Source: Polyangiaceae bacterium
GTDB taxonomy: Bacteria > Myxococcota_A > Polyangia > Polyangiales > Polyangiaceae
DNA length: 64,000 bases
Reading direction: 5' to 3'
NCBI GenBank assembly: GCA_947475525.1
Contig: CANJMI010000009.1
Coordinates: 62,001-126,000, forward strand
The translations under genes were made by a program, and so were the position numbers. The notes below the pieces were generated by a model, which searched no databases, was not told the origin of the DNA, and saw only the letters and a list, made by a program, of their open reading frames with translations. Every line of letters begins with the position of its first letter. The stretch's first letter is position 1. This document shows positions 1-64,000 of the stretch, in pieces.

Positions 1-1189
1 CAAGGAGAAATTCGGTCCCGAGGTGTGCACCGAAACCGACTTGGGTGGAGTCCTCCGTCTGCTCGAGGAGCACGGGGAGCGTGCCGTCGCTGTCGGTGTG
101 ACTCCGCGTGAGGAACACCCGCGGGCCGGCCGCGACGTACGGCACGAATTTTCCGGGGCCGACCGACGGCAGCATCGTTGCACGGTAGTAGAGGCTCGGC
201 TGGATTGTCAGCTGCTGCTGCACGAGCTGCCACGTATAGCCGCCTCCCGCCACTCGCGGGTCGGTCTCGCCTTGGGACGTAGCAGGCTGCGCGTAGCCGA
301 CATCGACGATAAGTCCGAAGGCTCGGCGGAGGAACGGAAGCACGTAGCCAAGCTCAACTACGCCCGTTGCGTTCGGCTGCAACCCGTTGACCGACACGAG
401 GGCGCCCGCCTTCAAGCCGACAACCAGCGCGCCGCGATCGTTCGGATCCGCAAGCTCTTCGGCCGGTGGCGGAGGCTCGATCGGCGGCTCATCCTTGGGC
501 GGCTCGACCTCCTTTACGGTCGGCGCTGCCGTCTTCTTTGGAACGAGCACCGGTAGAACGACAGGCACCTTGGCGCCCGCCGCGACGTTCACCGAAGTTT
601 CGCTGTCGCCGTTCGCGGTTGCATAGGCGACCTTCACGCTCCCGGGCTTGACGGCGACCCACCGTCCGACGAGCGCGAGATCGCACTCGTCGCCGCCAAT
701 CGTGAGGGTGCCGTCACTTGCCCCTGGCGGCAGCGCGACGTTCACCAACCCGAGTGTTTTCTCGAGTACTTTGAGATCGTCACGGGTACTCTCGGTCGTC
801 GCCGTGTACTTCGGATTCACTGCCGTCTGCGCCTGAGCCTCCTCGTTGGCCGCTTGCGCCTCCCTGTGCGCCTCGAGGTTGCGGCCGAGCTTCATGAGCA
901 CGCGCGCAAGCATCATGCGGGAGTTTGGGCTGCCCACGGCTGCGTACGATGCGCGGAACTTAAGCTGTGCCTCTTCCAATTGGCCGCTCGCGAATGCCTT
1001 GTTTGCGGCGAGATAGTCGGCTTTAGCGCTGTTCTTTTGAGCGTCTGTCGCCTTGTCGGGCGTGGGCCCAGGGGTGACGAGCGCACTTGCGCGCGCGCCG
1101 TCGGAGGGGTTCGTAGCGAGGGCCGGTGCAGCGCAAAAAAGTAGCGCCGACGCGAAGGCGATGGGGGTGTTGATCTTCATCCGGGTCAT
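1..1189 (-). CDS. TPR / PEGA-like protein with C-terminal outer-membrane beta-barrel (3' end cut by window edge)
   Basis: The gene reads leftward off the window, so about 396 residues are visible and the C-terminus is missing. The start chosen is ATG at 1189 (MTRMKIN); ATG 1180 is an in-frame alternative. A signal peptide ends near ALA-TNP. Residues about 55-120 form a TPR-like helical region (KADYLAANKAFASGQLEEA). Residues about 145-215 are beta-rich and PEGA-like. A Pro/Glu-rich linker follows, and from about 250 onward Gly- and aromatic-rich alternating strands look like a small outer-membrane barrel (GLKAGALVSVNG). The start lies 10 bases after the stop of the IPT-Kelch lipoprotein gene, so the two are probably co-transcribed and may form one envelope unit. 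The exact function is unknown. Confidence 0.75.
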   Translation of the reverse strand, partial: MTRMKINTPIAFASALLFCAAPALATNPSDGARASALVTPGPTPDKATDAQKNSAKADYLAANKAFASGQLEEAQLKFRASYAAVGSPNSRMMLARVLMKLGRNLEAHREAQAANEEAQAQTAVNPKYTATTESTRDDLKVLEKTLGLVNVALPPGASDGTLTIGGDECDLALVGRWVAVKPGSVKVAYATANGDSETSVNVAAGAKVPVVLPVLVPKKTAAPTVKEVEPPKDEPPIEPPPPAEELADPNDRGALVVGLKAGALVSVNGLQPNATGVVELGYVLPFLRRAFGLIVDVGYAQPATSQGETDPRVAGGGYTWQLVQQQLTIQPSLYYRATMLPSVGPGKFVPYVAAGPRVFLTRSHTDSDGTLPVLLEQTEDSTQVGFGAHLGTEFLL

Positions 1190-1199
1190 CCGTTCTTTC

Positions 1200-4100
1200 T
1201 CACCACACGACGGATTCGGTGGTCTTCGTCGCCGGCATGTTGGGCGTTTGACCACCGATAAAGAACGCGAACGCGCTCTGCACGGAGCTGCCCATGAACG
1301 CACGTGGGTTCAGCAAATTGAGCCCCGAATTCCAACTGTTATTCGCTAGGTTACCGTTCGTGTCGACGATGGGCGCGCTCACGCCCTTGTTGCCGATCGA
1401 TAGGGCCACGCCCTGCTGTCCGCCGAAAGCGAACAACTGCTGCGCGGCAGCAAGCACCCCCGCCCCCGTGATGCCGCCGCCCGTCAGCGACTGGGTCGTG
1501 GTGAAGCTGCCGATATCACCGCCCGCCGCGACCTTCGCCCGCACGACGGTTTGCACCTGGGCTCCCGTATTGTTCAGGCCGCCTCCCGCATAGATGAAAT
1601 TGGTCGTGGGTCCGACGTCGGTGCGGACGGAGCGATCGACGAGCCACGTCATGTGATTCATCCGCGCCGTGCTGGTGTTGGCGCCCAGGGTCCACGCGTT
1701 CGCGACCGTCTCGTGTCCGCACGTGTCCACGGTGATCGGCAGGAACTGATACGTGGCGAGCACCGCCGACGTGTTTCGTCCGAACATCGCGTAGAGGTAG
1801 CGTTTGGTCAGCGGCGTCGCGGGATCGACCCCAATCACCGCCGAGACGCCGTTGCGCTCGAAACCGTTACCGAGGTTCGGCAAGGCGTGCCACCTGCCCG
1901 TCGATCCGAGGACGAGCGGCGTCTTCGTCTGATCCGCAGTCTCACCCTTGTCGAGGTAGGAGAGTTTATCACCATCGACAACGGCGATCTCCTGCTCGGT
2001 GCCGGAGCCGGAGCCGGCTGTAGGCGTACGGTACACGTGGTATTTGTCGATATTCGGAAGTGGGTTGCCTTCGCACGTCACGGGCGCCTTCCAGAAGATC
2101 GTGATGCCGAGCTTCGAGTCGCTCGGGACCTTGATGATCAACGGGTCACTAGCGAGACCTTGGCCGCCGGGGTTGTGCGGATCGGTGTCCTTGAACTCGG
2201 CCGCGACGCGGTAGATCCACTCGCCGGCGAGCACACCCGAGACGCCGAGCGAATCGTAGGTGAAGTCGACATCCACAATCACGGGCGCTTCGAGCGGATC
2301 GAGTACCTGGGCACGCTCCGCACTCTGAAGCGCATTCGCATTGCCGTTCGAAGTTCCGCCGACGACGTAAACGTAACGCGAGGTCTGCGCGGTGCCGAAG
2401 AACGCACGTTTTTGCGCGAGGCCGTTTCGCTGGAGCGACCAGGTTTTCCCCATCGTTCCGTAAAGATCGACAGGGACAAACTCGACGTCGGTGCGGGTAT
2501 TCGCAGCCGTGCCATCGTCCCCTGCGATGGCGTAAAGAAACCGCGCCGTCGCCGTGGGCTTCGCGGCTGCGCTGCCGAGGCCGCGCCGCGCAATCAGCAT
2601 GTCGGTGCCGGCGGTTGGCGTCTCGATGTTGAGCGACGAGTTCGTGACGCCGATAGCCGAGTAGTCACCAAAGGTATTGTCCACGTTGGTGACCCGCAGA
2701 ATGCAAACGAAGCCGCCCCCCAGCGCCCCGCCGTCGATTCCGGCGACGAGCGTGCACGCCTTGCCAGCCATATTGCAGGACGGCATCCCGGAGATCACCG
2801 TCGGTGCGGCGACGGGCTGTTTCGATGCGTTGACGCAGGACGCCGTGACTTTGGCATTCGCCCGGAAGTCATCGCCCTGAAGCTCGACGGGCTGGTTCGC
2901 CTGCGCGGTGATTGAGGGTGGCACCGCGTTGATGATCACGGGTGGCGGCGCTGTTACCGACGCGTAGCCGTCGTAGAGAATGCCAACTTCGGCCGTGGGT
3001 TCAGGATTCACGACGAGAACGTCATAGAGCCCGGCGGGTGTGCCCGCTGGGACGACCGCAGTAAGCTGATTTGCATCAAGAAACGACGTCGAGCCGAGCA
3101 AAATCGACTTCGCGTCGGCCGGCGGGTTCGTCGATTTCGCGGGGTTCAGGTAGACGCGCGGCGTGGCGATGAAATTCGCTTTCGACGTCACAGAATTGCG
3201 CAAGAGCGCTATCGCCGTGTTCGTCGCTACGGCCCCGAACCCGGGCGTTACCGAGAGGATCGAGAGGTCCTCCTTGTCCGTGACGGTAATGCCGTTTTGC
3301 AACATCGTGGGGGCGCACGTCGAGCCGTCTTTAAGGTAAACGTCGTAGAGCCCGGCTGGTGTGCCCTTCGGCACGATCACTTGCAGCCGCTTCGGGAACG
3401 CGGGATCGATTGGGAGCGCGACCATGTCGATCTGCGGCGCCATCATTCCGGCAGGGATGATCCACGCCGCGGGAGTCGGGAGAGGTTCGCTCAGCTTGGT
3501 CGCATACAGGGTCACGCGGGTGTTGATCTGATTCGGCACGACGAACGGATCCGCGAGGAAAAGCTTCGGTCCGACCTCGACGTTGAGTGTCGGTAAAGGG
3601 CCTGTGGCCACGCAACCGCCCGAGTTCGTCACCTTGACCGTATAGATGACGCCCGGTGTCGTGCCGGAGCCGAACTGAACCTCGAGTTGGGTGCCGGGTT
3701 TGTTGTTCGCCGGATCGCAATCGAGGCACTGCACCGCGGCCGCGGCGATCGTCACGCCGTTGTCGCTTGGTACGAGCTCGACCGTAGGCGCGTTCATCTT
3801 CGAGTCGACCCAGAAGCCTGAGCCCGTGACGGTGACCGAGCCGCCGCCGCTGCATATTTTCGTCGGTGCGATGGACGTGACGGTGGGTACGGGGGCTACG
3901 GACAGAGCGTTCGCGGCCACCGCGCTGCACGCGACAGGCTCGGGATTTTTTACGCCAACTTCGTACTCCCCGAAGATCGCCGACTTCGAAAAAGTGACAA
4001 CGAGCTGGTTGCAGGTCTGGACGTCAGGAAATGCCGGGGCGAGTACCGTACAATCCATCGGCGCGCCGACGAGCGCCGCGGGCATGCCGCCGATCGTCAC

Positions 4101-5009
4101 GGTCGTCACCTTGCCGTCGAACGCCAGGAATCCCTCGCCTTCGATGGTGAACGTCTTATCGACGCCGTCGTCACAGAATGCACTTGGGATGAGGTCCAGC
4201 ACCTTCGGCGGCGGGACGATGGCAAGGTCGAGTGTGCTCGACGCGGAGCAGCCCACCGGCCCCGGGTTCGTGACGCCGACCTTGTACACACCGACCGGGA
4301 GCGAGTCCTTGGGGAGCGTGAACGTAAGCGAGGTGCAGAGCTCGAGTTTGTTGCCGATGCTGGCGACAACGGGCGTGCAGCCGTCCATCGCTGTCACCTC
4401 GAAGGCCGTGTCACCTACGCGGAGCGTGGGGCTGATGCCATCGACGCGAGCGAACCAATTGCCCTTGATGGTGCGGGTCTGCTCGGACTCGGCCAAACAC
4501 GCGAGCGCATTCAACTTCGCATCGAACTCTTGCACCTCGGGGGCAGGGACAATCGCGAGCGCGCGTGCCCATGTGGCGACGGTCGTGTTGTCGGGGTTCG
4601 TGACTCTGACGTCATAGATTCCGGGGCCGAGCAGTCCTTTCGCGAGGTCGATTTTGAGGAGCGTCTCGCTCTCGAAGTGAACGGCGCTCGTCGCGGGATT
4701 GGCTGGATCATCCTCAATAACGAAGCTCTCGGTGGCCGGCGCAGCCCCTTCGAAATTCGCGGCGGCGAAGACCTCGACCTTCGGGAGAACCAGCACCGTG
4801 TTGCCTTCGAGCGTCTTGGTCGGCAGCGGCGCGAAGCCACTACCGTGAAGCTCGAGCGTTTGGGGCAGCAGATCTTCGCAAAACAGGTCGGGCTGCAGCT
4901 CGCCGGCGAGCAGGGCCGGACTGACGATGGTCTCGGAGCACGCTCCAAGAACGAACGCCCAAACGAGGATGACCGAGGCAAGTTTGGGAGAAAGACGAAG
5001 GAAGTTCAT
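1200..5009 (-). CDS. large IPT/TIG-repeat and Kelch-like surface lipoprotein
   Basis: This encodes 1269 residues. The start at 5009 gives an N-terminus with a lipobox (VLGAC, Cys24), so the protein is predicted to be a lipoprotein anchored in the outer membrane or exposed on the surface. About seven immunoglobulin-like IPT/TIG modules follow, recognisable by repeats such as LELHGSGF, FTIEGEGF, VTVTGSGF and VELQGDDF, each followed by a 'GVYKVGVTNPGP'-type strand. The last 450 residues contain Kelch-like strands (YVYVVGGTSNGNAN, NFIYAGGGL, AFAFFIGGQ) interrupted by a fibronectin-III-like segment. IPT and Kelch folds usually mediate adhesion or recognition, and no catalytic motif is visible. The gene is followed after 10 bases by the TPR/beta-barrel gene. 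The role is inferred to be a surface adhesin or recognition protein. Confidence 0.8.
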   Translation of the reverse strand: MNFLRLSPKLASVILVWAFVLGACSETIVSPALLAGELQPDLFCEDLLPQTLELHGSGFAPLPTKTLEGNTVLVLPKVEVFAAANFEGAAPATESFVIEDDPANPATSAVHFESETLLKIDLAKGLLGPGIYDVRVTNPDNTTVATWARALAIVPAPEVQEFDAKLNALACLAESEQTRTIKGNWFARVDGISPTLRVGDTAFEVTAMDGCTPVVASIGNKLELCTSLTFTLPKDSLPVGVYKVGVTNPGPVGCSASSTLDLAIVPPPKVLDLIPSAFCDDGVDKTFTIEGEGFLAFDGKVTTVTIGGMPAALVGAPMDCTVLAPAFPDVQTCNQLVVTFSKSAIFGEYEVGVKNPEPVACSAVAANALSVAPVPTVTSIAPTKICSGGGSVTVTGSGFWVDSKMNAPTVELVPSDNGVTIAAAAVQCLDCDPANNKPGTQLEVQFGSGTTPGVIYTVKVTNSGGCVATGPLPTLNVEVGPKLFLADPFVVPNQINTRVTLYATKLSEPLPTPAAWIIPAGMMAPQIDMVALPIDPAFPKRLQVIVPKGTPAGLYDVYLKDGSTCAPTMLQNGITVTDKEDLSILSVTPGFGAVATNTAIALLRNSVTSKANFIATPRVYLNPAKSTNPPADAKSILLGSTSFLDANQLTAVVPAGTPAGLYDVLVVNPEPTAEVGILYDGYASVTAPPPVIINAVPPSITAQANQPVELQGDDFRANAKVTASCVNASKQPVAAPTVISGMPSCNMAGKACTLVAGIDGGALGGGFVCILRVTNVDNTFGDYSAIGVTNSSLNIETPTAGTDMLIARRGLGSAAAKPTATARFLYAIAGDDGTAANTRTDVEFVPVDLYGTMGKTWSLQRNGLAQKRAFFGTAQTSRYVYVVGGTSNGNANALQSAERAQVLDPLEAPVIVDVDFTYDSLGVSGVLAGEWIYRVAAEFKDTDPHNPGGQGLASDPLIIKVPSDSKLGITIFWKAPVTCEGNPLPNIDKYHVYRTPTAGSGSGTEQEIAVVDGDKLSYLDKGETADQTKTPLVLGSTGRWHALPNLGNGFERNGVSAVIGVDPATPLTKRYLYAMFGRNTSAVLATYQFLPITVDTCGHETVANAWTLGANTSTARMNHMTWLVDRSVRTDVGPTTNFIYAGGGLNNTGAQVQTVVRAKVAAGGDIGSFTTTQSLTGGGITGAGVLAAAQQLFAFGGQQGVALSIGNKGVSAPIVDTNGNLANNSWNSGLNLLNPRAFMGSSVQSAFAFFIGGQTPNMPATKTTESVVW

Positions 5010-5215
5010 GATGCTCTTGGGACAAGCTATCGCTTTTGGCCAAACACGCGAGGAACAAATTGCCGTGGCTGCCGGCGACATCCTGACAGCACGCGAACTT
5101 CACTCACGGCGGATGGGTGCGGTGGCTCCTCGAGTGGTGTGTTCGGCGGGTCTGCACCGTGCGGGTCTGCAAGTGTGCCGTTCGGTTAAGTCACCTACTG
5201 AAGCACGGCTCCCGT

Positions 5216-6928
5216 TCATTCGAACCAGCCGTGCAGGAACGCGCGGCCGGTTGTTCGCTCGTGGAACACCCAGGCCTCGGCATGTTCGGAGCGCACACCC
5301 GAGAGCCCCGACTGGAGCTGCACGCGAGCGTAGTCACGGGAGATGGGTTGCACACTCCACCACTCGACGCCTTCGAGGCGCGACGAGAGGCGGAGGTGCT
5401 TGATAAGGTAAACGACGCGGTCGGCGGCGAGGAGCGCGCCGGGACGAAGGCTTCCGATGCAGACGGGCTCCTGCAACATGCGCGTCGGCTCGCGTAGCAC
5501 GAAGAGCGTAGGCGTCTCATCGGAGCTGACCGGCGTCGTTTCGGCGGGGTTGTTCGGCATAGGCTTCGTTCGCTTTCGCGAGGATGTGTTCGGCGGAGCC
5601 GCTGTCGAAGCGAACGTCACGGGTACGCACACCGAACGTGCTTCGGGGCGATGGCTGTCCCGCACCTCGAGCACGCCAACGCGCTCGCGACCAACGGCTG
5701 CACACAATTGCGCGAGCAAGGTTGGTAGAGCATCGGGGTTTGCGGCGGAGAGGTTCGAGAGATCGAGCTGCGCTTCGGCGCGCCGCGTGAGGGCGTCCAA
5801 AATCAGCGAAACGCCGCCGATTGGGGCGGTGAGCTCGAGTTTTTCGACGCGTGTCTGGATGGCTCGGAGCAGATCATCCTCGCGTGCGAGCGCCACCGGA
5901 AGTCCGAGATCGATGCTGAACAGCGGGGGAACAATGCGCCCTTCGCGTGCTGCGAGCGATAGCGCCGCGCGATCGTGAACGAGCTCGAGCACCGCCTTGC
6001 CGCTGGCCTCACCGCGAGCGCCGAGCCTTGCCGATGCGCGCGCGACCATGCCGCGCACGACGAAGAGCAGCGGCTGGTGGTTCGTGAGGGGCTCCTCAAA
6101 ACCGACGTGTTCCACCACGCGGCGTTCGGGTTCGTAGGGGCGCAGTGGCATGTCGTCGCGTCCGGCGATGAGCTCGAGCACGTCTCTTGCGTGGGTTCCG
6201 AGCCTGTGTGCGAGGCGGCTGCGCTCGACCGTCGCGAGGTCGCCTACGGTCCAGAGTCCGACCTCGGCGAGCCAGGAGACGATCCGGCTTTCGAGCGGCA
6301 AGCTCGCGAGTGGGAGCTTCGCTATCGCTTCGGCCGATTGTCCAGGTGGAGCCACCGACTCGACGTCTCCCCAGCGGGCGAGGGCTTGCGCGAGCCGTGG
6401 CCCATCGGCGATCGCCACGCGTGCGTGATGGCCGAGTTCAGCCGTGCGAGCGCGCAATTCGGCGCAGAGAATCTCTTCGCCGCCGAGCCGTTCAGAACAG
6501 CCGGTGATGTCGAGCCACACTGTGTCGTGAGGTCCTGCGGCGGCTCCCGCGGGGTAGCGTACGAACGGCTCGGGCGACTCGTGTTCGAGCTCGAGTGCGA
6601 CCAGTGGAGTCACCGCCATCGCGACTTCGGCGAGTCCCGCGAGGGCATCGTGGAGTGCGCTCCTTGGCACATGCACAATGGCGAGTCGGGCGACGTACGC
6701 CGCGGCCTCGGCTGCGGTCTGTCCGGGCCGCGCACCGCATTGCCACGCGAGCCTATTGACGGCGTCGAGTCGGGAGTCGCCGTCAGTTTCACGCGCGGCA
6801 TCCTCCGCATCGATGATGACGGCGAGCGGCCCATCGTTTGGCGGGCGCGCTCTTTGTGCGAGTTCGACCGCGAGCCTATCGGTGACGAGCGCTGCGACGC
6901 GCCTCTGCAACGTGTGTCGGCCTGTCAC
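5216..6928 (-). CDS. imuB: ImuB, Y-family polymerase-like mutasome protein
   Basis: This 570-residue protein has the Y-family polymerase-like body of ImuB, including the VWLDITGCSERLGGE motif near residues 155-170, the helix-hairpin-helix-like region VGLWTVGDLATVE, and the typical C-terminal ending RDYARVQL...FLHGWFE. ImuB proteins lack the full catalytic acidic set of DinB and act as an adaptor linking ImuA and DnaE2 to the beta clamp in DNA-damage-induced mutagenesis. No dnaE2 is in the window. The start is GTG 6928, which overlaps the imuA stop in a GTGA arrangement and implies translational coupling. Expression should follow the LexA-box promoter upstream of imuA. Confidence 0.9.
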   Translation of the reverse strand: MTGRHTLQRRVAALVTDRLAVELAQRARPPNDGPLAVIIDAEDAARETDGDSRLDAVNRLAWQCGARPGQTAAEAAAYVARLAIVHVPRSALHDALAGLAEVAMAVTPLVALELEHESPEPFVRYPAGAAAGPHDTVWLDITGCSERLGGEEILCAELRARTAELGHHARVAIADGPRLAQALARWGDVESVAPPGQSAEAIAKLPLASLPLESRIVSWLAEVGLWTVGDLATVERSRLAHRLGTHARDVLELIAGRDDMPLRPYEPERRVVEHVGFEEPLTNHQPLLFVVRGMVARASARLGARGEASGKAVLELVHDRAALSLAAREGRIVPPLFSIDLGLPVALAREDDLLRAIQTRVEKLELTAPIGGVSLILDALTRRAEAQLDLSNLSAANPDALPTLLAQLCAAVGRERVGVLEVRDSHRPEARSVCVPVTFASTAAPPNTSSRKRTKPMPNNPAETTPVSSDETPTLFVLREPTRMLQEPVCIGSLRPGALLAADRVVYLIKHLRLSSRLEGVEWWSVQPISRDYARVQLQSGLSGVRSEHAEAWVFHERTTGRAFLHGWFE

Positions 6929-7617
6929 AAAGACGCGCGCTTCGAGCCGACGGCGGACGCGCCTCTTGGGGGTGGGGCACGGTGGGCGAGCGAGACGAAA
7001 CGCGCTCCACCTTCGATGCCTCGTCGATCTTTGACGACGCGCAGGCTCAACCGCGAGCTGTCGGGCCGCGTGACCTCGATTCGCATCGCGACAGGCAGCG
7101 GTGCGCTCTTCGCGACGTGCTCGTCACTCAGCAAAATGACGGTGGTGTCGCTCGACTCGCAGGCGAGGGCGAGGCGCCGCACCGCGATGTCCCAGCGCGT
7201 TCGTTTCGCTGTTACGCTGGCTCCCGGCACGCCCGCGCGGTCGAGGACCAGGACCGAGAAGAGTCGGCTCGCTGCCATGCATACGGCGATCTTCGCGAGC
7301 TCTTCCGCATCGGGTCGCACGACGAGGAGCCGCGTGAGCTCGACCCCCGCTTCGACGACGGCGGGCGCGTAGAGTGAACCTGTTGCATCGATCCAGCCGC
7401 ACCAGCGCGAGTCTCCGTCGTGCGAGAGCGCCCGCGAGATCCGTTGGGCCGTGGCGCAAGCGATGAGGGCGAGCTGCGTGGTCCGCGCCAGACCCGAGGG
7501 GGCTGTCAGCTCGACGACGCTGCCGCGTGGCAGCTCGAGCCCTGCGAGAAGAGGCAAAGCCGGGCCGTGCTTCGCGACGCTGGGGGAGGTGAGGAGTCCG
7601 AGGGAAAAAGCCGCCAT
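6925..7617 (-). CDS. imuA: ImuA, RecA-like mutasome protein
   Basis: The product has 230 residues and the degenerate RecA-like fold of ImuA. It opens with a GLELPRGSVVELTAPSGLARTT segment in the place of a Walker A loop, carries a hydrophobic LFSVLVLDRAG strand in the Walker B position, and ends in a basic tail. ImuA works with ImuB and DnaE2 in SOS-induced translesion synthesis and mutagenesis. The ATG at 7617 lies only 8 bases downstream of a good -10 element, with a LexA-type palindrome filling the promoter spacer, so the gene should be directly SOS-controlled and its mRNA nearly leaderless. imuB overlaps its 3' end, and prfB is divergent, 101 bases away. Confidence 0.87.
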   Translation of the reverse strand: MAAFSLGLLTSPSVAKHGPALPLLAGLELPRGSVVELTAPSGLARTTQLALIACATAQRISRALSHDGDSRWCGWIDATGSLYAPAVVEAGVELTRLLVVRPDAEELAKIAVCMAASRLFSVLVLDRAGVPGASVTAKRTRWDIAVRRLALACESSDTTVILLSDEHVAKSAPLPVAMRIEVTRPDSSRLSLRVVKDRRGIEGGARFVSLAHRAPPPRGASAVGSKRASL

Positions 7618-7625
7618 CGTTTCCC

Positions 7626-7655
7626 ACGGTAGCTGAACATACGTTCAGCCGTCAA
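7626..7655 (-). promoter_or_regulatory. imuA promoter
   Basis: Read on the minus strand, TTGACG (7650-7655) and TACCGT (7626-7631) are separated by exactly 18 bases, and the ATG of imuA follows after 8 bases. The whole 18-base spacer is the LexA-type palindrome. Predicted transcription would start one or two bases before the start codon. Confidence 0.6.
7632..7649. promoter_or_regulatory. LexA (SOS) operator of imuA-imuB
   Basis: This is a perfect inverted repeat, GCTGAAC-N4-GTTCAGC. It matches 16 of 17 positions of the Myxococcus xanthus LexA box as I remember it (CTRHAMRYBYGTTCAGS). It occupies the spacer of the imuA promoter, so bound LexA would block RNA polymerase. Confidence 0.8.
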
Positions 7656-7718
7656 GGTGGGGCGCGCCTCGCGGCATCTCTGGCGTTTCCCCAACGGATC
7701 GAATACGACGGCTTCGTC

Positions 7719-8841
7719 ATGTTAGCCGAAGCGCGCGAAAAGCTTGCCGATCTGAAGCGGCGATTCGATGTGCTGAGGAGGCATCTTTGACCTCGCTCAG
7801 CTTACGAAGACCCTCGATGATCTCACTGAACGAACCCTGACTCCGGGCTTCTGGGACGACCAGGCGAAGGCCCAAGTCATCCTTCGCAAGCGCGCCGACG
7901 TCGAGAGCAAGGTCACGCTGATCGAGAAGGTCGACAAGGACCTCACGGACGCCGGTGACTACCTCGACTTGGCCGTCGCCGAGAGCGACGAGGACGCCCT
8001 CTCCGACGCCGCCGCGCAAATCGATGCGCTCGCCGTTACCGTGCGCGATCTCGAGCTGAAGCGCATGCTCTCCGGACCGGCCGATCACGGCGACGCGATT
8101 CTCAGCATCAACCCGGGCGCTGGCGGAGTGGACGCGAAGGACTGGGCCGGCATGATGATGCGCATGTACCTCCGCTGGTGCGAGCGCAAAGGCTACAAAA
8201 CCGAAATCCTCGACTACCAGGACGCCGAGGAAGCGGGCATCGACTGCGTCACGATCGCGGTACAAGGTCCGAACGCGTACGGTTACCTGCGTGCCGAGTG
8301 TGGCGTTCATCGGCTCGTGCGCATGTCGCCTTTCAACGCGGACCACACGCGCCAGACTTCGTTCGCCGCGGTCGACGTGACGCCCGACACCGAGGACGAG
8401 ATCGACATCGAGGTCGCCGAGAAGGACATCGAAATAACGACGATGCGCGCCGGTGGAAAAGGCGGGCAGAACGTCAACAAGGTCGAGACGGCGGTACGCC
8501 TCCGCCATCATCCGACGGGCCTCAACATCGTGTGCCGCGCCGAGCGCAGCCAGCACCAGAACCGCGCCCTCGCAATGAAAATGCTGAAGGCGAAGCTCTA
8601 CCAGCTGGAGCTTCAGAAACGTCAGGACGCGGCTCAGGCCTACCAGGCCGGCAAGAGTGCGATCGATTTCGGAAGCCAGATCCGCAACTACGTCCTCGCT
8701 CCGTACCGTCTCGTCAAGGACGTCCGTTCGGGCGTTGAGACCGGAGCTGTCGACGCGGTGCTCGACGGCGATCTCGATGAGTTCATCGAAGGCTACTTGC
8801 TGAACGCATCGGCGGCCCCTGCGGGTGGAGAGTCGGAATGA
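7719..8841 (+). CDS. prfB: Peptide chain release factor 2 (programmed +1 frameshift)
   Basis: RF2 recognises UGA and UAA stop codons and triggers hydrolysis of peptidyl-tRNA on the ribosome. The first frame starts at ATG 7719 and meets an in-frame TGA at 7788-7790 after 23 codons. Reading continues in the +1 frame from GAC at 7789, giving about 373 residues in total. The recoded frame contains the stop-codon recognition tripeptide SPF ([10 protein letters not shown]) and the catalytic GGQ motif ([14 protein letters not shown]). The TGA is therefore a conserved autoregulatory frameshift and not a mutation. The gene overlaps lysS by the shared ATGA at 8838-8841, the classical prfB-lysS order. 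It is divergent from imuA. Confidence 0.93.
7776..7791 (+). other. prfB programmed +1 frameshift site
   Basis: A Shine-Dalgarno-like AGGAGG (7776-7781) is followed after three bases by the slippery CTT and then TGA C (CTTTGAC, 7785-7791). This is the arrangement known from bacterial RF2 genes. Low RF2 slows termination at TGA and lets the ribosome slip from CTT to TTT, so RF2 controls its own synthesis. Confidence 0.93.
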
Positions 8842-10466
8842 CGAACGATGCGCGCCCCGAGGCGAAAGACCAAGGCAAGAGCGAGCATCACCTGATCGAG
8901 GTGCGTCGCGGCAAGGCGGCCCGGATCCGCGAGCGCGGCGAGAACCCGTTCGCCAACGATGTCGTCGCGGGCGAGCTGCCCCTCACCGACCTCCGCGACG
9001 TGCGTGCGAGCTTTGATGGCGTGCGCGGCGAGGATGGGCGCTACATCGCCGAGACGGTTCTGCCCACCGCCTTTCGCGTCGCCGGCCGCGTGCTCTTCGT
9101 GCGGGGCTTCGGTGGCATGACCTTCGTGCGCCTCCGTGATCGCACCGGTGAATTGCAGGCCGTCTGCGAGGAAGCGGGCCTCGGCGAGGCGTTCGCGCGT
9201 CTCGAGGACCTCGATCTCGGCGACATCGTCGAAGTCGCCGGCACCGCGATGGCGACTAAAAAGGGCGAGCTCTCCATCGCGGCTAAGAGCCTGCGCGTGC
9301 TGACGAAGGCGTTCCGACCGCTCCCCACCAAGACGAGCTTCAAGGATGTCGAGCAGCGCTACCGCATGCGCTACGTCGACCTCGTCGCGAACCCCGAAGT
9401 GTCTCAGGTGTTCCGCGCGCGTTCGCAAATCGTGAGCGCAGTGCGTCGCTTCTTCGACTCGCGCGATTTTCTCGAGGTCGAGACTCCGACGATGCACCCG
9501 CTTATCGGCGGCGCCGTGGCGAAGCCCTTTCGCACGCATCACAACGCCCTCGACATGGAACTCTTCATGCGGATCGCGCCGGAGCTCTACTTGAAGCGCT
9601 TGGTCGTCGGCGGTTTCGAGCGCGTCTACGAGCTTGCGCGCTGCTACCGCAACGAGGGCATCAGTACCCGGCACAATCCGGAGTTCACGATGCTCGAGTA
9701 TTACCAAGCGTACGCGACCTACGAGACGTTGATGGCGCAGACCGAAGAGATGATGCGCTTCGTCGATGCCGAGCTCGCCAAGGCGATGCCCACCGAGCAC
9801 GCGGGCTGGCTCAGCTCACGGCGCTTTACCTTCGAGCGCTTCGAGCGCTTGCCGATGAAAGCCGCGCTCGCCAAGGCACTCGAGCTGGCCGGTCTTCCGC
9901 TCACGGTGACCGACCTCGTCGACCAACCCGACGCGCCGATCAAGGACTGGGCGAAGACCGCCAAGGCCAACGGCCGCGAGCTCGATTGGGCGAATTTTCG
10001 AACCGGAATGAAGAAGTGCACGAGCACCGGTGAGCGCACCTTCGTCGCGTATGAATACGTGGCCGAGCCGTTCCTCACGCGCGATTACCGCGAAGGAGAC
10101 AAGAGCGTGCCGGTGTTCATCACCGACTATCCGTTCGAGGTCTCGCCCCTCGCGCGGAAGCAAGATGCCGACGGTACGCTCGTCGACCGCTTCGAGCTTT
10201 TCATCGACGGCAAGGAAGTGTGCAACGCCTTCAGCGAGTTGAACGACCCCGAAGATCAGGCCTCGCGTTTTCAGTCGCAGGTCGATGCCAAAGAACGCGG
10301 CGCTGAAGAGACGATGGATTACGACCACGATTATATCCGCGCGCTCGAGTACGGCATGCCGCCGGCCGCCGGTTTCGGGATGGGCGTCGATAGGCTCGTG
10401 ATGATGCTGACGGGCTCGCCGTCGATCCGCGACGTTGTCCTGTTTCCGCTCCTCAGGCCGGAATGA
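8838..10466 (+). CDS. lysS: Lysyl-tRNA synthetase (class II)
   Basis: This 542-residue class IIb synthetase charges tRNA-Lys. Residues about 70-140 form the OB-fold anticodon-binding domain ([21 protein letters not shown]). Motif 1 is at [13 protein letters not shown], motif 2 at [20 protein letters not shown], and motif 3 at [12 protein letters not shown] near the C-terminus. The length is slightly above the usual 500 residues because of an insertion around residues 310-400. The start ATG overlaps the prfB stop (ATGA), and its own stop overlaps the next gene's ATG in the same way, so four genes form one tightly coupled operon. Confidence 0.95.
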
Positions 10467-12196
10467 GCGTCCAAGTTTTGATTCTGTTTGCGGGCGTCAT
10501 CTTGGCGATGCCCGTCCTCGTCCGGCGTGGACTCGCGCGTATGAAGACCAGCGTGTCGCGCGCTGTGGCGTGGTGGCTCGGCGTCGCTTTCGGTATCGCT
10601 TTCATCGGGCTTACGGCGTACTCGCTGCGTCATCCACCTGCGACCGGGCCGCTCGCGACCTACGACCTGAACCTCGAAATCGTCCGGGCGATCGCGCTCG
10701 TTTCGGGCGTCGTTTACGTCGTTTACACCGCGCTTGGGCTTACCCCTCTCGCGCTCGACATGCTTCAGCGACGCGGCTTCGAGTCGTTCGTCAGCGCGCG
10801 CATGCTCTCGGCCACGAAGAGCGGTTTTCTCACGGTCATCAGTGTGTTGAGCGTGCTCGGCGTTTCCGTCAGCTCATGTGCACTCTGCTCGGTCACGTCG
10901 ATCATGGGCGGCTTCGGTCACGATCTGAAGCGCAAGATCCTCGGCAACACGGCCCACGTCGTCGTGGACGTTGCCGACGCAAAAGGCTTCGCCCATTACG
11001 AAGAGCCGCTCGCGGCCGTGCGCCGGGCTGTCGCTCCTTTCGGCGGAGCGGCGACGCCCGTGGTCGGCGGGGACGCGATGGCCTCGAGCGCGACGAACAC
11101 CGCCGGCGTGTTGCTGCGCGGAATCGAGTCCGACTCGATTGGCGACGTTATCAACCTGAAGAAGAACATCGAGTACGGGAAGTTCGAGTTTCTCACGGAG
11201 CCCCAGAAAATCCTCGAGATCCCGACGGGGGACGTCATCGGTCGCGGCCCCGGCGGCGAGCCCTACCTCAAGACGCCACCATTCTTCCTGCCGGGCATCG
11301 ACCCCCGCGATCTCGCCCAGGACAAGAAGGTGTACCCGGCGATCATCCTCGGTCGCGAGCTTGCAAAATCGCTGCACGTGATGGTCGGCGATCGCATCAC
11401 GCTGTTGTCTCCGATGGGCGATCTAGGTCCCGCGGGCATCATGCCAAAATCGCGGCGGTTCCTCGTCGCGGCCGTGTTTTACAGTGGAATGTACGAGTAC
11501 GACGCGTCGACGGCGTACGTGCTGATGCCCGCCGCACAAGAGTTTTTCGAGATGTCGGGGCGCATCAACAAGATCGACATCCACATTCGCGATCCGGAGG
11601 CGATTCTCTCCGTTCGCCCGGCGCTCGATGCGGTCGTCGCGACTCTTGAATCCGACAGGCGCGCGGGCTCTCCCACGATCAGCCGTGCGCCGGCGAGTGA
11701 AGGAGTCTGGGCGGCCGAGGCGCTCCGTGTCCGCGACTGGAAGGAGATGAACAAAAATCTTTTTAGTGCGCTGAAGCTGGAGAAACTCGCCACGTTCATC
11801 ATCTTGTCCATCGCCATCACGGTGGCGAGTTTTTGCATCATCTGCACGCTCCTCCTGATGGTCACCGAGAAGTCGCGCGAGATCGCCGTCTTGAAAGCCC
11901 TCGGTGCCGCGGACCGTTCGATCATGCTGATTTTCATGATCGAAGGCGTGCTCATCGGCGCCATCGGAACGGGGCTTGGTGTCGCCGTCGCGCTCGCGGC
12001 CTGCCTCGGTCTCGAGTGGTCCGGCGTGCGCCTGGATCCGGACGTCTACTACATCGATCGCTTGCCCGTGAACGTCGACCTTCAAGATTACTCGATGGTC
12101 ACACTCGCGGCTCTCGCGATATGCACGATTGCCACCATCTACCCAGCCTACACGGCGGCGCGTGTCCGACCCGTGGATGGCCTGCGCTACGAGTGA
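10463..12196 (+). CDS. lolC: LolC/LolE-type lipoprotein-releasing ABC transporter permease, N-terminally extended
   Basis: This is an inner-membrane permease of 577 residues. The LolC/E signature segment is at residues about 112-155 ([14 protein letters not shown]...[13 protein letters not shown]). It is followed by a periplasmic domain and three C-terminal helices that include the coupling motif [21 protein letters not shown]. Ahead of the signature are about 100 residues with three extra predicted membrane helices, which the roughly 400-residue E. coli LolC lacks. Only one permease gene is present, so the complex may be a homodimer. The lolD ATPase gene follows after one base. The ATG overlaps the lysS stop. 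The known family role is extracting lipoproteins from the inner membrane, which suits a genome rich in lipoproteins. Confidence 0.85.
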
Positions 12197-12197
12197 C

Positions 12198-12923
12198 ATG
12201 AGCGAAGCTGCATTACAGAACGCGTCCGAGCCCGTCGTCTCGATTCGAGGGCTTCACAAAAAGTTCTTGCACATGGGGCGTGACCTCGCCGTGTTGAACG
12301 GCATCGACCTCGACATCCAGGCAGGCGAAGTGCTCGCCATTGTGGGCAAGAGCGGCGCTGGCAAGAGCACGCTGCTTCACTGCATTGGCACACTCGACGT
12401 GCCCTCCGCCGGCACCATTCGCTTGGTGGGGCAGGAGCTGACCGGGCTTGCCTCCGCGAAGCTTGCAGAGATTCGCAACCGCACCATTGGGTTCGTGTTC
12501 CAGTTCCACCATCTCCTGCCCGAATTCAACGCACTCGAGAACGTGATGATGCCGGGGCTCATTCAGGGGCGTAAGCGCAGCGAGCTCGTCGAGAGGGCGC
12601 GCACCTTGCTCGAGGAGGTCGGCCTTTCGGACCGCGCCACGCACCGGCCGGGCGAGCTCTCGGGCGGTGAACAGCAGCGCGTCGCGCTCGCGCGGGCCCT
12701 CGTCCTCGAGCCGAAGCTCATTCTCGCCGACGAGCCGACGGGCAACCTCGACACCCAGACCAGCGAGGCTATCCACGAGCTATTTTTCAACTCCAGCCGA
12801 CGCCATGGAACGACGATCATCGTTGTGACCCACAACGTCGCGTTCGCGGAGAGCATGCCGCGCATGGTCACGATGCAGGACGGTCGCATCCTCCGTGACG
12901 ATGTCCGTTCGCGCGGCGTGTAA
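12198..12923 (+). CDS. lolD: LolD-type ABC transporter ATPase
   Basis: This 241-residue ATPase has Walker [10 protein letters not shown], the Q-loop [19 protein letters not shown] typical of LolD/MacB-class ATPases, the signature [15 protein letters not shown], and Walker [16 protein letters not shown] 12198 is chosen because it starts one base after the permease stop; upstream in-frame starts would run into the permease gene. It should power lipoprotein release by the adjacent LolC/E-type permease in the inner membrane. Confidence 0.9.
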
Positions 12924-12945
12924 GCCCCAAAAGGTACGTTCCGAC

Positions 12946-13605
12946 CTAGTTTACGTCGGGCGAGGAGAGATCGAGATCGTGGTACTGCATCGTCAGCACC
13001 TCGGTGAGAAGCTGGATCCGGGCGGCGACACGCGGCGTCTCGAGGATCCGCTGACGGTGCGTGGAGTCGAGCACGAGGCGGGCTGCGCAGGCGTCGCTGT
13101 AGGCGCCGAGAGGGAGGTCATCCGGGATGCTTGGATCAAAAGTCGGATCGAGTGCGCGTGCGACGCGTCCGAATGCGGCAATAGTCGACCGGAGTGCGAC
13201 GAGCTCGAGTTCGTTGACCTCGCTGTTATCGCACTCGAGAATGTGAGCGCGTGCCCGACGATAAGGCTCCCGAAACGCCAACTCTTCGAGCCTCACACGG
13301 GCACGTCCGACGAGTAGAATATAGAAGCGACCATCGGGGAGCTCTTCGTGTTCGGCGATCGTTCCTACCCCTGCAACGCCACAAATCGCTGGGTTGCCGC
13401 GCATATCCGCGTTCCGATCAGGGACGTGCACGACGCTGAGGCAGCCGTGCGAACGGAGCGCGTCACGGGTCATTGCGCAATAGCGCGGCTCGAACACGTG
13501 AAGCGGCAGTGCCATCCCGGGAAACAGGACGACGCCCCTCAACGGAAACAGCGGCAGCTCCTTGAGAGCCAGCTCAAGGTCAGTGACGTCCCCATGCAAC
13601 ATCAT
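12946..13605 (-). CDS. LON substrate-binding-domain protein
   Basis: The 219 residues match the N-terminal substrate-binding domain of Lon protease without any ATPase or protease domain. The family hallmarks are ELPLFPLRGVVLFPGMALPL near the start and the following LHVFEPRYCAM. Later segments (GVAGVGTIAEHEELPDGRFYILLVGRARVRL) are the usual second half of the beta-barrel. Stand-alone LON-domain proteins of this size are widespread but have no settled function. The gene converges on lolD with 22 bases between the stops. The start is either of two adjacent ATG codons at 13605 and 13602. Confidence 0.85.
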   Translation of the reverse strand: MMLHGDVTDLELALKELPLFPLRGVVLFPGMALPLHVFEPRYCAMTRDALRSHGCLSVVHVPDRNADMRGNPAICGVAGVGTIAEHEELPDGRFYILLVGRARVRLEELAFREPYRRARAHILECDNSEVNELELVALRSTIAAFGRVARALDPTFDPSIPDDLPLGAYSDACAARLVLDSTHRQRILETPRVAARIQLLTEVLTMQYHDLDLSSPDVN

Positions 13606-13667
13606 AAACAGTGTGACATTCCGCCCCCGTGCACGCCCGCACTAATTCGCGCGAAGCGGTCACGGGG

Positions 13668-14354
13668 TCAACCGAACATCTCGACGGCCGAGCCTTGAAT
13701 CGCGTCGGGGGCCTCGAGCGCGTAAAAAACGAGTAGCCGAGCGACATGCTCGGGGGACATTTTCGCAGGAAACGGAGTTTGCGCGAGCATGTCGGTGTCG
13801 GTCGAGCCCGGCAAGATCGCAAGCGATTGAAGGCCCGTGCCGCGGAGCTCGTCCGCGAGCGATTTCGATAAGCCAATCAGGCCCCACTTGGACGCGCTGT
13901 ACGACGCGGCTCCGGGCGAGCCGAGTGTGGCCGAGATGCTGGACACGTGCACGATCCTTCCGCGTCCGGCCGCGAGCATCGAAGGCAAGAGCGCGCGTGA
14001 GAGCAGGAACGGCGCGCGAAGGTTCACGGAGAGCACGCGATCCCAATCGTCAACAGGGGTCTCATGGACGAGTGGGCCACGCACGAGGTCGCCCGCGTTG
14101 TGGATGACGACCCGCGGCGTGCCTTGTTTTGCAAGCAGGTCGCGCGCGGCCTGTGCGAGCGCATCGGCACTCGTAAGGTCGAAGGCGTACTCGTAGGCCT
14201 CGACGCCAAGGGAACGGCATTCGGCGACGGTCTCTTCTTGCCGTGCGCTCGGTCGACCCAACAAGGCGAGGCGCAGTCCCCGGGCCGCGAAGGCACGCGC
14301 GGTTGCACGGCCGATCCCGCGGCTTGCACCCGTGATGACGACCAGCTCGCTCAT
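13668..14354 (-). CDS. Short-chain dehydrogenase/reductase, coupled to folE
   Basis: The product has 228 residues with a complete classical SDR active site: the nucleotide-binding ITGASRGIGRA at residues 6-16, the NAG motif (VVIHNAGDLV), the catalytic Ser in VSSISA and the YSASK Tyr-Lys pair. It starts at ATG 14354, whose bases overlap the stop of the upstream folE gene (ATGA), so the two are translationally coupled. The substrate is not evident from sequence. The FolE linkage makes a pteridine reductase of the FolM or sepiapterin-reductase kind a reasonable inference, but it is unproven. Confidence 0.87.
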   Translation of the reverse strand: MSELVVITGASRGIGRATARAFAARGLRLALLGRPSARQEETVAECRSLGVEAYEYAFDLTSADALAQAARDLLAKQGTPRVVIHNAGDLVRGPLVHETPVDDWDRVLSVNLRAPFLLSRALLPSMLAAGRGRIVHVSSISATLGSPGAASYSASKWGLIGLSKSLADELRGTGLQSLAILPGSTDTDMLAQTPFPAKMSPEHVARLLVFYALEAPDAIQGSAVEMFG

Positions 14355-14953
14355 GGGTGAGCGTCTCCGCCGCCGGCCGTAAGGGCTCCCAATGCGAGCA
14401 TGCGATCGGCGCCTTCGACTTCGCACGTACCGAGGAGGGCGACCGTCTCGACGCGCGCGGAAGGTTGGGCGTCACCGCGGATTGCGAAGCACGTGTGCAC
14501 CATGCGGAGACGTACGATGGCGCCGCGAGCACCGATGGCGTCGAGCAGCGTCTGTCCGATGGCGCGGCCGGCTACCTCTTGCAAGACGAGGCGGCGCGTA
14601 TGCGCGGACACGACCCGAGCTATCGCGCCGAAGCCGACGACGCTGCCGCCCGGGAGGTAGAGCACGTCGGCGTAGCCGTGCGAAGGCAGCAGGTGGTGTG
14701 GACACATCATCGCGGTGGCGATCGACCGCACGAGGACGAGGTCGTTCGAGGTCGCTGCGATTGCGCCTGCTCTCAGTCGCGCGGCCGGCTCGTCCGTGTA
14801 CCCGGAGATGAGCTCATCGCACCACGCGTCGGCGACGAGGCGCCCGGTATCGGCGAGCTCGCCTTCGGGCTCGTGGCCAAGGGCCCGCAGGAATGCGTCG
14901 ATGGCGCGGGCGGCGGCTACTCGGTCGGGGGGCGTCGAACGCTTGCTTTCCAC
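14351..14953 (-). CDS. folE: GTP cyclohydrolase I
   Basis: This enzyme converts GTP to 7,8-dihydroneopterin triphosphate, the first step of folate and other pteridine synthesis, in the cytoplasm. The 200-residue protein has the zinc and catalytic motif MCPHHLLPSHG, the central GFGAIARVVSAHTRRLVLQE segment, and the second zinc-ligand motif VHTCFAIRGD. Those residues match the Cys, His and Cys ligands of the family. The start is GTG 14953, placed 6 bases downstream of a -10-like TAGGGT, so the mRNA may be leaderless. It overlaps the SDR gene by 4 bases. folB, another pteridine gene, lies about 20 kb away at 34117. Confidence 0.88.
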   Translation of the reverse strand: MESKRSTPPDRVAAARAIDAFLRALGHEPEGELADTGRLVADAWCDELISGYTDEPAARLRAGAIAATSNDLVLVRSIATAMMCPHHLLPSHGYADVLYLPGGSVVGFGAIARVVSAHTRRLVLQEVAGRAIGQTLLDAIGARGAIVRLRMVHTCFAIRGDAQPSARVETVALLGTCEVEGADRMLALGALTAGGGDAHP

Positions 14954-14959
14954 GAATGA

Positions 14960-14989
14960 ACCCTAGGCCCAAGCGCCCATGGCGGTAAA
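14960..14989 (-). promoter_or_regulatory. folE promoter, leaderless type
   Basis: On the minus strand TTTACC (14984-14989) and TAGGGT (14960-14965) are 18 bases apart, and the folE GTG follows after 6 bases. The start codon would therefore be at or next to +1. The element lies inside the start region of the divergent hydrolase gene. Confidence 0.45.
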
Positions 14990-16094
14990 GACTTGGCCGA
15001 TGCATAGCCCGGGTGTTAGCCGATCGTCCGTGGCTCCGTTTTTCACGCCTCGCAACGGCACTCGAATTGACCGGCGCGCGTTTCTCTCCGCGCTCGGTGG
15101 AATGCTTGCGCTCGGCGCCTTCGGGCCTGGGGACGCGCTTGCAGCGAAGCATGTCACCTTGGAAAAAGAGGATGCCGCGGAGGGTGAGGGCGCCACGGCC
15201 GCCCCCTCAGGAAAACTCGTACGGATCGATCGGGGGACCGACGGCGTGACGCTGACGTTCGCGCTCGCCAATGCTCCATTTCCGTTGCTCGGCGCACCCT
15301 ACGAGGACCGTTCGGTGTTGGTGTTCGTGCCTCATCACTACCGACTCCCGAAGGATCGACGCCTCGACGCGCTGATTCATTTTCACGGCCACAACAACAC
15401 CGCGGAGGGTGCCGTCCATGAGCACGCACTTCGCGAGCAGCTCGCCGAGAGCAAGCAGAACGCCATCCTCATCGCGCCGCAGGGCCCTGTGCGCGCAGCC
15501 GATTCCAACGGTGGAAAGCTCGAACACAAGGGTGGCCTGCGACGCATGACCGACGAGCTTGCGCGCGAGCTCGCAAAGCCGAGCCTTAAGCGCATCCTCG
15601 GCCCGAGCGCGACCACCGCTGCGAAGAGCTTCGGAACCGTCTGTCTCTCGGCGCACTCGGGTGGCTACCGGGTGGCCGCCGCGTGCCTGATGCAGGGTGA
15701 AGTCGAGGTGACGGAGGTGTACCTCTTCGACGCGCTCTATGGCGCAGGACCGTCGTTCCGCGCGTGGCTGAAAGCCGGGGGCGGCAAGCGTCGCCACCAT
15801 AAGCTCATCAGCACGTACGCGACGCCTCCCGTCCGCGCCAACAACCTTGTCTTAATGGCGGAGCTCCGCGCGGATGGCTTCAACGTGCTCCATGAACTGA
15901 AGCCGGGTGAGCTGTCACGCAAGGCGTTGACCGACGGCCGGGCGATCTTCATCGCGTCGCCTCTCGACCACGGTGGCGTCACGCATCGCCACAACAATTT
16001 ACGCGATTGCCTCTACGCCTCGCAGCTCCACCGCCATCAAAAGAGCGACTGGTTCGACAACAAGAACGCGGCTCGCCAGATCGACAGTCGCTAA
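14979..16094 (+). CDS. Tat-exported alpha/beta hydrolase
   Basis: Up to 371 residues are encoded. A twin-arginine signal (RIDRRAFLSALGG, followed by a hydrophobic stretch and ALA-AK) sits about 27 residues in, so export of a folded protein by Tat is predicted. The mature part shows hydrolase landmarks: the oxyanion-type HFHGHNN strand, the nucleophile elbow LSAHSGGYRV, a possible acidic residue in LFDALYG, and a C-terminal His in SPLDHGGVTHRH. The substrate is unknown. ATG 14979 is used here; ATG 15000 is an alternative that leaves a more ordinary Tat signal and clears the folE promoter. Confidence 0.72.
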   Translation: MAVKTWPMHSPGVSRSSVAPFFTPRNGTRIDRRAFLSALGGMLALGAFGPGDALAAKHVTLEKEDAAEGEGATAAPSGKLVRIDRGTDGVTLTFALANAPFPLLGAPYEDRSVLVFVPHHYRLPKDRRLDALIHFHGHNNTAEGAVHEHALREQLAESKQNAILIAPQGPVRAADSNGGKLEHKGGLRRMTDELARELAKPSLKRILGPSATTAAKSFGTVCLSAHSGGYRVAAACLMQGEVEVTEVYLFDALYGAGPSFRAWLKAGGGKRRHHKLISTYATPPVRANNLVLMAELRADGFNVLHELKPGELSRKALTDGRAIFIASPLDHGGVTHRHNNLRDCLYASQLHRHQKSDWFDNKNAARQIDSR

Positions 16095-16143
16095 GCGGGA
16101 TCGAAGGCGTGGCTGCGCGGACACTGCGCCTTTCCGTTTGCGT

Positions 16144-17871
16144 TCACTCGTAGAGTTCCGTTGTGTCGGCCACCGCGTCGTCGGCGAAGAGCGCTTCCTC
16201 GTAGTTTGGAACCAGCGCGGATTCCGCCCACCGACTGGCAAGCTCCGCCGCGATGCGGTCGAGAAGCGCGCGAGTGCTCTCGCGATCGACGGCCGAGATC
16301 AGCACGGCATCGTCACGACCGAGCACGAGCCGTGCGCTGTCCGCCGGGTCGAGAAGATCCGCCTTGTTGTAGACGAGGAGCCGCGGCAGCCTGCCGAGGT
16401 CGAGCTCTTGCAGGAGCGTTTCCGTCGTCGCGATTTGCTGTTCGCGATCGGGGTCGGCCGCATCGATCACGTGCAACAACAGATCTGCATCGGCGGTCTC
16501 CTCGAAAGTCGCCCGGAATGCGGCGAACAAATCCTTCGGTAAATCGCGGATGAAACCCACCGTATCGGTAATGACCACCTCGCGCTCCTGCGGAAAGCGC
16601 AAGCGTCGCGAGCGCGTGTCCAGGGTCGCGAAGAGTCTGTTTTCAGCGGTGACGTCGGAGTCCGTGAGCGTGTTGAGGAGGGTACTTTTGCCCGCGTTCG
16701 TGTACCCGACGATGGAGACGATAGGGACTTCATTGCGGCGCCGCTTCGCCCGCCGTTGACGACGCTGCTTCTGAAGCTTCTCGAGGCGGTCCTCGAGCAC
16801 GGTCACCCGTTCGCGTGCGCGGCGGCGGCCGATCTCGAGTTTTGTTTCACCCGGTCCACGCCCGCCAATGCCGCCCGTCAGGCGTGAAAGGGAGTCATCC
16901 TTTTGGCCGAGTCGCGGCAACGCGTACTTCAGCTGAGCGAGCTCGACCTGCAATTTGCCGTCAACCGACTCGGCGCGTTGCGCGAAGATATCCAAGATCA
17001 GTTGCGTGCGATCGATCACCTTGAGGTCGCTCTCTTGGGAGATGGCGGAGGCCTGCGACGGTGAAAGGTTTTGATCGAAAATCAGGGTCGTTGATTCGCA
17101 CTCGAACGCCCTCAGCAAAATCTCGTCGAGTTTGCCTTTGCCCAGTAAATACTTGGGGTCGAAGCGTTCTCTCAGCTGGACGAAGCGATCCATCACTTCG
17201 ACTCCGGCCGTGCGCGCAAGCTCCTCGAGCTCGCGGAGACGCGCTTCGGCTTCCCGTAAGGCGCCCGGGCGTTTTCGGTCGCCCACGTGGACGAGAATGG
17301 CGCGACCGTCTTTTGCATCGACGCTGCGTGTGCGCGAGAGCCGAGCGAACTCTTCTTCGAGCCCTGTGATGAGCTCGCCGAAATTGACGTCGAGTTGGCT
17401 CGGATGGATCGGCCCTACCGCGCGGTACGGTGGGTCGCCGTCTTTGTGGGGTGGGGTGTTGTAGGCGTATTGGATCGCGCGGACCTCGCCTTCGGGCGAA
17501 AGCATGAGCGCACACACGAGGTCGAGGCGCAGGCGAACGAGATCGAGGTAATCGTCCCGGCTCAGCTCCTCGCCATAGAGGTGCGTGTGCACGAGGCGGA
17601 GTGCGCGGAAGCGACCCTGCGCGGCGCGAAGACGGCCGATGTCGGGCAGCATCAAACGGGACGAATCGCCGACGATCACGGTGTCGATCACGCCTGAGCG
17701 GTGCACGAGTACGCCGACCTGGCGTCGGGCCTCTTTCGACGCATCGACGAGTGTTTTGATGAGCTCCGGCGAGGCAATTTGTGCGAGCGGCACTTTGCGA
17801 CGGTAGAGCCGTTCGAGCACTTGAATGGAGTGCGGGCTTAGCCCAGCGGTGTTGCCGTCGATCGTGCTCAT
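16144..17871 (-). CDS. hflX: HflX family ribosome-associated GTPase, N-terminally extended
   Basis: HflX binds 50S or 70S ribosomes and can split stalled ribosomes during stress. The 575-residue protein contains the HflX N-terminal domain (LGKGKLDEILLRAF), the family signature GGIGGRGPGETKLE, a basic coiled segment rich in Arg and Lys, and a complete G domain: G1 GYTNAGKST, G3 DTVGF and G4 NKAD. Around 150 residues precede the usual HflX start (FVQLRERFDPKYLLGKGKL), an extension absent from the 426-residue E. coli protein. ATG 17871 is selected because residues upstream of it look like noncoding frame. It is divergent from the repeat-bearing lipoprotein at 18023. Confidence 0.92.
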   Translation of the reverse strand: MSTIDGNTAGLSPHSIQVLERLYRRKVPLAQIASPELIKTLVDASKEARRQVGVLVHRSGVIDTVIVGDSSRLMLPDIGRLRAAQGRFRALRLVHTHLYGEELSRDDYLDLVRLRLDLVCALMLSPEGEVRAIQYAYNTPPHKDGDPPYRAVGPIHPSQLDVNFGELITGLEEEFARLSRTRSVDAKDGRAILVHVGDRKRPGALREAEARLRELEELARTAGVEVMDRFVQLRERFDPKYLLGKGKLDEILLRAFECESTTLIFDQNLSPSQASAISQESDLKVIDRTQLILDIFAQRAESVDGKLQVELAQLKYALPRLGQKDDSLSRLTGGIGGRGPGETKLEIGRRRARERVTVLEDRLEKLQKQRRQRRAKRRRNEVPIVSIVGYTNAGKSTLLNTLTDSDVTAENRLFATLDTRSRRLRFPQEREVVITDTVGFIRDLPKDLFAAFRATFEETADADLLLHVIDAADPDREQQIATTETLLQELDLGRLPRLLVYNKADLLDPADSARLVLGRDDAVLISAVDRESTRALLDRIAAELASRWAESALVPNYEEALFADDAVADTTELYE

Positions 17872-17985
17872 TCTTGCGGTCTTGTTGTGCGTGTGGCGCC
17901 GGACGTGGCCCGAGCAGCGAATGCAACCATACCACTCGCGAGCGACGGCGCTCGTGGCCCGTTGCGCGCGATCGATGCGCGGTAG

Positions 17986-18015
17986 TGGCGTTCGGGAAGC
18001 GAAGGTCGGTAGACT
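17986..18015 (+). promoter_or_regulatory. Possible leaderless promoter of the 18023 lipoprotein gene
   Basis: A -10-like TAGACT (18010-18015) lies 7 bases before the ATG at 18023. The -35 region (TGGCGT at 17986-17991, spacer 18) is weak. Confidence 0.3.
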
Positions 18016-18022
18016 GGCCTTC

Positions 18023-19414
18023 ATGCGTCGTGCGCTCGTCGGATTTGGCATCGCAGCGTCGGCGTTCGGTGCGTGCAGCCGCTCGACGCTGAGCTCGCGG
18101 CCGAACGGTCACTACGGCGTCGGCAGTGGCGGCTTCGGGCAAGGTGGCGAAGGTGAAAACGGAGCCGGTGGCGCGAACGGTGCCGGTGGCGCGAACGGAG
18201 CCGGTGGCGCGAATGGAGCCGGTGGCGCGAACGGAGCCGGTGGCGCGAACGGAGCCGGTGGCGCGAATGGAGCCGGCGGCGCGAATGGAGCCGGCGGCGC
18301 GAACGGTGCCGGTGGCGCGAACGGTGCCGGTGGCGCGAACGGTGCCGGTGGCGCGAACGGTGCCGGTGGCGCGAACGGTGCCGGCGGCGTCGCGACGGGC
18401 GGCGGCCCGACGTGCGGCGACGGCGTCATCGATCCGGGCGAAGAGTGCGACGACGGCAATGCCAACCCGCTCGACGCATGTCGCAATACCTGCAAAAAAC
18501 CTCGCTGCGGCGACTCGATCGTCGATGCCGGTGAGCTGTGCGACGACGGCAACACGAACAGCGGAGATGAGTGCGTCGCCTTCTGCAAAAAGCCTCTGTG
18601 CGGCGATGGTTTTCTCTGGTCGGGCGTCGAGCAATGCGATGACAAGAACACGGCGAACGGAGATGGCTGCTCCGCCACCTGCAAGACCGAGTTGCTCTGC
18701 GGCAACGCGAAGGTCGACGCTGGCGAAGAGTGCGATCTCGGCGCGGTGAATCAAGACATCCCTGCGTTGGAGATCGTGCAGGGGGCACTTCGGCGCGCGG
18801 TCATGCCCTACGACACCATCTCGGACCCTGCGCTCTTCTACGACTACAAATCGGCGAGCTCACACACGGGCTTTGAGGTTCTTAACGGTAGCCGGATTTT
18901 CTTTCACCGCTCGACCACGAGTCAGGTGCTCTCCTTGCTCGTGCACCACGGCATCGACCTCAACTCGAGCGGGCAGAACCAACCCGCGGGCACGGTGGCG
19001 TTCGCGATGTCGAACTTGCCGATCCAAACGGCGGTGGCGCTCGCCGACGACAACACCACCGAGTTTTTCAAGAATTCCGCGACGTCGGTCACCGGCGCGT
19101 GGAGCTTTCAGTCCAACAGCGACGGGGGCGTCGTCACGAGCTTCCCGTTTCCCGGCACGTGGACCGTCACCGTGACTCCGACGTTCTCGGCGGGCATCAC
19201 CTCGTGGGCGTTCGTCGAGCGCGACCAATCGCTCGTCACTCTCAGCCTTACGACGCCGCTTCAATTGATCGCGCATGCAGCTTCCGCCGGCTGCCGTGCA
19301 AACTGCACGCTACCGAAGTGCGGCGACGCTTACGTCGATGGCGGTGAGATCTGCGACGACGGCAACATCGTCGGCGGTGATGGCTGCGCCGCGAACTGTC
19401 TCTCGCTGAAGTAA
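18023..19414 (+). CDS. Lipoprotein with GAGGAN repeats and myxobacterial Cys-rich repeats
   Basis: The 463-residue product begins with a short signal peptide and lipobox (SAFGAC). Residues 46-123 consist of 13 copies of a Gly/Ala/Asn hexapeptide, likely a flexible tether. Residues about 130-240 hold four Cys-rich modules of the CGDGVIDPGEECDDGN type, known as a myxobacterial disulphide repeat (DUF4215-like), and a fifth ends the protein (CGDAYVDGGEICDDGN). Between them lies a beta-rich region of about 190 residues that I do not recognise. The architecture fits a surface-exposed, disulphide-stabilised lipoprotein whose ligand or enzyme partner is unknown. It is divergent from hflX. Confidence 0.83.
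   Translation: MRRALVGFGIAASAFGACSRSTLSSRPNGHYGVGSGGFGQGGEGENGAGGANGAGGANGAGGANGAGGANGAGGANGAGGANGAGGANGAGGANGAGGANGAGGANGAGGANGAGGANGAGGVATGGGPTCGDGVIDPGEECDDGNANPLDACRNTCKKPRCGDSIVDAGELCDDGNTNSGDECVAFCKKPLCGDGFLWSGVEQCDDKNTANGDGCSATCKTELLCGNAKVDAGEECDLGAVNQDIPALEIVQGALRRAVMPYDTISDPALFYDYKSASSHTGFEVLNGSRIFFHRSTTSQVLSLLVHHGIDLNSSGQNQPAGTVAFAMSNLPIQTAVALADDNTTEFFKNSATSVTGAWSFQSNSDGGVVTSFPFPGTWTVTVTPTFSAGITSWAFVERDQSLVTLSLTTPLQLIAHAASAGCRANCTLPKCGDAYVDGGEICDDGNIVGGDGCAANCLSLK
18158..18391 (+). repeat. Thirteen tandem 18-bp coding repeats
   Basis: Thirteen direct units of 18 bp (consensus AACGGAGCCGGTGGCGCG, with A/T and C/T variation at three sites) encode the hexapeptide repeat of the lipoprotein. 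The last five units form a nearly identical block carrying the GGTGCC variant, which suggests recent expansion by slippage or unequal recombination. Confidence 0.95.
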
Positions 19415-19466
19415 CGCGCGGTAACGTGCACGACCGAGAGCGTGCAGCCCAACGCCGGCGGCGAAT

Positions 19467-19745
19467 TCAGGCCGTCAGCAACTCCGCGCCGCTCGGGATG
19501 ATGTAGCCCGACGAAACGATGAGCTTCAATTTGCTGTCAACGGCTTCGACCGCGGGAGCGATAACGAACTCGATCGCGCCGGGCGTTCCGGGGCTTCCGC
19601 TAAGCTTGCCCGTGATGTGCAGGCGCAGCTCCTTCTTGCCGAGCTCGACAAGGTAGAGCGCGCTGCCGTCGGCGTGAAGTAACGGCGCGAGCACGTCGCG
19701 CAACATCGACCTCATGGCTTCGGCTTTGTCTGACATCGGCGGCAT
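19467..19745 (-). CDS. Small NifU-C-terminal-like protein lacking the CxxC cysteines
   Basis: The 92-residue sequence resembles the NifU C-terminal iron-sulphur scaffold fold: LRDVLAPLLHADGSALYLVE followed by LRLHITGKLSG and an amphipathic helix. In functional NifU domains a CxxC pair binds the cluster after the conserved Gly; here the corresponding positions are in GKLSGSPGTPG and no cysteine occurs anywhere. It cannot bind a cluster the canonical way. The start could be ATG 19745 or ATG 19736. It lies 32 bases after the stop of the secreted protein gene at 19778, probably in the same operon. The assignment rests on pattern resemblance only. Confidence 0.55.
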   Translation of the reverse strand: MPPMSDKAEAMRSMLRDVLAPLLHADGSALYLVELGKKELRLHITGKLSGSPGTPGAIEFVIAPAVEAVDSKLKLIVSSGYIIPSGAELLTA

Positions 19746-19777
19746 TCAGCTGGAAAAGGCTCGCCGGGTCAAGAGGA

Positions 19778-20545
19778 TCAGCGAAGCACGGCCTTGACTG
19801 CCGGGTCGAGCGCTTCGACCTTTTTTTCTTTGACCGTGCGAAGCTCGGGAAGGCGCGCCTCGGTGGCACGTTCGGCGTAAGAAACGGCGAGTTGCTTGCC
19901 CCAGTTGATGGCCCGCATGTGCGTCTTCTGGTCCGCCCAGTCGGCCTCTTCGTAGCGACGCCCTTCGGCTTCGTTCGCTGGGAGAACGCGCCCCGGGACC
20001 TCGGTTCGCTCCTCCAGTTTGGCGAGCGCGGTTTTGAAGCTTGCCCCCCACTTCGACGTGGCTCCGAGCGGGTACGCATCGATCATCTTCCAGAGCTTGC
20101 CGCGAATGAAGAACAGCGTGCGCTTCTTCCCGCCGCGCTCGATGCGCAAGATGCTCTCTTGGTTGCCGTAGCTGAACTCACCGACGAGCGGCGTTCCGTC
20201 GAGGGTAGTCGGAGGCGAATCGAGCAGCAGCAGGCTCTTCTTGAGGTAGCTTTTTTCATCCTGAAGTTTTTCCTCCAGGCGGCGAAGCTCGACGCCCGGC
20301 TCGGCCTTGTCGAAGTCCGCGGCGAAGTCCTTCTCGATGAGCTTCTCGTACGCGGCGACGACCGCGTTTTGGTCAGCGCCGAACGCCACAGGTTCGACCG
20401 TGATCGGTGTCTCGACCTCCGCTGGCTCCGCGTTCTCAGCCCGCTTTTTTTTCGGCGGTGCCGCTCCGGCGTCGCTGGTCGCGAAAACGACGCCAATCAA
20501 TCCTGCAACAATCGACTGAAGAATACCGCTTAATCGCATACGCAT
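19778..20545 (-). CDS. Secreted or periplasmic protein of unknown function
   Basis: I do not recognise a family. The 255-residue protein starts with a signal peptide (residues 1-28, ending DAGA-APP) followed by a Lys/Glu-rich low-complexity stretch. The rest is helical and charged, with a central beta-rich segment SYGNQESILRIERGGKKR and TLFFIRGKLWKMID that looks like a compact sensor-type domain. The start at 20545 follows a good ribosome site (CGGAGG, four bases upstream); a second in-frame ATG is at 20539. It is divergent from the lipoprotein gene at 20660. Confidence 0.7.
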   Translation of the reverse strand: MRMRLSGILQSIVAGLIGVVFATSDAGAAPPKKKRAENAEPAEVETPITVEPVAFGADQNAVVAAYEKLIEKDFAADFDKAEPGVELRRLEEKLQDEKSYLKKSLLLLDSPPTTLDGTPLVGEFSYGNQESILRIERGGKKRTLFFIRGKLWKMIDAYPLGATSKWGASFKTALAKLEERTEVPGRVLPANEAEGRRYEEADWADQKTHMRAINWGKQLAVSYAERATEARLPELRTVKEKKVEALDPAVKAVLR

Positions 20546-20659
20546 CGAGCCTCCGAGTTGCTCGAGTTCTTATCACCGTCGAGCGCGGGGCACCATGCTT
20601 GGGCGCCGCGGTTGGACGTCGTGGCTGTGCTCAGGTATGAGATGCATTGGCGCTCAGCG

Positions 20660-21223
20660 ATGATCCGAATCCGTCGCGCCTGCTCGCCGCTCCTCATCCT
20701 CCTTGGGGTGCTCGCGAGTTGCGTTCCGCCCGAGGTTCCGGTCGCCCCGACGCTGAAGCTCCTCGCATGGGAGGGAGAGGTGATGTCGTTGTTCGATGAC
20801 GGCATCGATCTGGCCGCGCTCGGCTATACCCTCGATGGCCAGCGCGCGGCCGACGACCCCGCACTGCCTCGGCAGACGCGCCACGCCGAGCTCGTCACAC
20901 GGGTCACCGTGGCGACCTTAAGCCGCGACGGAAATGGCGAGCACTCCTCGTACGTGCTCACCGTGCGCGTCGATCCGAACGCGTTCGTCAGCCGCTCCTA
21001 CGCCGTCGAGTCTCTCGAGTTCACAATTCCAGATTCGAGCCCCACCTACGAGCTCATCGACTCGAACGAGAATTCCGTACGTGGCCGCTCCTTCATCGCG
21101 TTCCTGCGACGCTTCGCGGGCATTGACGGGCCGGTCGTCCACTGGCACCTGAGGGCCGACGCCGAGGATGTCGCGAAAGCCGTGGTCGTCGCCGCGGCGA
21201 CCGAAGCGCTGAACGACGGCTGA
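20660..21223 (+). CDS. Lipoprotein of unknown function
   Basis: The protein has 187 residues. Starting at ATG 20660 gives a clean signal sequence with lipobox GVLASC, which is why this start is preferred over upstream codons. The mature part mixes an acidic helical region (VMSLFDDGIDLAALGYTLDG) with a beta-rich domain (SSYVLTVRVDPNAFVSRSY) and ends in a helical segment. No catalytic motif is seen. It precedes map by 33 bases in the same direction and may be read through into it. Confidence 0.72.
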   Translation: MIRIRRACSPLLILLGVLASCVPPEVPVAPTLKLLAWEGEVMSLFDDGIDLAALGYTLDGQRAADDPALPRQTRHAELVTRVTVATLSRDGNGEHSSYVLTVRVDPNAFVSRSYAVESLEFTIPDSSPTYELIDSNENSVRGRSFIAFLRRFAGIDGPVVHWHLRADAEDVAKAVVVAAATEALNDG

Positions 21224-21256
21224 TAACGCCTTCTCCCCCACACCACAGGATCGACC

Positions 21257-22066
21257 GTGAGCAACGTCTCCATCAAGAGTCCCCGCGAAATCGAACTCAT
21301 GCGCCGCGCGAGCGAGGTCACCGTCGCCACGCTGATGGAGGTCGATGCGATGATCCGCCCAGGGATCACCACCGAAGACATCAATCGCTTCGTCCATGCG
21401 GACACGTTGCAACGTGGCGCTCGCCCTGCGCCGCTGAACTACCATGGGTTCCCGAAGAGCGTCTGCACCTCGGTCAACGAAGTCGTGTGCCACGGGATCC
21501 CAAGCGAAAAGCAGGTGCTCCAGCCCGGTGACATCATCAACGTCGACGTGACCTCGGTCGTCGAGGGCTACTACGGCGACACCTCCGTCACGTTCTACGT
21601 CGGTGAGCCCTCGCCCGAAGCCAAGCACGTCACCGAGGTCGCGCGGCGCTCGCTCGACCTTGGTATCGCAACGGTTCGCGAGGGCTCGCGGCTTGGAGAT
21701 ATCGGCGCCGCTATTCAGGAGTTCGCGGAAAAGGAAGGTTGCTCCGTCGTGCGCGCGTTCGTCGGCCACGGCATTGGCCGCATCTTCCACGAGGCTCCCC
21801 AGGTTTCGCACGTCGGCCAGAGCGGCAGCGGCATGCGTCTCCGCGCGGGCATGTGCTTCACCATCGAGCCGATGATCAACCTCGGCACGTATGAGGTGGA
21901 CGTGCTCGACGACAAGTGGACGGCCGTCACGCGTGACGGGGCGCTCTCCGCGCAGTTCGAACACACGCTGGTCGTCACCAAAAAGGGCTGCGAGATTCTG
22001 ACGCAACGCCCGCGCGCGCTCGCCAACAGCGAACGGTTCTCCGACTACTGGCCGAAGGCGGTCTGA
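21257..22066 (+). CDS. map: Methionine aminopeptidase, type I
   Basis: This removes N-terminal methionine from nascent proteins. The 269-residue length is typical of type I enzymes without extensions. The metal ligands are visible: the Asp residues in INVDVTSVVEGYYGDTS, His in FVGHGIGRIFHEAP, Glu in FTIEPMINLG and Glu in SAQFEHTLVV. The start is GTG 21257, with AGGA about 7 bases upstream. It converges on recN with only 9 bases between the stops. Confidence 0.94.
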   Translation: MSNVSIKSPREIELMRRASEVTVATLMEVDAMIRPGITTEDINRFVHADTLQRGARPAPLNYHGFPKSVCTSVNEVVCHGIPSEKQVLQPGDIINVDVTSVVEGYYGDTSVTFYVGEPSPEAKHVTEVARRSLDLGIATVREGSRLGDIGAAIQEFAEKEGCSVVRAFVGHGIGRIFHEAPQVSHVGQSGSGMRLRAGMCFTIEPMINLGTYEVDVLDDKWTAVTRDGALSAQFEHTLVVTKKGCEILTQRPRALANSERFSDYWPKAV

Positions 22067-22075
22067 GACTTCGGC

Positions 22076-23845
22076 TCAGGCGGCTTTCGCCGTGCGCGAC
22101 CGGGTGCGCTTCGCGGCCGTCAACAGATCCCGTGCCGCGCGCTCCGTCGTTCCGTTTCGCGCACCCGTCAACATTCGGGCAAGCTCGGCGATTCGCGTCG
22201 CACCTTCGACCATGAGGGCGGTGCTCGTCGTCGATTCGGTCGATACCGTTTTGGTAACGACGAAATGGGCATCGGCGTAGGCCGCGATGCTCGCGAGATG
22301 GGTGATGCACAAGACCTGCCGCTCTCCGGCGATCGACGCTACCGCGCGTCCGATGCGGTCCGCGGTTTCGCCACCGACTCCGGCGTCGATCTCATCGAGC
22401 ACCACGATCCCCGCGCGACGTTCCGTTTGCCCCGATGTCGCAAGTGCCCGACGCAACGCGAGCAACACCCGCGAAAGTTCTCCGCCCGAAGCGATCTGAC
22501 CGAGGGGCCGTGGCTCGCCTCCGGGATTGGGAGCAAGCAAGAGCGAAACTCGATCGATCCCCGCGGCACCGAGGCGCGCACCATCGACCACGGGCTCGCC
22601 GTCTTTTGGAGGACGCCCCGATACCTCCACGCAGACACGGGCGCCATTCATACCGAGCTCGCCGAGCTCCCCCACGATCGCTTTCGCGAGGCGTTTTGCT
22701 GCCTCATGGCGCGCTTTCGAGAGACGTCGCGCGAGGATTGCCGCCTTGGCGAGCGCCGCCTCCCGCTCGGTGGCGAGTTCCGGAAGGCGCGCTTCCGCTC
22801 GTGCGAATGCCTCGAGCTCGGCCGCGAGACGCTCTCGTGTCGAGAACACGCCGGCAAGCGTTGGACCGTGCGCGCGCGCGAGTTTCTCCAACCGAAAAAG
22901 TCGCGCCTGAATCTCCTCGAGTCGCGACGGATTGACCTCGAGTCGCTCGCGGTACTGGCCGAGTTCGCGGCTCACTTCGGCGAGCACATTCCAACATTGC
23001 TCGACCTCCGTCGCCGCACTTCGGAGACGCTCGTCGATGGCTGCTCCCGCTGCGAGCTCACCCGCGAGACGCCCAAGTGCGTCACACGCTCCGCCGTCTT
23101 CTCCATCGAGAAATGCCGTCACCCGGGTCGCCGTGCTCCGCAACTTTTCCCCGTGTTTTAGGCGCAATAGCTCATCGCTGAGCTTCTCGAGCTCTCCGGT
23201 TTCCGGTGCCACGCTGTCGATGGTTTCGAGCTGATAGCGCAGGAAGGCTTCACGCTCGTGGCGGTCCCGCTCGCGCGCGGCGAGCTGCGCAATTTGTTCG
23301 TCGAGTCCCCGCACCGCTTCGACCGCACGCGCAAGGGAACTACGCTCGCAGGCGCCCTCCGCCTCGCTCTCTCCTGCGGCTTGTCCGCAGAGTCCCGCGA
23401 ACCGGTCGAGGTATTCGAGGTGCGTACGCGGATCGACGAGCGCCACGCTCTCGTGCTGCGAGGTGATGTCCGCGAGCTCACGCGTCAGCTCGCAAAGCTC
23501 CTTCGCGCTGCACACCCGACCGTTCACGTAGGCCCGTGACCGGCCGCTCTTATGTACGACACGTCGAATGACGAGCTCCCCGTCCATGCCGAGTCCCGCC
23601 TCCGACAGTTTGGCCATGAGCTGTGGGCTCGAGGTGACATCGAAGAGCGCTTGAACCTCCGCTTCTTCGGCGCCGGGCCGGACGACCTCCGAGGTGACGC
23701 GCTGCCCAAAAACCAGCGCGAGCGCATCGACGAGGATCGATTTGCCCGAGCCGGTTTCGCCCGTGAGGACATTGAAGCCAGGCTCAAATCGGAGCTCGAG
23801 CTCCTCGATGAGAACAAATTGGCGGATGCGAAGGAGGACCAACAT
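22076..23845 (-). CDS. recN: DNA repair protein RecN
   Basis: RecN is an SMC-like ATPase acting on double-strand breaks. The 589-residue protein has Walker A TGETGSGKS near residue 30, long coiled-coil arms (about 160-380), the ABC signature IASGGELSRVLLAL and Walker B VVLDEIDAGVGGE. ATG 23845 is chosen: it gives the family-typical start MLVLLRIRQFVLIEELEL and has AGG 8 bases upstream; GTG 23854 is an alternative. It begins 61 bases after the recA stop in the same direction, so it is probably part of the LexA-controlled recA transcript. Confidence 0.94.
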   Translation of the reverse strand: MLVLLRIRQFVLIEELELRFEPGFNVLTGETGSGKSILVDALALVFGQRVTSEVVRPGAEEAEVQALFDVTSSPQLMAKLSEAGLGMDGELVIRRVVHKSGRSRAYVNGRVCSAKELCELTRELADITSQHESVALVDPRTHLEYLDRFAGLCGQAAGESEAEGACERSSLARAVEAVRGLDEQIAQLAARERDRHEREAFLRYQLETIDSVAPETGELEKLSDELLRLKHGEKLRSTATRVTAFLDGEDGGACDALGRLAGELAAGAAIDERLRSAATEVEQCWNVLAEVSRELGQYRERLEVNPSRLEEIQARLFRLEKLARAHGPTLAGVFSTRERLAAELEAFARAEARLPELATEREAALAKAAILARRLSKARHEAAKRLAKAIVGELGELGMNGARVCVEVSGRPPKDGEPVVDGARLGAAGIDRVSLLLAPNPGGEPRPLGQIASGGELSRVLLALRRALATSGQTERRAGIVVLDEIDAGVGGETADRIGRAVASIAGERQVLCITHLASIAAYADAHFVVTKTVSTESTTSTALMVEGATRIAELARMLTGARNGTTERAARDLLTAAKRTRSRTAKAA

Positions 23846-23906
23846 CGGATGCACCTATCCCCTGAGATCCCGCGGATCCCGAGTGGCTATCTGGACCGAA
23901 CCGAGT

Positions 23907-25052
23907 TCAGGCTTGCGCGGGTGCGCGGCGAGACTTGCCGTTGGTGCTCGGCTCTTCCGAAGCGGACGCTTCCTCTGCCGGGGCAACGTTGGTGGGCAGA
24001 TTGATCTCGTTCTTTTGAAGCACGAGCGTGGCGATTTTTTCGAGCAGCTCGGGGTTGTCTTCGAGATGCTGGCGGACCTTTTCGCGACCCTGGCCGATGC
24101 GCTCGCCGTTGAAGGAGAACCACGAGCCGCTCTTGTCGACGATGTTCGCGTCCGAGGCGAGGTCGAGCACATCTCCGCTGCGGCTGATGCCGCGGCCGTA
24201 AAGAATGTCGAATTCACACTCGCGGAACGGAGGCGCAAGCTTGTTCTTCACCACCTTGACGCGGGTCCGGTTGCCGACGACCTCGGGCTCCTTCGCAGTG
24301 GAGTTCGCTTCTTTGATCGCGCCGACGCGCGTGACCTTGAGGCGCACGGATGCGTAAAACTTCAGCGCGTTGCCGCCGCTGGTGGTTTCGGGCGAGCCGA
24401 ACATGACACCGATCTTCATTCGGGTTTGGTTGATGAAGATCATCATGCAGTTCGACTTGTTGAGGCTGCCGGTCAGCTTGCGGAGCGCCTGGCTCATCAG
24501 CCGGGCCTGCAGACCGACGTGGCTGTCACCCATGTCGCCTTCGAGCTCGGCTTTCGGCACGAGGGCCGCGACCGAGTCGATGACGACGCAATCGACGGAG
24601 CCCGAGCGAATCAGCATGTCGGCGATCTCGAGGGCCTGTTCGCCATAGTCGGGCTGCGACACGAGGAAGTCATCGGTGCGAACGCCAAGCTTGCGCGCGT
24701 AGTTGATGTCGAGAGCGTGTTCGGCATCGATGAATGCGGCGGTTCCGCCGAGGCGCTGGATGTTCGCGATGGCATGGAGCGCGAGGGTCGTCTTGCCGCT
24801 CGATTCCGCTCCAAAAATCTCGACGACACGTCCACGCGGGTAGCCGCCGGTGCCGAGCGCGATGTCGAGCGCGAGTGAACCCGAAGGGACGGTGGCGATG
24901 TCGCGGACGAGGGTCTGGCCCTCCTTCATGCGCATGATCGCGCCCCTGCCGTATTCTTTCTCCACGGCCGCCACTGCGAGCTCGAGCGCCTGGAGTTTCT
25001 GCTTCGCTGTGGTGCTGGCTGCCGGGGTGCGGCTTTGCTTCTCGTCGCTCAT
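23907..25052 (-). CDS. recA: Recombinase RecA
   Basis: RecA forms filaments on single-stranded DNA for recombination and SOS induction. The 381-residue protein has Walker [11 protein letters not shown], the family segment [12 protein letters not shown] near residue 35, the L2-type sequence [20 protein letters not shown], and an acidic-to-Ala-rich C-terminal tail longer than in E. coli. ATG 25052 (MSDEKQS) is preferred because it precedes the conserved core by a normal distance and has GAGG upstream. A LexA-type palindrome overlaps the predicted promoter 57 bases upstream. recN follows in the same direction. Confidence 0.96.
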
Positions 25053-25108
25053 CGTCGTGTGCCTCGTTTCGGTAGGAGAGTTGCTTCGGTGCGTCGCTTG
25101 AAGACGGG

Positions 25109-25130
25109 CCACTGTACCCGCGTTCAGTGG
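25109..25130. promoter_or_regulatory. LexA (SOS) operator of recA-recN
   Basis: This is an inverted repeat with 9-base arms, CCACTGTAC and GTTCAGTGG, separated by CCGC, with one mismatch between arms. Read on the plus strand it matches 15 of 17 positions of the remembered M. xanthus LexA consensus. It covers the predicted recA -10 element. Confidence 0.72.
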
Positions 25131-25140
25131 TGTCGCGCAA
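25111..25140 (-). promoter_or_regulatory. Predicted recA promoter
   Basis: On the minus strand TTGCGC (25135-25140) and TACAGT (25111-25116) are 18 bases apart. TACAGT is part of the operator palindrome. The predicted leader is about 50 bases. Confidence 0.45.
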
Positions 25141-25198
25141 AGTTTTTCGGTGGGTCCGTGACAGTTTGGCGCGCCTCGGCGAAGGGTTTGTTCACCTA

Positions 25199-28100
25199 TC
25201 AGAAGAGGCCAATTGAGAAATGCAGGGCGCCAAGGGCCTCCCATGGGCGTGGTGCGAGGTTCAAGCCACCGTCGAACGCGACGGGGCCTACGGGTGTGCT
25301 CGCGCGCAAGCCTGCGCCCGTGGCGTAGCGGAGCGTGAGCAGGTCGCTCGGCGTGCGGATGGATTCGGTGGTGGACCAGACGTTGCCCGCGTCGACGAAG
25401 ACGCCGAGGCCGAACGTGTCGGTGAACGGGATGCGCAATTCGGCCCGCGGGTTCACGTAGACGTTACCGGCTCGGACGCCGATGGTGTCGATGGCGAGTT
25501 TTCCGGCGAGGACTTCTTGCGCGAGATCTTCGGGGACGAGGGAATCGAGGCCGAATCCGCGGATGGTGCTGACGCCACCGATGAAGAACAAACGGTCGGG
25601 GTAGGTGGCGCTCGTCTTCGTGAGCTGCACGTTGCCGCCCCCAGCCACGCTGACGGCGAGGGCGAGGCCGCGAGCCGTCAGACGGACGTAGCCGGCACCT
25701 CGCGCGGTGATGCGCAGGAACTCGCTGTCGACGTTCGCAGAGTCGCCGAGGGGGAGGGCTGTGACGTGCTCGACCGCGGTCGAAAAGAGCGTTCCGCGCG
25801 TTGCGGCGAAGGGGTTGTCGCGGCGGTCCCAGGTGGCCGAGATGCGCTGCGAGACGGCGACGGTGCGTCCTTCGGGCACGCGCAAGAGCGTCGCGAGCGC
25901 CGGGTTGCTTAGGATGACCGATTCGATGCCTCCCGCGCGGTAGACCTGGATCTCGTTTACCTCGGCCGACGCACCGAGCTGCAGCGTGACGTTTCGAAGC
26001 GGGCGGTAGCTGAGGAGAGGGAGGAGCGCTTCGCGACTCAGGCTGAAGTCACGCTGGTTGTCGTGCACGTCGATGCCGTCGAGGTTCAGCGTGACCTTCG
26101 GTCCAAGGCCGATCTCGGGAAAGCGCAGCGAGACCGAGTTGCGCCGTTCGAGCCGCTGCGCAACGTCGCCGAGGAACGCCTCGTAGTTCGCACGCACGCC
26201 CGAATCGAGGATCAGAAAATCGGGCAGGTAACCTAACTCGAAGCGAACCGTGAGGCCGATGGCTTTGCCCGCGACGTTGCGGTGCCCGTACTCGAACGCG
26301 AACCGGAAACCCTCGCCCGTCGAGAAGCCGGCGCGCGGCTCGAGGTACTGCGCGGACTGCTCGACGACGCTGATGATCACCCGCTTTTTTGCTTGGGGAA
26401 CGTCTGGATCTTCGAGCGAGATCGACACGCTGGAAAACACTCCGAGCGCCGCGATCCGCTCTTCACTCTCGCGCACGGCCCCACGGCGAAAATACCGTTC
26501 GGACTCGCTGCAGCGGGCGGGATCGGGGCAGAGCGCAAGGCGTCCAAGAACGAGGTTCGGGTCCGTGCGGGTCGCGCCACGGAGGTCATAGCCGGTGATG
26601 GTGACGGGCTCATGTTCGACGACGTTGAAGCGGGCGCGTGCGCGGGTGCGATCGGGGGAGTAGTCGACGTCGACACGCACGGCGGCGTAGTAGTAGCCGT
26701 CGTCCGCGTAGCTGGTTTGAATGCGGCTGCGAGCCGCGTCCACTTCGAGCTGCGAGAGGGGCTCGCCGAGTTTCAACCCGGACAGCGCGAGCAACTCCTT
26801 GGAGGTGTGACGCACGTTGCCTTCGACCACGGCGTCGTAGAGGCGCGTCTGCGGTCCGAGCTGAATCGGGATCCGCAAGACGATGTCGGGGGAGCATGCG
26901 ATGCCGCGCTTCGGATCCGGGCTGCACGAATGCAATTCCGGCAGCGGCGGCTCGGGTAGGGGAAGCTCGAACGCGTCGACGGCGCAGTTCGGTGTAGGCA
27001 AAGGCGGCGTGGCCCGCGCCTCGCAACGCCCGCCGCGTCCCGTCTTGCAGCGCGCCCGCACAACAGAGACCGGCCCGACGAGTGCGTTCAAATAGCCACG
27101 GCTCTTCAGCAGTTGCGAGAGATGGTCGAGGGCTTTCTCGTAAGCTTCCGACTCGTACACGGACGCGGGTTCTGCTCGCCGCGTCGGAGCGCGCGTGCCG
27201 TCGTTCGGAGACAGGCCGCTGTCTGCTGCGGTCTCGTCTATCGCCGCCAAAAACGAACGCCCCGGCAGCTCTTCTTCGAGCAAGGCGTCGAGCTCGCCGG
27301 CGAGGTCCTCGGCCTTGAGGCCCGGCGGCGCGTCGGCTGGCAGGCACGCATAGTCACGGCGGACCACGCGAGCGGGCTGCCCCTCGTGGATCTCGAAGGC
27401 GATGCGCTTGACCGCATCCTCGTCGTTCAGGTCTTCGGTCGCCGTCACTCGCGCGTCGAGGTACCCGCGCTTGCGATAATAGGTGACGAGTCGGTCGGCG
27501 AGGGCAACGGCGGAGGGCTCCGTCGCGCGCTCGAGCTTGAGGGCTGCCCGAAGCTCCGTGGAGTCGAAGGCGCGTGCGCGTTGAAAGTCGAACTGGTACC
27601 GCGGCCCTGAAGACACGTCGACGAACAGGAAGGTGTCGGCCCCGCGCCGTGCGAGGCGGTGAGATACTTCTGCCTGCAAAAACAGGCTATTTCGGAGGAT
27701 GTCGGCGAATTCCGTGTCGGCCTCGCGCAGACTCTCCTCGTTGGCGATGTCGCCTTCTCCGAGTCGGTAGCGCTCGCGGAGCACACTGAGCGAGGTTCGG
27801 TTTTTGGGCTCGATCACGAAGACACGTCGCGCGATCAATTGCGGTTTTCCAGTCGCCACGATGACGCGGAGGAGCACCTGAGCCACGTCGTCGGTGTCGC
27901 TCGTCGTCAACGTCACGCGGGCTTTCGCAAAGCCAAACTTGCGATAGAGGTCGAGCACCCGCGAGCGTGCTTCGCGTAGGACGGGTTCGGTTACCTCGGC
28001 CCCAATTGCAAGCCCGAGAGCGGCCTGCACGCGGGCCTCAGGCACCGACGATGCATCCACGGTGAGCTGCGCAACAAGCCGTTTCGGCACGACGACAACG

Positions 28101-28465
28101 CGCAAAATGACACCGTCTTGGTGAGGCCGGGCGTCGACGTAACCTTGAGCGAACCTTCCTGTGTCGAGCACCTCGCGGAGTGCGCGACGCGCTACGTCCG
28201 CGGTGAGCGGGGTGCCTAGCGCCACGGCGCGCAAGGTGGGGCGTTCGCGCCAGCGTCGCCCCGTCGTCTCGACGCTAAACCCGAGGATCGGCTTGCCCGC
28301 AAGGTCGCTTAGTTGGTCGTTGAACGGCACGACGAGTGCGGTGGACGCCGCGTCAAAGCCGCTCGTCTCATCGCCGGCGACGGCTGCGGATTCCTGCGCG
28401 CCGGCCGACCACGCGAGCAACGTCGTCCAAGCGGCGAAGAACAGCGCGAAGACACGTGCGCTCAC
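25199..28465 (-). CDS. tamA: TamA/BamA (Omp85) outer-membrane protein with expanded POTRA array
   Basis: The 1088-residue protein has a signal peptide (ending AGA-QES), a long periplasmic region and a C-terminal 16-strand-type Omp85 barrel (about 707-1088) ending in Phe. The family barrel motif RGFG is present in [15 protein letters not shown] count six to seven POTRA-like modules (about 60-128, 129-207, 208-287, 288-366, a split one at 440-535, 541-617 and 620-703), against three in TamA and five in BamA. Residues 370-530 carry an insertion rich in Pro and Cys (Cys 473, 481, 494, 514, 524). The GTG start overlaps the tamB stop (GTGA), which favours TamA over BamA as its role. Confidence 0.87.
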
Positions 28466-31400
28466 TCGAACTCAATCCTCCAACGCAAATCGGCGCCGAT
28501 GTTGCCGGTTGTCGAATTTGAGATGTCGTTGACGTTGTCGTACGAGCCTTGGAAGCTCAGCCCCTGTTTGAGCTTCCACTGAATGTTCGAACGCAGCTCG
28601 CGGTTATCGGAGAGGCCGGTGGTTACGGTCGCTCGAAGGTTGTCGGTGATGCGCTTTCCAATCGACACCGTTGGCTCGGGGCGTCCAGTCCGCGACGAGT
28701 ATTGGCTGCCGAGGCGAAAATCATCGATGATCGGCACGGTTTTCCGCAACGCTTGGTCAAATCCGGTGACGGCCGACAGCGCTTCGAGGCTCACGCTCTG
28801 CGCAAGCGAGCTCGTGAGGCCTCGCTCGATTTCCGCGCGCGTCATGCCGATTTGGAGCAAGAGGACGATGTCGTCTTGACTGAGCGGCGGGTCGCTCGAT
28901 AGCTGAACGACCGGCGCATCGGTGTCACCCGTTGCATGCATGCTGACGCGCCACACCGTGCCGGCGCTTGCGCCTGCGTCGGAGCTTCCGGCCGTTGCGC
29001 TGCTCGCCGCCGAGGCGTAGCGACGCACTTCGGTGTCGGCCGTGACGTCGAGGCGAGGCGCCACGCGGGTCGCGTTGTCGAAGTCGATGCGGCCTTCGCG
29101 CACTCGAAAGTCGTGCCCCTGAATGAAGAGCTTCGAGGCCGGTTCGAGGCGCAGGCTACCGCGCGCGCCAAAGCGCTGGTTCGTGCCCGTCAGTCGTAGG
29201 CCGGGCGGGGTGACGTCCAGGCTCGTATCGATGAGGTTGTTGACGATGCGGAGGGGCCGCGGTGAAACGACCGCGACGTCGAAGGCGACGAAGTCGTTGC
29301 GGGGATCGTACGTGTCGACGAGCGTGCGCGTCTTTCCGGTGAGCTGATCCAAATCGACGCGGAATGCGATCGGGCGCGCGTAGTTGAAGTTCGTGAGCGA
29401 GACTGTACCCGTTACTTGAGGCAGGCCCGCGGTCACCGCGATGTCGCTGGCGTTCCTCGAGAAAGTACTCGCGACACCGGGTTGGTAACTCACGTGGAGG
29501 AGTGCGTTTGCGGTGGCCTTCACACCTTCGGCTACGGGGAGCGCGATGTCCCGGGCGGCGAGCGTGGCGTTGACCTCGGCGAGCTCGAGTCCGCGTAGCG
29601 GCATCCTCCCCGTGAGCGAGAGTTGCCCCGAGGCGCCAGCGCGGGCGGTCGCCTGTTTTATCTCGACTTCGCCGCCCCGCACGACGACCCGCAAGGTTAC
29701 GTCATCGAGCGGGAGGTTCACGTTTGCGAAGCGCAGCGAGCCGCGTTCGAGTCCGAGTTCGCCTGTCAGGCTCGGCAAGAAGTAGGGACCATCGACGTGG
29801 AGGCTTCCGGTCACGATGCCGGCTGCGCGCGAAATGAATGGAAGCCGGTCGGTCAGTCGCGACAGATCGATCGGCGTGAGCGTCGCGTGCAGATCGAGCC
29901 TGGGGGAGGTTGAGAGCTCCTCGATGCGGCCGGCCACGGTCACTGTCGCGGCGACACCACTCTTGGGCGTGAGCGTGATCGGCAAGCTCGGAATCTTCAG
30001 GGCGTCGGCCGTCAGGGCGAGCTCTTGTTCGACCTTTCCGATGGTGACGGTCGTGCCGTCTCGCGAGAGCTCGAGCTTGTCGATTCGCAAGCGCGCCTCG
30101 CCGAGCGCCGGGTTGTCGAGCGGCATCTGCTCGAGGCGGAGCTCACCGGACGCGGTACCCTTCGGAGCGCCCGTGGAGTACGCGACGCCGGCGACCAAAT
30201 TGGCGAGCGCACCGAGATCGAGAGCGTCGAGGCGAATGGTCCCCTCGCGCAGCATGGGGCGCTCGCCGCGGGTGAAGATGAGGTCGTCAATCGCGACTTG
30301 CCCGCCGAAGAGCTTGCCATGGCGCAACTGAAAGGTCGCGGCTTCGTCGGAGCCGCGTTCGGACACGGTCTCGCTCATTGGCAGCAATTCGCGGGCGATC
30401 CGGTGCTCGCACACGGACTTGCCGTCGAAGACGAGTGGCTTCGTCTCGGGGAGCATCTCCACTTCGATGCGCGACCCCGGCAACATGGCCGGGCCGAGGC
30501 GGATGCTCGACATCGAGACGTCGAAGAGGCCATGGAGTCGCTGCAGCGTACCGTCGAACCGCGCGACACCCGATACGGTTCCATCGGGCAGCACGCGGCT
30601 CTCGGTCGGCTTCAGGCCTAGAGAGTCCACCATCGTCAGGGGGATCGCCGTGGCCGTGAAGTCGGCTTCGACTTCCGCATCGTGACGAATGGATGCGCGG
30701 CCAAGCACGCTGCCTGGGCCCTTGCGCAAGGACAAGGCGTGCACGTCGACGACGACTCCCTGCGCGCCCGCTGGCCGGTCGTCCCAGAGGTAGTCGAGGT
30801 CCACGGAGCCAGTCTCGAAGCTCTGGCCGAGCACGAGGATGTCCGAGAGGTCGAGGCGCGCATCGACGAAGAGCTTGCCGCCTCCGCATGCGTCCTCGGG
30901 TCCGCCAAAAACGAAGCGCGCGTTCGCGATGCCCTTCGCGATCCCACGGATGTCGCGGTAGTTCGGGTCGTGCTCGAGGCGCAGCATCTCGAAAAAATCC
31001 TCGGCGTAGATGCCCGAACCGGTTGAGTCGATGCGGCTGGTAAGCACGAGGGTCGCGGGCGGACGACCAAAGTCGAGGTGGAGTTCGGGCAGCTGCACGG
31101 TGGTCCGTCCGTGCACGACGGTGCCCGCCGTCAACTCGAGATGCACGGGTTCGAACGCGATGGCACCGGCGAGTTTGCCGATGGGAAAACCTTGAATCAC
31201 GAGGTCATCCACGGTGACGTTGCCGAGCAACTCCGGGTGAGTGAATTGCCCGCCGATAGTGGCGACGATCGACGCCCGGCCACCGACCTCGAGGCTCGCG
31301 AGTGGCGAGACGTCCGCGAGATCGATCACCGTGCCCTCTTTCAGCGTCACGCCGAGTTGCTGCGAGAAGTGCAGCGCAACGGACGTCAGAATGCGGGACC

Positions 31401-33003
31401 GGGGCGTCGTGATGGTGACGTCATTCAAGAAGATGCCGGCCGGGTTGACGGCGAAGTCTCCGGCGATCTTCGCGGAGGAAAGGCCCACGATTCGCTGGCG
31501 ATCCTGGCGTGACGCGGGTCGGTCGTAGACCGCAAAATCAAGCGTCTCGGCGACGATAGGTCCGTTCAAAGAGAGCGGGGAGAGCGTGCCGCCGAAGTGG
31601 TCGTACTTCACGTCGTCGAGCTGCCAGGCGACATGGGCGTTCGGGCTTCCGCTCAGCGCCTCGAAGAGCCGTTGGAAAGCGACGCCGCGCACGTGGACCG
31701 CCGTCGCCTCGAGGGGGACCCCTTCGCTCCATGGGGAGACGCGCACCCGCTCGATGGTGGCGTTGCCACCCGCCCATTCGACAGCGAGGTTCGAGGCCTC
31801 GACGCGCTCCTCGGTCAGGTCGAGATCCGCGGTCAGGCGTTGCGCGATCACTTTCGACATCACTCCGAGCTGCTCGCCGCGGAGGTGGCCTCGCACTCTC
31901 GGAGCTCGCTGCCCGCGCACGAAGTTAAAGTCGTCGGCGTCGAGTTCGAGTCTCCCCGTCGTCGGTCCGACATTCACGAAACGATGCACGATCGGCACGG
32001 GCACGCGCACGGCGAGGCGGCCTTCGACCCGCTTGATTCCGTCCGCATCCAGCGCGATGTGCAGCGCGGCTGCGGCCATCGAGAGGTGACGCCAATCGCT
32101 TTCGGCGAGGTCGCACGCGGGACGGGTGTCGAGCCCCGGATCGAGATCCACGGCTCCCGCAGCGTCGAGGCGCCGAATGAGAATCTCTCCAGGTGAGACG
32201 CGCGCCCGCACTTGCAAGCTGCACAGTCGGTCCTCGTCGACGCGCTCGCCGCCCGTTGGATCGGCGTGCCGTGAATCGATCGCGATAGCTCCGCTCCGCA
32301 GCGCGAGCTCGATTGGGTTCGGTGGGAACGCATCCGCTTGCGATGGGGCGGTGTCATCCACGGTCAGGTCGAGGTCGGTCTGGCGGCTGCGGATGCGTAG
32401 CCCGTCGATCGAGATATCGAATTCTCCGTTCGATATGGAAAGCGCGGTCAGCGGCAATTGGGCGCTCGGCGCGTCGGGTGGCGACTCCGGTACCGTCAGG
32501 TCGAGGTTGACGAGGCGGCCCTCCTTCACCACCGCGCGCACCGACGGTTCCTCGAGGCGCACCTCGCCGACGTCGAGTTCGCCGTTCAGCAGCGCGAACA
32601 TCCGGGGCTGCACCACGAGGCGGCGCGCTTGGAAGAACGGGCCGCCATCATCTGTCGCCTCGATGCGCACGTCATCCAACGCTATTTGGAAAGGCCACGG
32701 TTCGATGTGCAGCCGGTAGCTCGCCTTGAGGTGGAGCTCGCGGTCGAGAACGCGTGCCGTTTCACGCGAGGCCCACGCCTGCACGGCGCTCAAGCGTACG
32801 ACCACTCCGAGGGTAAGGGGAATGACCCCAAGAGTCGCAAAAAGGACGCACAACACGCGAGCCGCGCTGCGGCCCCAATCGCGTCGATTGCGGAGGCTCG
32901 AGGCGGGTGGGGCGGCGACGCTTCGCGGGGCCCGGGGCGTGCGTCCGCCCGAGCCGCGCACCCCACCCCCGGAATGCCCATCGCCGTCAGCCGTGCTGCC
33001 CAT
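28462..33003 (-). CDS. tamB: TamB-like translocation and assembly module protein
   Basis: This 1513-residue protein is anchored by one N-terminal membrane helix (about 50-69, VLCVLFATLGVIPLTLGVVV). It continues as a long series of amphipathic beta strands of the AsmA/TamB bridge type, with many 'DLTLxxEDVxL'-like repeats. The C-terminus has the TamB domain (DUF490), including SSDPPLSQDDIVLLLQIGMTRAEIERGL and the terminal LRWRIEFE that docks to TamA. It is thought to span the periplasm and move proteins or lipids toward the outer membrane. The stop overlaps the start of the Omp85 gene, so the pair forms one operon. Confidence 0.92.
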   Translation of the reverse strand: MGSTADGDGHSGGGVRGSGGRTPRAPRSVAAPPASSLRNRRDWGRSAARVLCVLFATLGVIPLTLGVVVRLSAVQAWASRETARVLDRELHLKASYRLHIEPWPFQIALDDVRIEATDDGGPFFQARRLVVQPRMFALLNGELDVGEVRLEEPSVRAVVKEGRLVNLDLTVPESPPDAPSAQLPLTALSISNGEFDISIDGLRIRSRQTDLDLTVDDTAPSQADAFPPNPIELALRSGAIAIDSRHADPTGGERVDEDRLCSLQVRARVSPGEILIRRLDAAGAVDLDPGLDTRPACDLAESDWRHLSMAAAALHIALDADGIKRVEGRLAVRVPVPIVHRFVNVGPTTGRLELDADDFNFVRGQRAPRVRGHLRGEQLGVMSKVIAQRLTADLDLTEERVEASNLAVEWAGGNATIERVRVSPWSEGVPLEATAVHVRGVAFQRLFEALSGSPNAHVAWQLDDVKYDHFGGTLSPLSLNGPIVAETLDFAVYDRPASRQDRQRIVGLSSAKIAGDFAVNPAGIFLNDVTITTPRSRILTSVALHFSQQLGVTLKEGTVIDLADVSPLASLEVGGRASIVATIGGQFTHPELLGNVTVDDLVIQGFPIGKLAGAIAFEPVHLELTAGTVVHGRTTVQLPELHLDFGRPPATLVLTSRIDSTGSGIYAEDFFEMLRLEHDPNYRDIRGIAKGIANARFVFGGPEDACGGGKLFVDARLDLSDILVLGQSFETGSVDLDYLWDDRPAGAQGVVVDVHALSLRKGPGSVLGRASIRHDAEVEADFTATAIPLTMVDSLGLKPTESRVLPDGTVSGVARFDGTLQRLHGLFDVSMSSIRLGPAMLPGSRIEVEMLPETKPLVFDGKSVCEHRIARELLPMSETVSERGSDEAATFQLRHGKLFGGQVAIDDLIFTRGERPMLREGTIRLDALDLGALANLVAGVAYSTGAPKGTASGELRLEQMPLDNPALGEARLRIDKLELSRDGTTVTIGKVEQELALTADALKIPSLPITLTPKSGVAATVTVAGRIEELSTSPRLDLHATLTPIDLSRLTDRLPFISRAAGIVTGSLHVDGPYFLPSLTGELGLERGSLRFANVNLPLDDVTLRVVVRGGEVEIKQATARAGASGQLSLTGRMPLRGLELAEVNATLAARDIALPVAEGVKATANALLHVSYQPGVASTFSRNASDIAVTAGLPQVTGTVSLTNFNYARPIAFRVDLDQLTGKTRTLVDTYDPRNDFVAFDVAVVSPRPLRIVNNLIDTSLDVTPPGLRLTGTNQRFGARGSLRLEPASKLFIQGHDFRVREGRIDFDNATRVAPRLDVTADTEVRRYASAASSATAGSSDAGASAGTVWRVSMHATGDTDAPVVQLSSDPPLSQDDIVLLLQIGMTRAEIERGLTSSLAQSVSLEALSAVTGFDQALRKTVPIIDDFRLGSQYSSRTGRPEPTVSIGKRITDNLRATVTTGLSDNRELRSNIQWKLKQGLSFQGSYDNVNDISNSTTGNIGADLRWRIEFE

Positions 33004-33072
33004 CCAAACCAGCGCTCAAGGTAGCAAGAATGCGCGTAAATTGCGCGCATTGCGAGCGCGGGAGGCGGCGCT

Positions 33073-34035
33073 TCAGAGAAGGTCGTAGGTTGCGACGATA
33101 AGTGCGTGGTCGCTCGCGGTCGTGATCGCTTTCGTGTGCGGAATCTTCACCGAGGACGGCTCGAGCCGCGCGAAGAGCTCCGGGTTGGCGAGCTCGTGAT
33201 CGATCAGCATCAACTTGCCGCCATACTTGTACGTCCAGCGGTCGCCCTCCGGTGCAAGGGCGGCGGCGTCGGTGAAGATGGGATTGCCCGCCGTGAGTGC
33301 GTCCATCGGCGGAGTCAGGGGGGTGTCGTTGACGTCGCCGAGGACCATGATCAGGGCGGCCGGATCGGCCTTGGCGATGCCGTTCGCGAGGATGCGTGTG
33401 TGCTGCGCTTCGGCGAGCCGCTTGTCCGGATCGTCGGAGTCTTTCGACTTGAAGTGCACGCCCAAGAGCACGACGTGGCGCGCGTTGATCGTGAAGTGCA
33501 TCTCGAGGCAGTCACGGGCGTAACCGTACGTGGGCGAGGTCGTCCCGGCTTTGAGGAACCGTTCCGTGCGGTGGCTCAGCACCTTCGTTGGGGCGACTCG
33601 GCTCAGCATCGCGACGTCGATGCCGCGTGGGTCATTGCCGTCGATGAGTCGCGTGTGCTCGTAGGGGTGTGAAAGCGCCGCGTTCAGTGCGTCGAGGACG
33701 GGCTGGCTCTCGACCTCTTGGAGGACGAAAATGTCGGGGTTGAAGCTGTCGACCACCTTCGCCACCGCCGCGCGATGAGCGGGGTAATTGTTGTCGATGT
33801 CCTCGAAAGGCACCTCCGAATTGAGCTTCTCGTCGATCAAATTGTGGACGTTCCACGTGCCTATCGACACGGAAGTCAGCTTGGAACCGGTCGCGCCGGA
33901 GCTGCTCGTGTCACTGCTCGAGCCGCCTCCTGCGCCTGATTCCACGACGACTTCCGAGGAGGCGCAGCTAGCACCCGCCGCGAGGGCGAGCGTTGCAGCG
34001 ACGAGGGATACGGACCCGACAAGCGAACGAAGCAT
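33073..34035 (-). CDS. Endonuclease/exonuclease/phosphatase-family lipoprotein
   Basis: The 320-residue protein has a lipoprotein-like signal (AAGASCASSE) and a Gly/Ser-rich tether, then an EEP fold. The visible catalytic elements are GTWNVHNL at the start of the domain, IFVLQEVES (metal-binding Glu), RGIDVAMLSR, LLGVHFKSKDSD, MVLGDVNDTP (the Asp-Asn pair), and the terminal ASDHALIVATY with the catalytic His. These are complete, so nuclease or phosphatase activity is likely, acting on the cell surface or in the periplasm. The target is unknown. ATG 34035 is preferred to an upstream TTG. Confidence 0.85.
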   Translation of the reverse strand: MLRSLVGSVSLVAATLALAAGASCASSEVVVESGAGGGSSSDTSSSGATGSKLTSVSIGTWNVHNLIDEKLNSEVPFEDIDNNYPAHRAAVAKVVDSFNPDIFVLQEVESQPVLDALNAALSHPYEHTRLIDGNDPRGIDVAMLSRVAPTKVLSHRTERFLKAGTTSPTYGYARDCLEMHFTINARHVVLLGVHFKSKDSDDPDKRLAEAQHTRILANGIAKADPAALIMVLGDVNDTPLTPPMDALTAGNPIFTDAAALAPEGDRWTYKYGGKLMLIDHELANPELFARLEPSSVKIPHTKAITTASDHALIVATYDLL

Positions 34036-34116
34036 GGACAATTAAGATCAGGCTAACCCGCCTTCGGCGCGTTGTCGCGTCAGCGTTGCTGCGATCGTGT
34101 TAAAGCCTCCTACCTC

Positions 34117-34497
34117 ATGGGTCTCGAACTCGCGCGCTACGGGATTCGCCTCGACGGGATTCGCTTTCGTGCCAAGCATGGCGCCTCGGATTCGGAGCGT
34201 CAGTTGCCACAAGATTTCGTGGCCGATCTCGAAGTGAGCCTGCCGGTGAGCCTGCTTCCGGAGTCCGACGACCGGACCACGGTTTTCGACTACGACACGC
34301 TCGCGACGCTGGTTGTCGACGAGGGCACACGCACCTCGTACAAGCTCCTCGAGACGCTCGCGCAGCGGCTGCTCGCTCGCATCTTCGAGGACACGCCCGC
34401 GTTGACGGCGACGGTGCGTCTCCGAAAGTTCGGTCCGCCCACCCTCGCGTCCGTCGACAGTGCCGCGATTGAGGTCTCGGGCTCGAAAAAAACCTGA
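34117..34497 (+). CDS. folB: Dihydroneopterin aldolase
   Basis: FolB cleaves dihydroneopterin to 6-hydroxymethyl-dihydropterin and glycolaldehyde in folate synthesis. The 126 residues match the family length. The recognised segments are IRLDGIRFRAKHGASDSERQ, ESDDRTTVFDYDTLATLV and SYKLLETLAQRLLARIF, plus a C-terminal TVRLRKFGPP that holds the lysine of the family KP motif in altered context (KFGPP). The usual acidic or tyrosine residue after HG is also shifted (HGASDSE), so activity deserves care. It follows a divergent lipoprotein gene by 81 bases and is 48 bases ahead of the small protein gene. Confidence 0.8.
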   Translation: MGLELARYGIRLDGIRFRAKHGASDSERQLPQDFVADLEVSLPVSLLPESDDRTTVFDYDTLATLVVDEGTRTSYKLLETLAQRLLARIFEDTPALTATVRLRKFGPPTLASVDSAAIEVSGSKKT

Positions 34498-34509
34498 GTG
34501 GCGTTCGTC

Positions 34510-34538
34510 TTGGCGTCGCCGGCGCGGCCGAGTACGCT
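34510..34538 (+). promoter_or_regulatory. Leaderless-type promoter of the 34546 gene
   Basis: TTGGCG (34510-34515) and TACGCT (34533-34538) are separated by 17 bases, and the ATG at 34546 follows after 7 bases, so +1 would fall one base before the start codon. Confidence 0.5.
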
Positions 34539-34545
34539 GGGCGTC

Positions 34546-34809
34546 ATGGCGTTGATCGAGAACGAGAAGGACGCGCGCCGTCTTGCCCGCGCGATCGCGA
34601 GCGATCTCTCCCTCTACAACGAGGAGCAAATTGCCGAAGGCGTCGAGCACGACAACCTCTTCGTCGTGCTCTCCGAAGAGATCGAAAAGGGCCGAGCGCA
34701 CTTCAGGAGCCGCGTTGCGCCAGAGTTCCACGACCGGAATTATTACGATCGCGCGGTCGTCGACATCGTCGTCCGCTCGAAGGCCGATACGCCCTCGAAG
34801 ATGTGGTGA
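34546..34809 (+). CDS. Small conserved-looking cytoplasmic protein of unknown function
   Basis: The 87-residue product is acidic and mainly helical. It opens with ENEKDARRLARAIASDLSLY, then NEEQIAEGVEHDNLFVVLSEE, and a basic segment ending RVAPEF before a short charged tail. Similar N-terminal helices recur in deltaproteobacterial hypothetical proteins as far as I remember, but I assign no function. It has its own promoter element only 7 bases upstream, which supports this as a real gene with a leaderless mRNA. It converges on rluD with 24 bases between the stops. Confidence 0.68.
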   Translation: MALIENEKDARRLARAIASDLSLYNEEQIAEGVEHDNLFVVLSEEIEKGRAHFRSRVAPEFHDRNYYDRAVVDIVVRSKADTPSKMW

Positions 34810-34833
34810 CCCACGGCTCGACGGCTCCGTCGA

Positions 34834-35826
34834 TTAGCTCGCTCCGGCGACAAGCGACTCGAGGGCGGTGCGCATGTCTGCGGGAAGCTCGCTCTCCCAA
34901 CGAAGCGCGGCTTGGGTGATCGGGTGGACGAAGCCGAGCACCGCGGCGTGCAGCGCTTGGCGTCCGAGCGCCGTCGCGGCACGGGCGATCGCGTCGTCGG
35001 TCGCGCGGGTGCCGTAGAGCGCGTCCGCGAGGATCGGGGTCTTTGACTGCTCGGTCAGGTGCACGCGAATTTGGTGAGTACGGCCCGTCTCGAGGGTGCA
35101 GCGGACGAGCGTCGCCTTGCCACCGAGCAGCACCTGGAGCGGCTCGATGTGCGTGATGGCGCGCCGGACGTCCGCGCGGGCGGCGCCGATTCGTGAGGTG
35201 TATCGCAGGCGATTCGTTGGGTGGCGGCCGTGGGGTGTGTCCCAGGTGCGGCGCTCGGTATGTCCGACGGTGAGTGCGAGGTACGCCCGTTCGATGTCGT
35301 GTGCGGCGAAGAGTGTCTTTAAGCCTTCGCGGGTTGCGGCGTCTTTTGCGACGACCATGAGGCCACTCGTGTCCTTGTCGAGGCGATGCACGATGCCCGG
35401 CCGCACGTTCCCTTGGGGGTCGCGTTCGTCGGCACAGGCGAGCTCGAACCCGCCGCGGGCAAGCAACCCGTTGACGAGCGTCCCATCGCGATGGCCGCGC
35501 GCCGGATGGACGACAAGACCGGCTGGCTTGTCGACGACGAGCAGGTGTTCATCCTCGAAGACGACGGCGAACGTGACACTCGGATCGGGCGCAGCGTCGC
35601 TCACTTGAGGCCGGCCAATGCCGACATCGATGATGTCTCCCGCGCGGAGGAGCGTACGTCGTTCCAGCAAAATACCGGATCGTGTGACATGTCCGCCCTC
35701 GAGCCAGCGTTGAACATCGGCCCGTGTGACGGTGCGACCCTGCGCCCTCAGACACTCGGTGATGACCTTGTCCGCGCGGTCCGCGGCGTGCGCGGCACTG
35801 ACGACCAGTAGAACGTGTTCTGCCAC
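34834..35826 (-). CDS. rluD: RluA-family 23S rRNA pseudouridine synthase (RluD-like)
   Basis: The 330-residue protein has an N-terminal S4 RNA-binding domain (about 15-75, VTRADVQRWLEGGHVTRSG). The catalytic domain contains the family signature GIVHRLDKDTSGL with the catalytic Asp, VVDKPAGLVVHP upstream, and the C-terminal RTHQIRVHL. The domain order fits RluD, which modifies helix 69 of 23S rRNA, although RluC-type specificity cannot be excluded. The start is GTG 35826. It is followed by no gene in the same direction; the upstream neighbour at 35857 is separated by 30 bases. Confidence 0.9.
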   Translation of the reverse strand: MAEHVLLVVSAAHAADRADKVITECLRAQGRTVTRADVQRWLEGGHVTRSGILLERRTLLRAGDIIDVGIGRPQVSDAAPDPSVTFAVVFEDEHLLVVDKPAGLVVHPARGHRDGTLVNGLLARGGFELACADERDPQGNVRPGIVHRLDKDTSGLMVVAKDAATREGLKTLFAAHDIERAYLALTVGHTERRTWDTPHGRHPTNRLRYTSRIGAARADVRRAITHIEPLQVLLGGKATLVRCTLETGRTHQIRVHLTEQSKTPILADALYGTRATDDAIARAATALGRQALHAAVLGFVHPITQAALRWESELPADMRTALESLVAGAS

Positions 35827-35856
35827 GACGTTGAGTGCGATCGAGCCCGTCGAGCG

Positions 35857-36486
35857 TCAGAAGCTCGGGTCGAAGTCTTCGTCGGGATTGAGCGAGCTCA
35901 ACTCCGGATTGAGGATCAGGTGCGAGTCGAGGTCATCGAGGCGCGCGGCTTCCGTGAGGTTGGCGAGCCCGGATTGCTCGAGGAGATACAGATCGAATCC
36001 GGTGTAACGCACATACGGCAGTACGCTGGTCGCGTCGGTGATAAGCCCGAGGATCGGCAGCTCTCCGTCGCTGCGTGACTCGCCGAGGTAGAGGGCGTTC
36101 CACGGGTCGTTTGGCAGGTTGGGCAGGCGCACGAGCCGCCGCCGCAAGCGCGCCTCGCTGAAGCCGAGCTCGACCATCGAGTCTGCGAGGCTGCGTAGCG
36201 AGCTTATGCGCGGGCCGACGCTGCTGCTGTTGCTGCCGCTGCTGCTGCCGCTGCGACCAAAGCGCCCCCGTCCGCGCCAACGCGCGCCAAAGCTCGCGAA
36301 GGTGAAGTCGAATGCGAGAAAGGTTCGGAGTGTTGGGGGCAGCTCGACCTGAAGGCGATTCTCGAGGCGATCCAACATGCCAGCGTCACCTCCCGCCACG
36401 GTCACGTGGGGGCGGAGGCGCGCTACGATCTGTTCGACGAGCGGCACCCCTCGCAGTGAAACCTTGGCTTTTTGAGCACTGGCCAT
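35857..36486 (-). CDS. SMI1/KNR4 (SUKH)-like protein with a serine-rich insert
   Basis: The 209-residue protein has a motif typical of the SUKH fold near the start (LENRLQVELPPTLRTFLAFD), followed later by the ELPILGLITDAT strand and the PYVRYTGFDLYLLEQSGLA segment. Residues about 78-89 form a short Ser/Gly tract (GSSSGSNSSSV) encoded by a trinucleotide repeat. SUKH proteins often act as immunity or scaffold proteins, but no toxin gene is next door. The start is ATG 36486. It lies 30 bases before rluD in the same direction. The family call is by eye and only moderately sure. Confidence 0.6.
   Translation of the reverse strand: MASAQKAKVSLRGVPLVEQIVARLRPHVTVAGGDAGMLDRLENRLQVELPPTLRTFLAFDFTFASFGARWRGRGRFGRSGSSSGSNSSSVGPRISSLRSLADSMVELGFSEARLRRRLVRLPNLPNDPWNALYLGESRSDGELPILGLITDATSVLPYVRYTGFDLYLLEQSGLANLTEAARLDDLDSHLILNPELSSLNPDEDFDPSF
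36221..36254. repeat. CTG-type trinucleotide run in coding sequence
   Basis: A run of CTG and near-CTG triplets on the plus strand encodes the serine tract of the SUKH-like protein on the minus strand. It is a candidate site of length variation. Confidence 0.7.
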
Positions 36487-36534
36487 GTCGGTTAGCCCGT
36501 CTACGCGCGGCGAACTTGCGTCAACCGCAATTCA

Positions 36535-37539
36535 TCATTCCGAAGCGGCCGCCAGGCTCGGGTAACGCCTGCGCAGAAGGCCGAGCGCGCCAAAGCCGAC
36601 GAGCACCGCGAACCACAACGTCGCAAAGCGAATCAGCACCATGGCCGAAAACGCGACCGCGAGCGGCACTCCGCCGAGGTGCGTGAGCTGTTGCTCGATG
36701 AGCTTGTCCGTGACGCCGAGTCCGCCTGGCAGCGGGACGATCGCGCCCGCGAGTGTTGCGGTCGCATAGCTGAAGGATGAAAGCGAGAGCGTCGTGTCCT
36801 GCGCGAATCCCTTCAAAATCAGCCAAAGTCCGACGCCTTCGAGGGACCAGCTCGCCATGCTGAGGAGCGTTGGCACGACCAGGCGGGACGGAGTCGTCAT
36901 CTCCCGTAGCTGATCGAGCGCGGTCACGAGGCGAGGCGCGATGCGGGTGCCGACTCGGCCAATCGGGCCAGGTACGTTGCCGACGAGGCGGACTGCCCAG
37001 CCCGAGAGGCGCGGGGAGGCCACGAATACCAAGAGCCCGAAGACGAGCGCGGAGCCTGCTGCCGCCCACCCAAGGCCACCTTTGAAGCCGAGGCTGCCGA
37101 CGGTGATCATCGCGATGATTCCGATGAGGTCGGTTACGCGCTCGGCCACGACGATCGGGGCGGTGCGTTCGACCGGGACGCCGCGCGTGCGGTAGAGGAC
37201 GAGCGACTTGAAGACCTCGCCGACCTTGCCGGGGGACACGGTGAGCACGAAGCCCGAAAGGAACGTGAGCAGACTCTCGACCTTCGGGATCCCGCGGATG
37301 CCGAGAATGCCGAGGTAGATCTCCCATTTCACGAAGCGCAGGAGGTAGTTCAGCGCCGCGAGTCCGCAGGCGGCGCAGAATGTCCACCAGCGGTAGTTCA
37401 CGAAGCGAGAGCCGACGTCGGCGAGGCCCGTGTACACGAGAAACGCGCCGTAAAGCAGGATGGCGAACATCATCACGGCGAGCACACGGCGGACCATGCG
37501 CTCGAGGTTGATGTCGGTCGTTGGGGCGTTTTGGGTCAT
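36535..37539 (-). CDS. Lysylphosphatidylglycerol synthase TM-domain (AglD/UPF0104) membrane protein
   Basis: The 334-residue protein has about eight predicted membrane helices. It shows the family motifs GFVLTVSPGKVGEVFKSLVLYR (second loop), PIVVAERVTDLIG and PLPGGLGVTDKLIEQQL. This domain forms the flippase part of MprF and occurs alone in AglD-type proteins, where it may move lipid-linked molecules across the inner membrane. No synthase domain is attached, so aminoacylation is not expected. ATG 37539 overlaps the stop of the short membrane protein gene before it (ATGA). Confidence 0.85.
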   Translation of the reverse strand: MTQNAPTTDINLERMVRRVLAVMMFAILLYGAFLVYTGLADVGSRFVNYRWWTFCAACGLAALNYLLRFVKWEIYLGILGIRGIPKVESLLTFLSGFVLTVSPGKVGEVFKSLVLYRTRGVPVERTAPIVVAERVTDLIGIIAMITVGSLGFKGGLGWAAAGSALVFGLLVFVASPRLSGWAVRLVGNVPGPIGRVGTRIAPRLVTALDQLREMTTPSRLVVPTLLSMASWSLEGVGLWLILKGFAQDTTLSLSSFSYATATLAGAIVPLPGGLGVTDKLIEQQLTHLGGVPLAVAFSAMVLIRFATLWFAVLVGFGALGLLRRRYPSLAAASE

Positions 37540-37787
37540 CGCGGTGGTGCCGGTGGCCGCCGCTCGCGCGACGTTGAGGCGGGTGGTGACGGGAGTTCGG
37601 ACGTTGTTCGTGCCGCCGAGCGCGCGCGTTTGCGCACCATGGCGATGGCGCAGGCGACGAGCACGAGAGCAAAGACTGCGAGCAAAAGCGCCCACGCGGG
37701 CGCGGCGTAGACTCCCCGGGCGAGGCCCTCGGGGGGCCGCACGACGGCAACGCTTGGCGCGGGGGCGGGAGAGTCGGGCGGGCTCAC
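37536..37787 (-). CDS. Small single-span membrane protein coupled to the flippase-like gene
   Basis: The 83-residue product starts with a Pro-rich segment, has one hydrophobic span (about 29-50, AWALLLAVFALVLVACAIAMV), and ends in a basic Pro/Arg/Ser tail. No family is recognised. The GTG start at 37787 lacks a strong ribosome site. The main evidence that it is real is the stop/start overlap (ATGA) with the UPF0104 gene and the clean membrane span. It may be a partner or assembly factor for that protein. Confidence 0.5.
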   Translation of the reverse strand: MSPPDSPAPAPSVAVVRPPEGLARGVYAAPAWALLLAVFALVLVACAIAMVRKRARSAARTTSELPSPPASTSRERRPPAPPR

Positions 37788-37856
37788 CGGCAGGTCCGTA
37801 GCAGAGGCAGGGGCCGAGGGAAAAAGAAGCCGGCGATGCCCCTTTACGAACCCGGT

Positions 37857-37886
37857 TTGCTAGCCTCGTGAAAACGGGCCTATCGT
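37857..37886 (+). promoter_or_regulatory. Leaderless-type promoter of the MopE-like lipoprotein gene
   Basis: TTGCTA (37857-37862) and TATCGT (37881-37886) are 18 bases apart, and the GTG at 37893 follows after 6 bases, which puts the start codon at +1. Confidence 0.45.
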
Positions 37887-37892
37887 CGTCGC

Positions 37893-39827
37893 GTGAGCTT
37901 CGCCAGCCTTCGCGGCCTTCGCGGTCCCATCGTCATCGTCATGCTCGCGGTGCTCGTGGTTGCGTGCGGTCGCACCGGGATGTCGATCGGCAAGAAGGTT
38001 GGGGGCGGCACGGGCGGCACGGGCGGCACGGGCGGCGCGGGCGGCACGGGCGGCACGGGCGGAGCGGGCGGCACGGGCGGCGCGGGCGGCACATGCACCG
38101 GTGATGCGAGCTGCGATGATGGCGACCTTTGCACGACCGACTCGTGCGAGGCCGGCGCCTGCGTCAGGTCGCCCAAAGACGCCGATGGAGACGGCGCGGT
38201 CGATCTCGCGTGCGGTGGCGATGATTGCAACGATCTCAATCCAAACGCAGCCTCCGGGCTTGCCGAGGTCTGCACGGACGCCGCCGACAATGACTGCAAC
38301 GGCGTGGCGGATTGTTTCGATCCAGCCTGCACCGACCTCACCGCGTGCGGGTGCACGCCTCAAGGCTCGGAGAACTGCAACAACGGCACGGATGAAGATT
38401 GCGATACCACCGTCGACTGCAACGACGCCGACTGCATCGGCACGATGGCGTGCGGCTGCGCGGCTGGCGAGACGGCGTGCGGCGATGGCCTCGACGAAGA
38501 CTGCGACGGCGCCACTGACTGCGAGGACAACGAATGCGTCGCCGCGCCGATCTGCGCTTGCAAGGCGTCCGTCGAGGATTGCGCGAACGCGAGCGACGAC
38601 GACTGCGACCTGCTTGTCGACTGCGCTGACCCCGGGTGCAAAGGCGTCGGTAACTGCGCCTGCACTCCACCGGGCGTGCCCGAGTCCTGCTCCAACTTCG
38701 CCGACGACGACTGCGATGGCAAAGTCGACTGCGCCGATCCTGAGTGCATCGCCAAACCGGCCTGCAACGCTTGCGTGTCCGAGGTGTGCGACAACGCCAA
38801 AGACGACGATTGCGACGGCATCATCGATTGCGCAGACGATGCGTGCGCCTTCGCACCGAGCTGCGAACCGACGAGCGAGCTCTGCCAAAACTTGCTCGAC
38901 GACGACTACGACGGCGACACCGATTGCGCCGATTCAGACTGCGCGAACAACCCGACTTGCGTCACCCAACACGCGAACTGCCTGACCGCCGAGCTCATCA
39001 CGACGAGCGGCACGTACGTCGGCAACACGACCGGATTCGTAAGCAAAAACAAGGGAAGTTGCGGAGGAGAGTCCGGTGAGGCCGTCTATTACTTCACGCT
39101 CTCGCAGCCGTCGCGCGTGCATCTCGATTCAAAAGGCACGGGCTTCGATTCGGTGCTCTACGTGCGTTTAGGAAATTGCGGTGAAGGCCCCCAGCTCGCG
39201 TGCGACGACGACAGCGCAGGGAGCAAGTGGGCCGCCTCGCTCGACTTCGACGTCCTCTACCCTGGGACGTATTACGTTTTCCTCGACGGGTTCACGGTCG
39301 ATGCGCAGTTCGGCGCAAACGAAGGCGCGACGGTGCTCCACGTCGAGCTCGAGTCGAACCCGCTCGAGTCGGATACGAAGCGCTGCGCGGACGGCAAAGA
39401 CAACGACGGTGATGTCTACGTCGACTGCGGTGACGCGACCTGCGGTGTCGTCTCGGCATGCATGACCTGCAACGGCGGCTCGCCGGGAACGGCCGAGTTC
39501 GGCATCGCGCGGTGCACCAACGGCCAAGACGATGATTGCGACGGCAAGACCGACGCTACGGACACGGATTGCGACGCGAGCCCCTACGCGAGCCCCCTCG
39601 AAGACTGCGATGGCGAGGATCAGAACGACAACGGCATCCCCGATGACTTCAGCTGCCGTTGCGCCTCGGATGCGGATTGCGCGGGCGGTAATGTTGCCAA
39701 CTTCATCTGCTACACGCACACGACCCACGCCTGCGGTCCGCGTTGCGACGAGTTTTTCGGCAATGTTTGCCCGTCGATCGCGAGCGGCTCGAGCTGCAGC
39801 ACGGCGACGGGGCAGTGTGAGTTTTAG
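37893..39827 (+). CDS. Lipoprotein with Gly/Thr tether, MopE-type Asp/Cys repeats and a PPC-like domain
   Basis: The 644-residue protein has a signal peptide and lipobox (VLVVAC). Residues 38-67 form a GGT/GGA tether. A long Cys/Asp array follows, with repeats such as NCNNGTDEDCDTTVDC, ACGDGLDEDCDGATDC and VCDNAKDDDCDGIIDC, which are the putative metal-binding motif seen in MopE and many myxobacterial proteins. Residues about 360-490 look like a PPC-type beta-sandwich (YYFTLSQPSRVHLDSKGTGF). The C-terminus returns to Cys-rich repeats (CTNGQDDDCDGKTDA). Calcium or copper binding on the surface is plausible. The start is GTG 37893; a later ATG in the signal sequence is possible. Confidence 0.85.
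   Translation: MSFASLRGLRGPIVIVMLAVLVVACGRTGMSIGKKVGGGTGGTGGTGGAGGTGGTGGAGGTGGAGGTCTGDASCDDGDLCTTDSCEAGACVRSPKDADGDGAVDLACGGDDCNDLNPNAASGLAEVCTDAADNDCNGVADCFDPACTDLTACGCTPQGSENCNNGTDEDCDTTVDCNDADCIGTMACGCAAGETACGDGLDEDCDGATDCEDNECVAAPICACKASVEDCANASDDDCDLLVDCADPGCKGVGNCACTPPGVPESCSNFADDDCDGKVDCADPECIAKPACNACVSEVCDNAKDDDCDGIIDCADDACAFAPSCEPTSELCQNLLDDDYDGDTDCADSDCANNPTCVTQHANCLTAELITTSGTYVGNTTGFVSKNKGSCGGESGEAVYYFTLSQPSRVHLDSKGTGFDSVLYVRLGNCGEGPQLACDDDSAGSKWAASLDFDVLYPGTYYVFLDGFTVDAQFGANEGATVLHVELESNPLESDTKRCADGKDNDGDVYVDCGDATCGVVSACMTCNGGSPGTAEFGIARCTNGQDDDCDGKTDATDTDCDASPYASPLEDCDGEDQNDNGIPDDFSCRCASDADCAGGNVANFICYTHTTHACGPRCDEFFGNVCPSIASGSSCSTATGQCEF
38004..38093 (+). repeat. Ten 9-bp coding repeats
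   Basis: Ten units of GGC-GGC-(ACG/GCG/ACA), one with GGA, encode the Gly-Gly-Thr/Ala tether just behind the lipidated cysteine. Confidence 0.9.
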
Positions 39828-39908
39828 CGTCACCTAGCGGCGCGGTTGCTCGGAGCGGCCATCACGCCGCGGTTGCTGAAAGCACGGAAGCTCGTTAAGC
39901 CTTGCCGG

Positions 39909-41714
<1,806 letters not shown>

Positions 41715-41778
41715 GGGCAGAAGCGCCACAGCGAAGCCGCTGACGTGATGCACGTGCGCGCGTACCCTGCGGCTCACT

Positions 41779-44280
41779 TCATGCGTTGCGGGCGAAGCGA
41801 GTGGCCTTGGCGTCGGTCGGATCCTCGGGCCAGTGGTGCTTCGGATAACGGCGCATCAAGGCGCGGCGCAGCTCGGGGTAGGTCGTCTTCCAGAAGCTCG
41901 CGAGATCGGACGTGACCTGCACGGGGCGTCGGTTGGGGGCCCACAGGTGCATCACGAGTGGTACGCCGGCGATGACCGGCGACACGCTGATGCCGAAAAA
42001 ATCTTGCAAGTAGCTCTCGACGAACGGCGCTCCGTCCGCTGGATAAACGATGGGGAGATCGCGGGCCGTCGGTAGGCGCACGGCCGCCGGAGCGACGCGC
42101 CCCAGCGTCGAGATGAGGCTTGCGTGCTCGGCTGTGAAGAGCGCCGCCACATCGATCGCTGCAAGCTCGTCCAAGCTCTGAACCGAAGCCGCCGCGTTCG
42201 CCACCGTGATCCGCAACTCCTCCTCGATTCCAGCAAATCCCGCTGTTTTTGCGTAGCGCGCGCGTCGTTGGAGTCCGTCGAGCGCGTCCTTTCGGTCGAG
42301 CCCGCGCGCGAAATATTCTTCCGTCAAGAGGCGTATTGCCGCATCGCTCCCCGCTGCGGATGAGCGTGATTCGTCGAGCACGAGTCGGCCGTAACGCAGG
42401 CGGTCGATCGACTCGACCCGCCCCGTCTCGCGGTTCAAGAGGACCTGCGACTCGGCCTCGACGAAGTCTCCCTGCGAGTCGAGGATCCAATCGGCGCGCA
42501 GCGGGATGGCCGAGCCGACGTGGATGCTGCCCGTGCCGCCGCCGTCACGCGCGTCGAGCAACAGCGTGCAGCCGTCGCCGCCGATGGCGGAGGGATCGCG
42601 AACGGTTGCCGCGCTGCCGTCGCACACGGTGAGCATCAGCGTGCGTTCACCTGGCCCACGCGTCCCTGAGCTGTTCTGCTTTGCGTTGCGCCGCGCGACC
42701 CGGTCTGGAAAGCCCGCGAGCAAGGCCAGCGAGAGGGCGTGCTCGGGCTCGAGTGTCGGATTCGCGAGAGGTCGCGCATCGACGTGTCGCACAAGCTCGC
42801 GGTAGGCGCGCGCCGCCGAGTGCAAAGAACCGCGTTGCAACTCCGCGCCTTCGTGCCCGCGGCCGCGCCCTCCCGAAACGAGGAATTCCTCGAAGCGAGC
42901 GAGTTGGTCCCAGAAGTTCTGACTGCCGTTGCGGTCACCCGTCGCCTCCTCGACAAGCAACGCCGCGAGCGCCGCGCCGCTCTCCCCGAGGCCATGCCGC
43001 TCCGCTTCGAGCAGGCAGCGTGCGATGCGCGGGTGCACGGGCAACGCGGCCATGCGCCTGCCTAGGGGCGAGAGTTTACCGTCCCGAGCGGCGCCGATAC
43101 GAAGAAGCAGCTGCGACGCTGCGGCGAGAGCATCCGCAGGGAGGGGTGAGAGCCACGGCAACGTGTCGGCTTGCGCGCCGGCAACGAGCACGGTGAGCAC
43201 GAGGTCGCTCAAGTCGGACCGGAGGATCTCGGGCACGTCGAACTCGGGCCGTGTTTGAAAGTCGAATTCGCTATAAAGGCGAATGCACCGACCGGGGGCC
43301 GTGCGCCCTGCGCGACCGGCGCGTTGAATGGCCGAGGCGCGGCTCACGCGCTCCACCTTGAGGCTTTGCACCGTTGAGCCCGGCGGCTGGTGGGCGACCT
43401 TCACGAGCCCGCTGTCGATAACCGTCCGCACGCCGTCGATCGTGAGCGAGCTTTCGGCAACGTTGGTCGACACGATCACCTTGCGCGTCTTCGATGGAGC
43501 GAGCACCGCGTCTTGCTCGCTCGGCGACAGCGACCCATGCAACGGCAAGAGCCGCACGCCCTCCTCGGCCGCGAGCGGCTGGCTCCGCAAAATGGCTTTG
43601 CGAATGTCACTCGTGCCGGGGAGGAACACGAGCACGTGCCCCGTGGGTTCATCGCGGAGCGCCTTGCGGACGGCGATGGCGACCTGCGTCTCCACAGGCT
43701 CGCGGCTCGGTGCGTACGCGAGCTCCACGGGGTGAGCCGGCACGTCACAGACAAGGGAGACGGCATCGAGTAGCGCGGCAACCGGAGCGGCGTCGAGCGT
43801 CGCCGACATCACCACGATGCGGAGGTCGGGTCGCCGCGTGCGACGGAGGTGCGTCACGAGCGCGAGCGCGATGTCGGTATGGAGGTGGCGCTCGTGAACC
43901 TCATCGAGGATCACGGCTCCAACGCCTTCGAGGAGCGGATCGCGCAAGAGCTGGCGGGTCAGGACGCCCTCGGTCATGAACACGATCCGTGTGCGCGCGG
44001 ACGTTTTTGAATCGAGCCGAACTTGGTACCCGACGAGGCCTCCCACGGTGTCGCCAAGCTCGCTTGCGACGCGCGTGGCCGCTGCCCGAGCGGCGATGCG
44101 GCGGGGCTCGAGAACGAGGATTTTCCCGCGAATTGCTGGCGTTCCGAGAAGAGCGGCGGGTACGCGGGTTGTTTTCCCAGCTCCAGGGGCGGCCTGCAAA
44201 ACGACGGCGCCGCGCTCCATCAACGCCTCGAGCAGCCGCGGCATGAGGGCGTCGATCGGGAGCGATGTCTGGCCGCTCAC
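41779..44280 (-). CDS. hrpB: ATP-dependent RNA helicase HrpB
   Basis: This 833-residue DExH helicase has motif I QAAPGAGKTTRVP, motif II DEVH (VILDEVHERHLHTD), motif III SATLD, and motif VI QRAGRAGRTAPG. The long C-terminal region with HrpB domain sequences ends in YPKHHWPEDPTDAKATR, which is characteristic of the family. The length is typical. The biological role of HrpB is poorly defined in bacteria. The GTG start overlaps the stop of moxR in a GTGA arrangement, so the two genes are translationally coupled. It converges on cstA with about 64 bases between the stops. Confidence 0.92.
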   Translation of the reverse strand: MSGQTSLPIDALMPRLLEALMERGAVVLQAAPGAGKTTRVPAALLGTPAIRGKILVLEPRRIAARAAATRVASELGDTVGGLVGYQVRLDSKTSARTRIVFMTEGVLTRQLLRDPLLEGVGAVILDEVHERHLHTDIALALVTHLRRTRRPDLRIVVMSATLDAAPVAALLDAVSLVCDVPAHPVELAYAPSREPVETQVAIAVRKALRDEPTGHVLVFLPGTSDIRKAILRSQPLAAEEGVRLLPLHGSLSPSEQDAVLAPSKTRKVIVSTNVAESSLTIDGVRTVIDSGLVKVAHQPPGSTVQSLKVERVSRASAIQRAGRAGRTAPGRCIRLYSEFDFQTRPEFDVPEILRSDLSDLVLTVLVAGAQADTLPWLSPLPADALAAASQLLLRIGAARDGKLSPLGRRMAALPVHPRIARCLLEAERHGLGESGAALAALLVEEATGDRNGSQNFWDQLARFEEFLVSGGRGRGHEGAELQRGSLHSAARAYRELVRHVDARPLANPTLEPEHALSLALLAGFPDRVARRNAKQNSSGTRGPGERTLMLTVCDGSAATVRDPSAIGGDGCTLLLDARDGGGTGSIHVGSAIPLRADWILDSQGDFVEAESQVLLNRETGRVESIDRLRYGRLVLDESRSSAAGSDAAIRLLTEEYFARGLDRKDALDGLQRRARYAKTAGFAGIEEELRITVANAAASVQSLDELAAIDVAALFTAEHASLISTLGRVAPAAVRLPTARDLPIVYPADGAPFVESYLQDFFGISVSPVIAGVPLVMHLWAPNRRPVQVTSDLASFWKTTYPELRRALMRRYPKHHWPEDPTDAKATRFARNA

Positions 44281-45263
44281 GTCAGGCTGCGACGAACCCG
44301 TTCGAGCAGTTCTTTGACTTCGATGCCATCGGCGTCGGCGCGGTAAGAGAGAACGAGGCGGTGCCGCATCGTCGGTACGATCAGGGCGAGCACGTCCTCG
44401 ATGTCAGCCGCCGCGTCGCCACGGAGTGCCGCTCGCGCCTTCGCGGCGAGTACGAGCGCTTGGCTGCCGCGAGGTCCGGCGCCGAAGCGCACGTATTGGC
44501 GGATGTCGTCCAGCGCGCCGGGGGTGGTCGGCCGTGTGGCACGCGCAATTTTCACCGCGAGGTCCACGGCTTCATCCGTCACTGGGATGCGCGGCACGAG
44601 GGCCGTCACGGACTCGAGCTCGTCTCGCGTCACCACCGGCGCGATCGCCGGTGCCACGCTCGAGGTCGTGCGAATGGCGACCTCACGTTCTTCGGCTTCG
44701 CTCGGATAGTCGACATGGATTTCCATCAGGAAGCGGTCACGCTGCGCTTCAGGAAGAGGGTAGGTGCCCTCTTGTTCGACCGGATTGCGCGTGGCGAACA
44801 CCTGGAACGGCCTCGGCAATGGATGCGTCGTTGTGCCGACGGTGACCTCGCGCTCTTGCATCGCCTGCAGGAGCGCCGCTTGGGTCTTCGGGGGAGTGCG
44901 GTTGATCTCGTCCGCGAGGACGAGGTTGTGGAAGATTGGACCTGGAAGGAAACGCAGCGAGCGTTGGCCGTCTTGCTCGTGGAGCACGTCCGTGCCGGTG
45001 ATGTCGGCGGGCAGCAGATCCGGGGTGAATTGCACACGCCCGAAGCTCAGATCGAGCGCCTTTGCGAGTGAGGCGACAATCAGCGTCTTGGCGAGCCCGG
45101 GCACACCGACGAGCAGCGCGTGGCCGCGAGTCGCGAGCGTGATCAACATCGCATCGACGACGTCTTCCTGCCCGACGATCACCGTGCTGATCGCTTTGCG
45201 CAGGCGGTTGGCGCAGTCGGCCGCGTGTTCGAGTCGTTCGGCGTCGCTCGCGCTCGCTCTCAT
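44277..45263 (-). CDS. moxR: MoxR-family AAA+ ATPase
   Basis: The 328-residue protein has Walker A GVPGLAKT, Walker B LVLADEINRTPPKTQAALL, sensor 1 ATRNPVEQEGTYPLPEAQRDRF and the C-terminal AAA lid. MoxR proteins act as chaperones or metal-insertion factors, usually beside a VWA-domain protein and a DUF58 protein. Neither is present here; the downstream gene is hrpB instead, overlapped by 4 bases. Upstream, at 18 bases, is the Mpo1-like gene. The cellular target therefore cannot be read from context. Confidence 0.92.
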   Translation of the reverse strand: MRASASDAERLEHAADCANRLRKAISTVIVGQEDVVDAMLITLATRGHALLVGVPGLAKTLIVASLAKALDLSFGRVQFTPDLLPADITGTDVLHEQDGQRSLRFLPGPIFHNLVLADEINRTPPKTQAALLQAMQEREVTVGTTTHPLPRPFQVFATRNPVEQEGTYPLPEAQRDRFLMEIHVDYPSEAEEREVAIRTTSSVAPAIAPVVTRDELESVTALVPRIPVTDEAVDLAVKIARATRPTTPGALDDIRQYVRFGAGPRGSQALVLAAKARAALRGDAAADIEDVLALIVPTMRHRLVLSYRADADGIEVKELLERVRRSLT

Positions 45264-45280
45264 CGGTCCGTCCCCTCGAC

Positions 45281-45724
45281 TCAGTTCAATCCGCCGGAGC
45301 TTGACGTCGATTGCGGCGCGGGGGCCGCAGACTGGGCTGCGGGCTCGTCCTGTTCGGTCGCACCGGTCGCACCGTTCGCATTGGCCGCGTACTCCTCGAG
45401 CACCCGACGAACCTCTTCGTCCATCGTCCCTGCGAGCGTCTTAGCGACCATCCGCATGTCTCCACGGAACGACCACAGCGGGTGCTTGAAGGTTGCGGGC
45501 ATATTTTTCTGCACGAAGAAATGACCGAACCACGCGAAGCCGTAACCGACGAGCGGCGCGAGCAACAGAGCCTTCGGTTTGCGCTTCACGGCGGCGTACG
45601 CCACGATGGCGAGCGCGACCGTGGTGCCCGCGACGTGAATCAGGCGGTTCGCCTTGTTCGAGTGCTCGCGAACGTAGAAGGGCCAGAATTCTTCGAACGA
45701 CTGCGGTTGCGCCGGATTGGTCAT
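45281..45724 (-). CDS. Mpo1-like (DUF962) membrane protein
   Basis: The 147-residue protein begins with FEEFWPFYVREHSNKANRLI, then the HVAGT segment and a small hydrophobic core, and contains GHFFVQKNMPATFKHPLWS. The conserved His residues (EHSN, HVAG, GHFF) match the yeast Mpo1 family, whose founding member oxidises 2-hydroxy fatty acids in an iron-dependent reaction. Bacterial members are unstudied to my knowledge. The C-terminal 35 residues are a low-complexity Ala/Gln/Ser tail. It lies 18 bases upstream of moxR and may be co-transcribed. Confidence 0.83.
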   Translation of the reverse strand: MTNPAQPQSFEEFWPFYVREHSNKANRLIHVAGTTVALAIVAYAAVKRKPKALLLAPLVGYGFAWFGHFFVQKNMPATFKHPLWSFRGDMRMVAKTLAGTMDEEVRRVLEEYAANANGATGATEQDEPAAQSAAPAPQSTSSSGGLN

Positions 45725-45845
45725 GGGATGAGTGCCTCACGGAGGGTCTAGCAGCGTCCCGCCGTTGGGGAAAGGCGAGAGCCGGCCTCGGTGTCCACCT
45801 CCAGACGTGCCGGCGCCGCCCGTGGGGCTTTACGACGCCCGCCGA

Positions 45846-46982
45846 ATGGCCCAACTTTCGAGCGTGGCCATCATTCCGCTCGTCTGTTTGCACACGCGAG
45901 ACGCGGCGGTGGCCGTCGACGCGGCGGTGGCGCGGGTGGCGGCGTCGCAACACTTCATTCTCGGCGAGGAAGTACAGGCAATCGAAGGCGCGCTCGCGGC
46001 TCGGTTCGGGGTGGCGGCGGCGGTGGGGGTCGCGAGCGGCAGTGACGCCCTCTACCTCGGGCTCCGTGCGGCGGGCTGCGGCCCTGGTGATGAGGTTATC
46101 ACGACCGCGCTGTCCTTTTTCGCGACAGCAGGTGCGATTGCCCGCACCGGCGCCGTGCCGGTATTCGTCGACATCGAGCGCGACGGTTTCGGCCTCGACC
46201 CCGCGGCCGTGCTGTCCGCGATCTCGTCTCGGACTCGCGCTGTAGTTGCCGTGCACCTGTTCGGTCGTTGTGCCCGCATCGAGCCGTTGGTCGAGCTCGC
46301 CGCGCGTCGCGGTCTCACGCTCGTCGAGGATGCGGCGCAGGCGATCGATGCGACGCGTGGGGGCCGCGTGGCGGGCTCGTTCGGCGACTTTGGCTGTCTT
46401 TCGTTTCATCCGACGAAGAACCTCGGCGCCTGGGGTGACGGCGGCATGGTTCTCTGCAAGACGCTCGAGTCCGCGCGCGCGGTAGCTCGGCTGCGCCAAC
46501 ATGGGGGCAAGGACGGCGTGTACGATGTGGTCGGAATCAACAGCCGCCTCGATGCACTTCAAGCCGCGATTCTCGGCGCGAAATTGCCCCATCTCGCGGG
46601 CTGGAATGCGGCGCGCCGCGAGCGAGCTGTCCACTACCGCGCGCTCTTCGATGCGGCACGGCTCGCGACTCACGTGACCGTGCCAGGGGCCGACCCCGAC
46701 GGCGTCGAGGTCGTCCATCACTTTGTCATCCGCTGTCGCCGGCGTGACGAGCTTCGCGTGCACCTCGAGGCGCGCGGTATCGGCGTAGGCGTGTACTACC
46801 CGACGCCGCTCCACCTGCAGCCGTGTTTCGCCGCGCTCGGCGGTAAGGTTGGCGACTGCCCCGAGGCCGAGGCGGCCGCGCGTGAGTTGCTCAGCTTGCC
46901 GATGTTCCCAGCGCTGTCGATGGATCAGCAACGTCGCGTCGTCTCGGAAATTGGCGCGTTTTATCGAGGCGCCTCGGCGTGA
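45846..46982 (+). CDS. wbpE: DegT/DnrJ/EryC1 sugar aminotransferase (WbpE-like)
   Basis: The 378-residue PLP enzyme has VASGSDALYLGLRAAGCGPGD near residue 60, the EDAAQAIDA motif, and the PLP-lysine motif SFHPTKNLGAWGDGGMV. In the WbpB-WbpE-WbpD route it transaminates a 3-keto UDP-N-acetylglucosaminuronate. ATG 45846 is used because upstream in-frame codons are not typical. The following genes (wbpD-like acetyltransferase and wbpB-like oxidoreductase) overlap one another by 4 bases, and this gene's stop overlaps the acetyltransferase start, so the three are a coupled pathway. Confidence 0.9.
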   Translation: MAQLSSVAIIPLVCLHTRDAAVAVDAAVARVAASQHFILGEEVQAIEGALAARFGVAAAVGVASGSDALYLGLRAAGCGPGDEVITTALSFFATAGAIARTGAVPVFVDIERDGFGLDPAAVLSAISSRTRAVVAVHLFGRCARIEPLVELAARRGLTLVEDAAQAIDATRGGRVAGSFGDFGCLSFHPTKNLGAWGDGGMVLCKTLESARAVARLRQHGGKDGVYDVVGINSRLDALQAAILGAKLPHLAGWNAARRERAVHYRALFDAARLATHVTVPGADPDGVEVVHHFVIRCRRRDELRVHLEARGIGVGVYYPTPLHLQPCFAALGGKVGDCPEAEAAARELLSLPMFPALSMDQQRRVVSEIGAFYRGASA

Positions 46983-47554
46983 TCGCTGACTCCGCCTCGG
47001 TCCACCCATCGGCCGTTTGCGACGAGGGCTGCCGCATCGGTGCGCACACGCGCGTCTGGCACTTCGTTCACGTCGCGGCGGGTGCCAGCATCGGCTCGGG
47101 CTGCGTGCTCGGTCAGGGAGTGTATGTCGCTCCGACGGCTCGCGTCGGCGATGGAGTGCGCCTTCAAAATAACGTCAGCGTCTACGATGGCGTAACGCTC
47201 GAAGATGACGTTTTTTGCGGTCCATCCGCCGTGTTCACGAACGTCGCGCGCCCGCGTGCGCACGTGTCGCGCAAGGACGCCTTCGAGCCTACCCTCGTCG
47301 GGCGCGGAGCGACGCTCGGCGCGAACTGCACCATCGTTTGCGGCGTCACGATCGGCCGCTTCGCGTTCGTCGCCGCGGGCGCCGTGGTGACCCGCGACGT
47401 TGCCAACTTCGCTCGGGTGATGGGCGTTCCCGCGCGCCAGGTCGGTTGGGTGTGCGCGTGCGGCGAGGCGCTGGCGTCAGGCGATGCTCCCGAATGTTCG
47501 GTGTGCGGCCTGCGCTACGTCGAGCGCGACGGCGCCATCACGGAGGCAACGTGA
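46979..47554 (+). CDS. wbpD: Left-handed beta-helix sugar N-acetyltransferase (WbpD/WlbB-like) with C-terminal zinc knuckle
   Basis: The 191-residue protein consists of hexapeptide repeats (residues about 4-155: RIGAHTRVWHFVHVAAGASI, then the GVTIGRFAFVAAGAVVTRDV block). This is the WbpD/WlbB family that acetylates the 3-amino group of the UDP-sugar uronate. The last 35 residues have four cysteines (159, 161, 173, 176) in a CxC...CxxC layout that looks like a zinc knuckle. The GTG start overlaps the wbpE stop, and its own stop overlaps the next gene's GTG start. Confidence 0.9.
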   Translation: MIADSASVHPSAVCDEGCRIGAHTRVWHFVHVAAGASIGSGCVLGQGVYVAPTARVGDGVRLQNNVSVYDGVTLEDDVFCGPSAVFTNVARPRAHVSRKDAFEPTLVGRGATLGANCTIVCGVTIGRFAFVAAGAVVTRDVANFARVMGVPARQVGWVCACGEALASGDAPECSVCGLRYVERDGAITEAT

Positions 47555-48597
47555 CGCTGCGGATGGCCGTGCTCGGCGCGGGGCGTTGGGGCAAAACTCT
47601 TGTGCGCGCCCTTGGGTCGGTGGCTGGAGCCGAGGTCGCACGGGTGGTCGATCCCTCCGACGAAGCACGCCATTGGGCGTCGGCACTTGGTCTACGCACA
47701 TCGCCCGAAGCTCGGGCGGCCTTCGAGGACCCCGCCATCGACGCGGTCGTCATTGCGGCTCCCGGCGAGCTGCATGCGCCTCTCACGGTAGCGGCCCTCG
47801 GTGCGGGCAAACACGTGTTCGTCGAGAAGCCGCTGTGCCGCTCGCTCGAGGAGGGGGCTCGCATCCGCGCCGCGCTCCTGGCGTCGGACCGCGTGCTCAT
47901 GGTCGGACACCTGATGCTCTACCACCCTGCGGTCGATAAGCTCCGCGAACTCGTGCGGTCTGGCGAGCTCGGCGCGTTGCGCTACCTCACCGCGACTCGT
48001 GTGAATCTCGGCACCGTGCGCACCCACGAGAACTCATGGTGGAGCCTCGCCCCTCACGACGTGGCGATGATCCTTGCGCTCACGCAGACGCTTCCCGTGC
48101 GCGTCTCGGCTCGGGGCGCCGCCTACCTCAACCCGAGCGTCGAGGACGTGGTCTTTGCGCACCTCGAGTTTCCCGGCGGCGTCTTTGCGGCGATTCACGT
48201 CTCGTGGCTCGAGCCCTGCAAACGTCGCGAACTCACCGTCGTCGGAGCGCGCCGAATGGCCACCTTCGATGACATGCAGCCGTCCGAAAAAGTGCGCGTA
48301 TTCGATGTCGGACCCGAACCGACGGGCGAGTTTGGCAGCTTTGCCGAGCTCGTCGCGCTACGTCACGGCGACATCACGATCCCGCGCGTATCGCATGCGG
48401 AACCGCTCAAAGTCGAGCTCACCACGTTCGTCGCGTCGGCGCTTGCAGCGTCGAGTTCACGTTCGGTTGGTGCGCCTTCGTTCGACGCCTCATCGCTGAG
48501 TGGCATCGACCAAGGGCTCGACGTCGTCCGCGTGCTCGAGGCGGGGCAACGTTCGCTTGAGTCAGGCGGCGCGGCCGTTGCGTTAGGCGAGGCGTGA
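47551..48597 (+). CDS. wbpB: Gfo/Idh/MocA-family UDP-sugar oxidoreductase (WbpB-like)
   Basis: The 348-residue protein has the Rossmann start MAVLGAGRWGKTLVRALGS and the family motif KHVFVEKPLCRSLEEG, followed by the catalytic EKP/H layout (APHDVAMILAL). WbpB oxidises UDP-N-acetylglucosaminuronate at C3, making the substrate of WbpE. The start is GTG 47551, fused to the upstream stop by GTGA. The three genes lack the first-step 6-dehydrogenase (WbpA) and a 2-epimerase (WbpI), which must be elsewhere or replaced. No glycosyltransferase is in this window. Confidence 0.88.
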   Translation: MTLRMAVLGAGRWGKTLVRALGSVAGAEVARVVDPSDEARHWASALGLRTSPEARAAFEDPAIDAVVIAAPGELHAPLTVAALGAGKHVFVEKPLCRSLEEGARIRAALLASDRVLMVGHLMLYHPAVDKLRELVRSGELGALRYLTATRVNLGTVRTHENSWWSLAPHDVAMILALTQTLPVRVSARGAAYLNPSVEDVVFAHLEFPGGVFAAIHVSWLEPCKRRELTVVGARRMATFDDMQPSEKVRVFDVGPEPTGEFGSFAELVALRHGDITIPRVSHAEPLKVELTTFVASALAASSSRSVGAPSFDASSLSGIDQGLDVVRVLEAGQRSLESGGAAVALGEA

Positions 48598-48617
48598 GCG
48601 CAGAGCGCCGATGACGC

Positions 48618-49160
48618 TCACATGCCGGTCAGGATGAGGAACGTCTCGCCCGACGGAATGAGCTCGAGGCGGTTTTCCTCGACGGTGCTCTTCCATTTCT
48701 CGCCCTCTTTGGTCGCGAGACGGTAGCTGCCGCTGTAGGTGTAGTCGACGAGCACCCGATCGCAATTTTGCTGCTGATCGACGCACGGTTTGCTGTCGAG
48801 GGTGATGCGTCGGTAGCGCATCTCGTAGCGGATGTTGTTCGCGGTCTCGTACTTCTGGGTGAGGTAGGCGCGGAGCCCGGCGTAGTCGACGTCGTCACTC
48901 GCGTCGGCGTTCGGCCCTTCCTCGTAGTAGCCGGGGGCCGCGAGTCCGAGCAACGTGGCGACGTCCTTGCGCTCGACCGCCTTGCGATAGGCCTCGCAGA
49001 ACGACACCACGCTGCGGTGCGGAGCGTTGTCTTCGACGTCGGTGTTGGGGATGTAGTGCACCGCGCAGCCCGAGGAGGCGAGGGCGCTCCCGAGAAGGAG
49101 GGCCGGCGCGAGCACGGCGCGAATCCGGGTCTCGAGTGCTGCGGGCATCAGTGTGTTCAT
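48618..49160 (-). CDS. Small lipoprotein with a possible NTF2/SnoaL-like fold
   Basis: The 180-residue product has a signal peptide with lipobox (LASSGC). A helical segment, VVSFCEAYRKAVERKDVATL, leads into a beta-rich part with YEMRYRRITLDSK and VDYTYSGSYRLATKEGEKW, which resembles an NTF2-like cone fold without clear catalytic residues. Its stop is 21 bases from the convergent wbpB stop. The patatin gene ends 62 bases upstream of its start in the same direction. A second lipoprotein of similar layout lies on the other side of the patatin gene. Confidence 0.68.
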   Translation of the reverse strand: MNTLMPAALETRIRAVLAPALLLGSALASSGCAVHYIPNTDVEDNAPHRSVVSFCEAYRKAVERKDVATLLGLAAPGYYEEGPNADASDDVDYAGLRAYLTQKYETANNIRYEMRYRRITLDSKPCVDQQQNCDRVLVDYTYSGSYRLATKEGEKWKSTVEENRLELIPSGETFLILTGM

Positions 49161-49222
49161 CGACCGGCAACCCGGATAGCCGAGTCGCCATTCCGCGAGA
49201 ACCGCAAAAGCGTGCGGCAGCA

Positions 49223-50185
49223 CTAGCCGACGCTTCGGAGTCCCCCGCGGAGTGCGGCAGGAGTGAGCCCGGGGCTCGATTCGAGGTTGGGTAAGATCCG
49301 ATCGAATACGCGATTTTCCTTCGCGCTCGCGAGTGCGCGCAGGGCGGTTCCGTAGCCGCGCAGCACCACCGGTCGCGCGGAAAAGGTGTTGAAGTAACCG
49401 TACGGACCGAGGTCTGGCGCGATGTCGATGAACGTGACGTCGGGATACCGATGCCGGAGAACCTCGACCCCGCGGCTCTCTTTTTCGGTGAGCAAGGTGC
49501 TGAGCGATTGGCGCAGCACGCGGTGGATGCCGCGCTGTGCAAGCGAGCGCTTCGAGCCGCGGTCCCGCTGCGGCCGATAGATGTTCGAGATGATCACCAC
49601 GTTGGCGCCTGCTTCGACGGCGAGGTCGGCCGAGAGAGTGCGCGCGACTTCTCCGTCCACGTAGTAGCGCCCGCCGATTTGGATTGGGCGGAAGAGTCCC
49701 GGAACACAACAGCTCGCCGCGACAGCTTCGCTCACCGGGACGTGCTCATTTACGCCCGGTCCGAAGACTGTGCGCTCGCCTGAGTCGATGTCGACGGCGG
49801 TGACGTACACGGGCTTCGGGAACTGCCTAAAATCGTTGATTGGCAGATGCTGCCGCAAATACGCTTCGAGTTTCCGGATCGAGAACACTCCGGAGGCGAG
49901 GTGCCCGGGATCGAGCAACTCTTCCGCCGTCGGAGCTCCGAGAAACGTCGACATATGGAGGCGTGGGCCTTGGTGGCGGCGTCGCCACGGCAGCCGATAA
50001 CCATCGATCAGCACGTCGAGCGGGATATCCTGCCCGTACATCGCTCCGACGATGGCCCCGGCGCTCGTGCCGACGAACATTTCGGGAATGAGCCCCAGCT
50101 CCTCGCAGGCCTTGAGCACTCCAAGGTGGGCGAGTCCACGTGCTGCCCCCCCGGATGCGACGAACGCGATCTTGACCGGCGACAT
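49223..50185 (-). CDS. Patatin-like phospholipase
   Basis: The 320-residue protein has the oxyanion motif ASGGAARGLAHLGVL, the nucleophile elbow FVGTSAGAIVGAMYG with the catalytic Ser, and the catalytic Asp in GGRYYVDGEVARTL. It lacks a signal peptide and membrane spans, so it probably acts inside the cell or in the periplasm on membrane lipids. Starting at ATG 50185 gives MSPVKIAFVASGG, the usual beginning for bacterial patatins of this size. A very good -35/-10 pair lies 7 bases ahead of the ATG. Confidence 0.9.
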   Translation of the reverse strand: MSPVKIAFVASGGAARGLAHLGVLKACEELGLIPEMFVGTSAGAIVGAMYGQDIPLDVLIDGYRLPWRRRHQGPRLHMSTFLGAPTAEELLDPGHLASGVFSIRKLEAYLRQHLPINDFRQFPKPVYVTAVDIDSGERTVFGPGVNEHVPVSEAVAASCCVPGLFRPIQIGGRYYVDGEVARTLSADLAVEAGANVVIISNIYRPQRDRGSKRSLAQRGIHRVLRQSLSTLLTEKESRGVEVLRHRYPDVTFIDIAPDLGPYGYFNTFSARPVVLRGYGTALRALASAKENRVFDRILPNLESSPGLTPAALRGGLRSVG

Positions 50186-50192
50186 GCATTGA

Positions 50193-50221
50193 ATTTTACT
50201 CGGTTTTTCGACCCGTGTCGA
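50193..50221 (-). promoter_or_regulatory. Leaderless-type promoter of the patatin gene
   Basis: On the minus strand TCGACA (50216-50221) and TAAAAT (50193-50198) are 17 bases apart and the ATG at 50185 follows after 7 bases. Both hexamers are five-of-six matches to the sigma70 consensus. This is the clearest example of the pattern in the window. Confidence 0.6.
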
Positions 50222-50302
50222 AATCTTCGCGTTCGCGTCTCGCCCGCGCGAGGTCACGCGTTTGCCAAGCGGGCCGCCTCGCTTAACGCAGTGTTTGCCG
50301 AG

Positions 50303-50956
50303 TCACTGCGGCACGTCTTCCGCGATGCGGTAGATGACGTAGCGGTCCTCGTCGCGCCGGAGCCAAAACGTCAGCGATTCGCCAAAAATTCGGTCGGCTT
50401 TCGTCGGTTGTCCGAGCATCCTCACGCGCAGGACCACGTCCTCTGGTGCGAGCGTCTCGCCGCTCGAGGCAAGCGTGAGCTCGACAGGCAGGGCGTCGGC
50501 GTGTTCGGTATCGAACGTCTCGATTTCTGACTCGCGGTAGAGGGCTCCGCGGTCGACGGCTTCGTAGCGGAATTTCGCGAATCGCTGGCGCCACAGGAAT
50601 CCGTAATTGTGGACGCTCTCCAGGCTGCCGCCACGCATGTTACTGACCATGGCCGTCGGCGAAGCGACCGCGCTAAGGGCGGCGAGATCCTCGTGTGTGA
50701 CGCCCTCGAAGAATCCTTGCAGCGTGACTCGCGCCGCCTCGAAGCCAAGCGGAGTTCGCAGGGTGACGATGCCGTTCTCGACGGGGGCGCGACTCTGCGG
50801 CCCGGGCGGTTGGCTCGTCGGATCGATCGCGACGCCGTCGGGACGTCGCGCAGCGTGCGACAGCTTGCCCGCCGTTGCGAAGGGTGTCGCGACGCGCGGC
50901 ACGCAACCGGCCCACACCACGCACGCAAGAATGCATGCTCGCTGCGCTCGTCGCAT
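50303..50956 (-). CDS. Lipoprotein, possibly NTF2-like
   Basis: The 217-residue protein has a signal with lipobox VWAGC (start ATG 50956). A Pro-rich linker leads to a domain beginning TPLGFEAARVTLQGFFEGVT with HEDLAALSAVAS, an RYEAVDRGALYRESEIETF strand pair and a C-terminal RDEDRYVIYRIAEDVPQ. It may be an NTF2-like or similar ligand-binding fold. It sits between the patatin gene and the GATase-like gene, all in the same direction. I found no catalytic motif. Confidence 0.66.
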   Translation of the reverse strand: MRRAQRACILACVVWAGCVPRVATPFATAGKLSHAARRPDGVAIDPTSQPPGPQSRAPVENGIVTLRTPLGFEAARVTLQGFFEGVTHEDLAALSAVASPTAMVSNMRGGSLESVHNYGFLWRQRFAKFRYEAVDRGALYRESEIETFDTEHADALPVELTLASSGETLAPEDVVLRVRMLGQPTKADRIFGESLTFWLRRDEDRYVIYRIAEDVPQ

Positions 50957-50996
50957 CCAAAAAGGGGAGGCGCGGTCGCCGAAAACTCGGCTGCGT

Positions 50997-51839
50997 TCAG
51001 CGGTGCGGTGGGGCTTCGAGCGGGGCATCGGTGCGCGAGAGGGCGAGCATCGCTCCGTCCGCGAGCGCGGTCCACCCTTCCGGTATCGCGTCGTTTTCGA
51101 AGTCGGAGGCGACGACAGCGAGGCGACACGCTTCGAGGTCCGGCATGCGCACCTTCCCAGGATCCTCACCCGCGAAGAGCGGCTCCAGACCTTGCCGCCC
51201 GGAAAGAACGCGGTACGCCATGGGGGTACCGAAGCGCGCGGCGACGAGGCCCTCGGGACTCGCGACCATCACGTTGATGCGGCTCTCGCTCAGTGAGGCC
51301 TCCCTCGCGAGCCGACGCACGAGGTCGATCGTAGCGGCGAGGGCGGCGAAGATGGCGCGCGGCTTCACGTCGGGATCGTCGAGCTTGCCGGCATCGTGGA
51401 GGAACGACAAAAACAGGTGAAAGAGTAACTCTCCGTCGGTGTCGCCGCGCAGTCCGCGTCGCAAAAACTCGGGGACGGACTCGAGCATCCGCGCGCGCAC
51501 GTCACCGAAGCCGGTGATCGTGCCGGTCTCGGCGAAAAGGAACTGCTGGTAACGAAAGGGGTGCGTGTTGTCCGTAGAGCGCGCGCCGATTGTCGCCCGT
51601 CGCACGTGGGCAAGCAAAAGATCACTCGTCACGTCACCGAGCATGTCACCGAGATCGAGCTCGCGGCGATCTTCGACCGGGCGGCGTCGCAGGAGAAACT
51701 CGCCGTGCTGCTGGAAGCCGACACCCCAGCCCCACGGCGCACCCTCGGGGTTTGCGGCGGCGAGCACAAGGCGTTCACGCAGAGCAAAACGCCGAGTGAG
51801 ATCGGGGCGGTTGGCGAGGATTCCGATGAGGCGCGCCAT
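50997..51839 (-). CDS. Class II glutamine amidotransferase-like protein without the nucleophilic Cys
   Basis: The 280-residue protein has the layout of YafJ/EgtC-type class II amidotransferases: a start resembling MCRLLGI, then GWGVGF, AHVRRATIGARSTDNTHPF and the DTDGELLFHLFL segment. The N-terminal nucleophile Cys2 is replaced by Ala (MARLIGIL), and the asparagine of the oxyanion motif HNG reads AETG. Both changes should abolish glutamine hydrolysis. The ATG at 51839 has a good ribosome site (AGGAG, 9 bases upstream), so the absence of Cys2 is not a start-site error unless an exon-like fusion is assumed. A non-hydrolytic role in binding or regulation is inferred. Confidence 0.85.
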   Translation of the reverse strand: MARLIGILANRPDLTRRFALRERLVLAAANPEGAPWGWGVGFQQHGEFLLRRRPVEDRRELDLGDMLGDVTSDLLLAHVRRATIGARSTDNTHPFRYQQFLFAETGTITGFGDVRARMLESVPEFLRRGLRGDTDGELLFHLFLSFLHDAGKLDDPDVKPRAIFAALAATIDLVRRLAREASLSESRINVMVASPEGLVAARFGTPMAYRVLSGRQGLEPLFAGEDPGKVRMPDLEACRLAVVASDFENDAIPEGWTALADGAMLALSRTDAPLEAPPHR

Positions 51840-51892
51840 TGAGTTCGACTCCTGCAAGCGTTCGTGTTTTCACGCCGCTTAGCAAGCTCAAT

Positions 51893-53230
51893 TCAAGGCG
51901 AGAGACGGTTCAACATCCGCGGGAATGGAATCGTCTCGCGGACGTGGCTCAAGCCACACATCCATGCGACCATGCGCTCGAGTCCGAGGCCGAAGCCGCC
52001 GTGCGGAAAGCCGCCGAACTTGCGGATGTCGCGGTACCACTCGAAGGCTTCCATCGGAAGTGCATGCTTCGCGATTGCGGCGTCGAGTACGGCCAGGTTC
52101 TCTTCGCGCTGCCCGCCACCGATGATTTCGCCGAAGCCTTCGGGGGCGATCACGTCGACGCCAAGGGCGAGGCGCGGGTCGTTTGGGTCGCGCTTCATGT
52201 AGAACGCCTTCACTTCTTCAGGCCAACGGTGGACCATCACGGGCCGGTCGAAACGCTTGGCAAGCAGCGTCTCGTCCTCGGCGCCGAAGTCGCCTCCCCA
52301 TTCGAGAGGGGGCGCATCCGTGGCGGTCTCGAGCTTCGCGCGTTCTTCAGCAACGATGGCGACAGCCTCGGTGTACGTGACGCGAGGAAACGGTTTCTGA
52401 ATCTTCTCGAGCGCGGCGACGTCACGCTCGAGCTCGGTGAGTTCAGGGCGGCGCCTTTCGAGCACGCGCTGCGCGATGTGGCAGATGAAGTCCTCGGCAA
52501 GGTCCATCACGCCTTCGAGGTCGGTGAACGCGACTTCCGGTTCGACCATCCAAAATTCCGCGAGGTGGCGGCGCGTCTTGCTCTTCTCAGCGCGGAACGT
52601 CGGCCCGAAACAGTAGACCTTGCCGAAGGCGGCTGCGGCAGCCTCCATGTAGAGCTGGCCCGACTGGGTCAGGTAGGCCGGCTGCCCGTGATAATCCGTC
52701 TCGAATAAGGTGCTCGTGCCCTCGCACGCGCTCGGCGTGAAGATCGGCGCATCGATCAGCGTGAAGTCGCGGGTGTCGAAAAACTCCCGGATCGCGCTCA
52801 CGATGGTGTGCCGTACGCGCATGATGGCGTGCTGGCGTTTGCTGCGGAGCCACAGGTGGCGGTGGTCCATCAGAAAGTCCGGGCCGTGCTCCTTCTTGGT
52901 GATCGGGTAGGGGTCGGTCGGTGCGGCGATGAGCTCGAAGCCCGTCGCCTGCAGTTCGAATACGCCTTCGCGTTTTGGGTGCGCGACGACCTTGCCGCGC
53001 ACGCGTAGAGAAGCCTCCTGCTGAAGCGCTTCTGCTCCCGCGAACGTCTCATCGCCCACTTCGGCTTTCGCCATCACGCACTGGACGAGGCCGCCACCGT
53101 CACGGACTTCGAGAAAATGCAGCTTTCCGCTGGACCGCTTGTTGTAGAGCCAGCCCTGAAGGGTCACCTCTTTGCCGACGTGGTCCGCGAGCTTTGGGAT
53201 CGAGACCACGGAGGGGGTTTCGCTAGCCAT
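51893..53230 (-). CDS. asnS: Asparaginyl-tRNA synthetase
   Basis: The 445-residue class IIb enzyme has the N-terminal OB-fold ([19 protein letters not shown]), motif 1 ([17 protein letters not shown]), motif 2 ([20 protein letters not shown]), the GGGQREENL segment typical of AsnRS and AspRS, and motif 3 ([16 protein letters not shown]). The strong resemblance to AsnRS in the [11 protein letters not shown] motif supports Asn over Asp. ATG 53230 gives [14 protein letters not shown]. The next gene in the same direction, the GATase-like one, begins 53 bases later. Confidence 0.95.
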
Positions 53231-53269
53231 GCTTGCGCCCTTACCACAGGGACGGCTACGACGTGAGTC

Positions 53270-53788
53270 GTGGCGCGCGTGGATCCATTCGAGATGAGCA
53301 TCGAGCAGCAACGGGCGGAGCTCGAGCCGCTGCGAGCCGGCATGTCGATCGCGGTGATCCGTGCGAAGAATCCCTTCAATATTGGCGCGATCATCCGCGT
53401 CGCGCACTCGTTCCTGGTGCGGGAAATTTTCCTGGTTGGCACCGAGCCCTACTACGAGCGGGCCGCAATGGGGATGCAGCGCTACGAGCGCGTGGTCGAG
53501 TGCGCCGACGAAGAGGTATTCCTCGCGGCGGTCGCTGGGCGCCCGCTCTACAGTGTCGAGCGTGACCAAGCCGATACGACGATTTGGCAGGTCGACTACC
53601 CGGAGGATGTCGTGTTGCTGCTCGGCAGTGAGAATGACGGCGTGCCGCAACGCTTGCTCGATGCGTCCGCTCGCGTGATCGCGATCCCAATGTACGGCAT
53701 CAACCACTCGTACCCGGTGTCCGTCGCAGCCGGGATGGTCCTGTGCGAATGGGCTCGTCGTCGCGACCCTCGGGGCGCAGGGCGTTGA
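53270..53788 (+). CDS. SpoU/TrmH-family RNA methyltransferase with atypical motif 3
   Basis: The 172-residue protein has the SPOUT core: motif 1 [18 protein letters not shown], motif 2 [18 protein letters not shown] and a trefoil-knot C-terminus. In most SpoU proteins motif 3 reads like IPM..SLNVSVA; here it is [17 protein letters not shown], with Tyr-Pro at the usual Leu-Asn. The target RNA is unknown. The start is GTG 53270, with AGGG about 20 bases upstream, and ATG 53294 is an alternative. It is divergent from asnS, 39 bases away. Confidence 0.85.
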
Positions 53789-53951
53789 TGCCGGCAGGAG
53801 CCATCGTCGAAATCGGGCTCATCGAGGCCGTTGCGCGCCGCCGAACGTCTGCTTCACCGAACTGCGAAACTTAGGCTAACGTCGTGCGCGTTCCGCCTGC
53901 TAGAGTCCATCTCCAACCTCGGTAACGTGACCGAAGAACCGAATCAGAAAG

Positions 53952-55583
53952 ATGAAAATCGCCTGCGGCTCTTGCGCCGCGAAGTACACGGTTTCGGATG
54001 ACAAAATCCAAGGGAAGGCCGTCAAGGTCAAGTGTCGCAAATGCGGCGCTGTGATCGTGGTCTCCCCTAACGGAGAGGTCACCACGCAAGGCGGCACGCC
54101 TCCTGCTCCGCTCGTGACCTACACCGTTAGCGTCACCGATACCGACCAACGCTCGATGGCGATCGCGGATGTTATTGCTGCCTACAACGATGGCACGATC
54201 GACGCCGAGACGTTCGTCTGGACGGAAGGCATGGGCGATTGGGCGCCGTTGAAGGATGTCGATGCGCTCGTCGACGCGCTGCACGAGGCGGCCCAAGGCA
54301 GCCCGGCAGCCCCGGCCGAAGTCGCGCCGCCGAATGATCTCGGCCAGACGATGGCGATGCCCGACGGCGGCCTTCCGGATTACGACGCCGCGCTGGCGGC
54401 ACAACGCGACGGCGGTTCTCCGGCTGTTGCTTCCCCGGCGGCGGGCTATCCGGCGGCGGGCTATCCGGCTGTTGCTTCTCCGGCGGCGGGCTATCCGGCT
54501 GTTGCTTCTCCGGCGGCGGTCTATCCGGCGGCGGGCTATCCGGCTGTTGCTTCTCCGGCGGCGGGCTATCCGGCGGCGGGCTATCCGGCTGCTCCCGCGC
54601 CAGCGTACGCACCTCCAGCGGAAGACGAACTGAATTCGACCGTTGCGATGGACGGCTCGGCCGCCGTCAAGTTGTTTGGCGGTGCCGCGATGCCGGCCCC
54701 GCGACCCGCGATAGCCCTCGCTCCGACGGCGACCGGGTTTGGAGCCCCGGGCGGCAGCATGTTCGGTGGCGGCGGCGGAGGCATGTTTGCCAACGTGTCG
54801 AGCGGCGCCACTGCGCCGAACTTCGGGGGCGATTCATCGTCCCGGGGGGATGACGGCAACTCCGCAATTTTCTCGCTCAATACCCTGACTGCCAACGCGG
54901 CCGGTGTGCCGGTCAGGCCCAAGTCTTTCGATCAGGAAGACTCGGGCTTGATCGATCTCAAGGCGCTTGCGTCCGGGTTCGGTGGCGGAGCGGACGTCCC
55001 CGCGGCTACGGCGATGTCCGGCGACGGCGGCTTGTTTCCTCTCGCGGGCCTGCAGCCGCTCGCGCCTCCGGTCGCGATGGCCATGGCGGCGCCCGTGATC
55101 GTCGAGGTCGCGAAGCCTTCGAACAAGGGTGTGATGGGCGCGCTTGCCGCGGCCGTTGTCCTGTTGCTCGGGGCTGTCATCTTTCTCGCGGTGCGCGGCT
55201 CTTCGACCCCGACGCAAGAGGTCGCTGGTTCGTCGTCGAGTGCTCCATCGCAGGCCGCAATTGCCGCGAAACCCGCAGATACTTCGACCAGCGCGTCGCC
55301 GGCCGCTGCAGCCACCACGGCGCCTTCGGCGGAGGTGGCTGTCGCCGCGGCACCCTCCGCGACGAGCGAGGCCGCCGTCGCCTCAACTCCTGTAGCCGCG
55401 CAATATGGAGGCCCAGCGGCAGCTCGACCTGTGGCCCCACCGCCTCCCGCTGCCGGCGCTGGTGCTGGTGCGACTCCCGCTGGCGCTGGCGCCACCAAGC
55501 CTCCTCCGCCGAAGTCGAACTCCGGTGGGTGCGCGCCTGATGACTTGATGTGTCTCATGCGCGCCGGTGCGAAGAAGCGCTGA
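53952..55583 (+). CDS. Zinc-ribbon/GYF-domain membrane protein (GltJ/AgmX-like)
   Basis: The 543-residue protein starts with a zinc ribbon with Cys5, Cys8, Cys28 and Cys31 (ACGSC and CRKCG), a myxobacterial cytoplasmic module. A GYF_2-like domain follows (about 55-108, with SMAIADVIAAYNDGTID and WTEGMGDWAPL). Residues 156-213 are Pro/Ala/Tyr repeats, then a low-complexity region. A membrane helix at about 394-416 leads to an Ala/Pro-rich periplasmic tail ending in a Cys pair. This is the order in M. xanthus GltJ (AgmX), where the ribbon and GYF modules bind MglA and other motility proteins. No TonB-like C-terminal domain is seen here, and no other glt genes are nearby. ATG 53952. Confidence 0.82.
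   Translation: MKIACGSCAAKYTVSDDKIQGKAVKVKCRKCGAVIVVSPNGEVTTQGGTPPAPLVTYTVSVTDTDQRSMAIADVIAAYNDGTIDAETFVWTEGMGDWAPLKDVDALVDALHEAAQGSPAAPAEVAPPNDLGQTMAMPDGGLPDYDAALAAQRDGGSPAVASPAAGYPAAGYPAVASPAAGYPAVASPAAVYPAAGYPAVASPAAGYPAAGYPAAPAPAYAPPAEDELNSTVAMDGSAAVKLFGGAAMPAPRPAIALAPTATGFGAPGGSMFGGGGGGMFANVSSGATAPNFGGDSSSRGDDGNSAIFSLNTLTANAAGVPVRPKSFDQEDSGLIDLKALASGFGGGADVPAATAMSGDGGLFPLAGLQPLAPPVAMAMAAPVIVEVAKPSNKGVMGALAAAVVLLLGAVIFLAVRGSSTPTQEVAGSSSSAPSQAAIAAKPADTSTSASPAAAATTAPSAEVAVAAAPSATSEAAVASTPVAAQYGGPAAARPVAPPPPAAGAGAGATPAGAGATKPPPPKSNSGGCAPDDLMCLMRAGAKKR
54417..54590 (+). repeat. Imperfect tandem coding repeats
   Basis: About 174 bp of repeats built from GGC-TAT-CCG-GCG-GCG and GGC-TAT-CCG-GCT-GTT-GCT-TCT-type units encode the SPAAGYPAVA-like stretch of the zinc-ribbon/GYF protein. 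Their near-identity suggests recent expansion. Confidence 0.9.
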
Positions 55584-55611
55584 CGCCTCGTCGCGGCTTC
55601 GCTTGGGACCG

Positions 55612-56117
55612 TTAGCGGCGGTGTTCCGTCGAGCGCACCGCGGCGAGAATCTTCGCCGCGTCGATTCCCGCGGTGAGGCGCGACAGCTCGCGCCCCGTTT
55701 CGTCGAGTATCAGCACCGCCGGTACCGAATCGACAGCGAATTCCGCTGTTTTTCCTTCGGAATCGGCGCTGCTGTCCGAGACGTCGAGCTGAAGCCGCAC
55801 GAGTGGAGCAAGCATCCGCTCGACGTTGGGGTCGCTCCAAACGTCGCGCGCGAGCTTCTTTGAAGCGACGCTCCAATCGGCGTGGATCCACACGAGCATG
55901 CGGCGCTTTTCGTTTCGAGCCCGCGCACGTGCGGTTTCGCTGACCGTCTCCCAGTCCAGGCTCAACGCTTCTCGGGCGGATGGTGGCTGGGTGCTCGGCG
56001 CGGAGGCTCCGACCCCCTTCCAGGCGATGTCCTCGGCGAGCGTTGGATCGCGCGGCTGCTTGTGCGCGTCGCACCCGCCGAGCAACGCGGCTGTCAGTGC
56101 GATGCGGCGTGCCGAGT

Positions 56118-56121
<4 letters not shown>
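55612..56121 (-). CDS. Thioredoxin-fold lipoprotein with SxxS in place of CxxC
   Basis: The 169-residue protein has a signal with lipobox (ALLGGC) and a DsbD-gamma/thioredoxin-like fold: MLVWIHADWSVASKKLARDV, then WSDPNV, a beta strand MLAPLVRLQLDV and the cis-Pro segment AVDSVPAVLILDETGREL. In the redox-active family the first motif is ADWCVACK; here both cysteines are Ser (WSVAS), so disulphide exchange should not occur. ATG 56121 overlaps the stop of asd (ATGA), so it is translationally coupled to a cytoplasmic biosynthetic gene, which is unusual for an exported protein. Confidence 0.83.
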
Positions 56122-57128
<1,007 letters not shown>

Positions 57129-57214
57129 GCCCGGTCATTCGCATGCATTCGAGACGCGGGCAACGTTCTCGCCCGTCCCGCCGCACCCGCGAAACCTGCT
57201 ACAACGGGGCTCGA

Positions 57215-60200
57215 ATGCGGAGCGTTGCGGTCGCGTGGGCATTGGTGTTTTGCGGCTGCGCACGTCACGTCGCGTCGCCGCCGATCCCCGCGTCGCGCCA
57301 GCCTTTGAGCGCCGCGCCAACGTTCATCGGACCTGGCCTCCTTGTCCCGGACATCGATGATTCATTGACTCCCGCTATGTTTCGTCGCGACGGCGTGACG
57401 CTGCATATGACGGCCGGACTTCGCGTCGTGCGGAACGCGAACGGCGACGTGGCGCTCGCCTCCGAGCGATTCAACGGGGCCGTCGAAGCGAGCGAACTAC
57501 CGAGCCGCCTCGGGGGAGGCTTCGTGTTCTACCAGTCGAACGGCCTCGCTACCAAGGTCTGGCGTGCGGACGATTGGACCGGCACGCTCGTCCCGCTGGC
57601 CGGTCTCTCGCGCCATACGGTAGAGCTGGTCGTCGGTTTTGACCGCCTCTACCTTCGGGGCATTTACAACGATATCATCGCGCTCGATCCCGCCACCGGC
57701 GCGCTCATGCCTCGGGGCTCGCTGCCGCTCTCGGCAGAGCAGGGTGCGATGGTGTTTGTCGACGGCTGGCGAGCGGTGGTTGACGCCGAGTTTCGCGGGC
57801 CGCTCGCGACCTTCGACGCGGGTGCGACTTGGCGTGCGGTCCCGGGCCTGACGAACGTGCGCGGCATTGTGGCCGAGGGCGGCGATCCGGTCATCTTCAC
57901 CGAAGGAGGGCGCGTTCGCGTGACGGCAGAGGGGGCGGCACCACTTGCCCAACCGCAGTCCGACGAGGAAGTCGTGGCCGACGACGAGGTCACCCCGGTG
58001 GCTCCACGTGGCCCCCTCGGCCTCAATCCGCTGCGGCTGGCGGTTGAGCGAGGATTGCCCGACTCCGCGACAACGGTACTCGTCGCCGATCACGGAAGGC
58101 TTGCGCGTGTGGCGGTGCCGAGCGGCCGCATCGTTGCGCTCACGGAGCCGGCTGCGCTGCAGCCCGAGGCCGAGTGTCAAGGCGTTCGCGTTGGCGACGG
58201 CCTCGGCTTTGTTTGTGGGACGAGCGGGGGACCGACGTCGATCCTACGTTTCATTGCGCCATATGATTTGCAGGAGATCTGGCGTTTCGAGGAGCCTCGG
58301 CTCGTGGCTTCGAGCGGCAATGGGCAGCTCGTCGTGCGCGGTGCATGTGGCCCCGATGCGATGCCGCCGCGCTCGGTGGCCCGGCCGCTCGTGCGCTCAG
58401 TGCGTGCGCCACTCGTGCGCTCGTTGCCGGCTCCACTCGTGCCGGCCAAGGCGGCTTATGTGCTGCCCAAGCCGGATGACCCTCGGCATCACTGTCTCCT
58501 CGATGGGCGCGGTGCGAAACGCGAGATCGTGGTCAAGGGTGAAGCCGGCTCCGAACGTATTGTCGCGCTGCGGGACGGTCGCGCTGCGGTGGTTGTGCCG
58601 CCGCGGCCCGGCGCCCCGCCGACGCTGAGTCTGCTTCACGGAAGCGAGGTCGCAGGCGTCCCGATTGTGATTCCCGACGAGCCGGAGTTGCTCGCCAACA
58701 TCGCGCGCAATGGGATGTGGCTCGACGGCATGTGGGAGACCGATTCGGGGGCACTCGGCGCGTGGGTCGAAGCCGGCGGGCGCGCGCTCGGCATCGAGGT
58801 TGCGCTGGATGGAAAGGTGTCATTTGGGACGCTCTACGATCACGGTGGCGATGTGGTTTTTTCCGGGCCGCTCGCGCTCGGCGTGTCAGCGGAAGTGGGG
58901 TTCGAATCGGTCGACGGCGGCAAACATTGGACGCGCTTCGTGTTGCCGCGCCTCCCCGATGTTGTCGATAACCGTACGCGCGGTTGTTCGGCTGCTGGAT
59001 GCTCGCTGCGCGGCTGGGTGCGCGCGGGCTGGTTCGAGCCGGGCACCTCGCCCGCTAGCGGCGTCGCAGGCGAAGGCCAGCGGTTCGGCGACCTTCGTGA
59101 GCCTTCCGAAGTCCCCGCGCGCGTCGTCACAATGGACGTGAGACCTTCACTCGAGCTCGTATGTGGGCTGCGTCCGACAACGCCTGCGGCTCCACGGCAG
59201 GCGGCCTCGGTCGCGGCCTCTGCGGATTCGGCCGCGCGTTCGCTTGGCGCGCTCGGTGTCAAAACTCCGGGACTTGCCGCGGCACCGCCGAACACCTGGC
59301 TCCCCTTCGATGACGTCGCGGCTCCGGCGCTCGGGGAAGGCCAACTCGGCGCGGCGCGTGGCTCGCTTCCTCAATCGTCGGTCCGTGCTTCGGTATACGC
59401 TTGGGGACCGAAGGCGACGGCATGGTCGCGCGGTGGAGTTTGGCAGGCGCGCTTCGACGACCGCTTTGCGTCCGAGGGTTGGGTGCGTTCCACCGAACGG
59501 GCGCGGGCTCCGTGGCTCGACTTCGACGCCGCGCTCGAAGCGCTCGGCGGGCGACCGCAGACTGCCTACGCGCAATGGAATGTGGTCCGAGACCCCGGAG
59601 GCCGCGCCGCGCTTATCAGTGTGTGCCGCGCGCATCTGAATCGTTGCGATCTGATTTCGGCTCCCGAAGGAGAAGCGCCGGTGTTGCTCGCGACGGGCGT
59701 GCCCATGCGACCGCCCTCCGAGTTCGGCGCGGTGAGGCTCGGAAATCGCTGGTATTTCCTTGTGGATCTCGGCGCGCCAGGGGGGCTCGAGCTATGGCGT
59801 GCCGACTCGCAGGGCGCATCGAAGGTCGCGCGAATTCAACGCGCCAACCGCCCGCGCAACTTTCCGCCCCACGCACCGGTGCTCACCCGCCGAGCCGATG
59901 GCTCCGGGCTCGGCCTCCTGGTCGCGATGCCGGAAGACAAAGTCGATCGCGGCACGAACATCGATTGGCTCATGTACTCGCTCGATGCGGACACGGGCGC
60001 TGTTGGAGCCCCTATTGCCATCGACCTGCGCTCGCGTGGCGCGGCGCTTCGACGATGCGAACCGGGGGAAGACGGCTGGCTCGCGGAGGTCTCAACGCTC
60101 ATCCCGACGGCTGTGACACTCAAAGGCGCAGCGGCGCACCTCGACGCCTTTGAGTACCGGCTTCGCCTCGAGTCGCGCGGCAGCTGCATCGACGCCATCG

Positions 60201-60337
60201 CGGCGCGTGCGAGCCGCGGACTTTCCACCATGCCCGGGGCCAATTGGAGCGCGCCCGCGCGTCGGCGTCCGATCCCGCTGACGGTCTTCGATTCGCCAAG
60301 CGGCAAGCGCATCGGGCTCGACTGTTTCGCTCCTTGA
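57215..60337 (+). CDS. Very large lipoprotein with Asp-box (BNR-like) beta-propeller segments
   Basis: The 1040-residue product begins with a signal and lipobox (LVFCGC). Most of the sequence is beta-rich with scattered Asp-box-like motifs (ATFDAGATWRAVPG near residue 198 and SVDGGKHWTRFVLP near 565), as in sialidase-like or Vps10-type propellers. A short PLVRSVRAPLVRSLPAPLV run near residue 390 is a local duplication. No glycosidase catalytic set is recognised. ATG 57215 is chosen because it begins the signal peptide. The gene is divergent from asd, 86 bases away, and its stop lies 31 bases from that of the esterase-like gene. Function unknown. Confidence 0.75.
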   Translation: MRSVAVAWALVFCGCARHVASPPIPASRQPLSAAPTFIGPGLLVPDIDDSLTPAMFRRDGVTLHMTAGLRVVRNANGDVALASERFNGAVEASELPSRLGGGFVFYQSNGLATKVWRADDWTGTLVPLAGLSRHTVELVVGFDRLYLRGIYNDIIALDPATGALMPRGSLPLSAEQGAMVFVDGWRAVVDAEFRGPLATFDAGATWRAVPGLTNVRGIVAEGGDPVIFTEGGRVRVTAEGAAPLAQPQSDEEVVADDEVTPVAPRGPLGLNPLRLAVERGLPDSATTVLVADHGRLARVAVPSGRIVALTEPAALQPEAECQGVRVGDGLGFVCGTSGGPTSILRFIAPYDLQEIWRFEEPRLVASSGNGQLVVRGACGPDAMPPRSVARPLVRSVRAPLVRSLPAPLVPAKAAYVLPKPDDPRHHCLLDGRGAKREIVVKGEAGSERIVALRDGRAAVVVPPRPGAPPTLSLLHGSEVAGVPIVIPDEPELLANIARNGMWLDGMWETDSGALGAWVEAGGRALGIEVALDGKVSFGTLYDHGGDVVFSGPLALGVSAEVGFESVDGGKHWTRFVLPRLPDVVDNRTRGCSAAGCSLRGWVRAGWFEPGTSPASGVAGEGQRFGDLREPSEVPARVVTMDVRPSLELVCGLRPTTPAAPRQAASVAASADSAARSLGALGVKTPGLAAAPPNTWLPFDDVAAPALGEGQLGAARGSLPQSSVRASVYAWGPKATAWSRGGVWQARFDDRFASEGWVRSTERARAPWLDFDAALEALGGRPQTAYAQWNVVRDPGGRAALISVCRAHLNRCDLISAPEGEAPVLLATGVPMRPPSEFGAVRLGNRWYFLVDLGAPGGLELWRADSQGASKVARIQRANRPRNFPPHAPVLTRRADGSGLGLLVAMPEDKVDRGTNIDWLMYSLDADTGAVGAPIAIDLRSRGAALRRCEPGEDGWLAEVSTLIPTAVTLKGAAAHLDAFEYRLRLESRGSCIDAIAARASRGLSTMPGANWSAPARRRPIPLTVFDSPSGKRIGLDCFAP

Positions 60338-60368
60338 GCTCGTGCGACCGGGAGACCCCGGCCCGCGT

Positions 60369-63353
60369 TCAGTTCGGCCAGTCGACCGTTGATTCACCCA
60401 TCGTGCGATAACGCTTGTCGATCTCGCCCATCAGCTCGAGCCACCACTTGTCCATCTGCGGACCGTCGGGGCGAATGCTGTCGGTGAAGAACGACCCGCG
60501 AATGCACTCGGCGTGACCTTCGCCGTCTTTACCGAGCGGCGCGCGGCACCGGCCGTCGACGTAAACGAGGATCGCCTTTTTCAGTCGTCGGTGCTGGGAG
60601 TCGGTGCTGCCATTCATCCAGTTTTTGAGAAAGACGATCGACGCCTGCAGATCTTCGGGCTTCATGCCGTAGCCGTGAAGCATGTAGATCACTGGGTAAC
60701 GCGCGGTTTGCAGATCCTTGTGCGCGTACCCGGGCGGCAGCGAGATCGCGACGGGGCCCGTTCGGCCGTCGCTCGCGGCGAAGTTAAAGTTGCAGTTGCC
60801 AATGATCTGGCACGGATCGACGCCCTCGACGGGATCGTCGCTGGAGCTCGGTGAGAGTGCGCGTGGCGCGTCGGGCCAACGCGAGCCAATGAAGTAGAGC
60901 GCCGATTGCAGTCGCGCGGTCACTTCATTTGCGGTCCCGACGTGCTGTCCCGAACCGTCTTCGACTTGCTTCGCGGAGGGTTCGTCGTGGCCGTACCGCA
61001 TGAACACCGCGCCCGGCATTTCGTCGTAGGCGACCTGCCCGGGATTGTAGCCATTCGGCACCGCGGGATCGAGTCCGAGCGGCATATTGAAGTCGCTGTA
61101 GAACGCCGTCGCGCGGCCGCGTCCAAGGAACGTGCCGGTGAGGTTTCTCGCAGCGACGGCGCAATTGAACAAGTCGCGCGTGCCGCCGTCGGTCCAAAAA
61201 TCGATACGCGAGAGCGCGGCGTCGTCGAGCGGTACCGCTACCGCACTCGGCCATCCGGCGACGATCGAGTGGGGGTCGTAATCCCACATGCGTTGAAGCC
61301 CCGGTGCCGCGGTAAACTTTCCGTCGCCTTCACCGTGGTCGTAGGGGCTCTTGCTCGTCGCGTCGACGCCATCGAGTCCGAAGTCGCGGTAGGGCTCTCC
61401 TGCCTCGAAGCGATGGTTGCCTTCGGTGCCGGTCGGATTGTACTGCGCGTCGTAGTCATCGCCCGAGGGATCGAGGTCGCTTGGGCCGTAGCCTGATTCG
61501 AGGCTGCTCGGCTTGCCGTCGGTGCCGACATCATCCCATGGCTCATGCCCGGCGCGGACGACTGGCTCGAGCTCGTCGCGTTTCCCGTTGCCGTTGTAGT
61601 CGACGGCGAGAGCGACCTCCATCGGCTGGTTGTTGCCGGCGTCGACCCACGTATTCGCCCACGGTGAGAGCGCCTCTTGCTGACTCGCCCCGTCGCAGAA
61701 CGTGATGACAGGGAACGTGCCGTCCGGGTTGAATTCGTCGTCGTAGTAGCTCGAAAACGTCTGATGGTACTTGCAGCGCTCTTTCGCGCATTGGGACCAA
61801 AGTTCCTGCTGGGTAGCCTCGTTCGGATCGTCTTCGAGCGGGTCGATGTAGACGCTGCACGCGTTGTTCGCGTGGTCACCCGTCTGGCTCTGGTGCTTGG
61901 GATCGACGCCCGCAGGCAGGTTGAGTTGCTCGGGGTTGTAACCGTTGGGGTTGCCGAACATCAGCGAGAGATCGCGGAAAATCTGCACGTATTCATTGCG
62001 ATCGAAATTGCCGCCGTTGCCCGTGCGTGGAAACTCGGCCCACCAAGCGTTGAACGACGAGCTGTGTTCGTACGGCTCATCCGACACGGGCATGAAGCGG
62101 CACGCGCCGTCTTTAGCGGGTTCGGTGACGACCCCGAAGCACTCCTCGTCGGGTTTGCAGTCGGCAGTCGTTTTGCACGATGCGGGCGTGAGTGGGATGT
62201 CTTCGAGTTTCGTGCCGGGCTTGATTGGACGGAAACCACCGACGTGATTCTCTGAGAGATGGTCGGCGAGCCACGTCCAGTCGATGGGCCCGCCGAGGGG
62301 CGCGACAACGTCGAATAGGTTGTGATGGCGCAGGCCGAATTGAGCAGTGCCCGCGCCGCCCATCGACACGCCGATCACGGCGCGGTGGGTGAGGCGTCGG
62401 CTCCGGGTCGCGGCTCCGGTGAGCCCTTCGGTGACGACTTGGTAGGTCCCGAGGCGCGGCACCTCGAACCGATAGATCCAGCTTCCGTCCGCCTTGCGGT
62501 AGGGGCGCGGATTGGTCACGGCGATCACGCGCGGCGTTTTGAATTTCGGTCCGCTGTGTACGACGTGCACGTGACGCCAGTGGGCGTTGTCCGGCATGCG
62601 TGCCGGATTGATCGGAACCTCGAGCGCGATGTCGCGCGGAAAGACCTTGTCGGGAGGGCCGAAGGTCACCGCAGGGCCGAGTGCTTTGTGGCCGCTCGGC
62701 ACGATGTCTTCGCCGCACCCAACCGAAGTGTCGAACGGCGCCACGCTCCAGCGGAAGCTGCCCGAGTTCGGGGCGTCGGCGCCTTTAGCGAGGTAGATCA
62801 CTGCATTTGCGAGCGCACCTTTGCCGGCTACGCGACCCGGTTCGCTGGCTGACACGCCGGCGGTGAGCATCGTCGGGCCAGAGCTGTCGGCGTCGGAGCA
62901 GGTGAGGGCGGTCGCGTCGGCCACGTGCACGGCGAGGGTGCCGGTGGCGTCGGTGCCGTCGCCCCGGGGGATCGTTGCGGTGATGGTCGAGTCGCCTTTT
63001 GCCGTGCCCGTAAGCTCGAGCAGAAAGGTCGGTTGCCCGTAGCGAACGGTCTGGTCGCTCGGTCCGGCGACGACGCTTGAATCGCTGCTAGCGAACGTTA
63101 CCGTCGCGGGGTCGCAGACGTCCGGATCGACGACGACGCGTACGCTTCGGTGCTGCCCCGGTGCGAGCACGATGAAGTTTGGCTCGAAGCGCACATTGAT
63201 GAACGTCGGCGCCGGGGGCAGGCACACCTCGCCAAGTGGAATCGCGGACGATGCACCGCCGGAGCCGGTCGACGAGTCGGTCGGCGAACAGCCGGGAGCC
63301 GCGATGGCTTGGAGGACGAACGCTGAGCCAAGCGCGAGAATGAAGCGACGCAT
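60369..63353 (-). CDS. Huge esterase-like lipoprotein with an apparently permuted hydrolase domain
   Basis: The 994-residue lipoprotein (lipobox APGC, Cys22) starts with a Ser/Gly tether and Ig-like strands to about residue 320. The esterase nucleophile elbow GVSMGGAGTAQFG (Ser330) follows. The central part holds calcium-site-like motifs (DYNGNGKRDELEP) and candidate acid and base residues (D722 or D727 in TDGGTRD, H789 in RYGHDEP, H804). The domain start normally lying upstream of the elbow, ARYPVIYMLHGYG at about 893-896, comes after all of this, and the protein ends at KRYRTMGESTVDWPN just where the elbow would be expected. The halves are thus in reversed order. A feruloyl-esterase/EstD-like activity is inferred. 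A good promoter abuts the start. Confidence 0.82.
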   Translation of the reverse strand: MRRFILALGSAFVLQAIAAPGCSPTDSSTGSGGASSAIPLGEVCLPPAPTFINVRFEPNFIVLAPGQHRSVRVVVDPDVCDPATVTFASSDSSVVAGPSDQTVRYGQPTFLLELTGTAKGDSTITATIPRGDGTDATGTLAVHVADATALTCSDADSSGPTMLTAGVSASEPGRVAGKGALANAVIYLAKGADAPNSGSFRWSVAPFDTSVGCGEDIVPSGHKALGPAVTFGPPDKVFPRDIALEVPINPARMPDNAHWRHVHVVHSGPKFKTPRVIAVTNPRPYRKADGSWIYRFEVPRLGTYQVVTEGLTGAATRSRRLTHRAVIGVSMGGAGTAQFGLRHHNLFDVVAPLGGPIDWTWLADHLSENHVGGFRPIKPGTKLEDIPLTPASCKTTADCKPDEECFGVVTEPAKDGACRFMPVSDEPYEHSSSFNAWWAEFPRTGNGGNFDRNEYVQIFRDLSLMFGNPNGYNPEQLNLPAGVDPKHQSQTGDHANNACSVYIDPLEDDPNEATQQELWSQCAKERCKYHQTFSSYYDDEFNPDGTFPVITFCDGASQQEALSPWANTWVDAGNNQPMEVALAVDYNGNGKRDELEPVVRAGHEPWDDVGTDGKPSSLESGYGPSDLDPSGDDYDAQYNPTGTEGNHRFEAGEPYRDFGLDGVDATSKSPYDHGEGDGKFTAAPGLQRMWDYDPHSIVAGWPSAVAVPLDDAALSRIDFWTDGGTRDLFNCAVAARNLTGTFLGRGRATAFYSDFNMPLGLDPAVPNGYNPGQVAYDEMPGAVFMRYGHDEPSAKQVEDGSGQHVGTANEVTARLQSALYFIGSRWPDAPRALSPSSSDDPVEGVDPCQIIGNCNFNFAASDGRTGPVAISLPPGYAHKDLQTARYPVIYMLHGYGMKPEDLQASIVFLKNWMNGSTDSQHRRLKKAILVYVDGRCRAPLGKDGEGHAECIRGSFFTDSIRPDGPQMDKWWLELMGEIDKRYRTMGESTVDWPN

Positions 63354-63359
63354 GATCCT

Positions 63360-63388
63360 TGAATAGGCGATCGGCTCGGCGCTGTCAG
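63360..63388 (-). promoter_or_regulatory. Leaderless-type promoter of the esterase-like gene
   Basis: On the minus strand CTGACA (63383-63388) and TATTCA (63360-63365) are 17 bases apart. The ATG at 63353 follows after 6 bases, which puts it at +1. AAGGA also lies two bases before the ATG, too close for ordinary Shine-Dalgarno pairing. Confidence 0.55.
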
Positions 63389-63399
63389 CTGTAGCGGAG

Positions 63400-64000
63400 C
63401 TACTTCGGGGGGGGCATTGACGACAACGTCGCGGTCGCCTTGCCGCTCACCTTCGCGACGACGGACGCGCACTGCACGTGGCCGAGCCAGCTCCCGTCGA
63501 ACCCCGTCAGCACGGCGTCGTTGTCGAACAGCGCTTGCCCCGAGGCCTTGAGCGGGATGACGGCGGACGTGTTGCCGGTCGCCGAGGCGTCGCGGGCGCG
63601 CTGCCACAAGGTCTCGAGTGCACCCTCGCACAGCGACTCGACGCATTCAGCGTTGCAGCTCGGTGCGCCGACAAGGCCGAGGTCGCCGCAGCCGACGAGC
63701 TTCGCGAGCGCATCTTTTACGGTCTCGGCGTTCATGGAGGACGCAAGCGCCGCTTCCGCAACGGTCGCGCCGATGTACCGCGAGGGGAGCATGAAGAGCG
63801 CACCGCCGAGGTGCAGTTCGTCATTCGGAGCGACGCCGACGGTCATCACGTAATCCTGCGGAGCACCCGTCTTGTCGCCCGCAAGCGCGCCTATCGACTC
63901 GAGCACGAAGAGGCCGTGCGACTCGTCGAGACTCGAGAGCGTCCCTCGAATTTGAGGTGGCTTCTTCGCGGCTGTTTGCGCCCACGCGATGAGCGCGTCG
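63400..64000 (-). CDS. Hypothetical protein, 5' end beyond the window
   Basis: About 200 residues are visible and the N-terminus is outside. A hydrophobic beta strand (GLFVLESIGALAGDKTG) and YVMTVGVAPNDELHLGGALFM precede a segment with cysteines (VGCGDLGLVGAPSCNAEC) that may form disulphides, and an Ala/Ser-rich end. I do not recognise the family. The Cys-rich part and the setting next to exported lipoproteins suggest a periplasmic or surface protein. Its stop is 46 bases upstream of the esterase-like gene start, in the same direction. Confidence 0.6.
   Translation of the reverse strand, partial: DALIAWAQTAAKKPPQIRGTLSSLDESHGLFVLESIGALAGDKTGAPQDYVMTVGVAPNDELHLGGALFMLPSRYIGATVAEAALASSMNAETVKDALAKLVGCGDLGLVGAPSCNAECVESLCEGALETLWQRARDASATGNTSAVIPLKASGQALFDNDAVLTGFDGSWLGHVQCASVVAKVSGKATATLSSMPPPK

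Follow-up and report, generated by a model that had tools for sequence, protein, structure and literature searches.

Cys-less paralogues of class II glutamine amidotransferases are already known, and the nearest precedent is crenarchaeal PurF', a Cys-less class II clade in which Ala or Val replaces the nucleophile and whose genomes also encode a Cys-bearing paralogue (PMC3261824). PurF' is a relative of PurF encoded in purine gene clusters (PMC3261824), whereas the protein reported here, encoded in a 64,000-nucleotide stretch of a Polyangiaceae genome (the window), is a single-domain PF13230 protein of Myxococcota, bacteria of soil and water, and its gene lies beside that of a putative lipoprotein. 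EgtC (TIGR03442; 4zfj, 4zfk and 4zfl) has the same single-domain Ntn fold and was the best NCBIfam match of the window protein, but it has a Cys nucleophile, and EgtC membership was rejected because the window protein scored 53.3 bits against a cut-off of 218.65. No ergothioneine genes were recognised by eye among the conserved neighbours. YafJ, of PF13230 (GATase_4; 3mdn, 1te5), shares family and fold with the window protein. YafJ starts MCELLG, however, and the Cys-bearing paralogues have Cys2 and HNG, neither of which characterises the window clade.

Beta-lactam synthetase and carbapenam synthetase keep the class II fold without glutaminase use, the dead domain being fused to a synthetase domain. 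Both were fold matches of the window protein (Z 11.2 and 8.8), which, unlike them, is a standalone, unfused domain. Searches of the open-access literature for such cases found no description of a standalone, clade-wide Cys-less PF13230 protein paired with a lipoprotein.

The window protein and its fold

The host genome measures 5.15 Mb, and its named relatives are Polyangia, for example Sorangium cellulosum, Polyangium, Minicystis and Labilithrix. The features of the locus are collected in Table 1. On translation, the product begins MARLIGILAN and contains HVRRAT, NTHPF, FAETGTITGF and GDTDGE; the HNG motif position is occupied by E104-T105-G106. The replacement of Cys2 by Ala and of HNG by ETG, claimed in the earlier note, was thus borne out. 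The Arg of HVR, the NTHP segment, the oxyanion-loop Gly and the Asp of T-D-G-E are retained; R80 and D135 are presumably, by homology to GlmS, the substrate-clamp positions that hold the amino-acid end of the substrate. An AGGAG sequence lies upstream of the ATG, and no signal peptide is evident in the protein.

Table 1. Features of the locus, in window coordinates
Feature	Coordinates	Strand	Evidence or remarks
Cys-less class II amidotransferase-fold protein, 280 aa	50997..51839	(-)	Translation, Pfam, model, fold matches
Codon 2, Ala where the Cys nucleophile is expected	51834..51836	(-)	Translation
Codon 80, Arg of HVR, kept putative substrate-clamp position	51600..51602	(-)	R 120/130
Codon 105, Thr where the oxyanion Asn of HNG is expected	51525..51527	(-)	N 4/130, T 88/130
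Codon 135, Asp of T-D-[SG]-E, kept putative substrate-clamp position	51435..51437	(-)	D 120/130
Putative NTF2-like lipoprotein gene	50303..51028	(-)	Overlaps by 32 nt the amidotransferase gene, in which its ATG lies; lipobox VWAGC by eye
Asparaginyl-tRNA synthetase, next gene upstream	51893..53233	(-)	Pfam PF00152; context, partly conserved
Patatin-like phospholipase, immediately downstream of the lipoprotein gene	49226..50182	(-)	PF01734, 104 bits; loosely conserved

Pfam placed the protein in GATase_4 (PF13230; 34 bits, cut-off 23) and also matched GATase_6 (32.5, cut-off 27). A second synthase or phosphoribosyltransferase domain of the GlmS or PurF type was not found by Pfam in the 280 residues, which form one domain. 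The AlphaFold model had a mean pLDDT of 95.2, and this, together with the presence of HVRRAT, NTHPF and DTDGE, agreed with the earlier claim that the rest of the fold is kept. Comparison of the model with PDB structures supported a class II Ntn fold, the best match being a class II glutamine amidotransferase domain, 3mdn (Z 23.7, rmsd 2.8, 209 aligned), with EgtC 4zfk (Z 21.4, rmsd 2.8, 211 aligned) and the GlmS glutaminase domain 1xff (Z 21.3, rmsd 2.9, 212 aligned) also matched. A defence-system reading was rejected on the lack of a PADLOC match (E <= 0.01) for either the protein or its lipoprotein partner.

Active-site residues and the order of their loss

One homologue set was retrieved with a pattern (NT[HQ]PFR..) that favours the Cys-less clade, with 80 of 154 matches retained, and frequencies in that set are not a census; two further sets comprise only part of the matches found. 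Residues were counted after removal of 29 duplicates from 192 sequences. From the 135 rows without Cys, 5 that were gapped at position 2 were excluded (three cut at contig starts, two probably partially aligned Cys paralogues), leaving 130. With a profile of 45 homologues, the clade was found in 52/59 relatives at E <= 1e-50. A contig labelled Planctomycetaceae (L078) carries a Sorangium-like Cys-less gene with 51% identity to the query and is probably wrongly binned.

Cys2 occurred in 0/130 distinct Cys-less-clade homologues from Myxococcota with position 2 resolved, where Ala (89), Ser (19), Gly (12), Pro (3), Thr (3), Met (2), Glu (1) and Tyr (1) were found instead. Asn105 was retained in only four of the 130 (L035, L038, L046 and L157), and 88 had Thr there; in the Ser2 members it was also mostly lost. 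Other positions were largely kept: G106 in 128, R80 and D135 in 120 each, and R80, G106 and D135 together in 116 of the 130. In the same alignment, all 28 Cys-bearing paralogues kept Cys, Arg, Thr, Asn, His, Asn, Gly and Asp. The substitution is therefore shared among the homologues, as the earlier note had proposed to check, and the Cys-bearing sequences are separate paralogues. Judged from these alignments, loss of the nucleophile is clade-wide and common to all orthologues examined, and a local accident or sequencing error was rejected for that reason.

The Cys-bearing paralogues fall into more than one type. The source genome also encodes a Cys-bearing GATase_4 paralogue (G000:C12, MCRLFGFRSV..FAHNG), and this MCRLFGFRSV type was present in 22/59 genomes (E <= 1e-90). 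Among 17 further weak matches retrieved, 13 belonged to an MCRLL-type subfamily with Cys and HNG. This second Cys-bearing GATase_4 subfamily (L195-L203 and L205-L208) is mostly MCRLL.. with HNG. The genomes that encode it belong to the same order, and many of them have no MCRLFGFRSV type.

A tree was built from 52 selected rows, with the longest branches omitted, the MCRLL-type subfamily included and E. coli YafJ as root. The Cys-less rows formed one clade with support of 100/98, present also in all 200 bootstrap trees tested, the bootstrap of this tree being reported as not fully settled; the clade was nested inside Cys-bearing diversity. The same split was recovered in a quick tree of 94 rows without the MCRLL-type subfamily (SH-aLRT 89), and with support of 90/69 in a tree of 43 selected rows from which the longest branches were omitted. 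On the 94-row tree, Asn105 changed five times or more. Since a single Cys-less clade lies among Cys-bearing subfamilies, the Cys, on these sequences, was lost once, anciently, at the base of the clade. The four Cys-less members with Asn and the repeated changes at that position likewise place the loss of Asn after that of Cys, and more than once. The two losses had been called parallel in the earlier note, a description that the tree does not bear out. The best explanation is that a glutaminase-dead PF13230 branch was fixed in Myxococcota before the families of the window's order split.

By a simple counting method, dN/dS was 0.041-0.185 in the 30 closest of 214 Cys-less pairs, with the window's own pair (L004/L005) outside those 30, and 0.066-0.400 in 16 pairs of Cys paralogues. 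There were no in-frame stops within the matches listed in the relatives' genomes. Selection on the Cys-less protein is, by this measure, purifying, and the conserved fold and pocket, the loss common to orthologues and the purifying selection together argue that the gene is not decaying; the suggestion of maintained selection in the earlier note was upheld. The protein has lost catalytic residues while its sequence is still constrained, as expected of a pseudoenzyme.

Among the 111 best clade members, seven residues (N10, D13, L49, R53, R96, R98 and R131) were each present in 105-111; at these positions the paralogue mostly has V, S, H, S, Q, G and L. The window protein departs from its clade in having Gln at R98 and Phe at the common W100. 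At the putative clamp pair, both residues were kept in 117 of the 130, both were lost in 7, and R80 alone or D135 alone was lost in 3 each. Among 33 well-conserved columns, D135 was the one most associated with R80, with a p value (1.3e-7) that ignores relatedness; a tree-corrected test of the co-loss had only 3 independent pairs and was underpowered (p 0.5-1). One genome (G019) holds three Cys-less copies, two of which (L055 and L056) lack both R80 and D135; the extra copies appear as if freed from the clamp.

The putative lipoprotein partner and neighbouring genes

A putative lipoprotein gene that the earlier note had missed lies directly downstream of the amidotransferase-fold gene, on the same strand and in a different frame. 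Within the window's family, the two genes in most cases overlap or abut. Its start at 51028 is our choice, and a second ATG is found 40 nt after the upstream stop. This lipoprotein family adjoined 89/131 distinct Cys-less loci with enough downstream DNA, and in 40 of those 89 the upstream gene contained an ATG for it, the commonest position being -26. Four loci were classed as contig ends and 42 as lacking the lipoprotein; the latter include two doubtful partial rows (the second row of L126, and L073), one locus with a diverged homologue seen by eye (L127), and two in which a run-on frame covers the lipoprotein, itself encoded in a different frame (L129 and L132).

In a genome-wide search, the lipoprotein was found in 36/59 relatives' genomes (E < 1e-15), in a single copy each. 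It stood beside the Cys-less gene in 33 of the 36, and at a contig start in the other three (G002, G034 and G020). Weak matches were also seen beside members from other families of the order (L035, L038, L171, L050, L175 and L172), which suggests a pairing that predates the window's family. The lipoprotein was not found at this sensitivity beside deep clade members in other classes.

The partner had no Pfam, NCBIfam or PADLOC match. Its model (mean pLDDT 79.6, with most of the fold region above 90) is predicted to be NTF2-like from Foldseek and VIA-align matches, with Z up to 13.2. In this predicted fold it resembles NTF2/SnoaL-like proteins (best Z 13.2), from which it differs in lacking a Pfam or NCBIfam match and in having a conserved RRPD segment ahead of the fold. 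Many members have VWAGC or similar lipobox-like motifs, as read by eye.

The remaining neighbours (asnS, patatin, PDZ/C2 and SnoaL-like genes) were common but not fixed, and their order was loose and shuffled; 12 of the 112 loci used in neighbour clustering had no callable anchor. The asnS cluster was present in 18 loci, at -1 and on the same strand in 16 of them, and the patatin cluster in 31. No widely shared neighbour gene was found around the deep Cys-less members. Two genes away from the lipoprotein, at 48621-49175 of the window, lies a second NTF2/SnoaL-like gene of lipoprotein type (SnoaL_2 at 17.9 bits, below the cut-off of 27), and a gene family similar to it (cluster 1) occurred near 33 loci.

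Two features lie further off in the window. Genes resembling a DegT aminotransferase, a left-handed beta-helix acetyltransferase and a Gfo/Idh oxidoreductase stand in a row on the plus strand at 45732-48597, as judged by eye, and this trio resembles nucleotide-sugar (O-antigen) pathways. Tandem repeats of 15, 45 and 75 bases at 54395-54591, in the plus-strand ORF 53952-55583, encode a linker of the GYPAAGYPAVASPA type, preceded by a short N-terminus that is rich in Cys and resembles a zinc ribbon.

Possible functions of the Cys-less protein

We favour, at a probability of slightly under 60%, a ligand-binding protein that has lost glutaminase function and is produced along with an envelope lipoprotein, with a ligand and an output that we infer. 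The known glutaminase chemistry cannot work without the Cys, as far as sequence can tell; to that extent the non-enzymatic role claimed in the earlier note stands, and in its wider sense such a role would be an extrapolation. In E. coli PurF, replacement of the Cys by Ala or Ser abolishes glutamine use, according to PMC3261824. By their entry titles, PDB 4zfl holds EgtC C2A with its natural substrate and 3ooj holds GlmS C1A with glutamate, so a Cys-to-Ala pocket of the class II fold can bind a ligand. The pocket of the window protein would likewise still bind a ligand that resembles an amino acid, for example glutamine or a gamma-glutamyl compound, and leave it uncleaved, and the ligand-bound or free state would regulate a partner. 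Such a compound is the obvious candidate, and the new arginines may leave room for a more acidic one. Gene overlap and co-occurrence would make the amidotransferase-fold protein and the lipoprotein one functional unit, in which the cytoplasmic protein would sense and the lipoprotein would act or be controlled at the envelope; the minimal link between the two would be co-regulated synthesis.

Several observations count against a binding protein. The partner is presumably exported, while no signal peptide is evident in the window protein, and how the two would touch is therefore not obvious. The deep members lack the lipoprotein and several of them have lost the clamp, so that the proposed role cannot be universal in the clade, and R80 and D135 could persist for structure alone. 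A more specific proposal, which we regard as speculative and improbable, is a two-part amino-acid sensor. In it, the cytoplasmic nucleophile-less Ntn fold, with Ala2, Thr105, the intact Arg/Asp clamp and the new arginines, would report glutamine, a gamma-glutamyl compound or a cell-wall-type amide metabolite, and the translationally coupled NTF2-like lipoprotein would respond at the envelope.

Inactive paralogues elsewhere stabilise or tune catalytic partners, and the dead protein might similarly be a structural or assembly subunit for a catalytic class II amidotransferase, which it would stabilise or tune allosterically, ligand binding being irrelevant. Many of the same genomes do contain Cys-bearing PF13230 genes, of the MCRLFGFRSV type (22/59) or the MCRLL type (13 of the 17 weak matches). 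The proposal is weakened, however, because a close Cys paralogue was absent (E <= 1e-90) from 32/52 genomes with the Cys-less gene. The Cys-paralogue loci, moreover, had no neighbour gene common to more than 5 of 26 and none had the lipoprotein, and a subunit would not need to retain clamp residues; we consider it unlikely. The new invariant residues, many of them Arg, and the Ser2 found in 19/130 would also fit a changed enzyme with Cys-independent chemistry, for example a transferase, or, where Ser2 is present, an enzyme with that Ser as its N-terminal nucleophile. The Ala2 of 89/130 and the Gly2 of 12/130 cannot be nucleophiles, and the oxyanion Asn is mostly gone even where Ser2 is present, which makes such an enzyme doubtful, in our view, and quite unlikely.

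Decay of a gene on its way out would account for the loss of R80 or D135 in 13/130 and for the 7/59 genomes with no match at E <= 1e-50, two of which hold the lipoprotein at a contig start. Against it stand the absence of stops in the matches listed, the dN/dS (0.04-0.19 among the 30 closest pairs, out of 214), the deep conservation and the fixed partner gene. A pseudogene was rejected on the dN/dS and the open frames, and decay appears very improbable. An annotation artefact, with a hidden upstream start exposing an N-terminal Cys, is an error documented for three archaeal PurF proteins in PMC3261824. The earlier note had named such a start as what would overturn its reading, and none was found upstream of the ATG. 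There was no Cys in the ten in-frame codons (KHERLQESNS) between the upstream stop and the window-gene ATG, which excludes a Cys-exposing start for the window gene. The MARL start of the window protein, in addition, aligned residue for residue with the MCRL of the paralogues, and Cys occurred in alignment columns 1-6 in 0/130 homologues. The chance of an artefact is negligible.

An automatic label of class II glutamine amidotransferase would assign to these proteins a reaction that is impossible by the known mechanism. Standalone class II folds that lack the known catalysis throughout a clade, with the clamp kept, are a natural test of the passage from enzyme to binding protein, and the fixed lipoprotein partner provides a concrete handle on their function in myxobacteria.

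Follow-up and report, generated by a model that had tools for sequence, protein, structure and literature searches.

A circularly permuted CE1-like esterase domain in a predicted lipoprotein family of Myxococcota

Can an esterase whose second half is encoded before its first still make up one domain? This question is raised by an open reading frame (ORF) of 994 amino acids at positions 60369-63353 on the minus strand of the window (the whole 64,000-nucleotide stretch of Polyangiaceae DNA analysed here), whose boundaries proved exact when the ORFs of the window were checked. Its product carries the motif GVSMGG at residues 328-333 (Ser330), followed much later by HGYG (893-896) and RYRT (981-984), with the C-terminus 10 residues beyond the latter. 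An earlier note had read these landmarks, whose positions we could confirm, as two halves of one hydrolase in reversed order, cut after the RYRT helix and ahead of the elbow strand. Sequence comparisons confirm that the protein holds a circularly permuted CE1/esterase-D-like (PF00756) esterase, and we consider it very probable that the protein as a whole is a permuted serine carboxylesterase of this type, predicted to be lipid-anchored and exported. The elements, all encoded on the minus strand, are collected in Table 1.

Table 1. Elements of the 994-aa protein and its upstream neighbour, in window coordinates.
Element	Residues	Position	Strand	Basis
Predicted signal peptide, lipobox-like A-x-G-C, Cys22	1-22	63288..63353	(-)	sequence by eye
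Ig-like Big_2 domain	45-148	62910..63221	(-)	Pfam and VIA
ZU5-like beta domain	155-312	62418..62891	(-)	VIA fold match
Hydrolase second half, part 1: b5, elbow GVSMGG, b6	320-362	62268..62396	(-)	PF00756/CE1 profiles
Putative catalytic nucleophile	Ser330	62364..62366	(-)	conservation; aligned with CE1 elbow serine
Lid insertion between b6 and b7, ~350 residues	363-711	61221..62267	(-)	normal esterases have no equivalent
EF-hand-like acidic motifs in the lid, probably Ca-binding	585-680	61314..61601	(-)	conserved acids
Hydrolase second half, part 2: b7 GTRD, b8 GQHVG, helix F	712-828	60870..61220	(-)	conservation
Linker, ancestral C- to N-terminus	829-852	60798..60869	(-)	length varies
Hydrolase first half: b1-b4, helices A-B, RYRT helix	853-985	60399..60797	(-)	PF00756; 1jjf
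HGYG oxyanion-side motif	893-896	60666..60677	(-)	conservation
Short C-terminal tail past the RYRT helix, at the cut point, and stop codon		60369..60398	(-)	ORF comparison
Upstream 518-aa lipoprotein gene, running past the window end		63400..64000	(-)	whole gene L106:7401-8957

Pfam places PF00756 on two stretches of the protein, profile positions 8-34 falling on residues 866-901, with a score of 24.7 bits in the native order against a cut-off of 22; when the protein is re-ordered, a single stretch (profile 8-153) results and the score rises slightly, to 27.8 bits. The profile is matched by 12 of 12 members of alignment A1 at E<=0.1, and also by all of the 10 re-ordered cores described below. 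A phmmer search against the PDB aligned the XynZ feruloyl esterase (1jjf) in reversed order, with residues 832-901 on its residues 14-77 and residues 322-355 on its 145-178. Ten diverse homologues were trimmed to the core and assembled either re-ordered (set A2) or in native order (set A4). Against the normal-order ferulic acid esterase 7xrt_A the A2 profile gives one stretch (14-206 on 29-187, E=7.8e-19), which runs unbroken across the join, and the A4 profile gives swapped pieces (173-259, 297-321 and 7-48 on 26-105, 119-144 and 145-187, respectively), which abut at 144/145. The same behaviour was seen in a control, in which 55 homologues were compared with L063, a normal-order esterase from the same genome (G000:C15:100860-101741): the re-ordered profile matches it in one piece (E 8.7e-17), the native-order profile in two pieces, which are swapped and meet at residue 143. 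Both comparisons bear out the reversal of the halves within one esterase domain as well as the place of the cut, and no second esterase domain was found within the 994-aa protein.

The closest sequence relatives are the CE1 enzymes, feruloyl esterases and esterase D of PF00756 (7xrt, XynZ 1jjf, 8z91), which have the same triad motifs but differ in their normal element order, in the place where the chain is cut and in having no comparable large lid. L063, likewise a PF00756 member, resembles the 994-aa protein in its elbow GHSSGG and its GTED and GKHSG motifs, but has the ordinary order, no related lid and a reading frame of 350 amino acids (start not assigned).

The encoded order is b5-b6 with Ser330, lid, b7-b8 with Asp727 and His804, linker, and b1-b4 with HGYG, followed by the stop codon. 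The Ser-Asp-His triad and the GxSxG elbow of CE1 enzymes are present, but not in the ordinary CE1 order of elements. Ser330, aligned with the CE1 elbow serine, is Ser in all 53 ungapped rows of an alignment of 55 distinct homologues, and Asp727 (in GTRD, b7) and His804 (in GQHVG, b8), both located within residues 712-828, are conserved in 55 of 55; the His804 segment aligns with GKHSGHHHRM of L063. At HGYG both Gly residues are invariant, and the first position is His in 50 of the 55 homologues and Pro in five. These five relatives (among them L056, L057, L059 and L060) retain an intact triad; they may have a different activity, and not all relatives would necessarily be standard esterases. 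The earlier note had set about 560 residues with calcium-site-like motifs between the two halves. Such motifs do lie there, but residues 712-828 contain Asp727 and His804 and complete the second half, so that the true insertion comprises residues ~363-711.

We propose that the permutation joined the ancestral N- and C-termini through a linker of ~25 residues (829-852) and opened the chain just ahead of b5; the nucleophile strand would then come directly after the Big_2 and ZU5 domains and the chain would end with helix B. The catalytic site would be rebuilt in space from Ser330, Asp727 and His804, with HGYG along the oxyanion hole. The linker contains Cys848, whose partner Cys854 lies just beyond it (both found in about 35 of 55 homologues), and the tail after the RYRT helix measures a near-constant nine residues in most of the 79 complete ORFs considered below. 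In several relatives (L046, L047, L050, L061) the b1-b4 half contains CNDGxDNDxDGxxD repeats, which are acidic and rich in Cys, and the NCBIfam model acid_disulf_rpt matches two of the ten A4 members.

Full-length relatives occur in 77 of 145 genomes of the order and in 63 of 237 genomes of the phylum; strict peptides located 11 loci in genome_contigs, whose titles are those of myxobacterial or deltaproteobacterial metagenome-assembled genomes. The element order was read with four separate profiles (b1-b4, b5-b6, b7-b8 and lid) after removal of identical ORF copies. Each of the 79 distinct ORFs with all four parts, spread across Myxococcota, has the order b5_6-lid-b7_8-b1_4, so that the arrangement, whose constancy across species the earlier note had suggested checking, is fixed in the phylum; seven partial ORFs fit the same order, and three ORFs reading b1_4-b5_6 are ordinary esterases without a lid. 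Since all relatives examined across the phylum show the same swap, it must be a genuine, ancient rearrangement of a widespread enzyme fold. No family members were found in plasmids, phages or viral contigs, and searches with PF10503 and NF050057 returned other esterases, no permuted relative being obvious among the matches listed.

Structure prediction agrees with this picture. As a fold search with the full-length model was filled with Ig-like and ZU5 matches, leaving the hydrolase unprobed, the alpha/beta-hydrolase domain (residues ~316-994) was folded alone, with AF2 and 12 sequences. The model is of moderate confidence (mean pLDDT 60, pTM 0.61), its core segments being better than the lid, which is poor, as are model residues 580-640. 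VIA-align superimposes it on the Penicillium PHB depolymerase 2d80 with Z 14.1 and rmsd 4.0 over 239 of 318 residues (model 6-668 on chain 30-338) and on 2d81 with Z 13.5. As the 2d80 alignment begins with model residue 6 opposite chain residue 30, model Ser15 (that is, Ser330) comes into register with Ser39, the residue that is mutated (S39) according to the title of 2d81. Other folds reach Z<=7.8, mostly through model residues ~1-520 and the C-terminal half of ordinary hydrolases. The comparison with esterase structures that the earlier note had suggested thus aligns the moderate-confidence model over its full length only with a hydrolase of the same order (2d80/2d81) and half-way with normal-order esterases, the pattern expected for a permuted domain. 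Foldseek on its own returned nothing below E=0.001 for the model of residues 316-994, which is as expected when a permuted fold is compared in sequence order; structural support therefore comes from the VIA alignment of this moderate-confidence model, in which both halves are predicted to form a single fold.

The insertion is placed between b6 and b7, the common position of caps or lids in the alpha/beta-hydrolase fold, and would cap the active site. At 585-596 it contains a loop that fits an EF-hand (DYNGNGKRDELE; DxNxNGxxDxxE with conserved acids), after which follow the motifs DVGTDG...E and DFGLDG. Twelve acidic residues are invariant in 55 homologues (D585, E596, D608, D612, E619, D628, D632, E653, D657, D661, D672, E675) and two are nearly so (D593 in 53 and E644 in 54 of 55); judged from these motifs, the lid is probably stabilised by calcium. 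No relative of the lid was found among solved structures or in Pfam. A lid profile (A5, residues 533-716) searched in 284 genomes found it in 78, with strong, full-family matches in 75. The earlier note had proposed a look for close relatives in normal order: CE1 enzymes do have the normal order, but no normal-order esterase with the lid, a possible pre-permutation ancestor, was found among the 284 genomes. Three weak lid-only matches were rejected as barrel-like proteins resembling LptD, which have in common a short acidic loop that is similar to the esterase lid; these LptD-like barrels come from three genomes (L176, L177, L178), the loop in L176 reading NPDPxxDD...NPxGTEGNGxFDxGEP.

N-terminally of the hydrolase, a Cys near position 22 is kept in those relatives that retain the N-terminus, and the protein is predicted to be a lipid-anchored, exported lipoprotein. 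The Big_2 domain is found by Pfam at E=0.014, which is under its cut-off, and compares with the Big_2-CBM56 structure 7quz at Z 8.1 in VIA. The following domain was not matched by Pfam ZU5 at E<=1; by VIA it has the ZU5 fold, aligning with ankyrin ZU5 (3ud2) at Z 11.3 and rmsd 3.0 over 127 residues (159-312), and it runs straight into the cut end of the hydrolase. ZU5 domains in bacterial surface proteins have the same fold; no conserved autoproteolytic His/Cys motif can be seen in this part of alignment A1. In large bacterial surface proteins ZU5 occurs alongside adhesion modules and enzymatic domains, lipases among them, and such ZU5-bearing proteins, some with lipase domains, degrade or remodel extracellular biopolymers (PMC3482391). 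Big_2 and ZU5 may together form the stalk or binding module of a surface esterase.

On the same strand, 46 bases upstream of the esterase gene, lies the gene of a 518-aa lipoprotein, for which Pfam gives a weak Big_1 match only. At 21 loci a homologue with the same orientation is located upstream, nearly always as the immediate neighbour of the esterase gene; a few of these loci are copies of one genome, so that they represent somewhat fewer genomes. The two genes are likely co-transcribed, and their products probably act together. A convergent ORF of 1129 amino acids (56948-60337 (+), true start unclear) has a weak BNR repeat match; its relatives are found near the esterase in several relatives, but in a different orientation in L006 and L007. 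Farther upstream is the gene of a 467-aa putative lipoprotein without Pfam match (L106:9049-10452 (-)), homologues of which occur close to family members in L001, L002, L004 and L005.

Does this domain act as one enzyme, and does it hydrolyse esters? An assembly or sequencing rearrangement in the source genome is excluded, as the same order recurs in independently assembled genomes of many families within the phylum, in ORFs that are open and without frameshift. Permutations commonly arise by duplication and subsequent loss of terminal parts, and ~500 residues of chain separate the two halves, so one could think of two unrelated esterase remnants that do not form one domain; we regard this as very improbable, since the pieces are complementary, abutting within one residue on normal esterases with neither overlap nor gap, no member of the triad is missing and all three are conserved among the 55 sequences, and both halves fold jointly onto 2d80 in one model. 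Somewhat more weight, though still little, should be given to a permuted member without hydrolytic function, either a mycoloyltransferase-like acyl transferase or a surface protein with a binding or structural role. The large stalk and acidic lid would suit such a role, the insertion may block the site, and the mycoloyltransferase Protein PS1 (E=2.9e-8) and the mycoloyltransferase 6sx4 (Z 7.2) appear among the weaker profile and fold matches, respectively. The triad, invariant where aligned, nevertheless points to catalysis, transferase and hydrolase being indistinguishable by sequence in this case. We infer a surface carboxylesterase that would hydrolyse esters, its substrate most likely being acyl groups on extracellular polysaccharide or polyester.

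The origin of the permutation is the less certain part. In type 2 dPHA-SCL depolymerases, including that of P. funiculosum, the oxyanion hole lies C-terminal to the triad (PMC2666664), so this order of elements is already known. The 994-aa protein shares with these enzymes (Penicillium funiculosum, 2d80/2d81) the sequence of lipase box, Asp, His and then oxyanion region, HGYG at 893 coming past His804, as well as essentially the same cut point just before the nucleophile strand. 2d80, which Hisano reportedly described in 2006 as a circularly permuted alpha/beta hydrolase, is moreover the best full-length structural match of our moderate-confidence model, and x1 of G-x1-S-x2-G is hydrophobic, a feature of all type 2 enzymes (PMC2666664). 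The family could thus derive from a type 2 extracellular PHB/PHA depolymerase, in which case it would hydrolyse polyester and the permutation would go back to an ancestor common to both, a reading that we take seriously but think unlikely. The NCBIfam model NF050059 (e_dPHAscl_type2) matches neither the 994-aa protein nor the other members scanned, and, although the family is present in many of the 96 Myxococcota genomes searched, the model picked up none of its loci there; despite the agreeing order, 2d80 is missing among the PDB matches of the diverse native-order profile up to E=10, whereas normal-order CE1 enzymes are matched by it at E=7e-17. Type 2 enzymes also differ from the myxobacterial family, which has an acidic lid of ~350 residues, probably calcium-binding, and a Big_2 and ZU5 stalk on a predicted lipoprotein. 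As the sequence models do not place the family in type 2 and its nearest relatives are normal-order CE1 enzymes, we moderately favour a second, independent permutation before b5, which arose within CE1-like esterases and became fixed in Myxococcota together with the calcium-type lid and the ZU5 stalk; this origin is not proven, because fast divergence could mask descent from a common ancestor that was already permuted.

A survey of the alpha/beta-hydrolase superfamily mentions only peripheral b1/b2 permutations (PMC11878206), and natural permutations cutting the core beside the nucleophile appear to be rare in these enzymes. Permuted proteins are underscored in single-piece searches, as their halves match only weakly. 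A phylum-wide family with both normal-order and same-order relatives would make it possible to ask if permutation favours the site before b5 and how the evolution of lid and stalk was tied to that of the new termini, and could provide permuted scaffolds for polyester- or feruloyl-ester-degrading enzymes.
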